NCBI GenBank assembly: GCA_020721345.1
Contig: DYMX01000012.1
Coordinates: 1-39,247 of the forward strand
Reading direction: 5' to 3'
Length of the DNA: 39,247 nucleotides
From: Sulfurovum sp.
GTDB taxonomy: Bacteria > Campylobacterota > Campylobacteria > Campylobacterales > Sulfurovaceae
Shown here: positions 1-39,247 of the stretch, in pieces
How positions within the stretch are numbered: the first letter of the stretch is position 1
How the letters are laid out: each line of letters starts with the position of its first letter
Notes under the pieces: model-generated
Told to the model about the DNA's origin: nothing
Databases searched by the model: none
The model's input: the letters and a program-made list of their open reading frames with translations, nothing else
Program-made: the position numbers and the translations under genes

Positions 1-33
1 TAAAAAGGCAATCTGATGAAGTTGGGATTTATA

Positions 34-79
34 CCTCATAAGCCGGAGGTCGGGGATTCGAGTTCCCCTCTTGCTACCA
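34..79 (+). pseudogene. 3' half of a tRNA-Met (CAU anticodon), probable attachment-site remnant
   Basis: The anticodon loop CTCATAA (35-41, anticodon CAT at 37-39), the 3' anticodon strand GCCGG (42-46), a 5-base variable loop, a T arm with stem GGGGA/TCCCC and loop TTCGAGT (52-68), the 3' acceptor strand TCTTGCT, discriminator A and encoded CCA (77-79) are all present and in register. The 5' half is missing: bases 1-33 hold no AGCAAGA acceptor strand and no D arm, and the bases before the loop (TATAC) cannot pair with GCCGG except for the C next to the loop. The homology therefore starts at the anticodon loop. Integrases of islands and prophages often recombine at this place and leave a 3' tRNA copy at the far end. 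The intact tRNA would lie left of this window. Confidence 0.7.
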
Positions 80-159
80 CTTCAAACAATCATTTAAAAA
101 TCAAATATTAAGTTAATATTGTAAAACATTCGCTAAAGCCCATATATATAAAATACGGC

Positions 160-165
160 TATAAT
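160..165 (+). promoter_or_regulatory. -10 box (TATAAT) for the rhlE-like helicase
   Basis: A perfect TATAAT lies 71 bases before the chosen ATG at 237, in AT-rich DNA with no clear -35, as is usual in Campylobacterota. Between the tRNA remnant and this box there is only an AT-only hairpin (104-120, 7-bp arms, 3-base loop). Confidence 0.4.
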
Positions 166-236
166 ACTATCAATTGAAATCTCATCCCTATATGCTTTTT
201 CTCACTCTCCCCCTAAAAAATCAAAGGAAACTAAAA

Positions 237-1508
237 ATGTTATTTTCAGAGCTAAATCTCTCAACACCTATACTAAAAGCTATCGCCGAAGAAGGCTACA
301 CTACGCCTACGCCTGTTCAAGCGCAGGCAATACCATATATACTTGCAGGACGTGATATGCTCGCAGGTGCTCAAACAGGTACAGGGAAAACAGCTGGGTT
401 TACGCTTCCCATGCTAGAGCTTTTATCTCGTGAACAAACTCCTCAATCAAAAAGACACCATATCAAAACTTTGATATTGACGCCAACCAGGGAACTTGCT
501 GCCCAAGTAGGGATGAGCGTACAAACATACGGCAAGTATCTGCCTTTTAAAAGCACTATTATCTTTGGTGGTGTCGGCGCAAATCCACAAATAAATGCCA
601 TAAACAACGGTGTTGATATACTTATAGCAACCCCAGGAAGACTTCTGGATCTTATAAACCAAAAAGTTATCAACTTAAGTAAAGTGGAAATGTTTGTGCT
701 AGACGAAGCGGACAGGATGCTTGATATGGGTTTTATCCGTGATATCAAAAAGATCATAGCCCTGCTTCCTGCAAAAAGACAAAATCTTCTATTTTCTGCT
801 ACATATTCTGATGAGATAAAAAAACTATGTGAAAGCATACTAAAAAATCCTGCGGTTGTCGAAGTAGCCAGACGAAATACATCAAGCGAACTAGTTAAAC
901 AGAGTGTTATACTAGTTGATTGTAAAAGAAAAAGTGCTTTGCTTGGGCATTTGATAGAAAAAAACAGATGGGAGCAGGTGCTTGTATTTACTCGTACAAA
1001 ACATGGAGCAAATAAACTATCTGAATACCTGCAAAAACTCGGCATCACATCTGCGGCAATTCACGGAAATAAAAGCCAAGGGGCCAGAACAAAAGCTCTT
1101 AGTGACTTTAAAGCAAACAAAGTAAGAGTTCTAGTGGCTACGGATATTGCGGCAAGGGGCATCGATATAGACTCTCTTCCGCATGTGGTCAACCTTGAGC
1201 TTCCAAATATAGCGGAGGATTATGTGCATAGAATAGGTAGAACAGGAAGAGCCGGCAATGGCGGGGAAGCGATATCCCTTGTATGTGTTGATGAGTTTGA
1301 TTATCTTCGCGGCATAGAAAAACTTATCAAGAAAACTTTGGATAAAAGCACTATAGATGGCTACGAGCCTGATCCATCCATAAAAGCTGAACCAATACAG
1401 CAAGGCAGAGGCGGTGGTCGCAATAACAATCATCGTTCCAAATCAAACACTCAGACGCCAAAAAAACGAGACGCTAGCACTCACAATAGAGATAAAAACA
1501 GAAGATAG
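237..1508 (+). CDS. rhlE: DEAD-box ATP-dependent RNA helicase, RhlE-like
   Basis: This is an ATP-dependent RNA helicase of the DEAD-box superfamily, probably acting in ribosome assembly or RNA turnover in the cytoplasm. Visible motifs are the Q motif ([10 protein letters not shown], residues 24-33), Walker A AQTGTGKT (45-52), [12 protein letters not shown] (156-159), SAT (187-189), [13 protein letters not shown] and HRIGRTGR (331-338). The C-terminus is a short basic Gly/Asn/Arg-rich tail that would bind RNA. I chose the ATG at 237 (423 aa) because AAAGGA lies just upstream; an in-frame TTG at 174 would add 21 residues before the conserved domain and has no ribosome binding site. The assignment to RhlE rather than another DEAD-box subgroup rests on overall character and is less certain than the family. 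Confidence 0.9.
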
Positions 1509-1510
1509 TC

Positions 1511-1966
1511 ATGAAGATATTAGTTGATGCCGATGCTTTTCCAAATGCACTCAAAGAGATATTGCTTCGAGCGGTACTAAAAAGATCTGTCACTACCATA
1601 TTTATTGCAAATAAAAAAATAGGCATTCCTGATATTGAACATATATCTATGGAGGTCGTCTCACTGGGAGTAGATGTTGCGGATAATCGTATAACTGAAC
1701 TTGTAGAAGCGGAGGATCTAGTCATCACGGCAGATATCCCACTGGCAGACAGGGTAGTTACCAAAGGTGCCTTGGCCTTAGATCCTAGAGGAACCATATA
1801 TGACGAAGAAAACATAAAATATCTTCTTGCAATGCGAAATTTAATGGATGAACTCCGCAGTAGTGGAGAGATCACCGGCGGTCCTAGCGCCATAGATGCA
1901 AAAACCGTCAGGGCATTTGCAGACGGACTCAATAAATTTCTATCAAACCTTAATACAAACAAATAA
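1511..1966 (+). CDS. YaiI/YqxD family protein (UPF0178, DUF188)
   Basis: The 151-residue protein opens with MKILVDADAFP, the signature of the YaiI/YqxD (DUF188) family, followed by a second acidic cluster (ITADIPLADRV) and a C-terminal segment ending in a conserved FADGLNKFL-like helix. The family has a PIN/NYN-like nuclease fold by prediction, but its substrate is not established. Length matches the family (about 150 aa). It begins two bases after the helicase stop codon, so the two genes are almost certainly co-transcribed, which is compatible with a role in RNA metabolism but does not prove it. Confidence 0.85.
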   Translation: MKILVDADAFPNALKEILLRAVLKRSVTTIFIANKKIGIPDIEHISMEVVSLGVDVADNRITELVEAEDLVITADIPLADRVVTKGALALDPRGTIYDEENIKYLLAMRNLMDELRSSGEITGGPSAIDAKTVRAFADGLNKFLSNLNTNK

Positions 1967-1980
1967 TATCAAACATAGAG

Positions 1981-1994
1981 TATAATCGTATAAT
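1981..1994 (+). promoter_or_regulatory. Tandem -10 boxes before the lipoprotein gene
   Basis: Two TATAAT hexamers (1981-1986 and 1989-1994) lie 20-35 bases before the ATG at 2015. This is an unusual doubling that could give two close transcription starts. Confidence 0.4.
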
Positions 1995-2014
1995 ATTTTA
2001 TCAGTGGATTTAAC

Positions 2015-2728
2015 ATGAAACGATTTTTTACCCTCTTGATCTCTTTTTTCTTTGCAGGCTGCAGCAGTACATCAAAACATATAATTTCCAAAATACCTGA
2101 AGCTTCAGATATTAGCTATTGCGCAAATAAGAAAACTTTAGTCGTAGCAAACGATGAAGGAAAGTTTTATGAAATAACCGTTGACGGCAAAATCTTATCG
2201 GAAAATTATCTTGGAAAATATGACTTGGAGGGTGTTGTGTGCGAAGAAGAAAGATTTGTTTTTGCTGTTGAAAATGGGTATATACTAACAGTTGACAGAC
2301 ACACTTTACAACAAAATCTAATTCCTATAAAAAATATGGAAGATATAAGCAAAAAGCACGGCATTGAAGGTATCACAAAAATCGGCAATGATTATATCAT
2401 AAGTATTCAATCGCAAGACAAAGATGATGCAATGCTTGCTATTTTGAGCCTTTTGGATAATGAAGCGATTATAAAAAGTACTATCTCTCACGGCATCATC
2501 GATAGTTCTGGAATGGATTATAAAGATAACAAACTATATATAGTAAGTGATAAAAAAGATAAATTATATATTTATGATTTAAAAAACAATGAGATATTAC
2601 AAAAAGCTGACCTTCCTGCTATTGCCACAGAGGGAGTAGCGCTCGATGATGAAGGTAATATCTTTTTTGCCGATGATAGCGGCGCGGTGTTAAAATACAA
2701 ATTAAAAGAGCTGACATTACACAATTAG
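2015..2728 (+). CDS. Putative outer- or inner-membrane lipoprotein, SdiA-regulated/beta-propeller-like
   Basis: The N-terminus (MKRF, then a hydrophobic stretch ending FFFAGC) is a clear lipoprotein signal with the acylated cysteine at residue 16. The mature part has repeated blocks of the type 'ISYCANKKTLVVANDEGKFYEI', 'LEGVVCEEERFVFAVENGYIL' and 'VALDDEGNIFFADDSGAVLKY', as in beta-propeller proteins of the SdiA-regulated (YjiK) or phytase-like group. I infer an extracytoplasmic lipid-anchored propeller; ligand and activity cannot be read. At 237 aa it is close to the usual length of that group. It has its own promoter boxes and stands between yaiI and serS without obvious functional link to either. 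Confidence 0.65.
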   Translation: MKRFFTLLISFFFAGCSSTSKHIISKIPEASDISYCANKKTLVVANDEGKFYEITVDGKILSENYLGKYDLEGVVCEEERFVFAVENGYILTVDRHTLQQNLIPIKNMEDISKKHGIEGITKIGNDYIISIQSQDKDDAMLAILSLLDNEAIIKSTISHGIIDSSGMDYKDNKLYIVSDKKDKLYIYDLKNNEILQKADLPAIATEGVALDDEGNIFFADDSGAVLKYKLKELTLHN

Positions 2729-2784
2729 TATCATAAATATTATCACAAGCAAGCACTTTAACCTAGCCTTTGAGACTTTTTCTA

Positions 2785-2790
2785 TATAAT
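2785..2790 (+). promoter_or_regulatory. -10 box (TATAAT) for serS
   Basis: TATAAT lies 30 bases before the serS ATG at 2821, inside an in-frame upstream extension of the reading frame. A start site here would place the upstream ATG outside the transcript, which supports the 2821 start. Confidence 0.45.
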
Positions 2791-2820
2791 ACGGGCAATA
2801 TATTTGATATAAGGTTTTTT

Positions 2821-4065
2821 ATGATTGATTTGAAATATCTCCAAAATAACTTTGATGAGGCGAGCGCAAGACTTTCAAAGAAAGGAGTCGCCCCTGAGAT
2901 ACTAGGCAACTTAAAAGAACTTTTTGCTTCTTTAAAAGATGCCAACTCTACATTTGAAACAAAAAGAGCCGAGCAAAATAGACTCTCGAAACTTTTTGGT
3001 GAATATAAACAAAAAGGGCTTGATACAAATGAGATAAAAGCAGAACTTGACAGCCTTAAAGCAGAGCTTTCAAAACTTCAAGATGATGCGAGGATAGCAA
3101 ATGAAGACCTTGAGTCATTAAGCCTTGTTATCCCAAACTTTCCTGACGAGAATGTTCCGGATGGAGCGGACGAAGACGACAATATAGAACTAAAAAAAGT
3201 TTTGAGACCAAAAGAGTTTGGATTTGAGCCAAAAGAGCATTGGGATCTTGGTGTTGCAAACGAATGGATAGATTTTGAAAGAGGCGTAAAACTCGCTAAA
3301 AGCCGTTTTTCAGTACTAAAAGGTCAAGGTGCTAGGTTAGAACGGGCTTTGATCAATTTCTTTTTAGATACCAATGCAAAAGCAGGCTTTGAAGAGTTTA
3401 ACTTGCCGCTCATGAACAACTCAAATATGCTTTTAGGTACGGGGCAGCTGCCAAAATTTGAAGAAGACCTTTTTAAGATAGATAATGAAGATTTGTATCT
3501 CATTCCAACAGCCGAAGTACCTTTGACAAACTTGTATAATGATGAGATAATCGATAGCAGTTCACTGCCCATTTTAATGACAGCTTATACTCCATGCTTC
3601 AGAAAAGAGGCGGGGAGCGCAGGAAGAGATACTAGAGGAATGATAAGACAACATCAATTTGACAAAGTTGAAATGGTTGCTATCGCCCACCCAGAGAGTA
3701 GTGATGAGATATTTGACATGATGGTAGAAAATGCTTCAAATTTACTTACACAGCTTGGTCTTCCTCATAGACTTGTGTTGCTTTGCGGAGGGGATCTTGG
3801 TTTTGGCGCAAGCAAAACCGTCGATATAGAAGTATGGCTTCCGGGACAAAATAAATATCGAGAGATAAGCTCTATATCAAACACTAGGGATTTCCAAGCA
3901 AGACGCGCAAAAATCAGATACAAAGAAGACGGTAAAAACAGTTTTGTGCACACACTAAACGGCTCCGCACTTGCTGCTGGAAGAACCCTGATAGCTATAA
4001 TGGAAAATTATCAACAAGAAGATGGGACCATCGCAATACCTGAGGCTTTAAAGAGTTATCTTTAA
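2821..4065 (+). CDS. serS: Serine--tRNA ligase
   Basis: SerS charges tRNA-Ser with serine (and tRNA-Sec where present). The first 110 residues form the two-helix antiparallel coiled coil that grips the long variable arm (Lys/Glu/Leu-rich, '[20 protein letters not shown]'). The class II core follows, with motif 2 '[16 protein letters not shown]' and motif 3 '[19 protein letters not shown]' near the end. Length (414 aa) is normal. I use ATGATTGATTTG at 2821 because bacterial SerS starts MIDLKYL-like; the longer frame from 2770 adds 17 hydrophobic residues and overlaps the promoter. Its stop codon overlaps the xseA stop on the other strand by three bases, leaving no room for a terminator between them. 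Confidence 0.97.
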
Positions 4066-5321
4066 ATCTTAGACTTCTCTTCACATACGGCAATTAATTT
4101 TGTGGTTTTATCTTGAAGTACAAACTTTTGCCCGATACTAATATTCTCCAACTTGATCAATCTATCATCCACCAAGACTTGCGCCCATCCATCAACTACT
4201 CTTTTTCTAGGATCAAGAGATAAAAGCTGATTGCGAGTGTCATTTAAAATCTGCTCTTTTTGAACTAATCTATGAGTTGTAAAATTTTTTAAAGAATTAG
4301 TTATATCAATTGGTAGATTTTGAATAGATGATAGTTTAAAATCAATAATATTTTTTAGATCAATAATAACTTGTTCATATTTTGCGCTTATTGTTTTCAT
4401 TTTATTTGTCGGTGAATTTAATATAAGATTTTGATATATCTCACTTAAAATTTTTGTTTTTAAAGCACTTTGATGTTCAAAAAATCTTTTTATATCATCG
4501 AGATAGTTTGCTAAAATTTGTAATATTTCAAATTTATCAGGCAGGATCATCTCCATAGCAGCACTTGGAGTGGGCGCCCTTAGGTCGGCAACAAAATCAC
4601 TTATCATAACATCAATCTCATGTCCGATAGCGCTTACCGTTGGAGTTGCGGCAAAATGCAAGGCATCGGCTACTATTTCACTATTGTATGCCCAAAGATC
4701 TTCTTTGCTTCCTCCGCCTCTAGCAACTACAATCACATCTATATTTTGCTTATCTGCGTATCTGATTGCTTTTGCTATTTGCTCCGGAGCATTGTCGCCT
4801 TGAACCAAAGTATCAACGATAGTAATATCTAAAAGCGGCCATCTTTTCTCTATGATTTTTAGCATATCATGTAAAGCTGCGCTATCTTTTGCCGTAACAA
4901 GCGCTAATGAATTAATTATTTTAGGAATAGGTTTTTTTGTAGTGGGATCAAAATATCCTTTTTCTTGAAGCTTGGCTTTGAGTTGCTCATAAGCAAGAGC
5001 TAGAGCGCCTTGTCCAAAGGGTTCAATATCAAGTGCATAGAGTTGATATTCACCTTTTGGGGTATAAACGCTAATTGATCCGTTTACAACTATATGCTGT
5101 CCAGCTTCAACTCTAAATTTTAACTTTGATACGCTTGACTTGAACATCACGCATTTAAGTGAACTTTCTTTGTCTTTGATAGAAAAATATAGATGTCCGC
5201 TTGTGTGATATGTAGCAGATGAGACTTCACCCTCTACTAAAATATGCATAAATGTTGATTCGAGCAATGATTTGATCTTGGTATTGAGCGACGATACACT
5301 CATCATTGCCGAATTTGACAA
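4062..5321 (-). CDS. xseA: Exodeoxyribonuclease VII large subunit
   Basis: XseA is the catalytic subunit of exonuclease VII, which degrades single-stranded DNA with the small subunit XseB (not in this window). An N-terminal OB fold ([25 protein letters not shown], about residues 25-100) is followed by the catalytic core with '[15 protein letters not shown]', '[16 protein letters not shown]' and '[27 protein letters not shown]', then a helical coiled coil. At 419 aa it is slightly shorter than E. coli XseA. The start is a TTG at 5321: AAAGGA sits 5 bases ahead of it, whereas the ATGs at 5306 and 5303 are about 20 bases from that site. It follows ubiE by two bases and ends the minus-strand block. 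Confidence 0.95.
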
Positions 5322-5323
5322 AA

Positions 5324-6067
5324 TTATCCTTTAATGGATTTTTGAGCAACCAGCAAAGTAGATATGCCAAGTGAAAATGACTTTGTATATTTTATATCAA
5401 AACCGCTTATCCTTAGTTCATCTTCAAGCATTTTAGTTGTCAAGAAGCCTTCAATTGAATCTGGAAGATATTTGTAAGCATCATAATTTTTTGATACTAT
5501 TCCACCTATTGCAGGAAGTATTTTTTTCATATAAAAATCAACTATTTTTGGCACAATTCCGCTTTTTTCTTGTTTTGAAAATTCAAGAATCACAACCATT
5601 CCGTCATCTTTTAATACTCTATTGAATTCATTAAAAGCAGTTTTTCTATCCATAACATTTCTGATCCCATAAGATATAGAAACAATATCGCAAGCTTTAT
5701 CGGGCAGCGGCATAGCCTGAGCTTGTCCTTCTATGAAATTTGCGAATTTAACTTTCTCTTTTGCTACTTCAAGCATACCTCGCGATGGATCAATACCAAC
5801 ATAACTATCAACTGTGATACCTTTTTTTTCAGCTCTCTCTTTCCAGTAAAGCAAAAGATCACCTGTTCCACATGCAACATCAGCTATTTGAGATATTTTT
5901 CCCCGACCTAGTATCTCGAAAGCCTTATCACAGCCTTTTTTTCTCCATTCTCTGTCTATTCCGAAACTCAAAACTCTATTTGCCAGATCATATGTCGGAG
6001 CAATATCGTCAAACATTCCAATTATTTTTTGTTGCTTTTCATTGCTTGTCATATCTTTTTGCTCCAT
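5324..6067 (-). CDS. ubiE: Demethylmenaquinone/ubiquinone C-methyltransferase, UbiE/MenG family
   Basis: This SAM-dependent methyltransferase puts the C-methyl on demethylmenaquinone, the last step to menaquinone, the respiratory quinone of this phylum. Visible motifs are 'FDDIAPTYDLANRVLSFGIDREWR' at the N-terminus, the SAM-binding 'IADVACGTGDLLLYW', 'GIDPSRGMLEVAKEKV', 'YGIRNVMDRKTAFNEFNRVLKDDGMVVILEFSK' and a C-terminal 'MLEDELRISGFDIKYTKSFSLGISTLLVAQK'. Length is normal. Two starts are possible: ATG 6067 with AGAGG upstream (used here), or ATG 6052, which overlaps the ribD stop as ATGA and has GGAG upstream. The second is an attractive translational-coupling start and would remove five residues. 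Confidence 0.93.
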   Translation of the reverse strand: MEQKDMTSNEKQQKIIGMFDDIAPTYDLANRVLSFGIDREWRKKGCDKAFEILGRGKISQIADVACGTGDLLLYWKERAEKKGITVDSYVGIDPSRGMLEVAKEKVKFANFIEGQAQAMPLPDKACDIVSISYGIRNVMDRKTAFNEFNRVLKDDGMVVILEFSKQEKSGIVPKIVDFYMKKILPAIGGIVSKNYDAYKYLPDSIEGFLTTKMLEDELRISGFDIKYTKSFSLGISTLLVAQKSIKG

Positions 6068-7065
6068 ATTATAATATCCTCTTCCCTTTTGTCAATATGT
6101 AATGTTTTAAGTCTCAAATCTATGCTGTATGATAACTTGTTAGCACTTAAAGTTGGTGCTTGATAGACCAAAAGCCAATCAATCTTCCCTTTTAAAGCTT
6201 CAAGCATTTCTCCTCCGCCTTCTACCATTACAAGTGAAGGAGATTTAAAAAAATCCAAATTGGAGCCTATTTCAACACTTCTATTTTCTATATTAAAAAG
6301 AGGAATGTTTTTATCTATTGTTCTTTCATCTTTTGAATATATAAAAATATCAGGCGCCCTGCCGTCAATAAGCCTACTATCTAGCAGCGGCCTATCTATC
6401 CTGACTGTTGAACCGCCGACCAAAAGCTTGCTGCTCACACTTCTAATGCCGTGCATATGGGTTCTTGAAGCAAGAGAGCTTATATTTTTTCCGCCAATTC
6501 GTCCATTTAGGCTTTGGGCTAATTTAAAAACTACAAATGCGCGTTTTTGCCAAATAGCAAAAGGCTCTATAAGTTCATCTGCTTCTTTTTGTAGCAACCC
6601 GATATGAACATCGATACCATTGTCACGCAGCCTTTTTGCCCCGCCTGAATGCTCAGGAACCGGATCAAGTGTAGCAATGTATATAGATTTGATCTTTAGA
6701 TCAATAAGCAAAGTAGCGCATGATGGACTTTTGCCACTATGATTACAAGGCTCTAAAGTTACATATGCGGTACAATCTTTGAAAAAATCGCTTGACAAAG
6801 AGCGTAAAAATTGGTGGGATAAAAAAGGATCTTGTCTATCAAAATCTATTTTTTTACCGCTTATAGTTTCATAGGTCCCGATGAGCGCCAACACCTCAGC
6901 GTGAGAGGCGCCTGATCTTTCATGAGCGGCTATATTTAGCAGTCTGCCATTCATTGTTATTACTGCTCCAACGCCTGGATTTGGATATGCTAAAAGTTGA
7001 TATTTCCATGCCTCATTAAGGGCAAGTTGCATAAAAAATTTATCTGAATTAGAATTTGCTACCAT
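6049..7065 (-). CDS. ribD: Bifunctional riboflavin biosynthesis deaminase/reductase
   Basis: RibD deaminates the pyrimidine product of GTP cyclohydrolase II and then reduces the ribosyl chain, steps two and three of riboflavin synthesis. The N-terminal cytidine-deaminase-like domain shows the zinc site HAEV (H55, E57) and PCNHSGKSPSC (C107, C116). The C-terminal reductase domain starts near residue 170 ('RAFVVFKLAQSLNGRIG'). At 338 aa it is a little short, and the reductase half is more divergent than the deaminase half, as is common in this phylum. It overlaps rimP by 7 bases upstream and ubiE downstream, so it is translated within the infB-rimP operon rather than with other riboflavin genes. 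Confidence 0.93.
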   Translation of the reverse strand: MVANSNSDKFFMQLALNEAWKYQLLAYPNPGVGAVITMNGRLLNIAAHERSGASHAEVLALIGTYETISGKKIDFDRQDPFLSHQFLRSLSSDFFKDCTAYVTLEPCNHSGKSPSCATLLIDLKIKSIYIATLDPVPEHSGGAKRLRDNGIDVHIGLLQKEADELIEPFAIWQKRAFVVFKLAQSLNGRIGGKNISSLASRTHMHGIRSVSSKLLVGGSTVRIDRPLLDSRLIDGRAPDIFIYSKDERTIDKNIPLFNIENRSVEIGSNLDFFKSPSLVMVEGGGEMLEALKGKIDWLLVYQAPTLSANKLSYSIDLRLKTLHIDKREEDIIIWSKKI

Positions 7066-7496
7066 TCAAAATATGTACGAGCTTTATTGATCTGTGGATA
7101 AGTAAATGTTTTTGTTTCGCCATCAACCTCTACTGCTATCTCTTTTTCGTTTGCATCCTTTAAAAGACCAATCACTTGACCGACTTCTACAATTTTTAAT
7201 TTTACTTTTTCGCCGATTGATCGTATAAAATGTTTTGGCTGAATTAATTTTCTTTCAATTCCTAGGGAGCTAACTTCAAGTCTATATTCATGTTCCATAG
7301 GAGGATTTACATCTAAAAATAGTGATATCTCGCGTGATATATCAGCACAATCATCAAGGCTAACCCCGCCTTGTTTTGTTATCATTACTCTCAAAATAGT
7401 TTCGTCAAATTCACTAACAACTTCTATATCATAAAGAGAAGAGCCTAGACTTTGAATAATTTTTTCTATATTATCATTAATATCACTTCTCATCAT
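7059..7496 (-). CDS. rimP: Ribosome maturation factor RimP
   Basis: RimP assists 30S subunit maturation. The 145-residue protein has the two family parts: an N-terminal alpha-beta domain ('LGSSLYDIEVVSEFDETILRVMI', 'VSLDDCADISREISLFLD', 'YRLEVSSLGIERKL') and a C-terminal SH3-like barrel ('GEKVKLKI...KEIAVEV'). It overlaps rbfA by 14 bases, and the first two codons are ATG ATG, so initiation may use either. Association with rbfA and infB is the standard ribosome-assembly cluster. Confidence 0.93.
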   Translation of the reverse strand: MMRSDINDNIEKIIQSLGSSLYDIEVVSEFDETILRVMITKQGGVSLDDCADISREISLFLDVNPPMEHEYRLEVSSLGIERKLIQPKHFIRSIGEKVKLKIVEVGQVIGLLKDANEKEIAVEVDGETKTFTYPQINKARTYFEW

Positions 7497-7854
7497 CGCC
7501 CTTTATCTCTTTGTGCATTTTTGCAAACAACTCTTCCATCTTATTGATAGTATCAAGTTGTGTATCAAATTCAAAAGTAAAATATGGTGCTTTAAACCAT
7601 CCCTCAGCCTGTTTACAGTGATTTTGAATATATGATGAAAGTGAATGTAATTTTTTTAATATAACTTTTTGTTCATCTTCATTTATCATAGTTTTATCTA
7701 GATAAACCCTGGCATCACTTCTACCTTTAGAGCATACAACATCTGTAACATTAAGCGTATTTATCATCGGATCATCTAAAGTTGCCAATGCGCTTGGTAT
7801 TATCTCTTTTAGAACTGATTCGACCCTGTGTCGTTTTATCTCTTCGTGTGTCAT
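7483..7854 (-). CDS. rbfA: Ribosome-binding factor A
   Basis: RbfA binds the 30S subunit near the 16S rRNA 5' helix and is needed for late maturation and cold adaptation. The 123-residue KH-like protein shows the typical beginning 'HEEIKRHRVESVLKEIIPSALATLDDPMI', the strand 'VTDVVCSKGRSDARVYLD', and the C-terminal 'FEFDTQLDTINKMEELFAKM', which corresponds to the PxLxFxxDxxxxxxxxixxLL signature. It overlaps infB by four bases (ATGA) and rimP by 14, implying translational coupling. Confidence 0.95.
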   Translation of the reverse strand: MTHEEIKRHRVESVLKEIIPSALATLDDPMINTLNVTDVVCSKGRSDARVYLDKTMINEDEQKVILKKLHSLSSYIQNHCKQAEGWFKAPYFTFEFDTQLDTINKMEELFAKMHKEIKGDDEK

Positions 7855-10358
7855 AGTGACGCTTGTTCCTCAACATTTTTATACACTTCTATAGTATCTC
7901 CGGCTTGGATTTCATTGAAACCATCAAGCACAATACCGCACTCATATCCGCTTTTAACTTCTCTAACATCATCACTAAAACGTTTAAGTGATGCTATCTT
8001 GCCTACATACACCTCTTCATCGCCCCTAAGAACTTTGGCCATGCTTCCTCTTGTGATAACCCCATCGTTAACTTTACAGCCGGCAATTGTTCCAATTTTA
8101 GCAACAGAGAATGTTTCTCTGACTTCAGCAGTTCCAATCACCTCTTCGCTTATAATCGGGCTCATCATTCCACCAAGCATTAATCTAACATCATCAAGCA
8201 GCGTATATATGATAGAGTATGTTCTTATATCAACTCCAAGCTCTTTTGCTTTTTGTTTTACACTGCTGTTTGGTTTAACATTAAACCCAAGTATCACGAT
8301 CTTCTCACCTGCTCCCGCAAGCGCAACATCACTCTCCGTGATACTTCCTACGCCTTCATGAACTATATTTACTTTTACTTCTTCATTTCTTAGTTTTTCT
8401 AAACTTGATTTTATCGCATCAAGTGAGCCTTGAACATCGGTTTTCACGATAACAGGAAGCGCTTTTAGCTGACCTTCGGCAATAAGCGCAGACAAATCAT
8501 CCAAAGATGCTTTTGTGGATCTAGAAAGTTGTTTTGCTCTATCGTATTCTGCAATTTTACCTGATAGCTCTCTAACTTCTTTTTCACTATCCATTGCGAT
8601 CATAATTTCACCGGCACTCGGAACTTCACTAAGTCCTACGATTGCAGCCGGAGTGCTAGGACCTATCTCTTTTGCATTTACGCCATTGTCTAGTTTGATG
8701 GCTTTGATACGACCATAAGTTTTGCCGACTATAACATTATCGCCGATTTTCAGTGTTCCGTCTTTAACGATAATATTTGCAACCGGACCAAAACCTTTTT
8801 CTACTGAACTTTCTATAACTATAGCTTTAGCATTTCTTTTTGGATCTGCTTTAAGCTCCATTATCTCAGCTTGAAGCAAAATAACATCTAACAAATCTTC
8901 TATTCCAAGACCTGTATGAGCCGATACCGGAACAAACTCATATTCTCCGCCCCAATCTATCGGGCTAATTCCAAGTTCTGCAAGTCCTGCTTTTACCATA
9001 TCTGGATTTGCGCTCTCTTTATCCATTTTATTTATAGCTACGATTATAGGAACTCCGGCAGCTTTTGCGTGGTTGATAGCTTCTTTTGTTTGAGGCATAA
9101 CACCGTCGTCTGCCGCCACAACGATAATAACGATATCAGTAGCTTGAGCGCCGCGGGATCTCATTTCCGTAAATGCTTCATGCCCAGGAGTATCGATAAA
9201 TGTAATTTTTTTACCGTTTTTTTCTATTTGATAAGCGCCAACATGCTGAGTAATGCCACCTGCTTCGCGAGCGGCTACTTTTGTAGATCTTATCCTGTCA
9301 AGAAGTGATGTTTTACCGTGGTCAACATGCCCCATGATAGTAATAACAGGAGGTCTTTCAACAAGATTTACATCTTTATTGCTGTCATAAACACCAACAT
9401 AATCAAGCGCATCAAGAGGATTTATAGTAGTTACTTCGACTTCAAACTCATCTGATAGTATTTCAATTGAATCTTTATCAAGGAAGTCGTTTTTTGTAAC
9501 CATGGTTCCTAGTGTAAATAATACTTTTACTACTTCGCCAACGCTTTTGCCTATCTTTTCTGCAAATTCATATACACGAACATTTTCAGGAATCTCGATA
9601 GATGTTACTTTTTCTGTTGTCTCTTCGGTTTTTGTATATCTTTTTCTTTTTCTTCCGCCTCGGCTCAAGCCGCCTTGCTGGTGTCCAAGTGCCTTAGAAA
9701 AGATTGTTGGTCTTTTGTTTTGTTCTTCTTTTCTTCTCTGGTCTTGTCTTTTCATCTCTTCATAAATATTCTTATCAGAAAAGTCAAGCAATACAACTTC
9801 TTCTTCGTCGTAAAGCTCAAAACCGTTACCCATAAAATCTCTATCGCTAATCTCAACTTTTGAACCGCTCTCTTTTTGAATGATCGGTTTTTTTGCTTTT
9901 TTCTTTTTAGCTGCAGATTCATCTAATGTTTCAATTTTTTGTTTAGGAACAGGAGCAGCGCTTTTCTGTCTCACTATTGTCATGCCGGCTAGTACATCAG
10001 AGTCTTTTTTCTCTATAGTTGTTATGCCTGATTTTGAAGTTACTTTAATGCCTTCTTTTACGGCTTCTTTTGATTCTTCTTTTGCAATAACATCTTTTGG
10101 CTCGGCTGCAATACTCTCTTCTTTTTCTTTTGTGCTCTTAGCGGACTCTTTTTGTTTAGGCTGTTCTTTTACCGGTTTGCTAAAACCGCTTGGCAATTTA
10201 CCGCTTACAATATAATCAAATAAAACTTCCGCATTTTCAGCACTTATAGAACTAGAAGCTACTTTAACATTAAAACCTAACTCATTTGCTTTTTCTAAAA
10301 CTTCCGAATTGGATAGTCCAGCCTCAGCAGCAACATCTTGGATTTTTACTTTATCCAT
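7851..10358 (-). CDS. infB: Translation initiation factor IF-2
   Basis: IF-2 is the GTPase that brings initiator tRNA to the ribosome. It has an IF2_N helical domain at residues 1-55, a long Lys/Glu/Ser-rich linker to about residue 230, a second IF2_N-like domain ('IPENVRVYEFAEKIGKSVGEVVKVLFTLG'), the G domain with G1 GHVDHGKTS (343-351), G3 DTPGHEAF and G4 NKMDK, then the C-terminal beta-barrel domains that bind fMet-tRNA. Length is 835 aa. The start is ATG at 10358, four bases after AAAGGAG; the TTG directly before it is unlikely. It overlaps ylxR by 8 bases. Confidence 0.97.
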   Translation of the reverse strand: MDKVKIQDVAAEAGLSNSEVLEKANELGFNVKVASSSISAENAEVLFDYIVSGKLPSGFSKPVKEQPKQKESAKSTKEKEESIAAEPKDVIAKEESKEAVKEGIKVTSKSGITTIEKKDSDVLAGMTIVRQKSAAPVPKQKIETLDESAAKKKKAKKPIIQKESGSKVEISDRDFMGNGFELYDEEEVVLLDFSDKNIYEEMKRQDQRRKEEQNKRPTIFSKALGHQQGGLSRGGRKRKRYTKTEETTEKVTSIEIPENVRVYEFAEKIGKSVGEVVKVLFTLGTMVTKNDFLDKDSIEILSDEFEVEVTTINPLDALDYVGVYDSNKDVNLVERPPVITIMGHVDHGKTSLLDRIRSTKVAAREAGGITQHVGAYQIEKNGKKITFIDTPGHEAFTEMRSRGAQATDIVIIVVAADDGVMPQTKEAINHAKAAGVPIIVAINKMDKESANPDMVKAGLAELGISPIDWGGEYEFVPVSAHTGLGIEDLLDVILLQAEIMELKADPKRNAKAIVIESSVEKGFGPVANIIVKDGTLKIGDNVIVGKTYGRIKAIKLDNGVNAKEIGPSTPAAIVGLSEVPSAGEIMIAMDSEKEVRELSGKIAEYDRAKQLSRSTKASLDDLSALIAEGQLKALPVIVKTDVQGSLDAIKSSLEKLRNEEVKVNIVHEGVGSITESDVALAGAGEKIVILGFNVKPNSSVKQKAKELGVDIRTYSIIYTLLDDVRLMLGGMMSPIISEEVIGTAEVRETFSVAKIGTIAGCKVNDGVITRGSMAKVLRGDEEVYVGKIASLKRFSDDVREVKSGYECGIVLDGFNEIQAGDTIEVYKNVEEQASL

Positions 10359-10587
10359 CAATCTCCTTTAATAACTTATCAAAATTTTCACTGTTTACTT
10401 TAAAACGTTTTGCCAAACCTACTCTTTTCTTAGCGTCATTTATACAATTATGACATACATAAAAACTTCGCCCAAATCCTTGAAATAAAAATATATTATC
10501 TTCTTTGTGCTGAAGTCTTATGAGAGCATCTTGAAAACCCCTTTGTTTACAAACTATACACATTCTCATAGGTTTTCTTTCTAACAT
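10351..10587 (-). CDS. ylxR: YlxR family RNA-binding protein (DUF448)
   Basis: This small basic protein of the YlxR/DUF448 family is usually encoded just before infB and is thought to bind RNA or nucleoid DNA. Visible features are RMCIVCKQRG near the N-terminus and a CHNC pair (FYVCHNCINDA), then a basic tail. The CxxC pairs could hold a metal; many relatives have lost them. I chose ATG at 10587 (MLERKPMRMC, 78 aa). In-frame starts also exist at 10593 (ATG) and 10602 (TTG). No Shine-Dalgarno is visible, and a TATAAT (10592-10597) sits directly before the start. It lies between thrB and infB, the order I remember from Campylobacter jejuni. Confidence 0.85.
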   Translation of the reverse strand: MLERKPMRMCIVCKQRGFQDALIRLQHKEDNIFLFQGFGRSFYVCHNCINDAKKRVGLAKRFKVNSENFDKLLKEIDG

Positions 10588-10591
10588 ATAC

Positions 10592-10597
10592 ATTATA
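10592..10597 (-). promoter_or_regulatory. Possible internal -10 box before ylxR-infB
   Basis: Reading the minus strand, the 22-base gap after thrB carries TATAAT four bases before the ATG at 10587. If used, transcription would start at or just after the A of the start codon, giving a leaderless or nearly leaderless mRNA. This is a match by eye and may be coincidence in AT-rich DNA. Confidence 0.25.
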
Positions 10598-10609
10598 CCC
10601 AAAAAGTGT

Positions 10610-11491
10610 TTAACCCTTTACCAATACGCCATGATTATCTAAATTGCACGTAAATACTCTAAAGCCTGTAAATTTATTTTCCAGTGCCTGTGAGAGCTTT
10701 TGGCTATCGTCTTGATAACATAGAGAGAAAAATGTTGAACCGCTCCCGGAAAGAGTACTCATTAATGCGCCATTGCTTAATGCTGTTTTTTGAACATCAA
10801 AGAGTTCAGGCATCATTTTCATTCTTCTGGTCTGATGGAGCTTATCTTTTGACGCAATTTTTAACAGATCCCAAGACTCGGTCATAAAGAGAGCTGTCAT
10901 GTACGCTGAACGAGAAAGAGAGTAAACTGTCTCTTCTTTTGAATATACCTTTGGCAGAGTTGTACGAGATCTTGCTGTACTTATATTTTTATTAGGGACA
11001 ACTAAAATTGCTTTTAGATAATCAGGCAGTCTTCTCTTCTTGCTATAAACTTTATCGTCTTCAACGCATGCCACATTAAAACCGCCCATAACTGCAGACG
11101 TAATGTTATCAGGATGTCTCTCGTATGTAAGCGCTAAATTTATTATTTCTCTTTTTGTGTAGTGTACTCCTGCTGCAGCATAAGCTGAAGCGATTGCCGC
11201 AACGATTACTGCGGACGAGCTGCCAAGTCCACGAGATATCGGTATGCGGTTTATAAATTCAAATCTAAAATTATCCTCTCTGTCGGCAAGTCTTTTGTAG
11301 TGGGTGTTGAAAATATCCAAAAACAGTTGATTTTTTCTTATTTTTATACTTCCGGAACCTTCACCGTTTGTTGATAGGCTCAGGAAATTAGACGGCTTAA
11401 TCGAAACTTCATTTCTCAAATCAATGGAAAGCCCCAAAGAGTCAAAACCGGGACCTAGATTTGCACTGGTTGCAGGAACACTTACTAACAA
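10610..11491 (-). CDS. thrB: Homoserine kinase
   Basis: ThrB phosphorylates homoserine for threonine synthesis. It is a GHMP kinase: '[20 protein letters not shown]' at the N-terminus, the nucleotide-binding '[19 protein letters not shown]' near residue 95 and the C-terminal '[16 protein letters not shown]'. Length 293 aa is normal. It sits ten bases after the tsaB-like gene and is followed by ylxR. Threonine made here can feed ilvA (threonine dehydratase), also in this window, so the pathway to isoleucine is partly represented at two separate loci. Confidence 0.95.
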
Positions 11492-11501
11492 TCAATAACC
11501 T

Positions 11502-11969
11502 TTAAACAGCCGGCAAAATATGTATTGGCTTTTCACTCTCTTCAAATCTAATCATTTCAAGATTTTGTGGTAATGAAAAAGAGTTATTTTGCGCCGGCTC
11601 AAATTTTTTTATAATTATATTCTCTTTTTCTTTGATAAAGTATAGATTGCCGAGCGCTTTTATCGGCAAATTATTGTTGCACTCAAAGCCAAGAGTTCCT
11701 TTGCATTTTATATTTTTTGTTATTTCTATGGTTTTAACTATGATGTATGCAAGCTTGGTGCCCATATGACTGCCTGGTCCACTGGTATAAATGATAGAAT
11801 TTATATCATACTTTTCTATTAACGGTATCAATAGTTCCAATAGCGAATCTGATATTTTTTCATTACTCTCAAATGTTTCTACAAGTCTTCCGTTTTCATA
11901 CAAGCCTACCAAAAACGGCGAGGCTATTGATATTATGAGTATATCATACTGTTGCGAAGCTTTTTTCAA
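11502..11969 (-). CDS. tsaB: Short TsaB-like protein (tRNA threonylcarbamoyladenosine system)
   Basis: The protein shows the start of an ASKHA fold ('YDILIISIASPFLVGLYENGRLVETF') and the TsaB/YeaZ-like 'INSIIYTSGPGSHMGTKLAYIIVKTIEI', corresponding to the GPGSFTGLRIG loop. TsaB is the non-catalytic partner of TsaD in making t6A37 of tRNAs. At 155 aa it is much shorter than E. coli TsaB (about 230 aa): only the N-terminal half that makes the TsaD contact is clear. Its start is a TTG at 11969, inside the end of lpxC (26-base overlap); no in-frame ATG exists nearby. This short form between lpxC and thrB matches a Campylobacter gene I remember at the same place. Family assignment is likely, function inferred. 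Confidence 0.7.
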   Translation of the reverse strand: MKKASQQYDILIISIASPFLVGLYENGRLVETFESNEKISDSLLELLIPLIEKYDINSIIYTSGPGSHMGTKLAYIIVKTIEITKNIKCKGTLGFECNNNLPIKALGNLYFIKEKENIIIKKFEPAQNNSFSLPQNLEMIRFEESEKPIHILPAV

Positions 11970-12834
11970 ACTCTCTGCTCTCTAATGCTTCAACCGATAC
12001 TATCTCATAGCTGTCACTGTGTTCTTTTAGTTTTGTAATTAATTGTGAATTTAGCTTGTGACTTCCGGCAAATGATTCATACGCTCCAAGCACGGAACAT
12101 CCTCCCACCATCATATCGCCCATGGCATCAAGTATCTTATGCCTTACAAATTCATTATCAAATCTAAGTCCTTCTGGATTAAGTATCTTATGGTCATCAA
12201 GCCCTATGGCATTTTGTAAATTTGCGCCGAGAGCAAGATTTTTGCTTTGCAGATACTGTATATCTTTTGCAAATCCAAAAGTCCTAGCTCTTGCTATCTG
12301 CTCTACAAAATTTTTCGTACCCAGCGTAAAAGAGTATGACTGTTCAGAGATAGCCGGATGATCAAAAAATATCTTAAAATCAAATGTGGCTTTATCACTT
12401 GGCTTAAATCTTACGAATTTATCTCCCTCTTTTACTTCGATAGGTTTTAATATTCTTAATATTTTTTTTGGAGTATCTTGCGTTTGTATGCCTGCTTCAT
12501 CAAGAAGCAAACAAAACGATATTGCCGAACCGTCCATAATAGGCATCTCATTGCCGTCGACAATTACCCTGAGATTGTCTATCCCGTAGGCATATATGGC
12601 TGAGAGAAAATGCTCTATAGTAGAGATAAAACCTTTTTCGCTTCCTATGACGGTTGCCATCTGCGTATCTATAACGCTTGACGGCGCAAGCGGAATTGTT
12701 AAGCCTAGATCTTCTCTATAAAAAACGATGCCGCTGTCCGGTTCCAACGGCTCAAGTCTAAGTTTGATAGGCTCACCTTTGTGCAGTCCGATCCCGACAG
12801 CTTCAACCGGCTTTTTTATAGTTCTTTGTTGCAT
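11944..12834 (-). CDS. lpxC: UDP-3-O-acyl-N-acetylglucosamine deacetylase
   Basis: LpxC is the zinc enzyme that removes acetate from UDP-3-O-acyl-GlcNAc, the first committed step of lipid A synthesis. The sequence shows 'TIKKPVEAVGIGLHKGEPIKLRLEP' at the N-terminus, the zinc ligand in 'STIEHFLSAIYAYGIDNL', 'DGSAISF', and the second zinc pair in 'RHKILDAMGDMMVGG' (H and D). Length 296 aa is typical. It heads the lpxC-tsaB-thrB-ylxR-infB block and has a good TATAAT upstream at 12859-12864. The next lipid A gene in the window, lpxD, is far away at 31796. Confidence 0.96.
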   Translation of the reverse strand: MQQRTIKKPVEAVGIGLHKGEPIKLRLEPLEPDSGIVFYREDLGLTIPLAPSSVIDTQMATVIGSEKGFISTIEHFLSAIYAYGIDNLRVIVDGNEMPIMDGSAISFCLLLDEAGIQTQDTPKKILRILKPIEVKEGDKFVRFKPSDKATFDFKIFFDHPAISEQSYSFTLGTKNFVEQIARARTFGFAKDIQYLQSKNLALGANLQNAIGLDDHKILNPEGLRFDNEFVRHKILDAMGDMMVGGCSVLGAYESFAGSHKLNSQLITKLKEHSDSYEIVSVEALESREFEKSFATV

Positions 12835-12858
12835 TATTCTCGCTTTTATATTTTGTAT

Positions 12859-12864
12859 ATTATA
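12859..12864 (-). promoter_or_regulatory. -10 box (TATAAT) for lpxC and the downstream block
   Basis: On the minus strand TATAAT lies 24 bases before the lpxC ATG, inside the 124-base gap after nadC. This is the most likely promoter for the whole lpxC to xseA run, since the later genes are separated by ten bases or fewer or overlap. Confidence 0.5.
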
Positions 12865-12958
12865 CTATATTTATCTTTTTTTGATATAACAATCAACGAC
12901 TAAATTTTAATCAAATACTATTGCATTCGCTTGCTTTTATCTCAAAAAAACAACGATA

Positions 12959-13780
12959 TTAATTGCCTATCTTCATAGACAGATCTATCCAATTTGCTTG
13001 ATGGATGATACTCCCTGTTGATATCGCATCAACACCGGTTTTTGCAATATCACCAACAGTATCTAGCGTGACATTTCCGCTTGCCTCAATGAGCACATGT
13101 GGATAATTTGCATTTCTAAATGCGACTACTTGTTTCATATCTTCTATGCTCATATTGTCGCACATAACTATATCAGCGCCTACTTGCATAGCTATTTTAG
13201 CTGACTCTATACTCTCGGATTCTATCTCTATAGCTGTTGTAAAAGGTATGTTTTGACGCGCAAGTTTAATATAACTTGACAGGTCATCTATAGTAGCAAG
13301 ATGGGTATCTTTTAACATCAAAGCATCATCAAGCCCCATACGGTGATTGATGCCTCCACCGCACCTAACGGCATATTTTTCAAATACCCTTAACATCGGT
13401 CTGGTTTTTCTAGTATCTAACAGTCTCACATTTGTTCCGTTTAATGCTTTTGCATATTTGGAAGTTAAAGTTGCAATAGAGCTTGCATGCAAAATGATAT
13501 TGAGTATCGACCTCTCAAGAGCCAATATCGTTTTATTGTCGCCTCTAACAAATAGCAGTTTTTCTCCTTTAAAAAACTCTTTACCGTCTTCGACCAGCCA
13601 CTCTATGGTTATAGGATATAGGCTGACAAAAACATCGGTATATTCTCTTCCGGCAAAGACGCCGTTACTTTTGGCTATTATATAACCTTCCACATTTTTA
13701 GACTCTCCAAAAAAACCAAAAAGATCGCCTCTGCCTATATCTTCTGCTACAACCGATCTGATAAAAGATTCTTTATGCAT
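12959..13780 (-). CDS. nadC: Nicotinate-nucleotide pyrophosphorylase (quinolinate phosphoribosyltransferase)
   Basis: NadC converts quinolinate and PRPP to nicotinate mononucleotide in NAD synthesis. Visible are 'VAEDIGRGDLF' at the start, 'ILNIILHASSIATLTSKYAKAL', the PRPP/quinolinate-binding 'LLDTRKTRPMLRVFEKYAVRCGGGINHRMGLDDALMLKDTH', and the barrel end 'IEASGNVTLDTVGDIAKTGVDAISTGSI'. Length (273 aa) is normal. It lies nine bases after nadA, so both act and are expressed together. Confidence 0.97.
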   Translation of the reverse strand: MHKESFIRSVVAEDIGRGDLFGFFGESKNVEGYIIAKSNGVFAGREYTDVFVSLYPITIEWLVEDGKEFFKGEKLLFVRGDNKTILALERSILNIILHASSIATLTSKYAKALNGTNVRLLDTRKTRPMLRVFEKYAVRCGGGINHRMGLDDALMLKDTHLATIDDLSSYIKLARQNIPFTTAIEIESESIESAKIAMQVGADIVMCDNMSIEDMKQVVAFRNANYPHVLIEASGNVTLDTVGDIAKTGVDAISTGSIIHQANWIDLSMKIGN

Positions 13781-13789
13781 CCAATTTCC

Positions 13790-14779
13790 TTATACGATTT
13801 CAAGCATTCGCTCAAGTGCTAGTTTTGCATATTTGACCGTATGCTCATCTACAAATATCTCATTTATCGGCTTACCGTCTTCTATGGATTTGAGGGTATT
13901 ATACAAATCTTCCAAAGTTGTCTCATTCATAGTCGGACACTCTGGTTTGGTAGCAGAGAGTACATAGGTATTTTTATCTCTCATTCTATTTACTAGATTA
14001 TATTCAGTCCCTACTGCAACTTTTTGATTCTCATCTAATTCGCTTACATACTTTATAAGCTGTGATGTAGAACCTGCAAAATCAGCCAATGCCACAACAC
14101 TAGGATCGCACTCAGGATGTACCGCTATTTTTATACTAGGATATTTATTGCGGTAAAATTCTATATCTTTTGTAGTAAATAGCTGATGAACTGAACAAAA
14201 TCCGTTATAACATATCACATCTGCCTCTCTTGGATCACATTCACCCACACCTATCACACAAGATTTCAGCCCCATTTGATTCGCAAAGTTCTGCCCCAAA
14301 CAGCGATCAGGAACAAAAAGTATCTTTTTGCCGCTTGAGAGTCCTTTTTGTATGATCTTATATGCATTTGCGCTTGTGCAGACCATGCCGCCCATCTCAC
14401 CGACTTTTGCTTTTACGCTTGCATCTGAGTTGATATAGGTGATAGGCAGGATGTCTTCTTCTTTGATGCCGTGATCTTCTAGATATTTTACATTTTCGTC
14501 AAAATATGTTCCGTCGATCATTCTTGCCATTGCGCAACATGCAATTTTAGGCATCAATACTCTCTTTTGAGGAGTTATTACCTTGACGCTTTGCCCCATA
14601 AATCCAACACCGCAAAATACAATCCACTCATTTGGATCATTTTGACACTTTCTTGCTAGTTCAAGCGAGTCGCCGACGATATCAGCTATATCAAACACTT
14701 CATCTCTTTGATAATAGTGTGCAACAACGGTTACGCCAAGCTTATTCTTGAGTCTATTGATTTCAGTTTTCAGGTCCAT
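13790..14779 (-). CDS. nadA: Quinolinate synthase A
   Basis: NadA condenses iminoaspartate with dihydroxyacetone phosphate to quinolinate, using a [4Fe-4S] cluster. The three-fold pseudo-symmetric fold is recognised from 'VVAHYYQRDEVFDIADIVGDSLELAR', 'VCTSANAYKI', 'CYNGFCSVHQLFT', 'VHPECDPSVVALADFAGSTSQLIKYV' and 'KPECPTMNETTLEDLYNTL'. The cluster cysteines are expected in the VCTSANA, FCSVHQ and PECPTM segments; all are present. Length 329 aa. It is first in a nadA-nadC operon, divergent from plsY across a 95-base gap. Confidence 0.97.
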   Translation of the reverse strand: MDLKTEINRLKNKLGVTVVAHYYQRDEVFDIADIVGDSLELARKCQNDPNEWIVFCGVGFMGQSVKVITPQKRVLMPKIACCAMARMIDGTYFDENVKYLEDHGIKEEDILPITYINSDASVKAKVGEMGGMVCTSANAYKIIQKGLSSGKKILFVPDRCLGQNFANQMGLKSCVIGVGECDPREADVICYNGFCSVHQLFTTKDIEFYRNKYPSIKIAVHPECDPSVVALADFAGSTSQLIKYVSELDENQKVAVGTEYNLVNRMRDKNTYVLSATKPECPTMNETTLEDLYNTLKSIEDGKPINEIFVDEHTVKYAKLALERMLEIV

Positions 14780-14874
14780 ACTTTGCCTTTTTAAAATACT
14801 CTTTCCAGTTCAATTAGGCAATTTTATCAAAATTTGGATAAAATTAGGCTCTATTTTTTTTAACAAGGCTACTT

Positions 14875-15486
14875 ATGGACTTTATAAATATCAATCTATT
14901 TTTCTACATTTTGACCTATCTTGTAAGCGGTATTCCTTTTGGATATCTTTTGGCTAAAAAGTTTGCAGGCGTTGATGTCAAAAATGCAGGAAGCGGAAAT
15001 ATAGGCGCTACAAATGTACTTAGAGTAGTAAAAGAAAAAGATCCCGCGCTTGCTAAAAAACTAGGCATTGCTACGCTGGCTCTTGATACGCTAAAGGGCG
15101 CTATTATAGTTCTTATCGCTATGGCGCTTGGACTAAATAGCGATATTCTATGGACTATAGCTGTTTTAAGCGTTGTGGGGCATTGCTTTTCCCCTTATTT
15201 AAACTTTGAAGGCGGCAAAGGTGTTGCAACTGCGCTTGGGGTACTGCTTGTTCTGCTTCCATTGCCTACACTTGCAGCCATAATAGTTTGGTTCATATCG
15301 GCAAAAGTTTTAAAAATATCATCACTTTCATCATTAATTGCGCTTATTGCCCTAATAGTGACAAGCTATATCATAACTCCGGACATTGCCCACGCGCCGC
15401 TTTGGATAATTTCTTGGATAGTATTTTATAAACATATTCCAAACATAAAAAGAATATTCAACAAAGAAGAGGGAAAGGTCATATAA
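14875..15486 (+). CDS. plsY: Glycerol-3-phosphate acyltransferase (acyl-phosphate dependent)
   Basis: PlsY is the inner-membrane enzyme that acylates glycerol-3-phosphate from acyl-phosphate, starting phospholipid synthesis. The protein is almost all membrane segments and carries the three family motifs: 'SGNIGATNVLR' (near residue 40), 'VVGHCFSPYLNFEGGKGVAT' (near 100) and a C-terminal 'SWIVFYKHIPNIKRI'. Length 203 aa is normal. An AAGG precedes the ATG. The stop overlaps the folB start by one base (TAATG), so the two are translated together. Confidence 0.96.
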   Translation: MDFININLFFYILTYLVSGIPFGYLLAKKFAGVDVKNAGSGNIGATNVLRVVKEKDPALAKKLGIATLALDTLKGAIIVLIAMALGLNSDILWTIAVLSVVGHCFSPYLNFEGGKGVATALGVLLVLLPLPTLAAIIVWFISAKVLKISSLSSLIALIALIVTSYIITPDIAHAPLWIISWIVFYKHIPNIKRIFNKEEGKVI

Positions 15487-15812
15487 TGACTATACATATA
15501 GAAGGGCTGACAATCCAAACGATTGTCGGAATATTAGATTTTGAAAGAGAAAAAACTCAAAATCTGATCATAGATATAAACATAGACTATCAATATAAAA
15601 AAGACGACTTTTTAAACTATGCCGTTATAGTACAAATCGTAACCGATGACCTCAAAATAAAAAAATACGGCTTACTGGAAGATGCGCTTCTAGGCACAAA
15701 GGATATTCTAATTTCAAAATATCCTCAAATAAAGACTCTATACATTAAACTCACCAAACCTGATATTTTAAAAAATTGCCGAGTGGCTTTAAGTAAAACT
15801 TGGAATTTTTAA
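15486..15812 (+). CDS. folB: Dihydroneopterin aldolase family protein
   Basis: FolB cleaves or epimerises dihydroneopterin in folate synthesis. The protein (108 aa) has the family frame: 'IEGLTIQTIVGILDFEREKTQNLIIDINI' with the conserved Glu at residue 20, 'YGLLEDALLGTKDILISKYP' with the Leu-Leu-Glu helix, and the 'IKLTKPDIL' strand with the conserved catalytic Lys. It is somewhat short at both ends. It overlaps plsY by one base and precedes the regulator gene by 78 bases. The order plsY, folB, CosR-type regulator agrees with what I recall for Campylobacter. Confidence 0.8.
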   Translation: MTIHIEGLTIQTIVGILDFEREKTQNLIIDINIDYQYKKDDFLNYAVIVQIVTDDLKIKKYGLLEDALLGTKDILISKYPQIKTLYIKLTKPDILKNCRVALSKTWNF

Positions 15813-15815
15813 AAA

Positions 15816-15831
15816 AAGTATTGCAATACTT
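15816..15831 (+). promoter_or_regulatory. Perfect 16-bp palindrome in the regulator promoter
   Basis: AAGTATTGCAATACTT reads the same on both strands. It begins three bases after the folB stop and ends 11 bases before the TATAAT box (15843-15848), so it covers the -35 region of the two-component promoter. I infer an operator for a dimeric regulator, perhaps autoregulation. A short hairpin ending folB is the alternative: 6-bp arms around TGCA, but followed by only a weak T run. Confidence 0.45.
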
Positions 15832-15842
15832 CAAAATTTTGA

Positions 15843-15848
15843 TATAAT
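15843..15848 (+). promoter_or_regulatory. -10 box (TATAAT) for the two-component operon
   Basis: TATAAT lies 43 bases before the ATG at 15891, and AAGGAAAG (about 15880-15887) follows as the ribosome binding site. The palindrome at 15816-15831 occupies the expected -35 position. Confidence 0.5.
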
Positions 15849-15890
15849 TAAAAAAAACTTAAACGCAACAAGCGTACAAGGAAAGTATGT

Positions 15891-16562
15891 ATGAGAATAC
15901 TAATTATAGAAGACGAAGTGACACTAAGCAAAACTCTCTCAGATGGACTGAAAGAGTTCGGATATCAAAATGATGTTGCTGAAAATTTAAATGACGGCAG
16001 ATACTATATAGGAATTAGAACTTATGATCTTGTACTGCTTGATTGGATGCTGCCGGACGGAAACGGTATTGATCTTATAAAAGAGATAAGATTGGTTGCA
16101 CCAAAAACCTCAATTGTTGTTTTGTCTGCAAGAGATGATAGAGAAAGCGAGATAGAAGCGCTTAGATCAGGAGCTGATGACTATATCAAAAAACCGTTTG
16201 ATTTTGAAATTCTACTAGTTAGAATCGAAGCAAAATTACGTTTTGGTGGCTCAAACATACTTGAAATCGGCAATCTTATCATCAATCCCGAAGAAGAAAA
16301 AATAATATACAACGGCGAAGAGATCGAACTAAAAGGCAAGCCTTTTGAAGTATTAACCCACTTAGCAATGCATAAAGATCAAATTGTTTCAAAAGAACAA
16401 CTTCTTGATGCAATATGGGAAGAACCGGAACTTGTAACGCCAAATGTTATAGAAGTTGCCATAAATCAGATCAGACAAAAGATGGATAAACCACTTGGAA
16501 TAACAACAATCGAAACAGTGCGAAGAAGAGGCTATAGATTTTGTTTTCCAAAAAAAGTATAA
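15891..16562 (+). CDS. cosR: OmpR-type response regulator, HsrA/CosR homologue with intact receiver
   Basis: This is a two-domain transcription factor. The receiver (1-118) has the full active site: acidic pair E7/D8, phosphoacceptor D51 in 'YDLVLLDWMLPDGNG', S79 and K101 in 'KKPFDFE'. The C-terminal winged helix includes 'KGKPFEVLTHLAMHKDQIV', 'KEQLLDAIWEEPELV' and 'NVIEVAINQIRQKM', nearly word for word what I remember of Helicobacter HsrA (HP1043) and Campylobacter CosR. Those are known as essential orphan regulators of redox and energy genes with degenerate phosphorylation sites and no kinase. Here the site looks functional and the next gene is a kinase. The HsrA/CosR call is from memory of those sequences; the OmpR-family call is certain. 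Confidence 0.9.
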   Translation: MRILIIEDEVTLSKTLSDGLKEFGYQNDVAENLNDGRYYIGIRTYDLVLLDWMLPDGNGIDLIKEIRLVAPKTSIVVLSARDDRESEIEALRSGADDYIKKPFDFEILLVRIEAKLRFGGSNILEIGNLIINPEEEKIIYNGEEIELKGKPFEVLTHLAMHKDQIVSKEQLLDAIWEEPELVTPNVIEVAINQIRQKMDKPLGITTIETVRRRGYRFCFPKKV

Positions 16563-17845
16563 GAGTTAATTTCCTCATACAACTTAGCATTGCTATGGCA
16601 ATGCTAGTTATGTTTTTTTCTGCAATTATTTTTACATATATTACTTATACGGTTGACAAAAGAATAGATGAGCAGTTATTGAAACATGCGAATTATCTAT
16701 TTGCAACATATCCCGATATAGAAAATAGCTTATCTTCACATAGAGAAGTTTTAAGACAAACACTAAACATTGATGTAAATATCGTTACTACAAATATAAA
16801 TAACCCCATCATCACATCAATTTTAAAGAGCAAAAATAGACACAAGCAGCATTTTGTCGAGCTACATATCCCTTACAAAATAGATAAACTAGCAAAAACA
16901 AAGAAATATCTTTCTATAAAAAGCAATGTTACAGAATCTAGAGAACTGCAAACCAACATTTATAAAATTATTTTACTTATCAACATCATAGGAATGGTGA
17001 TAATCGTGATATATGCATATTTTCTGAGCAGTATGCTTTTATCGCCCATAAATACCATCAGAGTTAAATTATCCAATATGGATGAGCATATGCTTAAAAA
17101 TATAGAGCTCTCCACTCTGCCAAATGAATTTTACCCTGTTGCAAGGGCCATCAATAATCTAACCGGCAGAATTAGAAACTACATAAAGTATCAAAAAGAG
17201 CTCTTTATTGGATCTGCGCATGAACTCAAAACCCCGCTTGCCGTCATGAAAACAAAAAATCAAGTAACAATGCTAAAAAAAGATCTCTCCATTGATGAAT
17301 TAAAAGATGCTATAAAACAAAACATAATATCGATTGACGAAATAAATAAGGCAGTATCTTCGATTTTGGATTTCGGTCGCCAGGAGGGAGCCCACCTTGA
17401 AGAACCGCAAAATGTTGATGTTATAGAATTTTTAAAAAATAAAATAGAAGGGTTTAGGCTCTTGGCCGAAAGTCAAAAAAAGCATTTCAAATGTGATATC
17501 GAACCAGATAGTTTAAACTTAAAGCTTCAACCGCTGCTTCTAAATCAAATAATACAAAATTTTGTTCAAAATGCATTTAAATTTACTCCGAAAAATCACA
17601 ATATTTGGTTCAATTCAAAACTCAAAAAAAACAATCTTATCATAGAGGTCATTGATGAAGGAAGCGGGATCGATGAAGCAAAGGATCTGTTTGCTCCATT
17701 TGTCAGATCACGAGAGTCAAGCGGAGTAGGACTTGGGCTTTTTTTGGCTCAAAGCGCAGCGGAAGCGCTTGGAGCAACCATTACTTTAAAAAATAGAAAA
17801 GATACAAACGGAACGATTGCGACTTTGATTTTGCCTACTAAATAG
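16541..17845 (+). CDS. Sensor histidine kinase, probable partner of the CosR-like regulator
   Basis: This is a membrane histidine kinase of 434 aa. It has TM1 at about residues 9-35, a periplasmic sensor region of about 105 residues with no domain I recognise, TM2 at about 141-163, a HAMP-like linker, the phosphoacceptor H227 in 'GSAHELKTPLAVMKTKNQV', an N box 'NQIIQNFVQNAFKFTPKN', G1 'VIDEGSGID' and G2 'SGVGLGLFLAQS'. All catalytic parts are present. It starts with TTG at 16541, overlapping the regulator by 22 bases, with AGAGG nine bases ahead; the next ATG (16594) would cut TM1. The overlap implies coupled translation and a cognate pair. The signal is unknown; the following ferredoxin gene hints at redox but proves nothing. 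Confidence 0.9.
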   Translation: MFSKKSIRVNFLIQLSIAMAMLVMFFSAIIFTYITYTVDKRIDEQLLKHANYLFATYPDIENSLSSHREVLRQTLNIDVNIVTTNINNPIITSILKSKNRHKQHFVELHIPYKIDKLAKTKKYLSIKSNVTESRELQTNIYKIILLINIIGMVIIVIYAYFLSSMLLSPINTIRVKLSNMDEHMLKNIELSTLPNEFYPVARAINNLTGRIRNYIKYQKELFIGSAHELKTPLAVMKTKNQVTMLKKDLSIDELKDAIKQNIISIDEINKAVSSILDFGRQEGAHLEEPQNVDVIEFLKNKIEGFRLLAESQKKHFKCDIEPDSLNLKLQPLLLNQIIQNFVQNAFKFTPKNHNIWFNSKLKKNNLIIEVIDEGSGIDEAKDLFAPFVRSRESSGVGLGLFLAQSAAEALGATITLKNRKDTNGTIATLILPTK

Positions 17846-17930
17846 CCAAAATTATAAAATTGAATCCATTTAAATAAATAATAAGCAATAATCGGTTATA
17901 ACTCTTAAAATTTTAAAAGGAATTCAAAAA

Positions 17931-18182
17931 ATGGCTTTAATGATAGGTGATGAGTGTATAGCATGCGACGCATGTCGCGAAGAGTGTCCAAATGAAGCGA
18001 TCGAAGAGAATGAACCGGTATATTTTATAGACCCAGATCGCTGCACTGAGTGCGTTGGATACTACGATGAGCCATCGTGTATCGCTGTTTGTCCTGTTGA
18101 TTGTATCGTTCCTGATCCAAACAATGTTGAAAATACAGACGAATTGATGTTCAAATACAAGCAGTTGCAAAACGAATATTAA
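17931..18182 (+). CDS. fdxB: 2[4Fe-4S] ferredoxin (Alvin/YfhL type)
   Basis: This 83-residue electron carrier has two cluster motifs: C9-x2-C12-x2-C15-x3-C19-P, and C38-x2-C41-x8-C50-x3-C54-P. The six-to-eight residue insertion between cysteines of the second motif (GYYDEPS) and the C-terminal helix are typical of Allochromatium-type, low-potential ferredoxins. C58 is an extra cysteine. AAAAGGAATTC precedes the ATG, and a TATAAC near 17897 may be its promoter. It follows the kinase by 85 bases and precedes the ppx gene by two. The name fdxB follows what I recall for the Campylobacter gene beside cosR. Confidence 0.92.
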   Translation: MALMIGDECIACDACREECPNEAIEENEPVYFIDPDRCTECVGYYDEPSCIAVCPVDCIVPDPNNVENTDELMFKYKQLQNEY

Positions 18183-18184
18183 AA

Positions 18185-19663
18185 ATGCATAAACGAACCG
18201 CGATTATTGACATAGGTTCTAATTCTGCCAGACTTGTAATATATGAACAAAGCAGCAGATACGGCTTTAGGCTTATTTGTGAACAAAAAAGCAAGGTAAG
18301 GATCGGCGAAGGCGCCTATAATAATGGGGGTCTTTTGCATCCTGTCGGCATCAAGCGAGCTTACAATACACTAAGCTCCTTTAAACAAACTATAGAAAAC
18401 TACAAAGCGCATAGAGTAAGCTGTGTTGCTACATCGGCTCTTAGAGATGCGCCGAACTCCAAAGATTTTATACAACTTATAAAAGATAAGCTAAAACTTG
18501 ATATAAAAGTCATAGATGGCAAAAAAGAAGCATATTATGGCGGTATAGCAGCACTTAACCTTTTAACAAAAAAAGACATGATCACTGTTGACATAGGTGG
18601 AGGATCGTCAGATATGACGCTTATCAGAAATGGTAAGATAGAAGATACACATTCGCTTAACCTCGGAACGGTGAGACTAAAAGAGTTATTTTTCGACAAT
18701 AATGAAAAAATAGAAGAAGCCAAAGAATTTATAAAACAAGAGTTATTGAATCTGCCAAAAAGCTTTAAACAAGAAACCGTTGTAGCGATCGGCGGAAGCG
18801 CAAGAACAATAGCAAATACAATAATACAGACATCAAATTACCCTTTAAACAAACTGCATGGATTTAAATATGAGCTAAATAAATATGAAGGGTTCCTAAG
18901 CAGTATCGTTTCAAGCAATATGGACAACCTTGATTCATTTGAGATCAGTCCTGATAGATACGATACCATAAGGGAAGGTATATTGATATTTTTAGAAATT
19001 GCCAAGCATATAGAAGCCAAAAATGTTATAACAAGCGGGGTTGGCGTAAGAGAGGGGGTATTTTTAACTCACTTTTTAAAAAGCTCCAATTTAAAATTTC
19101 CAAACAATATAAATCCGAGCATGCAAAACATACTTGATAGATTTAATTCCCCCATGGGCGCAAAATTGGCAGGCCAAAAAAGGCAGGCTATCAAAAGATT
19201 AGCAGAAATTTTCAGCTCACATTTTGGAATAAAAAAAATATTCCTGCAAGAACTACAAAATGCTATCACAATGAGCGAGATAGGCAAGAACTTAACTATA
19301 TACAAGGCGCATAAACACTCTTTTTATATAGCCTTAGAAGAGCTTAACTATGGTTTTACGCACAAACAGATAATTTTAACGGCGCTTTTGCTTAGAGTCG
19401 GCAAAAAAGCAAAGATAAAACAATCGGTATATAAAAAATTCAAATCTATATTGCCCAGCAAAAATATACTAAAATGGCATGTATTTTTGTATTCTATCAC
19501 ACTTTCTATTTTTGAATTTTCAAATGATGCAAAGATTGGTTTTGAGTTTACAGACCTTACTCTTTTTATCATTTCAGATAAGCCGTTATATCTGCTTAGA
19601 GAAGTATTGAAAGATATTGAAAAGCCTGCTGATTTTAAAATAGAAGTGATTGATAGCAAATAA
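18185..19663 (+). CDS. ppx: Ppx/GppA family phosphatase, long form
   Basis: Members of this ASKHA family hydrolyse polyphosphate or pppGpp. Visible are the phosphate-1 motif 'TAIIDIGSNSARLVIYE', 'VATSALRDAPNS', 'DGKKEAYYGGIAAL', the phosphate-2 motif 'MITVDIGGGSSDMTLI' and 'AIGGSARTIAN'. After the catalytic half (about 300 aa) comes a helical HD-like C-terminal domain, giving 492 aa as in E. coli Ppx and GppA. Which substrate it prefers cannot be read. It starts two bases after the ferredoxin stop, so the two are co-transcribed. A second, shorter paralogue is at 36314-37225. Confidence 0.92.
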   Translation: MHKRTAIIDIGSNSARLVIYEQSSRYGFRLICEQKSKVRIGEGAYNNGGLLHPVGIKRAYNTLSSFKQTIENYKAHRVSCVATSALRDAPNSKDFIQLIKDKLKLDIKVIDGKKEAYYGGIAALNLLTKKDMITVDIGGGSSDMTLIRNGKIEDTHSLNLGTVRLKELFFDNNEKIEEAKEFIKQELLNLPKSFKQETVVAIGGSARTIANTIIQTSNYPLNKLHGFKYELNKYEGFLSSIVSSNMDNLDSFEISPDRYDTIREGILIFLEIAKHIEAKNVITSGVGVREGVFLTHFLKSSNLKFPNNINPSMQNILDRFNSPMGAKLAGQKRQAIKRLAEIFSSHFGIKKIFLQELQNAITMSEIGKNLTIYKAHKHSFYIALEELNYGFTHKQIILTALLLRVGKKAKIKQSVYKKFKSILPSKNILKWHVFLYSITLSIFEFSNDAKIGFEFTDLTLFIISDKPLYLLREVLKDIEKPADFKIEVIDSK

Positions 19664-19665
19664 AA

Positions 19666-19694
19666 TATTATGCCAAAACTTGTTTGGCATAATA
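19666..19694. terminator. Bidirectional hairpin terminator between ppx and bamA
   Basis: There is a perfect 12-bp inverted repeat (ATTATGCCAAA-type arms, 19666-19677 and 19683-19694) with loop ACTTG. It fills the 35-base gap between two convergent genes, and T-rich DNA follows on both strands, so it can end transcription both ways. Confidence 0.75.
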
Positions 19695-19698
19695 AGTT

Positions 19699-21996
19699 TT
19701 AGAATTTTGTTCCCATAGAAAATTCAAAGCTAGAAGTTTCATCTCCCACTTCAGGATTGATGGCTTTCGCAAAAACAAAATTAATAGGACCAAACGGCGA
19801 GAACCACTCTATAGATGCGCCAGCAGATGCTCTGTCTATGTTGCCAAAGCTTTGACCGTAATAATCATCGCTTCCCAAAATACCCCAATCGGCAAAAAAT
19901 GCCAAACGGATCTTCGCCTCTTGCGAAATTGGAATACTAGCTTCAACACTGTTTGAGAATGTCCAATTTCCACCTATTTTTCCTATTTCATTTCCACCAC
20001 CATCATAAGCTATAGGGGATATTGAATACGAATCATATCCTCTTACACTTCCAATCCCGCCAAGATATAGTCTCTCTGAGGCAGGCAGGTAGCCGTCAGA
20101 ATTCAACCAAGAAGCCCTAGCTTTATATCTTAAGATAAGATCATAGTCTATCATGTCCTGCAATCCATAATAAGCACCGAATTTTGCATTGAGTTTTACA
20201 AAATCACTAAAATCTGTATATCCGCCTTCTATTTGCGCCGTATCATTCGGTGTTCCGTCAAGCTTAGCAACTTCTCCATTTAAACTTGTTATAAAACCGC
20301 TTCTTGGGACATAATAATCATCAGTATTATCAAATTTAATTCCTGCAACCGCAGAAAGTTTTTGATATTTATCATTATAGAACATTTCATACCCTGCCGG
20401 AACACCGGTTATATCTATTATTTCAGATTGATTATCCGCATACGCCAATCCTCCTGATACATAAAAATGTCTCATAAACTCTCTGCCGACAGTAAGCGAA
20501 GCTCCTGTTTGGTCTAAAGAATAACTATCATAATCATACTTCTTCTTATGCACATCTAGAGATAAGCTATATAGAGAATCCCATACCCTTGGATTTGTAA
20601 AGTCAAGATTAAACTTTGTAGAAACCTTTGACAGATCTGCTCCTATGCTGGCATCTATCCCTGTCCCAAATATATTTTTATCAGAAACGCTGGCATTTAT
20701 CATAAAACCTTCATAACTGCTATATCCGCCACCTACGGCAAAAGAACCTGTAGGGGCCTCTTTCACATTAACTAAAAGATTCATTGAGTTATCGCCAAGC
20801 TTTTGAGGGCTAACATCATAAGTTTCAAAAAATCCCGTTCTTCCAAGCGCATTTTTACTATCTTTTAGATCGGTTTGGCTATATGCATCGCCTGGAGCTA
20901 GATATATGTATCTTCTTACAACGCTGTCTTTTGTTTCATTGTTTCCTGAGATCAATACATCATTGATAGTAACTTTAGAGCCTGGGTTGATATTGTATTG
21001 AACATTAACCAAACCGTTCGCTTCATCTTTACTGATGTTTGGCTCAACGACCGCATACGCATATCCGAGATTTGCTGTTTGTTCTTGGATATAAGCAATA
21101 TCCTTTCTCATTTTATCGATATCAAACCATTTGCCTTTTTTCAATCTTGGTTCATCTGTCAAGTTATTTGCCAAGCCTTCAACATTTTGATTTATAGTAA
21201 CATCACCTACTTTGTATCTTTTGCCTTCATCGACTTGTATCTCTATACTTGCATTACTGTTATTGTCAACCTTAAGAACAGGTTTTGATACCCTAGCATC
21301 AATATACCCTTCTTTTGCATAAGCATCTTTAACTCTAAATGCATCTTTTTCAAGTTCCCCAAAATAAGCCGTTCCTCTATCTAGCAGCGGTATCCAGCCA
21401 AACCATCCTTCTTCTTTGTTTACCATGGCTGATTCAAGTTCAGAATCGCTCAAAGCGCTATTTCCTACAAATTTCACATCTGTTATCTTTATCTTTTCAC
21501 CGGTCTTAACATCAAAAACCAATGAAACACTGCCCTCTCCTACTACCTTTGTTTGGATATCGACAGTCGCATCATACACACCTTCGCTTGCCAGCTTTGC
21601 TTGGAAAACGCTTTTTGCTTTTTGCATTTTTGCATCATCAAAAAGTTCACCTCTTTTTAAGCCCATTGCTTCGATTAGTTTCTGATTTGATTCTTCTGAG
21701 CCGTAACCGTTAATCTCTACATTTGCGATTGCCGGCTTCTCAACAAAATGAAGGACAACAACGCCTCCGTTTTTAGTCTCAACAGTCACATCTTTAAAGT
21801 AACCTTGTGACATTATGTTTCTAACGCCTGTGTCAAGCGCATTTTTTGATAAATTTTCGCCGACTTTTATGCCGCTAATCTCATTTATTGTAGCAGGGGA
21901 GAGACTATGGAGCCCCTCATATTCAATTTTTGTGATATTTTGAGCAAACAAAAATGCGCCAAATGACATCCAAACCAAAGAAGTTTTTTTCAACAT
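19699..21996 (-). CDS. bamA: Outer membrane protein assembly factor BamA
   Basis: BamA folds beta-barrel proteins into the outer membrane. It has a signal peptide (residues 1-19, 'SFGAFLFAQ'), five POTRA repeats to about residue 415 ('ITKIEYEGLHSLSPATINEISGIKVGE', 'VNVKFVGN'-type strands, 'VLISGNNETKDSVVRRYIYLAPGD'), and a 16-strand barrel. The barrel shows 'SVRGYDSYSISP' (the VRGF/Y lid-lock motif) and ends in phenylalanine ('EFSMGTKF'). Length 765 aa is normal. AAAGGA lies eight bases before the ATG. It stands alone, divergent from tyrA. In many bacteria skp, lpxD and other envelope genes follow bamA; here they do not. Confidence 0.97.
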   Translation of the reverse strand: MLKKTSLVWMSFGAFLFAQNITKIEYEGLHSLSPATINEISGIKVGENLSKNALDTGVRNIMSQGYFKDVTVETKNGGVVVLHFVEKPAIANVEINGYGSEESNQKLIEAMGLKRGELFDDAKMQKAKSVFQAKLASEGVYDATVDIQTKVVGEGSVSLVFDVKTGEKIKITDVKFVGNSALSDSELESAMVNKEEGWFGWIPLLDRGTAYFGELEKDAFRVKDAYAKEGYIDARVSKPVLKVDNNSNASIEIQVDEGKRYKVGDVTINQNVEGLANNLTDEPRLKKGKWFDIDKMRKDIAYIQEQTANLGYAYAVVEPNISKDEANGLVNVQYNINPGSKVTINDVLISGNNETKDSVVRRYIYLAPGDAYSQTDLKDSKNALGRTGFFETYDVSPQKLGDNSMNLLVNVKEAPTGSFAVGGGYSSYEGFMINASVSDKNIFGTGIDASIGADLSKVSTKFNLDFTNPRVWDSLYSLSLDVHKKKYDYDSYSLDQTGASLTVGREFMRHFYVSGGLAYADNQSEIIDITGVPAGYEMFYNDKYQKLSAVAGIKFDNTDDYYVPRSGFITSLNGEVAKLDGTPNDTAQIEGGYTDFSDFVKLNAKFGAYYGLQDMIDYDLILRYKARASWLNSDGYLPASERLYLGGIGSVRGYDSYSISPIAYDGGGNEIGKIGGNWTFSNSVEASIPISQEAKIRLAFFADWGILGSDDYYGQSFGNIDRASAGASIEWFSPFGPINFVFAKAINPEVGDETSSFEFSMGTKF

Positions 21997-22089
21997 GTAT
22001 TAATCCTTTGAATTTATATATTAATGTATAAGTTTATCTTTTTTTAGCTAATAAATGATTAATAAATATTATTTTTTTTAGCCTTATGA

Positions 22090-22095
22090 TATAAT
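22090..22095 (+). promoter_or_regulatory. -10 box (TATAAT) for tyrA
   Basis: TATAAT lies 24 bases before the tyrA ATG at 22119, with AAAAGG (22107-22112) as ribosome binding site. The 122-base gap to bamA is AT-rich and must also hold the divergent bamA promoter. Confidence 0.5.
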
Positions 22096-22118
22096 TTGAA
22101 AATTTTAAAAGGTAACAA

Positions 22119-22958
22119 ATGGTTTTAAAGTCGGTTGGTATAGTTGGTTTGGGTCTTATGGGTGGGTCACTTGGGCTGAGTTTAAGACATTTTTTACCAA
22201 AAGCTAAATTTATCGGTTATGATCATAATAAAACCCATACCAAGGATGCAATCAGTCTTAAGCTAGTTGATAGAATAACTACAAATCTGGATGATATTTT
22301 TGAGTGCGAACTTATCATCTTAGCTATCCCTGTTGACGGAATAATAGATATCTTAAAAAACATCAAATCAATTGGACAAAATTGTACAATAATAGATTTA
22401 GGCAGTACAAAAAAACAGATCTGTGAAAGTATCCCTGAAAATATAAGAAAAAATTTTGTAGCCACACATCCGATGACAGGTACCGAAAAACATGGTCCTA
22501 CTGCAGCGTTTGACGGATTATATAAAAACAAAACTGTTGTTCTTTGCGATGTAGAACAAAGTGGGAAAATACAACTTGAATTAGTAGAACAGATATATAA
22601 AAATTTAGAAATGAATATAATATATATGGATAGCAATTCACACGACAAACATGCTGCATTCATTTCACATATGCCTCATGCGATCAGCTATGCTTTAGCA
22701 AACAGCGTAATGAAACAAGAAGATCCAAAAAGTATCATAGCGCTTGCGGGCGGCGGTTTTAGGGATATGAGCAGAATAGCAAAAAGTTCTCCTGTGATGT
22801 GGGAAAGCATCTTCAAACAAAATAAAACAAATGTGCTGGAATCCATTAAGTATTTTATAAAAGAGCTTGAAATTTTTGAAGAACTGCTTGAGAATGAAGA
22901 CTACGATGGGCTTAGAGTGTGGATGAGTGATGCCAATAAGATTCACGATATATTATAA
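22119..22958 (+). CDS. tyrA: Prephenate dehydrogenase
   Basis: TyrA oxidatively decarboxylates prephenate to 4-hydroxyphenylpyruvate on the way to tyrosine. The NAD-binding fold starts with 'VGIVGLGLMGGSLGLSL', followed by 'DLGSTKKQICESIP', the substrate loop 'FVATHPMTGTEKHGPTAAFDGLYKNKTVVLC', 'HDKHAAFISHMPHAISYALANSV' and 'ALAGGGFRDMSRIAKSSPVMWESI'. Length 279 aa fits the monofunctional form with no chorismate mutase domain. It stands alone with its own promoter. Confidence 0.95.
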   Translation: MVLKSVGIVGLGLMGGSLGLSLRHFLPKAKFIGYDHNKTHTKDAISLKLVDRITTNLDDIFECELIILAIPVDGIIDILKNIKSIGQNCTIIDLGSTKKQICESIPENIRKNFVATHPMTGTEKHGPTAAFDGLYKNKTVVLCDVEQSGKIQLELVEQIYKNLEMNIIYMDSNSHDKHAAFISHMPHAISYALANSVMKQEDPKSIIALAGGGFRDMSRIAKSSPVMWESIFKQNKTNVLESIKYFIKELEIFEELLENEDYDGLRVWMSDANKIHDIL

Positions 22959-22962
22959 ATTA

Positions 22963-23118
22963 ATGATAAGACTATTCAACAAGAGATACAGAAGCCTTAC
23001 TATAGGCGAAACAGATATGCTAAAAGCTTTATTTAGCGACAGCATAGACTATTCTTTAGTTAAAATTTACAAAGACAAATTTTTACCTTATCTAGAAAAA
23101 GTATTAGGCGATTTTTAA
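22963..23118 (+). CDS. Short ORF, probably a remnant of a larger conserved family
   Basis: This 51-codon frame (ATG five bases after tyrA) reads 'RLFNKRYRSLTIGETDMLK' then 'FSDSIDYSLVKIYKDKFLP'. That resembles the N-terminus of a family in which a 'LTxGEIxLARSVFGDAIDYSxVRIH' segment opens a protein of about 150-200 residues, annotated in some genomes as Vgr-related. Here the frame ends after 51 codons and nothing further of such a protein is visible before mfd. I take it as a decayed remnant. A small intact gene is possible. No ribosome binding site is obvious, but it could be co-transcribed with tyrA. Confidence 0.45.
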   Translation: MIRLFNKRYRSLTIGETDMLKALFSDSIDYSLVKIYKDKFLPYLEKVLGDF

Positions 23119-23166
23119 AAAGATCCAAAAGACAAAACGCTTATCTCGTCTTTGTAAAATGTTTGA

Positions 23167-26106
23167 CTAAGCTTGTTTTAAATACCCAAACGCAGTAGCG
23201 ATGATGTCGTCATCGTCTCTGCTTGGCGCTTTTAGTGTTAATCTCTCTTTTTTCTCATCTTCAAACTCAAAAAACAAATTTTCATTGTAGCTCGAAACTT
23301 TAGTAATACTCTTTGATTTTGCCATAAGTTTTATCGCCATAATATCAATAAACTGTTTGCTTATCCTGTCAAGTCTGCCAAATCTGTCTTCTATCTCGCT
23401 AGATATCTCATAAACTTCGCCTATGTTTGAACTAAGAGAAAGTCTTCTGTAGATCTCTAGTCTCAATCTATCTTCATTTATCAACTCTTCACTGAGGTAT
23501 GCATCAACTGCAATCTTGACTTCAACACTTTTTTCTTTCTCTTCTTTCTTGCCGCTAAGCTCTTTTATAGCATCTTCAAGCATTCGCAGATATAGTCCGT
23601 ATCCGATCTGCTTAATATGCCCGCTTTGAGCTTCCCCAATAATATTTCCTCCGCCCCTGATCTCAAGATCATGAAAAGCCAAAACTGCCCCGCTTCCAAG
23701 ATCAGAGTGTGATTCAAGCGCTATAAGACGTTTTTTTGCCCGCTCAGAAAGAGAAAGTTTATCTTCAACCAAAAAGTAACAATACCCCTCTCGCGATCCT
23801 CTGCCAACCCTTCCTCTAAGCTGATGCAGATCCGCCATTCCAAAATTATTTGAGCCGTCAACTATCATAGTATTTGCGGTTGGTATATGAATGCCTGACT
23901 CGACAATAGAAGTTGAAAGCAGTATATCAAATTCGCCTTTTTCAAATTTTATCATCTCATCTTCCGTCTCTTTAGCGCTAATTCCAGAATGAAGGATCGC
24001 GATTTTAAGATTCGGAAGGATCTTGAGCAGCGATGATTTTTTGTCTTCTAGTGAAGCAATGGAGTTATGCACATAAAAAATCTGCCCGCCTCGTCTAATT
24101 TCTCTGAGTATTACCTCTTTAAGCATCGCTTCATCATAACTTTTTACAAAAGTTCTCACACCTACTCTTTCCATTGGTGGAGTTAGAATTTCACTAAATG
24201 ATTTAACGCTTGAAAGCGCTAGATTAAGACTTCTTGGAATTGGAGTGGCGCTCATGCCAAGCAGATGAACATCTCTTGCCATCTCCTTTAATGCCTCTTT
24301 TTGTTTAACTCCAAATTTATGCTCTTCGTCAATAACCACAAAGGCTAGTTTGGCAAACTCTACACCCAAAAGCGCATGCGTGCCTATGATCACATCAACT
24401 TCACCGCTTTTTGCCCTCGCAATAACATCTTTTTTTTCTTTTGCGCTGCAAAATCTATCTAATTTTGCTATTCTTATGCCATAAGGGTCAAGTCTTGCGA
24501 TCAAGCTTTTATAGTGCTGAGAGGAGAGAAGAGTCGTCGGAGCTATCATGCAAGTTTGATATCCGCTTTTTACACAAGCAAATATAGCATTCATGGCAAC
24601 TTCTGTTTTTCCAAAACCGACATCGGCACTGAGTAGTCTATCCATGATATTTCCGCTTCTTAATTCACTCAGCGTATCATTGATGGCATCTTCTTGATCG
24701 CTAGTATGAATAAATCCGGCGCATGCTAAAAAGTCGCTATGTATTTTTGAGTCAAGTTCTATCTTGATACCTTGGCTCATATGCCTAAGCGCTGAGAGAT
24801 TTATAATCTGCGAGGCAATAGCAAAAAGTTTTTCTTTGACTTTTTCTTTTAGATTTCTAAAGCTCATCTTACCAAGTCTATCGAGAACGGGAACACTTCC
24901 GCCGTCACTCATATACCTATCTATTACTTCAAGATTTTCAACGGGTACCAAAAGCATATCTTCATTTTGATATACGATCACTACAAACTCTCTTGTAGCT
25001 CCAAGTATATCTCTTTTCTCTATGCCCTTAAAAATTCCTACACCATGCGTTTCATGAACTACATAATCACCGTTTTTTAACTCATCTAGTATGATCGAAC
25101 TTTTTTTGACTTTTTTTATTTTTGTCGGTTTGTTTAAAGAAATTATTAGCTTCTCATTACTCAAAAGGTTTATTTGACCGTCTTGATATAAAAACCTTAA
25201 GCCATCAAAGTTGCCAAGCATTGAGCCTCTTACGATACTTTCATTTTTTGCTACTACTATTATTTCTTTGTTTTTATGTGTCCCTATAAGTTTATTTATA
25301 TCGCTTACTTCTATGTCTTTATATCTCTGCGCTTCTTTAATTGAAGGAAGATCAATATCATCTGATTCCAGCTTAGAGACCGCAAGTGGTTTAAAAAAAT
25401 CAAGCGCCTTATATCCATACTCATCGATAACCCACCAACCAAGAGATGCAATATCTTTGATAAATGTATCTGATCTAAAATTTTTTACTTTTTCGTTTAT
25501 TTGATTAAACTCATATTCTCTAAAGGATAAAAAAGCTGGGAATATAAAAAAGCTCTCAATTTCTTCAACTATGCTTTTTTGCGTACTTACATCAAATCTT
25601 CTAATGCTTTCTATTTCATTATCAAAAAGAGATATTCTATAAGGACTCTCTTCATTTATAGGATAAATATCAATTATATCGCCTCTAAAAGAGACTTCTC
25701 CTTTTGTAGCTACAATGTCAACAAAACTGTATCCGCAAAAAAATAATTTATCTTTAATATTTTTATCTATTTTATCGGCGAAAGAGAGTTTAATGGTTTT
25801 TAAAAAAGCTTCTTTTGGAAATGTTAAGTTTAGTGTTCTGTATGGTGAAATTAGAACTTTTGGTTTTTGGCACAAATAATATGAACCTAATTCTTTGATA
25901 AATTCATACAATTCATCTTGATAGGGTCTCATATCCTCGCCGAAGTCTACCCTGACATCAGGCAACACAAAAGGCTTTATCTCAAGCAGATTCACAATAT
26001 CAAAAATCTCATTTGCCTCTTTGTCGCTATTGCACACCAAAAGCAATTTTGAGTCTATTTTTTTTAAATTATCTTCTAGATATTCATATATATTGCTTTG
26101 AAACAT
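23167..26106 (-). CDS. mfd: Transcription-repair coupling factor
   Basis: Mfd removes stalled RNA polymerase at DNA lesions and recruits UvrA. Domain order: a shortened UvrB-like N-terminal region, the RNA-polymerase-interacting domain ('GDYVVHETHGVGIFKGIEKRDILGATREFVVIVYQNEDMLLVPVENLEVIDRY' region, about residues 345-400), the RecG-like translocase with 'SADVGFGKTEVAMNAIF', DEEH, 'LGMSATPIPRSLNLALSS' and 'LHQLRGRVGRGSREGYCYFL', and the C-terminal TRCF domain. At 979 aa it is shorter than E. coli Mfd (about 1150), mainly in the N-terminal region, as I recall for this phylum. It ends the long minus-strand block, 12 bases after the bactofilin gene. Confidence 0.96.
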   Translation of the reverse strand: MFQSNIYEYLEDNLKKIDSKLLLVCNSDKEANEIFDIVNLLEIKPFVLPDVRVDFGEDMRPYQDELYEFIKELGSYYLCQKPKVLISPYRTLNLTFPKEAFLKTIKLSFADKIDKNIKDKLFFCGYSFVDIVATKGEVSFRGDIIDIYPINEESPYRISLFDNEIESIRRFDVSTQKSIVEEIESFFIFPAFLSFREYEFNQINEKVKNFRSDTFIKDIASLGWWVIDEYGYKALDFFKPLAVSKLESDDIDLPSIKEAQRYKDIEVSDINKLIGTHKNKEIIVVAKNESIVRGSMLGNFDGLRFLYQDGQINLLSNEKLIISLNKPTKIKKVKKSSIILDELKNGDYVVHETHGVGIFKGIEKRDILGATREFVVIVYQNEDMLLVPVENLEVIDRYMSDGGSVPVLDRLGKMSFRNLKEKVKEKLFAIASQIINLSALRHMSQGIKIELDSKIHSDFLACAGFIHTSDQEDAINDTLSELRSGNIMDRLLSADVGFGKTEVAMNAIFACVKSGYQTCMIAPTTLLSSQHYKSLIARLDPYGIRIAKLDRFCSAKEKKDVIARAKSGEVDVIIGTHALLGVEFAKLAFVVIDEEHKFGVKQKEALKEMARDVHLLGMSATPIPRSLNLALSSVKSFSEILTPPMERVGVRTFVKSYDEAMLKEVILREIRRGGQIFYVHNSIASLEDKKSSLLKILPNLKIAILHSGISAKETEDEMIKFEKGEFDILLSTSIVESGIHIPTANTMIVDGSNNFGMADLHQLRGRVGRGSREGYCYFLVEDKLSLSERAKKRLIALESHSDLGSGAVLAFHDLEIRGGGNIIGEAQSGHIKQIGYGLYLRMLEDAIKELSGKKEEKEKSVEVKIAVDAYLSEELINEDRLRLEIYRRLSLSSNIGEVYEISSEIEDRFGRLDRISKQFIDIMAIKLMAKSKSITKVSSYNENLFFEFEDEKKERLTLKAPSRDDDDIIATAFGYLKQA

Positions 26107-26118
26107 TAAACCTATTTT

Positions 26119-26577
26119 TTAATTAATATTATTTTCTTCTATTTTGCTATCTACGGCTTTTATATCGATAATATTATGATATTTGTGCTCAATTTCAGCA
26201 TATTTACTCTGTAAGCTATTGCCTTTAACGGCTATTTTGCCGTCAAAGAATCCATTTTCTTCCACTGTGATCTTGGAATATATTAGCTGTCCTACAACTT
26301 TACCCGTAGAGAGTATATGTATCATATTTGCTTCAACAACGCCGTCAACAAGTCCTCCGATAACGATAGTTTCACACTTTATATCGCCATACAGCTCTCC
26401 ATTTTCGCCGACGGTAACCGTCTGTTTGGATGATACTATACCTTCGAATTTGCCGTTTATTACTACATCGCTTCCTGTTGTTATGCCGCCGACTATACTG
26501 CAATCATCTGCAATTATCGTCGCGTTATAGCTAGATTTGGATTTTGTTTTTGTACTAGATTTACTAAAGATGCCCAT
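26119..26577 (-). CDS. Bactofilin (CcmA-like)
   Basis: Bactofilins are polymerising beta-helix cytoskeletal proteins. The core (about residues 20-115) has the repeated short strands 'SIVGGITTGSDVVINGKFEGIVSSK', 'VTVGENGELYGDIKCETIVIGGLVDGVVEA' and 'VVGQLIYSKITVEENGFFDGKI', flanked by disordered Ser/Lys-rich ends. I start it at ATG 26577 (MGIFSK, 152 aa) because AAGG precedes it and relatives begin this way; the frame is open for 17 more codons. It overlaps the M23 peptidase gene by 64 bases. A bactofilin beside an M23 endopeptidase is the CcmA-Csd arrangement that shapes Helicobacter cells, so a role in curved or helical cell shape is a sound inference. Confidence 0.9.
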   Translation of the reverse strand: MGIFSKSSTKTKSKSSYNATIIADDCSIVGGITTGSDVVINGKFEGIVSSKQTVTVGENGELYGDIKCETIVIGGLVDGVVEANMIHILSTGKVVGQLIYSKITVEENGFFDGKIAVKGNSLQSKYAEIEHKYHNIIDIKAVDSKIEENNIN

Positions 26578-27371
26578 GGAATGCCTTTTTGAGTATTGAA
26601 AATTGTGTCGTAGTTTACCATATTCCATCTAACAAAATCAATTGGATTTATTGCTTTGCCTAGAAAGTGAACTTCATAGTGCAAATGCGGACCCGTGGAT
26701 CTTCCGCTATTTCCTGCGAGCGCTATCAACTGACCTCTTTTTACTTTTTGCCCTACGCGAACTTTTACACTGCTTAGATGTGCATAAGCTGTATCAAATC
26801 CATAAGAGTGCCTTACAACGACAAGTTTTCCATAGCCTCCCGTATCGGTCGCTATAACGCGAGTAACAACTCCATCTGCCGTTGTTTTGATCGGTGTTCC
26901 GATATTTGTTTTAAAATCAACGCCGTTATGAAGTTTTTTTGTTCTAAATATCGGATGTATTCTGTATCCAAAACCTGAAGTTACACGCGGTCTGGCAACA
27001 GGGGAACCGTTTGGTAATATTTTGAGCATATATGATTTTACGCTTGCTATTTTGGTGTATTCTTTGGTTTTTTGAAGAGTTATCTTTGCGCCTTCTTCAT
27101 ATAGTTTTATAATTTCTCCGAGTTCTCTTAGATCATCATCGACTTTATCATACGCGGTTATTTGTTCTTCAAGGTCTTTTTTATACATCTCATTCTTGAT
27201 TGTAAGATCCAGCACTTTATTTATAAGTATTGGAACTATGACCGCTCCAATGGACGCAGTTAAAACAACAAAAGCTATAACCCAAAGTATATACTTTCGA
27301 ACCAACCCTGAGATGCTATAAGATTTCGTTCCTTTAATATCCGAAATAGTAATAATAGTTCTATTTTTCAT
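26514..27371 (-). CDS. M23 family peptidoglycan endopeptidase, membrane-anchored
   Basis: This is a LytM/M23 zinc metallopeptidase that cuts peptidoglycan cross-links. It has an N-terminal transmembrane anchor (about residues 26-51), a coiled coil (about 55-108) and the peptidase domain with the zinc ligands H148 and D152 in 'KLHNGVDFKTNIGTP', H198 in 'AYAHLS' and H231 in 'TGPHLHYEVHF', so it looks catalytically complete. Length 285 aa. It resembles Csd1/Csd2-type shape-determining peptidases. It overlaps folC upstream by 11 bases and the bactofilin downstream by 64, suggesting tightly coupled production of enzyme and scaffold. Confidence 0.92.
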   Translation of the reverse strand: MKNRTIITISDIKGTKSYSISGLVRKYILWVIAFVVLTASIGAVIVPILINKVLDLTIKNEMYKKDLEEQITAYDKVDDDLRELGEIIKLYEEGAKITLQKTKEYTKIASVKSYMLKILPNGSPVARPRVTSGFGYRIHPIFRTKKLHNGVDFKTNIGTPIKTTADGVVTRVIATDTGGYGKLVVVRHSYGFDTAYAHLSSVKVRVGQKVKRGQLIALAGNSGRSTGPHLHYEVHFLGKAINPIDFVRWNMVNYDTIFNTQKGIPWASLVNLVQKQNPNLAITRR

Positions 27372-28509
27372 TCATCTCTTTTAAAAATGCTTCAACTACA
27401 CTAAATGATCCGAAAACCAAATACTTTTCATGATCCATTATCATTTTGTCAAAAAAACCGTAATCAATATCAAGTTCTTTAAGTGCCTGTTCAAGTTTTT
27501 GCAAATTTAGAGCTCTTGGTGAATCGATTGGTATAATTAAAAGTTTTTTTATTTTCGGCTTTAAAAGCTTTAAGATTTCCATATATGGCTTATCTTCATA
27601 TGTATTGTATATAAGCACCGTATTGCTTTGCATTACTTGAACTAAAGCGCGCGCCGCAAGAGCATTGTGTCCGACATCAAGTCTGACATTTGATTTATAG
27701 GCAAAATACCTTCCTATCATTTGCCACGAGTTTAGATTGCCTATATCATATTTTATACCCAATGCATCAAGCGCGCAAAGAGCAGTTTTTGCGTTGTCAC
27801 AAAAAAAATCTCCCCAGTGGTTATTCTTTGCGATTTGTTTTATCTTCTCGTCTTGATAATCCGGCTCTACAAAAATAAGTTTCGCATTTTTTTCTTTTGC
27901 TGTCTCTTTTGCAATATCTACAACTTGAGCATGAGGTTGCATGGCGATAATAGCTATTTTATCTATACTTTTTAGCTTAGTAGATGCAATGCTCTCTATA
28001 TTGTCTCCCAAAAAAGCTTGATGATCAAAATCTATGGGAGTAATAACACTTAAAATTTTATGGATCACATTTGTAGCGTCATGCTCTCCGCCAAGTCCTG
28101 CTTCTAAAACCAGATAATCACACTCCTCAAAAGAAAAGAGAGCTAAAAGTGTCGTATATTCAAAATAGCTAAGATTATCTCTTAGCTCATCATCTAAAGC
28201 GGCGTACAATCTATTGTGGGCAGCTTCAAGAAGATTATTACTGCACTCATTTCCATTAAGCCAAAATCTCTCATTAAATCTCAAAATATGTGGTGAAGTA
28301 TAGTGGGCCGTATCAAACCCTGTCAAGAGCAAGAGATGAGCTATCATCCTGCCTGTGCTTCCCTTGCCGTTTGTTCCGACAACATGTATGATTTTTGGCA
28401 CTTTAAGATTCTGTTTTACTCTATCGTATGCAACTTTTATTCTATTATGGTCTATATGCTTATAATAAAGCGGCTTATTGTTTAGAAACTGCTCAAGTAG
28501 AGGCATCAT
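27361..28509 (-). CDS. folC: Folylpolyglutamate/dihydrofolate synthase
   Basis: FolC adds glutamate to dihydropteroate and to folates. It is a Mur-ligase-type ATPase: 'HVVGTNGKGSTGRMIAHLLLLTGFDTAHYTSPHILRFNERF' contains the P loop (near residue 45), then 'YLVLEAGLGGEHDATNVI' and 'VITPIDFDHQAFLGDNIESIASTK'. Length (382 aa) is a little short of E. coli FolC. The ATG at 28509 overlaps the lptE stop as ATGA; a second ATG follows at once. It belongs to the leuS-lptE-folC run typical of Campylobacterota. Confidence 0.95.
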   Translation of the reverse strand: MMPLLEQFLNNKPLYYKHIDHNRIKVAYDRVKQNLKVPKIIHVVGTNGKGSTGRMIAHLLLLTGFDTAHYTSPHILRFNERFWLNGNECSNNLLEAAHNRLYAALDDELRDNLSYFEYTTLLALFSFEECDYLVLEAGLGGEHDATNVIHKILSVITPIDFDHQAFLGDNIESIASTKLKSIDKIAIIAMQPHAQVVDIAKETAKEKNAKLIFVEPDYQDEKIKQIAKNNHWGDFFCDNAKTALCALDALGIKYDIGNLNSWQMIGRYFAYKSNVRLDVGHNALAARALVQVMQSNTVLIYNTYEDKPYMEILKLLKPKIKKLLIIPIDSPRALNLQKLEQALKELDIDYGFFDKMIMDHEKYLVFGSFSVVEAFLKEMNEK

Positions 28510-29021
28510 TTCAAATTTGCGCCTTTAGCGCTTATAAAAGAGATAAATTCATCCAATGCTTTTTGCAATCCTTGCTTTATACTCAGTATCCTAGATGTTG
28601 AAGTATGCAAAGCGCTTTCGCTTACTCCTTCTTGGGATGTTGCAGTTATTATTTTATGAAAAGTATTGCCGTTTTTGTCTTTTAAGTCGAACTCGACTTT
28701 TACGATTGTTGCATACCTTGTAATATATCCTGCTTTGTCATAAGCTATGGGGATAAATTGCGTGCCTTTATATGTTGCAATTATGCTATTTTGAGCCTTC
28801 ACTTTTGAAGCTACTTTTCCATTGAATCTCTGTATTATAATTTTTCTAAGCTCATCGGTAAGATATGGCGCATTTTCAGGTTCACTTGGATCAACTTTGA
28901 CCTCTACATATATACTCTCATCAAAAACATTTTTTACATAATGCGATGACGGTTGATATCCACACCCGCCAAATAGTGATAGTGCTGCGCCTAAAAATAG
29001 TAATTTAATAAAACTTAACAT
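28506..29021 (-). CDS. lptE: LPS-assembly lipoprotein LptE-like
   Basis: LptE plugs the LptD barrel that inserts lipopolysaccharide into the outer membrane. The protein has a lipoprotein signal with lipobox LFGGC (acylated C20), followed by '[46 protein letters not shown]' and a '[15 protein letters not shown]' strand, which fits the LptE/RlpB fold of about 170 residues. Sequence similarity in this family is low, so the call leans on length, lipobox, the GYxP motif after the cysteine and its place between leuS and folC, where LptE is found in many bacteria. Confidence 0.8.
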
Positions 29022-31468
29022 GGTTTTACTACCAAATTTACTAATTTGTTTGGCACTACTATCTCTTTAACGATACTCATGTCTTCAAGCCATTTTTTAA
29101 CATTTTCTTTTGCAAGAGCTATTATCTCTTCGTTTGGCATATTAAGTGCTACTTCTATCTCGCCTCTATTTTTACCGTTGATAGATATACCGTATTTTAT
29201 GCTGTCACTTTGCAATACCTCATCAACTATTTCTTGATTGACAAAGTTTTTAAGCTCAAAACTGTTTTTAGATATTTCATGGCACACATGAGGAATGACA
29301 GGCTCCAAGATAGAAGTAAGTATCCAGTATCCCTCTGTCAAAACATCCTTGTTTTCTTGAGATGTAAGCGCGTTCATAGCTTCCATTGCTCCTGCTATCA
29401 TGGTATTAAATATATATCTGTTATTATAAACATCTATGGCTCTCTGCAAAGCTTCATATACTTTTTTTCTAGCAAATTTTTCATCTTTATTTAATTTTAA
29501 ATGGTCAATGGTCGGTTTAACGGCGGTTTTATATATTCCTCTTGATTTATCATAAAATCTTTTTATAAATCTAAATGCGCCTTCAACTGCGCTGTCATTC
29601 CACTCAAGCTCTTGTGTAGGCGGAGCTGCGAAGAGTATAAACAATCTTGCCGTATCCGCGCCGTATTTGGCTATGATCTCATCAGGATCTACAGTGTTTC
29701 CTTTTGATTTGCTCATCTTAGCGCCGTCTTTAAGCACCATTCCCTGAGTAAGAAGTCTATCAAAGGGCTCATCAAAATCCAAATAACCCAAATCTCTAAA
29801 TACTTTAGTAAAAAATCTAGCGTACAAAAGATGCAGAACAGCATGTTCTATGCCGCCTATATAGTGATCTACTCCCATCCAGTATTTTATCTGCGAATTT
29901 GAGAAAGGCTCTTTTTCCCAATTTGTCTTATCTGCGCAAAATCTCAAAAAATACCAACTTGACTCTACAAATGTATCCATGGTGTCGGTTTCTCTTATCG
30001 CATCTCCACTGCATTTTGGACATTTGCAATATTTCCATGTAGGATGCTTTTCAAGCGGATTGCCTTCGCCCGTTATCTCTATATCATCAGGAAGCGCAAC
30101 AGGAAGGTTCTCTTTTTTCTCCATTACAAGCCCGCATCTGTCACAATGAATGAAAGGGATAGGAGCCCCCCAGTATCTCTGTCTTGAAACACCCCAATCT
30201 TTTAGTTTGTAATTTGTTGTTTTTTTGCCTATTTTAAGAGTTTCAAAATGTTCTATTATCTTAGCTTTTGCATCATTTGAGTTAAGTCCGTTAAACTCTC
30301 CTGAGTCAAACAACACACCAACTTCTATATATGCTTCATTTACATTCAATTTTCCAATACTTGGCTTTATGACTGCTTTAACAGGAAGATCATATTTTTT
30401 GGCAAAATCAAAATCTCTCTCATCATGCGCAGGAACTGCCATCACTGCACCACTTCCATACTCTATCAAAACAAAATTTGCAGCCCATACAGGAATCTCT
30501 TTTTTTGTCAATGGGTGCATTACGCTAATTCCAAGCGATACTCCGCTTTTTTCTTTTTGCCTATCTATTGATGAGCTGTTTTTCATAGACATTATCGTAT
30601 TGATTGTATTTTCATCTAAAAGCGAATTTTCTATCATATATGAAACTATCTCGTGTTCCGGCGCAAGAGCCGTGTAAGTTACGCCGTAAATTGTATCCGG
30701 TCTTGTGGTAAATACTTCGAAACTGTTAAATTTATCATCAAGCTTTTTCTTGCTTTTATCATCTAGAAAAAGCTTAAACTCCAATCCGTTTGATCTGCCT
30801 ATCCAGTTTTCCTGCATAGTCAAAACCTGTTTTGACCAGCCGTTTTCAAGTTTGGACAGATCATTTAAGAGCTCATCGGCATACTGTGTGATTTTAAAAT
30901 AGTATTGATTCATCTCTTTTTTTACAATTGGTGTGTCACATCTCCAGCAACATCCGTCAATTACCTGTTCATTGGCAAGAACTGTTTGGTCATGCGGACA
31001 CCAGTTGAGTAATCCTTCTTTTCTATAAAGAAGTCCTTTTTCATACATATCTATGATAAAGCCTTGCTCAAACTTTGTATATAGCTCATCGCTTGTTGCA
31101 ATTTCTCTCTCTTTTGAAAACGAGAATCCAAGAGATTGAAACTCTTTTTTCATGTAATCTATATTGTCATAAGTCCAGGTTTTCGGATGAGAGCCGTTTT
31201 TGATAGCGGCATTTTCAGCAGGCATACCAAAGCTGTCAAATCCTATCGGATGAAGAACATTGAATCCTTCTTGACGGTAAAATCTGGCAAATGCATCACT
31301 TATTGTATAGTTTCTAACATGCCCCATGTGAAGTCTTCCGCTTGGGAAAGGAAACATGCTTAGTATATATTTTTTTGGCAAATCAAAATTATCGCTTGGC
31401 TCAAAACTTCTATGCTCACTCCAATAGTTTTGCCATTTTGATTCTATCTCTTGAGGGATATAACTCAT
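29015..31468 (-). CDS. leuS: Leucine--tRNA ligase
   Basis: LeuS charges tRNA-Leu. It is a class I synthetase with '[18 protein letters not shown]' (HIGH motif), the CP1 editing domain ('[22 protein letters not shown]', '[19 protein letters not shown]'), a zinc-type 'CDRCGLV' and 'KCPKCSGD' pair, and '[18 protein letters not shown]' (KMSKS). Length is 817 aa. The start is ATG at 31468, five bases after GGAG; the GTG directly before it (31471) is less likely. The stop overlaps the lptE start by seven bases. Confidence 0.97.
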
Positions 31469-31495
31469 CACTTCTCCAAATTATAAATTGTAATT

Positions 31496-31501
31496 ATTAT
31501 A
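31496..31501 (-). promoter_or_regulatory. -10 box (TATAAT) for leuS
   Basis: On the minus strand TATAAT lies 27 bases before the leuS ATG; a second TATAAT at 31480-31485 is probably too close to the ribosome binding site. This promoter would serve the leuS to mfd run. Confidence 0.4.
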
Positions 31502-31535
31502 TCAAAGAGTGGCTAAATGAGAGTTTTGTAAAAAT

Positions 31536-31766
31536 TTATATTTGCTCTTTTGTCGCTTTAAGGGCTTCTATAACATCATCTATATTTGCTTTTGGAATAT
31601 GCACTTTCCAGTCAACTTCATCCGAACCGCTTTGAAGCGAAACAGCTATACTTGCAACACTTTTGCTCTCTTTGCCATACGGCTCATCTATAGCTCCAAC
31701 TCTGATACAACCATCCTTATTTCCATCCAAACTTATCTCTTTTATAACTTTTGATAATTTACTCAT
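31536..31766 (-). CDS. Conserved-looking small protein of unknown function
   Basis: I do not recognise this 76-residue protein. It is acidic-basic mixed and soluble, has no signal or membrane segment, and has one cysteine. It looks real: sensible composition, a strand-rich middle ('ASIAVSLQSGSDEVDWKVHIP') and a helical end ('ANIDDVIEALKATKE'), with an ATG and a TATAAT-like box in the gap to lpxD. It lies 29 bases after lpxD and 67 bases before leuS on the same strand. Neither neighbour suggests a job. Confidence 0.75.
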   Translation of the reverse strand: MSKLSKVIKEISLDGNKDGCIRVGAIDEPYGKESKSVASIAVSLQSGSDEVDWKVHIPKANIDDVIEALKATKEQI

Positions 31767-31795
31767 TGAGCTTCTTTTTTTGATTAATTATATCA

Positions 31796-32749
31796 CTATT
31801 TTTTACTTTTGAGCAACAAATTTAACTTGGCTTGATTTCTTAGCCACTCTTTCTGTTCAACAGCCGGAAAGCCACCGTAAATCTTGCCGCTTTCAAGCGA
31901 TTTCGTGACTCCGCTCATACCTGCTATTTGAGCAAAATCACCGATCTTCAGATGTCCGGCGCTTGCGCTTTGTCCGCCCATTACGACATTTCTGCCGAGC
32001 ACGGTTGAGCCTGCAAGCCCCACTTGAGATGTTAATATAGAATATGCTCCTATCTCGCAATTATGCGCTATTTGTATAAGATTATCAAGCTTTGAGCCTT
32101 TTTTTACAATAGTACTTCCAAATACCGCTCTATCAATCGCGCAGTTTGCTCCTATCTCTACATCATCCTCTATAACAACATTGCCGTTTTGATATATTTT
32201 GATATGCTCACCCATTCTTGTATGCGCAAATCCAAAACCGTCACTCCCGATTACCGTTCCGCTATGCAGTATGCAGTTGGCGCCTATGACGCTATGATGA
32301 TAAATTGTAACATTAGGATTTACGACCGTATTGTCGCCTATCGTTACATTATCCCCGATGTATGCTCCCGCCATTATCACTACATTATTGCCCAATATTA
32401 CGCTTGTTCCAAAAGTTGCCCTTGAGGATATATCACAGTTTGTGCCGATTTTCGGTTTCTCTTCGTTTGTTTGTAGCTTATATGCAAAAAGCTTTGATGC
32501 AAGAGCAAGTTTTAGATATGGCTCATCGGTTATGAGCGCTATCGTAGTTTTTGGCAGCAAATCGGCATACTTAGACTCTATCAAAACAGCCGCTGCTTTC
32601 GTGAGCGCTAAACCATCTTTGTATTTTTCGCTATTAAAAAAACTAAGTTCCGACTCTTTTGCCTCGCTTAATGTATGAATCCCGCTTATTTCGCGATCAT
32701 CGCCATTGAGCTCAATCCCTACTTCTTTACATACTTGACTTAAAAGCAT
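31796..32749 (-). CDS. lpxD: UDP-3-O-acylglucosamine N-acyltransferase
   Basis: LpxD adds the N-linked acyl chain in lipid A synthesis, using acyl-ACP, directly after LpxC. It has an N-terminal uridine-binding domain ('LSEAKESELSFFNSEKYKD', about residues 1-100) and a left-handed beta-helix of hexapeptide repeats (about 105-280: 'GNNVVIMAGAYIGDNVTIGDNTVVNPNVTIY' style) with the catalytic His region 'IQIAHNCEIGAYSILTSQVGLAGSTVLG'. Length 317 aa is normal. It begins one base after ilvN ends, an odd pairing of amino-acid and envelope genes that probably only reflects dense packing. Confidence 0.96.
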   Translation of the reverse strand: MLLSQVCKEVGIELNGDDREISGIHTLSEAKESELSFFNSEKYKDGLALTKAAAVLIESKYADLLPKTTIALITDEPYLKLALASKLFAYKLQTNEEKPKIGTNCDISSRATFGTSVILGNNVVIMAGAYIGDNVTIGDNTVVNPNVTIYHHSVIGANCILHSGTVIGSDGFGFAHTRMGEHIKIYQNGNVVIEDDVEIGANCAIDRAVFGSTIVKKGSKLDNLIQIAHNCEIGAYSILTSQVGLAGSTVLGRNVVMGGQSASAGHLKIGDFAQIAGMSGVTKSLESGKIYGGFPAVEQKEWLRNQAKLNLLLKSKK

Positions 32750-32750
32750 T

Positions 32751-33221
32751 TTACCTCTCGATAGCTACAACACCGCCTCTAACAATCTCAAGTGGATTGT
32801 ATTTTTGTGCTGCGCTTAAAAAATACTCGATTCTTTTTGACTCATCGGCTATCATAGCTATAACGCTATTTTCACCTGCATTTACTATACCGCCGTTATA
32901 TGCGCTGCAAAGTGCCTTTATGTCTGCTAAACTCTCATTGGCTGAAAACTTAATGAGTACCATCTCTTTTTCAACCATCTCTTCATGTTCTATAACTTTC
33001 AACGTCGAGATAAGCTTATTTAACTGTTTTGTTATCTGCTCTATAACTTTAGCATTACCTTTTGTAACTATCGTAAATCTTGAAAGATCACTTTTGGGAA
33101 TCGGCGCAACCGTGAGCGATTCTATATTATACCCGCGTCCTGCAAAAAGTCCGGATACTCTAGCAAGAACCGAACTTTCATTCATGGCAATTACTGATAT
33201 AACTCTTCTAACTTCTTGCAT
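32751..33221 (-). CDS. ilvN: Acetolactate synthase small (regulatory) subunit
   Basis: IlvN regulates acetolactate synthase, giving valine feedback. The N-terminal ACT domain shows 'RRVISVIAMNESSVLARVSGLFAGRGYNIESLTVAPI', followed by the C-terminal ALS_ss_C domain ('MVLIKFSANESLADIKALCSAYNGGIVNAGENSVIAMIAD'). Length 156 aa is normal for the IlvH/IlvN type. Its start overlaps the last base of ilvB, so the subunits are translated together in step. Confidence 0.96.
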   Translation of the reverse strand: MQEVRRVISVIAMNESSVLARVSGLFAGRGYNIESLTVAPIPKSDLSRFTIVTKGNAKVIEQITKQLNKLISTLKVIEHEEMVEKEMVLIKFSANESLADIKALCSAYNGGIVNAGENSVIAMIADESKRIEYFLSAAQKYNPLEIVRGGVVAIER

Positions 33222-34915
33222 TATTTATCCTTGTGTTCAAGTAGCATATTATACAAAGCTCCTCCGGTAGGAACCATTGGCAGAACATTTTCAAATCTAT
33301 TTATTGCTACATTCATAAAACAAACCTTATTTTGTTTTACTGCATCTTTAAGCGCCTCGTCAAACTCTTTTTTTGTGGTTACGTCATAACCTATGCCACC
33401 ACATGCCTCCGCTAAAGCTTTGAAATTTGGCTGAAAACTAAGATCCGTCTCGGAATATCTTTTGTCATAAAAGAATGTCTGCCACTGTCTAACCATTCCC
33501 AAAAAGTGATTATTGAGTATGATATTTATGACAGGAATATTATATTCCGCAGCTGTTATAAGTTCTTGCATATTCATCAAAATAGAACCATCTCCTGTGA
33601 AGTTTACAACGATCTTTTCAGGCACGCCTCTTTTTGCTCCGATGGCTGCCGGGAAGCCAAAGCCCATGGTGCCTAGACCGCCTGAGTTTATCCATTGTCG
33701 TGGTCGCTCAAACGGATAAAACTGCGCTGTCCACATTTGATGCTGTCCGACATCGGAAGTTATAATGGCATCTTTTCCTAAGATCTCTCCAACTCTTTGT
33801 ACAACCCATTGAGGCTTTAACACATCATCGCTGTCATCATACTTTAACGGATGAAGTTCGTTGTATCTTGCAAGTATCTCTCTCCATGCTTGGTATCTAT
33901 CCGGTTTAACGCTATGCTTTAATAGTGAGATCATTTTCTCTAAAACATCCGTTATAGATCCGACTATCGGATAATCAACATCAACAAGTTTACCTATATT
34001 CGCAGGGTCTATATCAACGTGGATAACATCTGCATATTTCGCAAATTCACTAAGCTTCCCAGTAACTCTGTCGTCAAATCTCGCACCCAACGAAATTATA
34101 AGATCTGTTTCACTCATGGCCATATTTGAAGAATAGTTACCATGCATTCCAAGCATTCCAAGCAACAATGGATTTTCATGCCCCATTACGCCTCTTGCCA
34201 TTAATGTTTCAACTGCCGGAATTTGCGCCAGCGCGGCAAGCTCCTTTACCAGTCCGCTTGCATTGCTAAGCACTACTCCTCCGCCTAGATAAAGCAAAGG
34301 TTTCTTGGCATCCAAAATAGCCTCTACAGCTTTTTTGATCTGTCTGTCATTGCCTTTGTATCTAGGTCTGTAAGTTGGCATATACACCTCTTTTGGATAT
34401 ACGAATTCTCCCATTTCAGCAGTAATGTCTTTTGGTATATCGACAAGTACGGGTCCCGGTCTGCCTGAAGCGGCTATATAAAAAGCCTCTTTCATTATCC
34501 TAGGAAGTTCTTCAAGTGATGCAACAAGATAGTTGTGTTTTGTGCATGGTCTCGATATACCCACTGCATCGATCTCTTGAAATCCATCGGTGCCGATGAG
34601 AGACAATGGTACTTGTCCTGATATAACAACAAGTGGGATAGAATCGGTAAAAGCCGTAGCGATCCCGGTAACAGCATTTGTAAATCCAGGTCCGCTCGTA
34701 ACCATGGCAACGCCAACCTTGCCTGTTGCTCTTGCATACCCATCTGCTGCGTGAACTGCAGCTTGCTCATGGCGAGTCAATATATGTTCAAATCCGTCTT
34801 GTTTATAGATCGCATCATATACATTCATTATAGCACCACCAGGGTAACCAAAAACTGTAGTTACACCCTCGGCGATGAGGGCTTCGCACACCATTTGTGC
34901 ACCACTCATTTTCAT
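33221..34915 (-). CDS. ilvB: Acetolactate synthase large (catalytic) subunit
   Basis: IlvB condenses pyruvate with pyruvate or 2-oxobutyrate using TPP, the first common step to valine, leucine and isoleucine. It shows 'FGYPGGAIMNVYDAIYK', the catalytic Glu in 'ILTRHEQAAVHAADGYARATGKVG', a FAD-binding middle domain, and the TPP motif 'NFTGDGSILMNMQELITAAEYNIPVINIILNN'. Length 564 aa is normal. GGAGA precedes the ATG, and TATAAT (34946-34951) lies upstream. Its 2-oxobutyrate substrate comes from IlvA, encoded 2.3 kb upstream on the same strand. Confidence 0.97.
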   Translation of the reverse strand: MKMSGAQMVCEALIAEGVTTVFGYPGGAIMNVYDAIYKQDGFEHILTRHEQAAVHAADGYARATGKVGVAMVTSGPGFTNAVTGIATAFTDSIPLVVISGQVPLSLIGTDGFQEIDAVGISRPCTKHNYLVASLEELPRIMKEAFYIAASGRPGPVLVDIPKDITAEMGEFVYPKEVYMPTYRPRYKGNDRQIKKAVEAILDAKKPLLYLGGGVVLSNASGLVKELAALAQIPAVETLMARGVMGHENPLLLGMLGMHGNYSSNMAMSETDLIISLGARFDDRVTGKLSEFAKYADVIHVDIDPANIGKLVDVDYPIVGSITDVLEKMISLLKHSVKPDRYQAWREILARYNELHPLKYDDSDDVLKPQWVVQRVGEILGKDAIITSDVGQHQMWTAQFYPFERPRQWINSGGLGTMGFGFPAAIGAKRGVPEKIVVNFTGDGSILMNMQELITAAEYNIPVINIILNNHFLGMVRQWQTFFYDKRYSETDLSFQPNFKALAEACGGIGYDVTTKKEFDEALKDAVKQNKVCFMNVAINRFENVLPMVPTGGALYNMLLEHKDK

Positions 34916-34945
34916 GGCATCTTCTCCAAAATATAATTTTCAATG

Positions 34946-34951
34946 ATTATA
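34946..34951 (-). promoter_or_regulatory. -10 box (TATAAT) for ilvBN
   Basis: TATAAT on the minus strand lies 30 bases before the ilvB ATG in the 54-base gap after the polymerase gene. I see no leader peptide or attenuator: the gap is too short for either. Confidence 0.45.
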
Positions 34952-34969
34952 ACAAAAAATTATTAGATT

Positions 34970-36256
34970 TCAATTATCCAGATAAATATCTTCACATCCG
35001 TATTTTATAGAATCTATGCCGTACTTTTCTCGAATATGCGTCATTTTTTGCGAAAGAAAAGCCAGTTTGTTATCATTCTCATACTCCAAAAGAGAAAGTG
35101 TTTTTGGATAAGCGCTATTGATAAAATTTGATGTATATAGGGTGATATAGTGGATTTTGTATCTTTTATGGATATCTACACGATCAAACATAAAAAGAGC
35201 TGTATCTATTAGATTTTTTTCACTAAATATTCTATACTTTCTTATAGACATAGACTCTTTTTGTGACTGTTCGTATCTTATTTTGATATAAAAAGATGTT
35301 GGATTGAGCTTAAGTTTCATGATCATATAGCTTAAATATCTAGAGAGTATCACGACTCTTCTTTTTATCTCACCTCTATCGTGAATGGCTTTAAAGTTTC
35401 TACTGATCCCAATAGACCTTCTATCTCTCGAAGCAGATACTTTTTCATTGTCCGTGCCGCATATTCTCTTATATAGATCATTGCCTATTTTGCCGTATTT
35501 CGTTATAACTCTTGGATTTACTTTTATCTCTTTTAATGTTCTAATACCCCTTGAATTTAACTCTTTTTGTATAGCTCTGCCGATTCCGGGAAAATCTTCA
35601 ACTGGTATTTCATCGGTAAATTTATCAGCTTCATCGCTGCTCACAACTCTTACGCCATAAGGTTTTATCTTGTCTGTGATCAGTTTAGCTATCCATTTTG
35701 ATCTGTTTGCTCCTATTGTTATGGGCAGATCAAATTTCTCCATGATCTCTTGTTGTAAATTTGTGATAAACCGGGGCGTATCTTCATCTTTTACCCAACC
35801 GTCCAAATCTCCAAAAAATTCATCGATCGAGTATTGCTCCAAGATTGGTATTTTGCTATGCAAAAACTCTTTTAATTTTTGTGATAACTGTTGATAAAAA
35901 AGATGATCGCTTGTGCTTACTTTTAAATGCGGGCACAGACAAAATGCCTCTTTTAGAGATGTGCCTGTTTGAATACCAAGTGCTTTTGCTTCATAGCTTT
36001 TAGCTATCACAATACCGCGTAGCACTCCGTCTTCATCTAAAAATTCATCTTTCCAGTCCTTGCAGGCTTTGTCTTTGAATTCCAAAACAGAGTTAAATGC
36101 GCCGCTGTCGCCTAGCAAAAATGCCTCTTTTTTGTGCTTAGAAAATATATTTTTATCGCTTCCTTTTGCTACGACAACGGGTATGTTTTTTAGGCTCTCA
36201 TTTCTTGTTCTCTCGGCACTTACAAAATAGCAATCCAAATCCAGATGAATTTTCAT
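34970..36256 (-). CDS. Y-family (DinB/UmuC-like) DNA polymerase with an N-terminal insertion
   Basis: This is a lesion-bypass polymerase. Catalytic residues are visible: D6 and D8 in 'HLDLDCYF', and D145/E146 in 'YSIDEFFGDL'; F11 is at the steric-gate position. The fingers, thumb ('VEDFPGIGRAIQKELNSRGI', an HhH motif) and little finger follow. Between the first strand pair and the 'RGIVIAKSYEAKALGIQTGTSLKEAFCLCP' segment lies an extra stretch of about 40 residues (roughly 33-78), including 'FSKHKKEAFLLGD', not found in E. coli DinB. At 428 aa it is longer than DinB (351). No beta-clamp motif is obvious at the C-terminus. TATAAT (36282-36287) gives it its own promoter; I see no LexA-type operator. 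Confidence 0.88.
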   Translation of the reverse strand: MKIHLDLDCYFVSAERTRNESLKNIPVVVAKGSDKNIFSKHKKEAFLLGDSGAFNSVLEFKDKACKDWKDEFLDEDGVLRGIVIAKSYEAKALGIQTGTSLKEAFCLCPHLKVSTSDHLFYQQLSQKLKEFLHSKIPILEQYSIDEFFGDLDGWVKDEDTPRFITNLQQEIMEKFDLPITIGANRSKWIAKLITDKIKPYGVRVVSSDEADKFTDEIPVEDFPGIGRAIQKELNSRGIRTLKEIKVNPRVITKYGKIGNDLYKRICGTDNEKVSASRDRRSIGISRNFKAIHDRGEIKRRVVILSRYLSYMIMKLKLNPTSFYIKIRYEQSQKESMSIRKYRIFSEKNLIDTALFMFDRVDIHKRYKIHYITLYTSNFINSAYPKTLSLLEYENDNKLAFLSQKMTHIREKYGIDSIKYGCEDIYLDN

Positions 36257-36281
36257 AAACAGTAGCTCTTTTTTAAAAGCT

Positions 36282-36287
36282 ATTATA
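36282..36287 (-). promoter_or_regulatory. -10 box (TATAAT) for the Y-family polymerase
   Basis: TATAAT on the minus strand lies 25 bases before the ATG at 36256, in the short gap after the ppx-like gene. No palindromic repressor site is visible around it. Confidence 0.4.
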
Positions 36288-36313
36288 GACGCAGATCTTA
36301 AATATCTTAAATT

Positions 36314-37225
36314 TTATGCCAAATTGTCATATTTCCGGCACTCTTCAAGAGCTACACCTTCCCTAAGACCGTCGTCAATAACGGTACACTCATCAAAACC
36401 TGCGCATTTCATGATAAATTCAAGTATCAAAACTCCTGTAGTTATCAAGTCTTCCCTGCCTACTCCAACGCTCTTTTTTCTTGCTTTTTCATCCATTATG
36501 AGCAGCCTATCAAATTCTATGTTTATATCATCAAGAGTTATTTTTACTCCATTTATCTTCTTTCTATCATAACTTTCATAATCCATACCAATTTTCATCG
36601 CAGCTATCGTAGTGGGAGTTCCTGCTGTCGCAACAAAGATTTCTATATCGCCAAAGCTATCTGTTGATGATCTGATAAACTCGGATATGCCAAAACTGTC
36701 TTTTTCAATTCTCTCTTTAATCTCATTTATACCATTGCATTGTTGTGTAAGTGTGACTATGCCTAAAGGAAAACTTTTTAATATATAACTCTCTCTATCA
36801 CAAAAAATAATCTCCGTTGAACCGCCGCCGATATCAACGAGTATAAAACCTTTATCAATGCCCAAGATATTTAGTCTGTGTTTTACGGCTAAAAGAGTCA
36901 GTCTTGCCTCCTCATCTCCGTCAATTACCTCAAATCCGATACCTGTTTTTTCTTTTATGGTATCTAAAACGATTTTAGAATTTCCGGCACTTCTAAGCGC
37001 CTCCGTGGTTACCGCTTTTACTGAACTATTTTTAAGATCATGCTTTGAGCCGATCTCTAAAATGCCGTCAATAATTCTCTTTATTGCATCATCGCTTATA
37101 TTGCCGGTGGTTGCTATTCCATCGGCTGACTTTACTATTATGCTCTCTTCAAAAACTATCTCTAATGTAGAGCAATCTATCGCAACGCATCTAAGCGTAT
37201 TGGAGCCGAGATCAAAAGCTATCAT
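36314..37225 (-). CDS. Ppx/GppA family phosphatase, short form
   Basis: This is a second Ppx/GppA-type ASKHA protein (303 aa). It shows 'IAFDLGSNTLRCVAIDC', 'AVTTEALRSAGNS', 'DGDEEARLTLLAV' and 'FILVDIGGGSTEIIFC', then 'VATAGTPTTIAAM'. It contains only the catalytic two-lobe domain and lacks the C-terminal HD-like domain of the 492-residue paralogue at 18185. Short forms may hydrolyse polyphosphate or pppGpp; substrate cannot be read. The start is ATG at 37225, sharing one base with the ilvA stop (TGATG), so it is translated with ilvA. Confidence 0.9.
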   Translation of the reverse strand: MIAFDLGSNTLRCVAIDCSTLEIVFEESIIVKSADGIATTGNISDDAIKRIIDGILEIGSKHDLKNSSVKAVTTEALRSAGNSKIVLDTIKEKTGIGFEVIDGDEEARLTLLAVKHRLNILGIDKGFILVDIGGGSTEIIFCDRESYILKSFPLGIVTLTQQCNGINEIKERIEKDSFGISEFIRSSTDSFGDIEIFVATAGTPTTIAAMKIGMDYESYDRKKINGVKITLDDINIEFDRLLIMDEKARKKSVGVGREDLITTGVLILEFIMKCAGFDECTVIDDGLREGVALEECRKYDNLA

Positions 37226-38436
37226 CAATGAACTTCTCTAAAACTAAATCCAGCCTCTTTTAGTTTGATTCTTATCTCTTCTTGATGCTCATCGCCTTTA
37301 GTTTCTAATGAAACGGATACATGGGCATCGCCAAACTCTAGGTCAATGGATGTTCTATCGTACCCTATCTGGACTATATTTGCTCCGACATTTTGAAGAA
37401 TTTCAGTAAACCTCATCAAAGCGCCCGGCTTATCTATCAAAGTAACCTTGAGTTTCATTTTTCGTCCACTCTTCATAAGACCTTTTTCTATGATAAGAGA
37501 AAGCATCGTGACATCTATATTTCCTCCGCTTACTACAATTGCGACATTTGAACCTTTCGGCAGATCTATTTTGCCATGCATTATTGCTGCAACTCCGACA
37601 GCTCCGGCACCCTCAACTAAAAGTTTTTGTTTTTCGAGTAAAAAAAGTATAGCATTTGCTATCTCGTCTTCACATACGGTTATCATCTGATCAACATTTT
37701 TTAGTATATACTCTAGTGTAAAAGGAGATGTGTCTCTTACTGCAATTCCATCTGCTATTGTTCTTACACTTAAGCTATCTATCGGTTTTTTTGCTTCAAA
37801 GGACTCCTTCATAGCAGGAGCACCCTCTGAGCTAACACCGATTATTTTTATATTCGGATTTAGTTCTTTTGCGACCATTGCAATTCCGCTTATGAGTCCA
37901 CCGCCCCCAACCGGAACGATAATAGCATCGAGATTATCTATTTCCTCAAACATTTCCAAAGCAATAGTACCCTGCCCAGCAATGACATCATCATCTGCAA
38001 ATGGATGAACAAATACAGCTCCGCATTCATTTGCGAATTCTACAGCTCTTTTATATGCTTCGTCATAGTTCAGCCCATGCAAAACGACCTCAGCCCCATA
38101 CTCCATTACCCCTTGTACTTTTGTGAGAGGTGTTGATTCGGGCATAACTATAGTTGCTTTGATGCCAAAATAATTGGCCGCAAATGCAACTCCTTGAGCA
38201 TGGTTTCCGGCACTTGCTGCTACCACATTGGCATTTTTATTTTCATTTACTACTAATGCTATTTTATTGAAAGCGCCTCTCAATTTAAACGAGCCCGTAA
38301 TTTGAAGGTTCTCTTTTTTAAGATATACATTGTATCCGCTTAATTTAGTAAGATTTGGCGCAAAAGAGAACGGAGTTTTATACACAACATTCCGAAGTCT
38401 TGATCCGGCATCTTTGAAACTTTCAAAGTTTAACAT
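37225..38436 (-). CDS. ilvA: Threonine ammonia-lyase (threonine dehydratase)
   Basis: IlvA deaminates threonine to 2-oxobutyrate, the entry to isoleucine. The PLP lysine is K51 in 'TGSFKLRGAFNK'; 'VAASAGNHAQGVAFAANYFG' and 'VPVGGGGLISGIAM' (phosphate-binding Gly loop) follow. The C-terminus carries one ACT-like domain ('LKVTLIDKPGALMRFTEILQNVGANIVQIGY'), giving 403 aa, the form I know from many non-enteric bacteria. Its start codon directly abuts a 118-bp inverted-repeat element that supplies the ribosome binding site AGAGG, so its expression signals are partly or wholly element-derived. Confidence 0.96.
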   Translation of the reverse strand: MLNFESFKDAGSRLRNVVYKTPFSFAPNLTKLSGYNVYLKKENLQITGSFKLRGAFNKIALVVNENKNANVVAASAGNHAQGVAFAANYFGIKATIVMPESTPLTKVQGVMEYGAEVVLHGLNYDEAYKRAVEFANECGAVFVHPFADDDVIAGQGTIALEMFEEIDNLDAIIVPVGGGGLISGIAMVAKELNPNIKIIGVSSEGAPAMKESFEAKKPIDSLSVRTIADGIAVRDTSPFTLEYILKNVDQMITVCEDEIANAILFLLEKQKLLVEGAGAVGVAAIMHGKIDLPKGSNVAIVVSGGNIDVTMLSLIIEKGLMKSGRKMKLKVTLIDKPGALMRFTEILQNVGANIVQIGYDRTSIDLEFGDAHVSVSLETKGDEHQEEIRIKLKEAGFSFREVH

Positions 38437-38438
38437 AA

Positions 38439-38556
38439 AGGGTACCTCTAAAAAATTAAATTTAACTCATAGAAGGAATAAATTTTGGATGAGATTTTAT
38501 TTAAAAATTTAAAGGACTAGCCAAAGCTAATTCAAAAAAATTTTTAGAGACACCCT
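38439..38556. mobile_element. 118-bp MITE-like element with terminal inverted repeats
   Basis: The ends are inverted repeats: AGGGTACCTCTAAAAAATT inward from 38439 and AGGGTGTCTCTAAAAATTT inward from 38556 on the other strand, matching at 16 of 19 positions. Both ends are flanked by TAA (38436-38438 and 38557-38559), as expected for a 3-bp target duplication such as the TNA of some IS5-family groups. There is no transposase, so this would be a non-autonomous miniature element. Its left end touches the ilvA start codon and contributes AGAGG eight bases before it. Confidence 0.55.
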
Positions 38557-38572
38557 TAAATTTTCCTATAAC

Positions 38573-38578
38573 TATAAT
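38573..38578 (+). promoter_or_regulatory. -10 box (TATAAT) for the CoA-binding protein gene
   Basis: TATAAT lies 43 bases before the ATG at 38622, just outside the MITE-like element. AAGGA (38611-38615) is the ribosome binding site. Confidence 0.45.
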
Positions 38579-38621
38579 CTGATAGAATTATATCAAACCA
38601 ATGTACAAATAAGGATTTAAT

Positions 38622-39047
38622 ATGGAGTGCGAATTTCCAACCGTAAACTGTGACCCTAAAGAGATGAAAGAGATATTTGGAAACACAAAAACGATTGCCG
38701 TTATCGGATGTTCTCCTAATTCTGACAAAGCAAGTAATATGGTGGCTTGCTATCTTCAAGGAGCAGGTTTTAAAGTAGTCCCTGTTTACCCAAAAGAAGA
38801 AACGATACTTGGCGAAAAAGTATATAGAAATCTAAGCGAAATACCTTTCAAAATAGATATGGTGGATATTTTTAGAAAGCCGGATGTGATAGCAAGTGTT
38901 ATTGACGAGTGCATCGCTAGAGGCGATGTTGGCTGTATATGGACACAGCTAGGCCTTGTAAATAATGAAGCCGCCCAAAAAGCTCAAGATGCCGGCATGA
39001 AAGTTGTGCAAAACAGATGCACGAAGATAGAGCATAAAAAGCTATAA
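38622..39047 (+). CDS. CoA-binding domain protein (YccU type)
   Basis: This 141-residue single-domain protein has the CoA_binding_2 Rossmann fold found in succinyl-CoA synthetase alpha and in YccU: 'KTIAVIGCSPNSDKASNMVACYLQGAGFKVVPVYP', 'VYRNLSEIPFKIDMVDIFRKPDV' and 'GCIWTQLGLVNNEAAQKAQDAGMKVVQNRCTKIEH'. It lacks the second catalytic domain of the synthetase, and its function in the cell is unknown; CoA binding is the family-level expectation. It has its own promoter and is followed by the repeat-like tail of the window. Confidence 0.9.
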   Translation: MECEFPTVNCDPKEMKEIFGNTKTIAVIGCSPNSDKASNMVACYLQGAGFKVVPVYPKEETILGEKVYRNLSEIPFKIDMVDIFRKPDVIASVIDECIARGDVGCIWTQLGLVNNEAAQKAQDAGMKVVQNRCTKIEHKKL

Positions 39048-39056
39048 TTATCAGCA

Positions 39057-39247
39057 AAAGCGGTCATGGTGAGTGAAGTATAGCGATCTACAAAACCTCT
39101 TATCCTTTATTTATTTCAAGATCTAAAATAAACAACTAACAATTAACGACCAACTTCTACTAATACAATGGAATAGAGAAATAGAGAAATAAGAAATAGG
39201 GGTCAGTCGCCACCTTGAAAAATCTTTGACAATGATACCAAATGTAA
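39057..39247 (+). repeat. Non-coding tail with repeat-like segments
   Basis: No gene is visible. Three parts stand out. First, GCGGTCATGGTGAGTGAAG then AGCGATCTAC (39060-39092) resembles dispersed intergenic repeats of the 'GATCGCTACGCTTCACTCACCATGACC' kind. Second, a short imperfect tandem run of AATAGAGA/AAATAAGA-like units (39171-39199). Third, GGGGTCAGTCGCCACCTTG (39199-39217), of the GGGGTCAG type I associate with flanks of REP-associated tyrosine transposase genes. The assignment of each is by resemblance only. Confidence 0.3.

Follow-up and report, generated by a model that had tools for sequence, protein, structure and literature searches.

The first 82 bp of the window (the term used here for the whole stretch of DNA that was analysed, which is 39,247 bp in length and makes up the entire contig C34, positions 1-39247, of assembly G000) are very probably the attR end of a mobile element that has integrated in a tRNA-Met(CAU) gene located between groES and rhlE/serS. 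The start of the window represents an ordinary anticodon-loop tRNA attachment site, a well-known mode of insertion for islands and prophages, and no general idea is changed by it. What the fragment provides is a marker for the limit between foreign DNA and core genome, together with the name of a partner contig (C51), which aids the finishing of this genome (51 contigs, 1.24 Mb); it also adds one more tRNA gene as an insertion slot, and guides the search for prophages and defence genes in the family.

As described for the Islander collection, a tDNA island interrupts a tRNA gene but brings along, in its attP, a copy of the gene end that makes the gene complete again, and the restored gene and the displaced fragment form the endpoints of the island (PMC4383910; Hudson, Lau and Williams 2014). 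An anticodon-centred site is used in 2083 of the 3919 islands, and a 3' fragment is present in 3760 (PMC4383910). The arrangement in G000 is like that of Islander class A (anticodon-centred), in which an intact tRNA gene on one side is matched by a 3' fragment, starting in the anticodon loop and lying in the same orientation, on the other; it differs in that its two ends lie on different contigs and no element integrase was found, and as assembled it fails the filters for a common replicon and for an integrase. Literature searches brought up nothing on the tRNA-Met site for either Campylobacter or Sulfurimonas.

The tRNA fragment and its boundary

The repeat near the start of the window (Table 1) is 100% identical over 48 bp to C51:2624-2671 (search within G000, E = 1.4e-18), and this second copy belongs to a complete tRNA-Met with the anticodon CAT at C51:2592-2668; the possibility, raised in the preliminary description, that the genome holds no second copy of the fragment is thereby excluded. 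The tRNA part of the repeat runs from the first base of the anticodon loop (CTCATAA, 7 bases) to the encoded CCA, and is followed by three extra shared bases (80-82). ARAGORN calls no tRNA in the window, and the 5' half is therefore truly missing; the 34 bases in front of the repeat bear no relation to that half, and bases 1-35 have no further copy in G000 when up to 3 mismatches are allowed. A search of window bases 1-400 against Rfam returned a sub-threshold match only.

The preliminary description had recognized a tRNA-Met 3' half lacking its 5' half, as is confirmed by these results, and had placed it at bases 34-79. The tRNA does end at base 79, but it starts at base 35 (base 34 is C, where the tRNA has T), and the repeat extends to base 82. 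The same description had the window begin exactly at the boundary between island and core genome: that boundary is indeed near the start, but its exact position is between bases 34 and 35, base 1 being the end of the contig.

Table 1. Features at the start of the window, with the evidence for each
Feature	Position	Strand	Evidence
Probable last 34 bp of the integrated element, on the rhlE/serS side; contig end at base 1	1..34	+	Unlike the tRNA 5' half; no other genomic copy
tRNA-Met(CAU) 3' fragment, probably the displaced attB end and now attR	35..79	+	100% identity to bases 33-77 of the intact tRNA-Met, G000:C51:2592-2668
Probable attR direct repeat, 48 bp, common to attL at C51:2624-2671	35..82	+	Sequence identity
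Junction, core-genome side	80..135	+	80-103 align to the flank of the intact tRNA-Met in G002; 80-99 match that of G010
DEAD-box RNA helicase (rhlE type), first core gene	237..1505	+	Orthologue downstream of the intact tRNA-Met in G002 and G003
Core gene, product presumably a YaiI/DUF188-type protein	1511..1963	+	Orthologue adjoins rhlE in G002 and G003
serS, which we take to encode seryl-tRNA synthetase	2821..4062	+	Orthologue 75-77 bp past the intact tRNA-Met in G004 and G005

The restored gene and the interrupted locus

The genes of C51 (5,226 bp) are arranged in the order groEL, groES and intact tRNA-Met, followed by a 285-aa replication-initiation O-like protein (phrog_9773, E 3.4e-22), a 181-aa protein with no matches, and a 156-aa NikA-like mobilization protein (PF21983, E 1.9e-6, scoring 28.3 bits with a cut-off of 27 bits). 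Genes of mobile or foreign type, coding for the O-like and NikA-like proteins, thus adjoin the restored tRNA, and the element genes are open. The O-like protein found no relatives by tblastn against the viral and genome collections, and among plasmids it has distant relatives only (<30% identity among the matches listed); the NikA-like protein has none in plasmids or in the ten further genomes of the genus. An integrative mobilizable element would combine such an accessory mobilization protein with a relaxase; for relaxases the search covered PF03432, of which the G000 assembly holds no member. The 45-bp 3' part of the tRNA gave no match in an exact search of viral_contigs. Beside the O-like gene, the motif TGWCACAA occurs four times within about 125 bp past the attL repeat (C51:2743-2794), the whole 39-kb window containing three copies; those on C51 could be arm-type integrase sites or sites for the replication protein.

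Past the fragment, the window continues with rhlE, yaiI, a lipoprotein-like gene and serS. In relatives the order groES-tRNA-Met-serS is uninterrupted, with distances from tRNA to serS of 75 bp (G004), 77 bp (G005), 199 bp (G006), 80 bp (G022) and 158 bp (G031); in G003 the tRNA-Met that follows groES is succeeded by a small gene, rhlE and yaiI, with serS farther along, and in G002 a 4.4-kb insert separates groES and tRNA-Met from rhlE, yaiI and serS. The comparison with element-free genomes that the preliminary description had called for is thus provided by G003, G004, G005, G006, G022 and G031, and its placement of core genome to the right of the fragment agrees with the genes found after tRNA-Met in these relatives. 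When C51 up to the repeat is joined to the window after the repeat, the resulting reconstructed empty site aligns to G002 unbroken through the junction (query 1-392, junction at 371, 87.9%). Because of this alignment and of the core order in relatives, C51 and the window are taken to be the two sides of a single interrupted locus, attL and attR, presumably bounding one element; the tRNA and the fragment, found on two contigs in G000, would also share an orientation, as judged from synteny. The reading of the fragment as the far attachment site of an integrated element is upheld by the same pair of contigs, with the intact tRNA leading into mobile genes on one and the fragment leading into core genes on the other.

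The likely course of events is as follows. A putative tyrosine recombinase of the element would have recombined its attP with the part of the tRNA gene that extends from the anticodon loop to the 3' end, with a crossover that may have fallen within the 7-base loop (as suggested by the base at which identity starts in G000, G010 and G106). The attP would have brought an identical tRNA 3' part, by which the gene on C51 (the groES side, attL) was made whole again; the original 3' part would thereby have been displaced to the far end of the same element (window, attR).

Integrases and elements at the same tRNA gene

The preliminary description had sought an intact tRNA-Met(CAU) with a tyrosine recombinase gene next to it, of which the tRNA was located and the recombinase was not: the G000 assembly contains three PF00589 proteins, none of them linked to the element of the window and C51. 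Two of them, the Xer-like recombinases of C1 and C12, are surrounded by housekeeping genes, and for this reason neither was accepted as the element integrase; the integrase on C40 was rejected because it adjoins the tmRNA gene. On that contig (C40:259-2773) the tmRNA gene is directly followed by a 422-aa integrase with an Arm-DNA-bind_3 domain, the contig ending about 0.9 kb farther on; this is a probable second island, and the tmRNA 3' end has no second copy in the G000 assembly.

Two related genomes harbour prophages at the same tRNA-Met. In G106, a single 912-kb contig carries the intact tRNA-Met and a primase, and then, about 40 kb on, a portal protein, a tyrosine recombinase, a 45-bp tRNA fragment that starts at the same base as that of the window (CTCATAAGCC), and serS. 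In G010 the tRNA-Met runs into a phage-type primase on one contig (C3), and another (C15) carries a tRNA fragment with the same first base as the window's, a 362-aa tyrosine recombinase and a portal protein. Both integrases sit between the body of the element and the fragment and are directed towards the fragment; by analogy, the equivalent position in G000 would be immediately to the left of window base 1, off the contig. The likeness to G000 extends to the tRNA gene, the first base of the fragment and the core neighbours (groES, and serS in G106). The prophages carry a phage primase and a portal protein, whereas the C51 element begins with the O-like and NikA-like proteins, and the similarity between window bases 1-34 (the right end) and the ends of the G106 and G010 elements is limited to a few bases. 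The pair ACTGCCGAGTTACTGCCGAGT, located inside both ends of the 40-kb G106 prophage, would fit arm-type integrase sites.

A stretch of 21 bases identical to this G106 repeat is found about 140 bp past the tRNA of G002, and next to it, within the tRNA-Met-rhlE interval (G002:C44:9342-13727), comes an OloA/OloB pair that PADLOC assigns to Olokun defence (E 1.7e-50 and 3.2e-136); neither an integrase match nor a copy of attR was found on that contig. Because of the repeat and the pair of genes that follow its tRNA, the G002 insert looks like a decayed phage end that has lost its integrase and attR. A similar fate may be considered for G000, where the fragment could mark the attR of an element that later decayed or underwent partial deletion and can no longer move. 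The lack of a cognate integrase in the assembly and the seemingly decayed state of the same site in G002 (an attL-like end and a phage-type paired repeat, with neither integrase nor attR) speak for such a history, but it is judged unlikely, as the C51 element genes are open and the fragment matches the intact gene at 48 of 48 positions, an identity from which it follows that integration was probably recent.

In a genome from another family of the same taxonomic order (G051:C66), an integrase about 37% identical to that of C40 starts 193 bp past the same tRNA-Met (193-1461), and at least one other integrase type therefore uses the gene. A broader proposal, held tentatively and at a little short of an even chance, is that, throughout the family, the tRNA-Met flanked by groES and serS serves as a slot for unrelated elements that enter through the same attachment segment (the O-like/NikA-like element, two distinct prophages, the phage-end relic with the Olokun pair, and, in a different family, the element with another type of integrase), and that this bacterial family harbours, in the element of the window, one that has not been described before and that may be mobilizable. 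The repeated use of the site by different elements across the family also lends something to the idea that elements stand in tandem at the tRNA in G000, with C51 holding the left end of one and the window the right end of another, as does the lack of a physical join between the two contigs. No third 3' fragment of the tRNA-Met gene is found in G000, however, although the internal att copy that a tandem would require could sit in unassembled DNA, and a tandem arrangement is considered improbable.

Contig ends

No overlap links C51 to the window, and the single element that we favour is cut off at the insertion-sequence-like end of C51 on one side and at base 1 of the window on the other. The latter end lies just 34 bp from the junction, which might suggest that 34 unrelated bp have been falsely joined to a core contig truly preceded by the tRNA 5' half. 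This is very improbable: the same tRNA leads into foreign genes on C51, not into rhlE, and the break would have to coincide by chance with the exact first base of the G010 and G106 fragments. That the fragment is a chance tRNA-like repeat, or some other tRNA gene decayed on its 5' side, draws on the missing 5' half and nothing more, and can be dismissed as scarcely credible given the exact 48-bp identity (E = 1.4e-18) and the synteny on both sides.

The 3' end of C51 consists of a repeat that is also found on five other contigs (C50 and C31 begin with it, and C38, C13 and C20 carry it internally), and the assembly breaks there because of this recurrence. The start of C51 is a different repeat end, with which C35 and C1 likewise begin; the contigs that have C51-end repeats at their starts open with core-looking genes. 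These two C51 ends, at 1-60 and 5140-5226 (GAGTGTAAAATAAACTGTGTAAATCC... and TTACACAGTTAGATTTACGCTCC, both on several other contigs), are probably those of an insertion sequence and a short derivative. Both are contained within about 110 bp at C20:48352-48461, in an arrangement that resembles a miniature inverted-repeat element.
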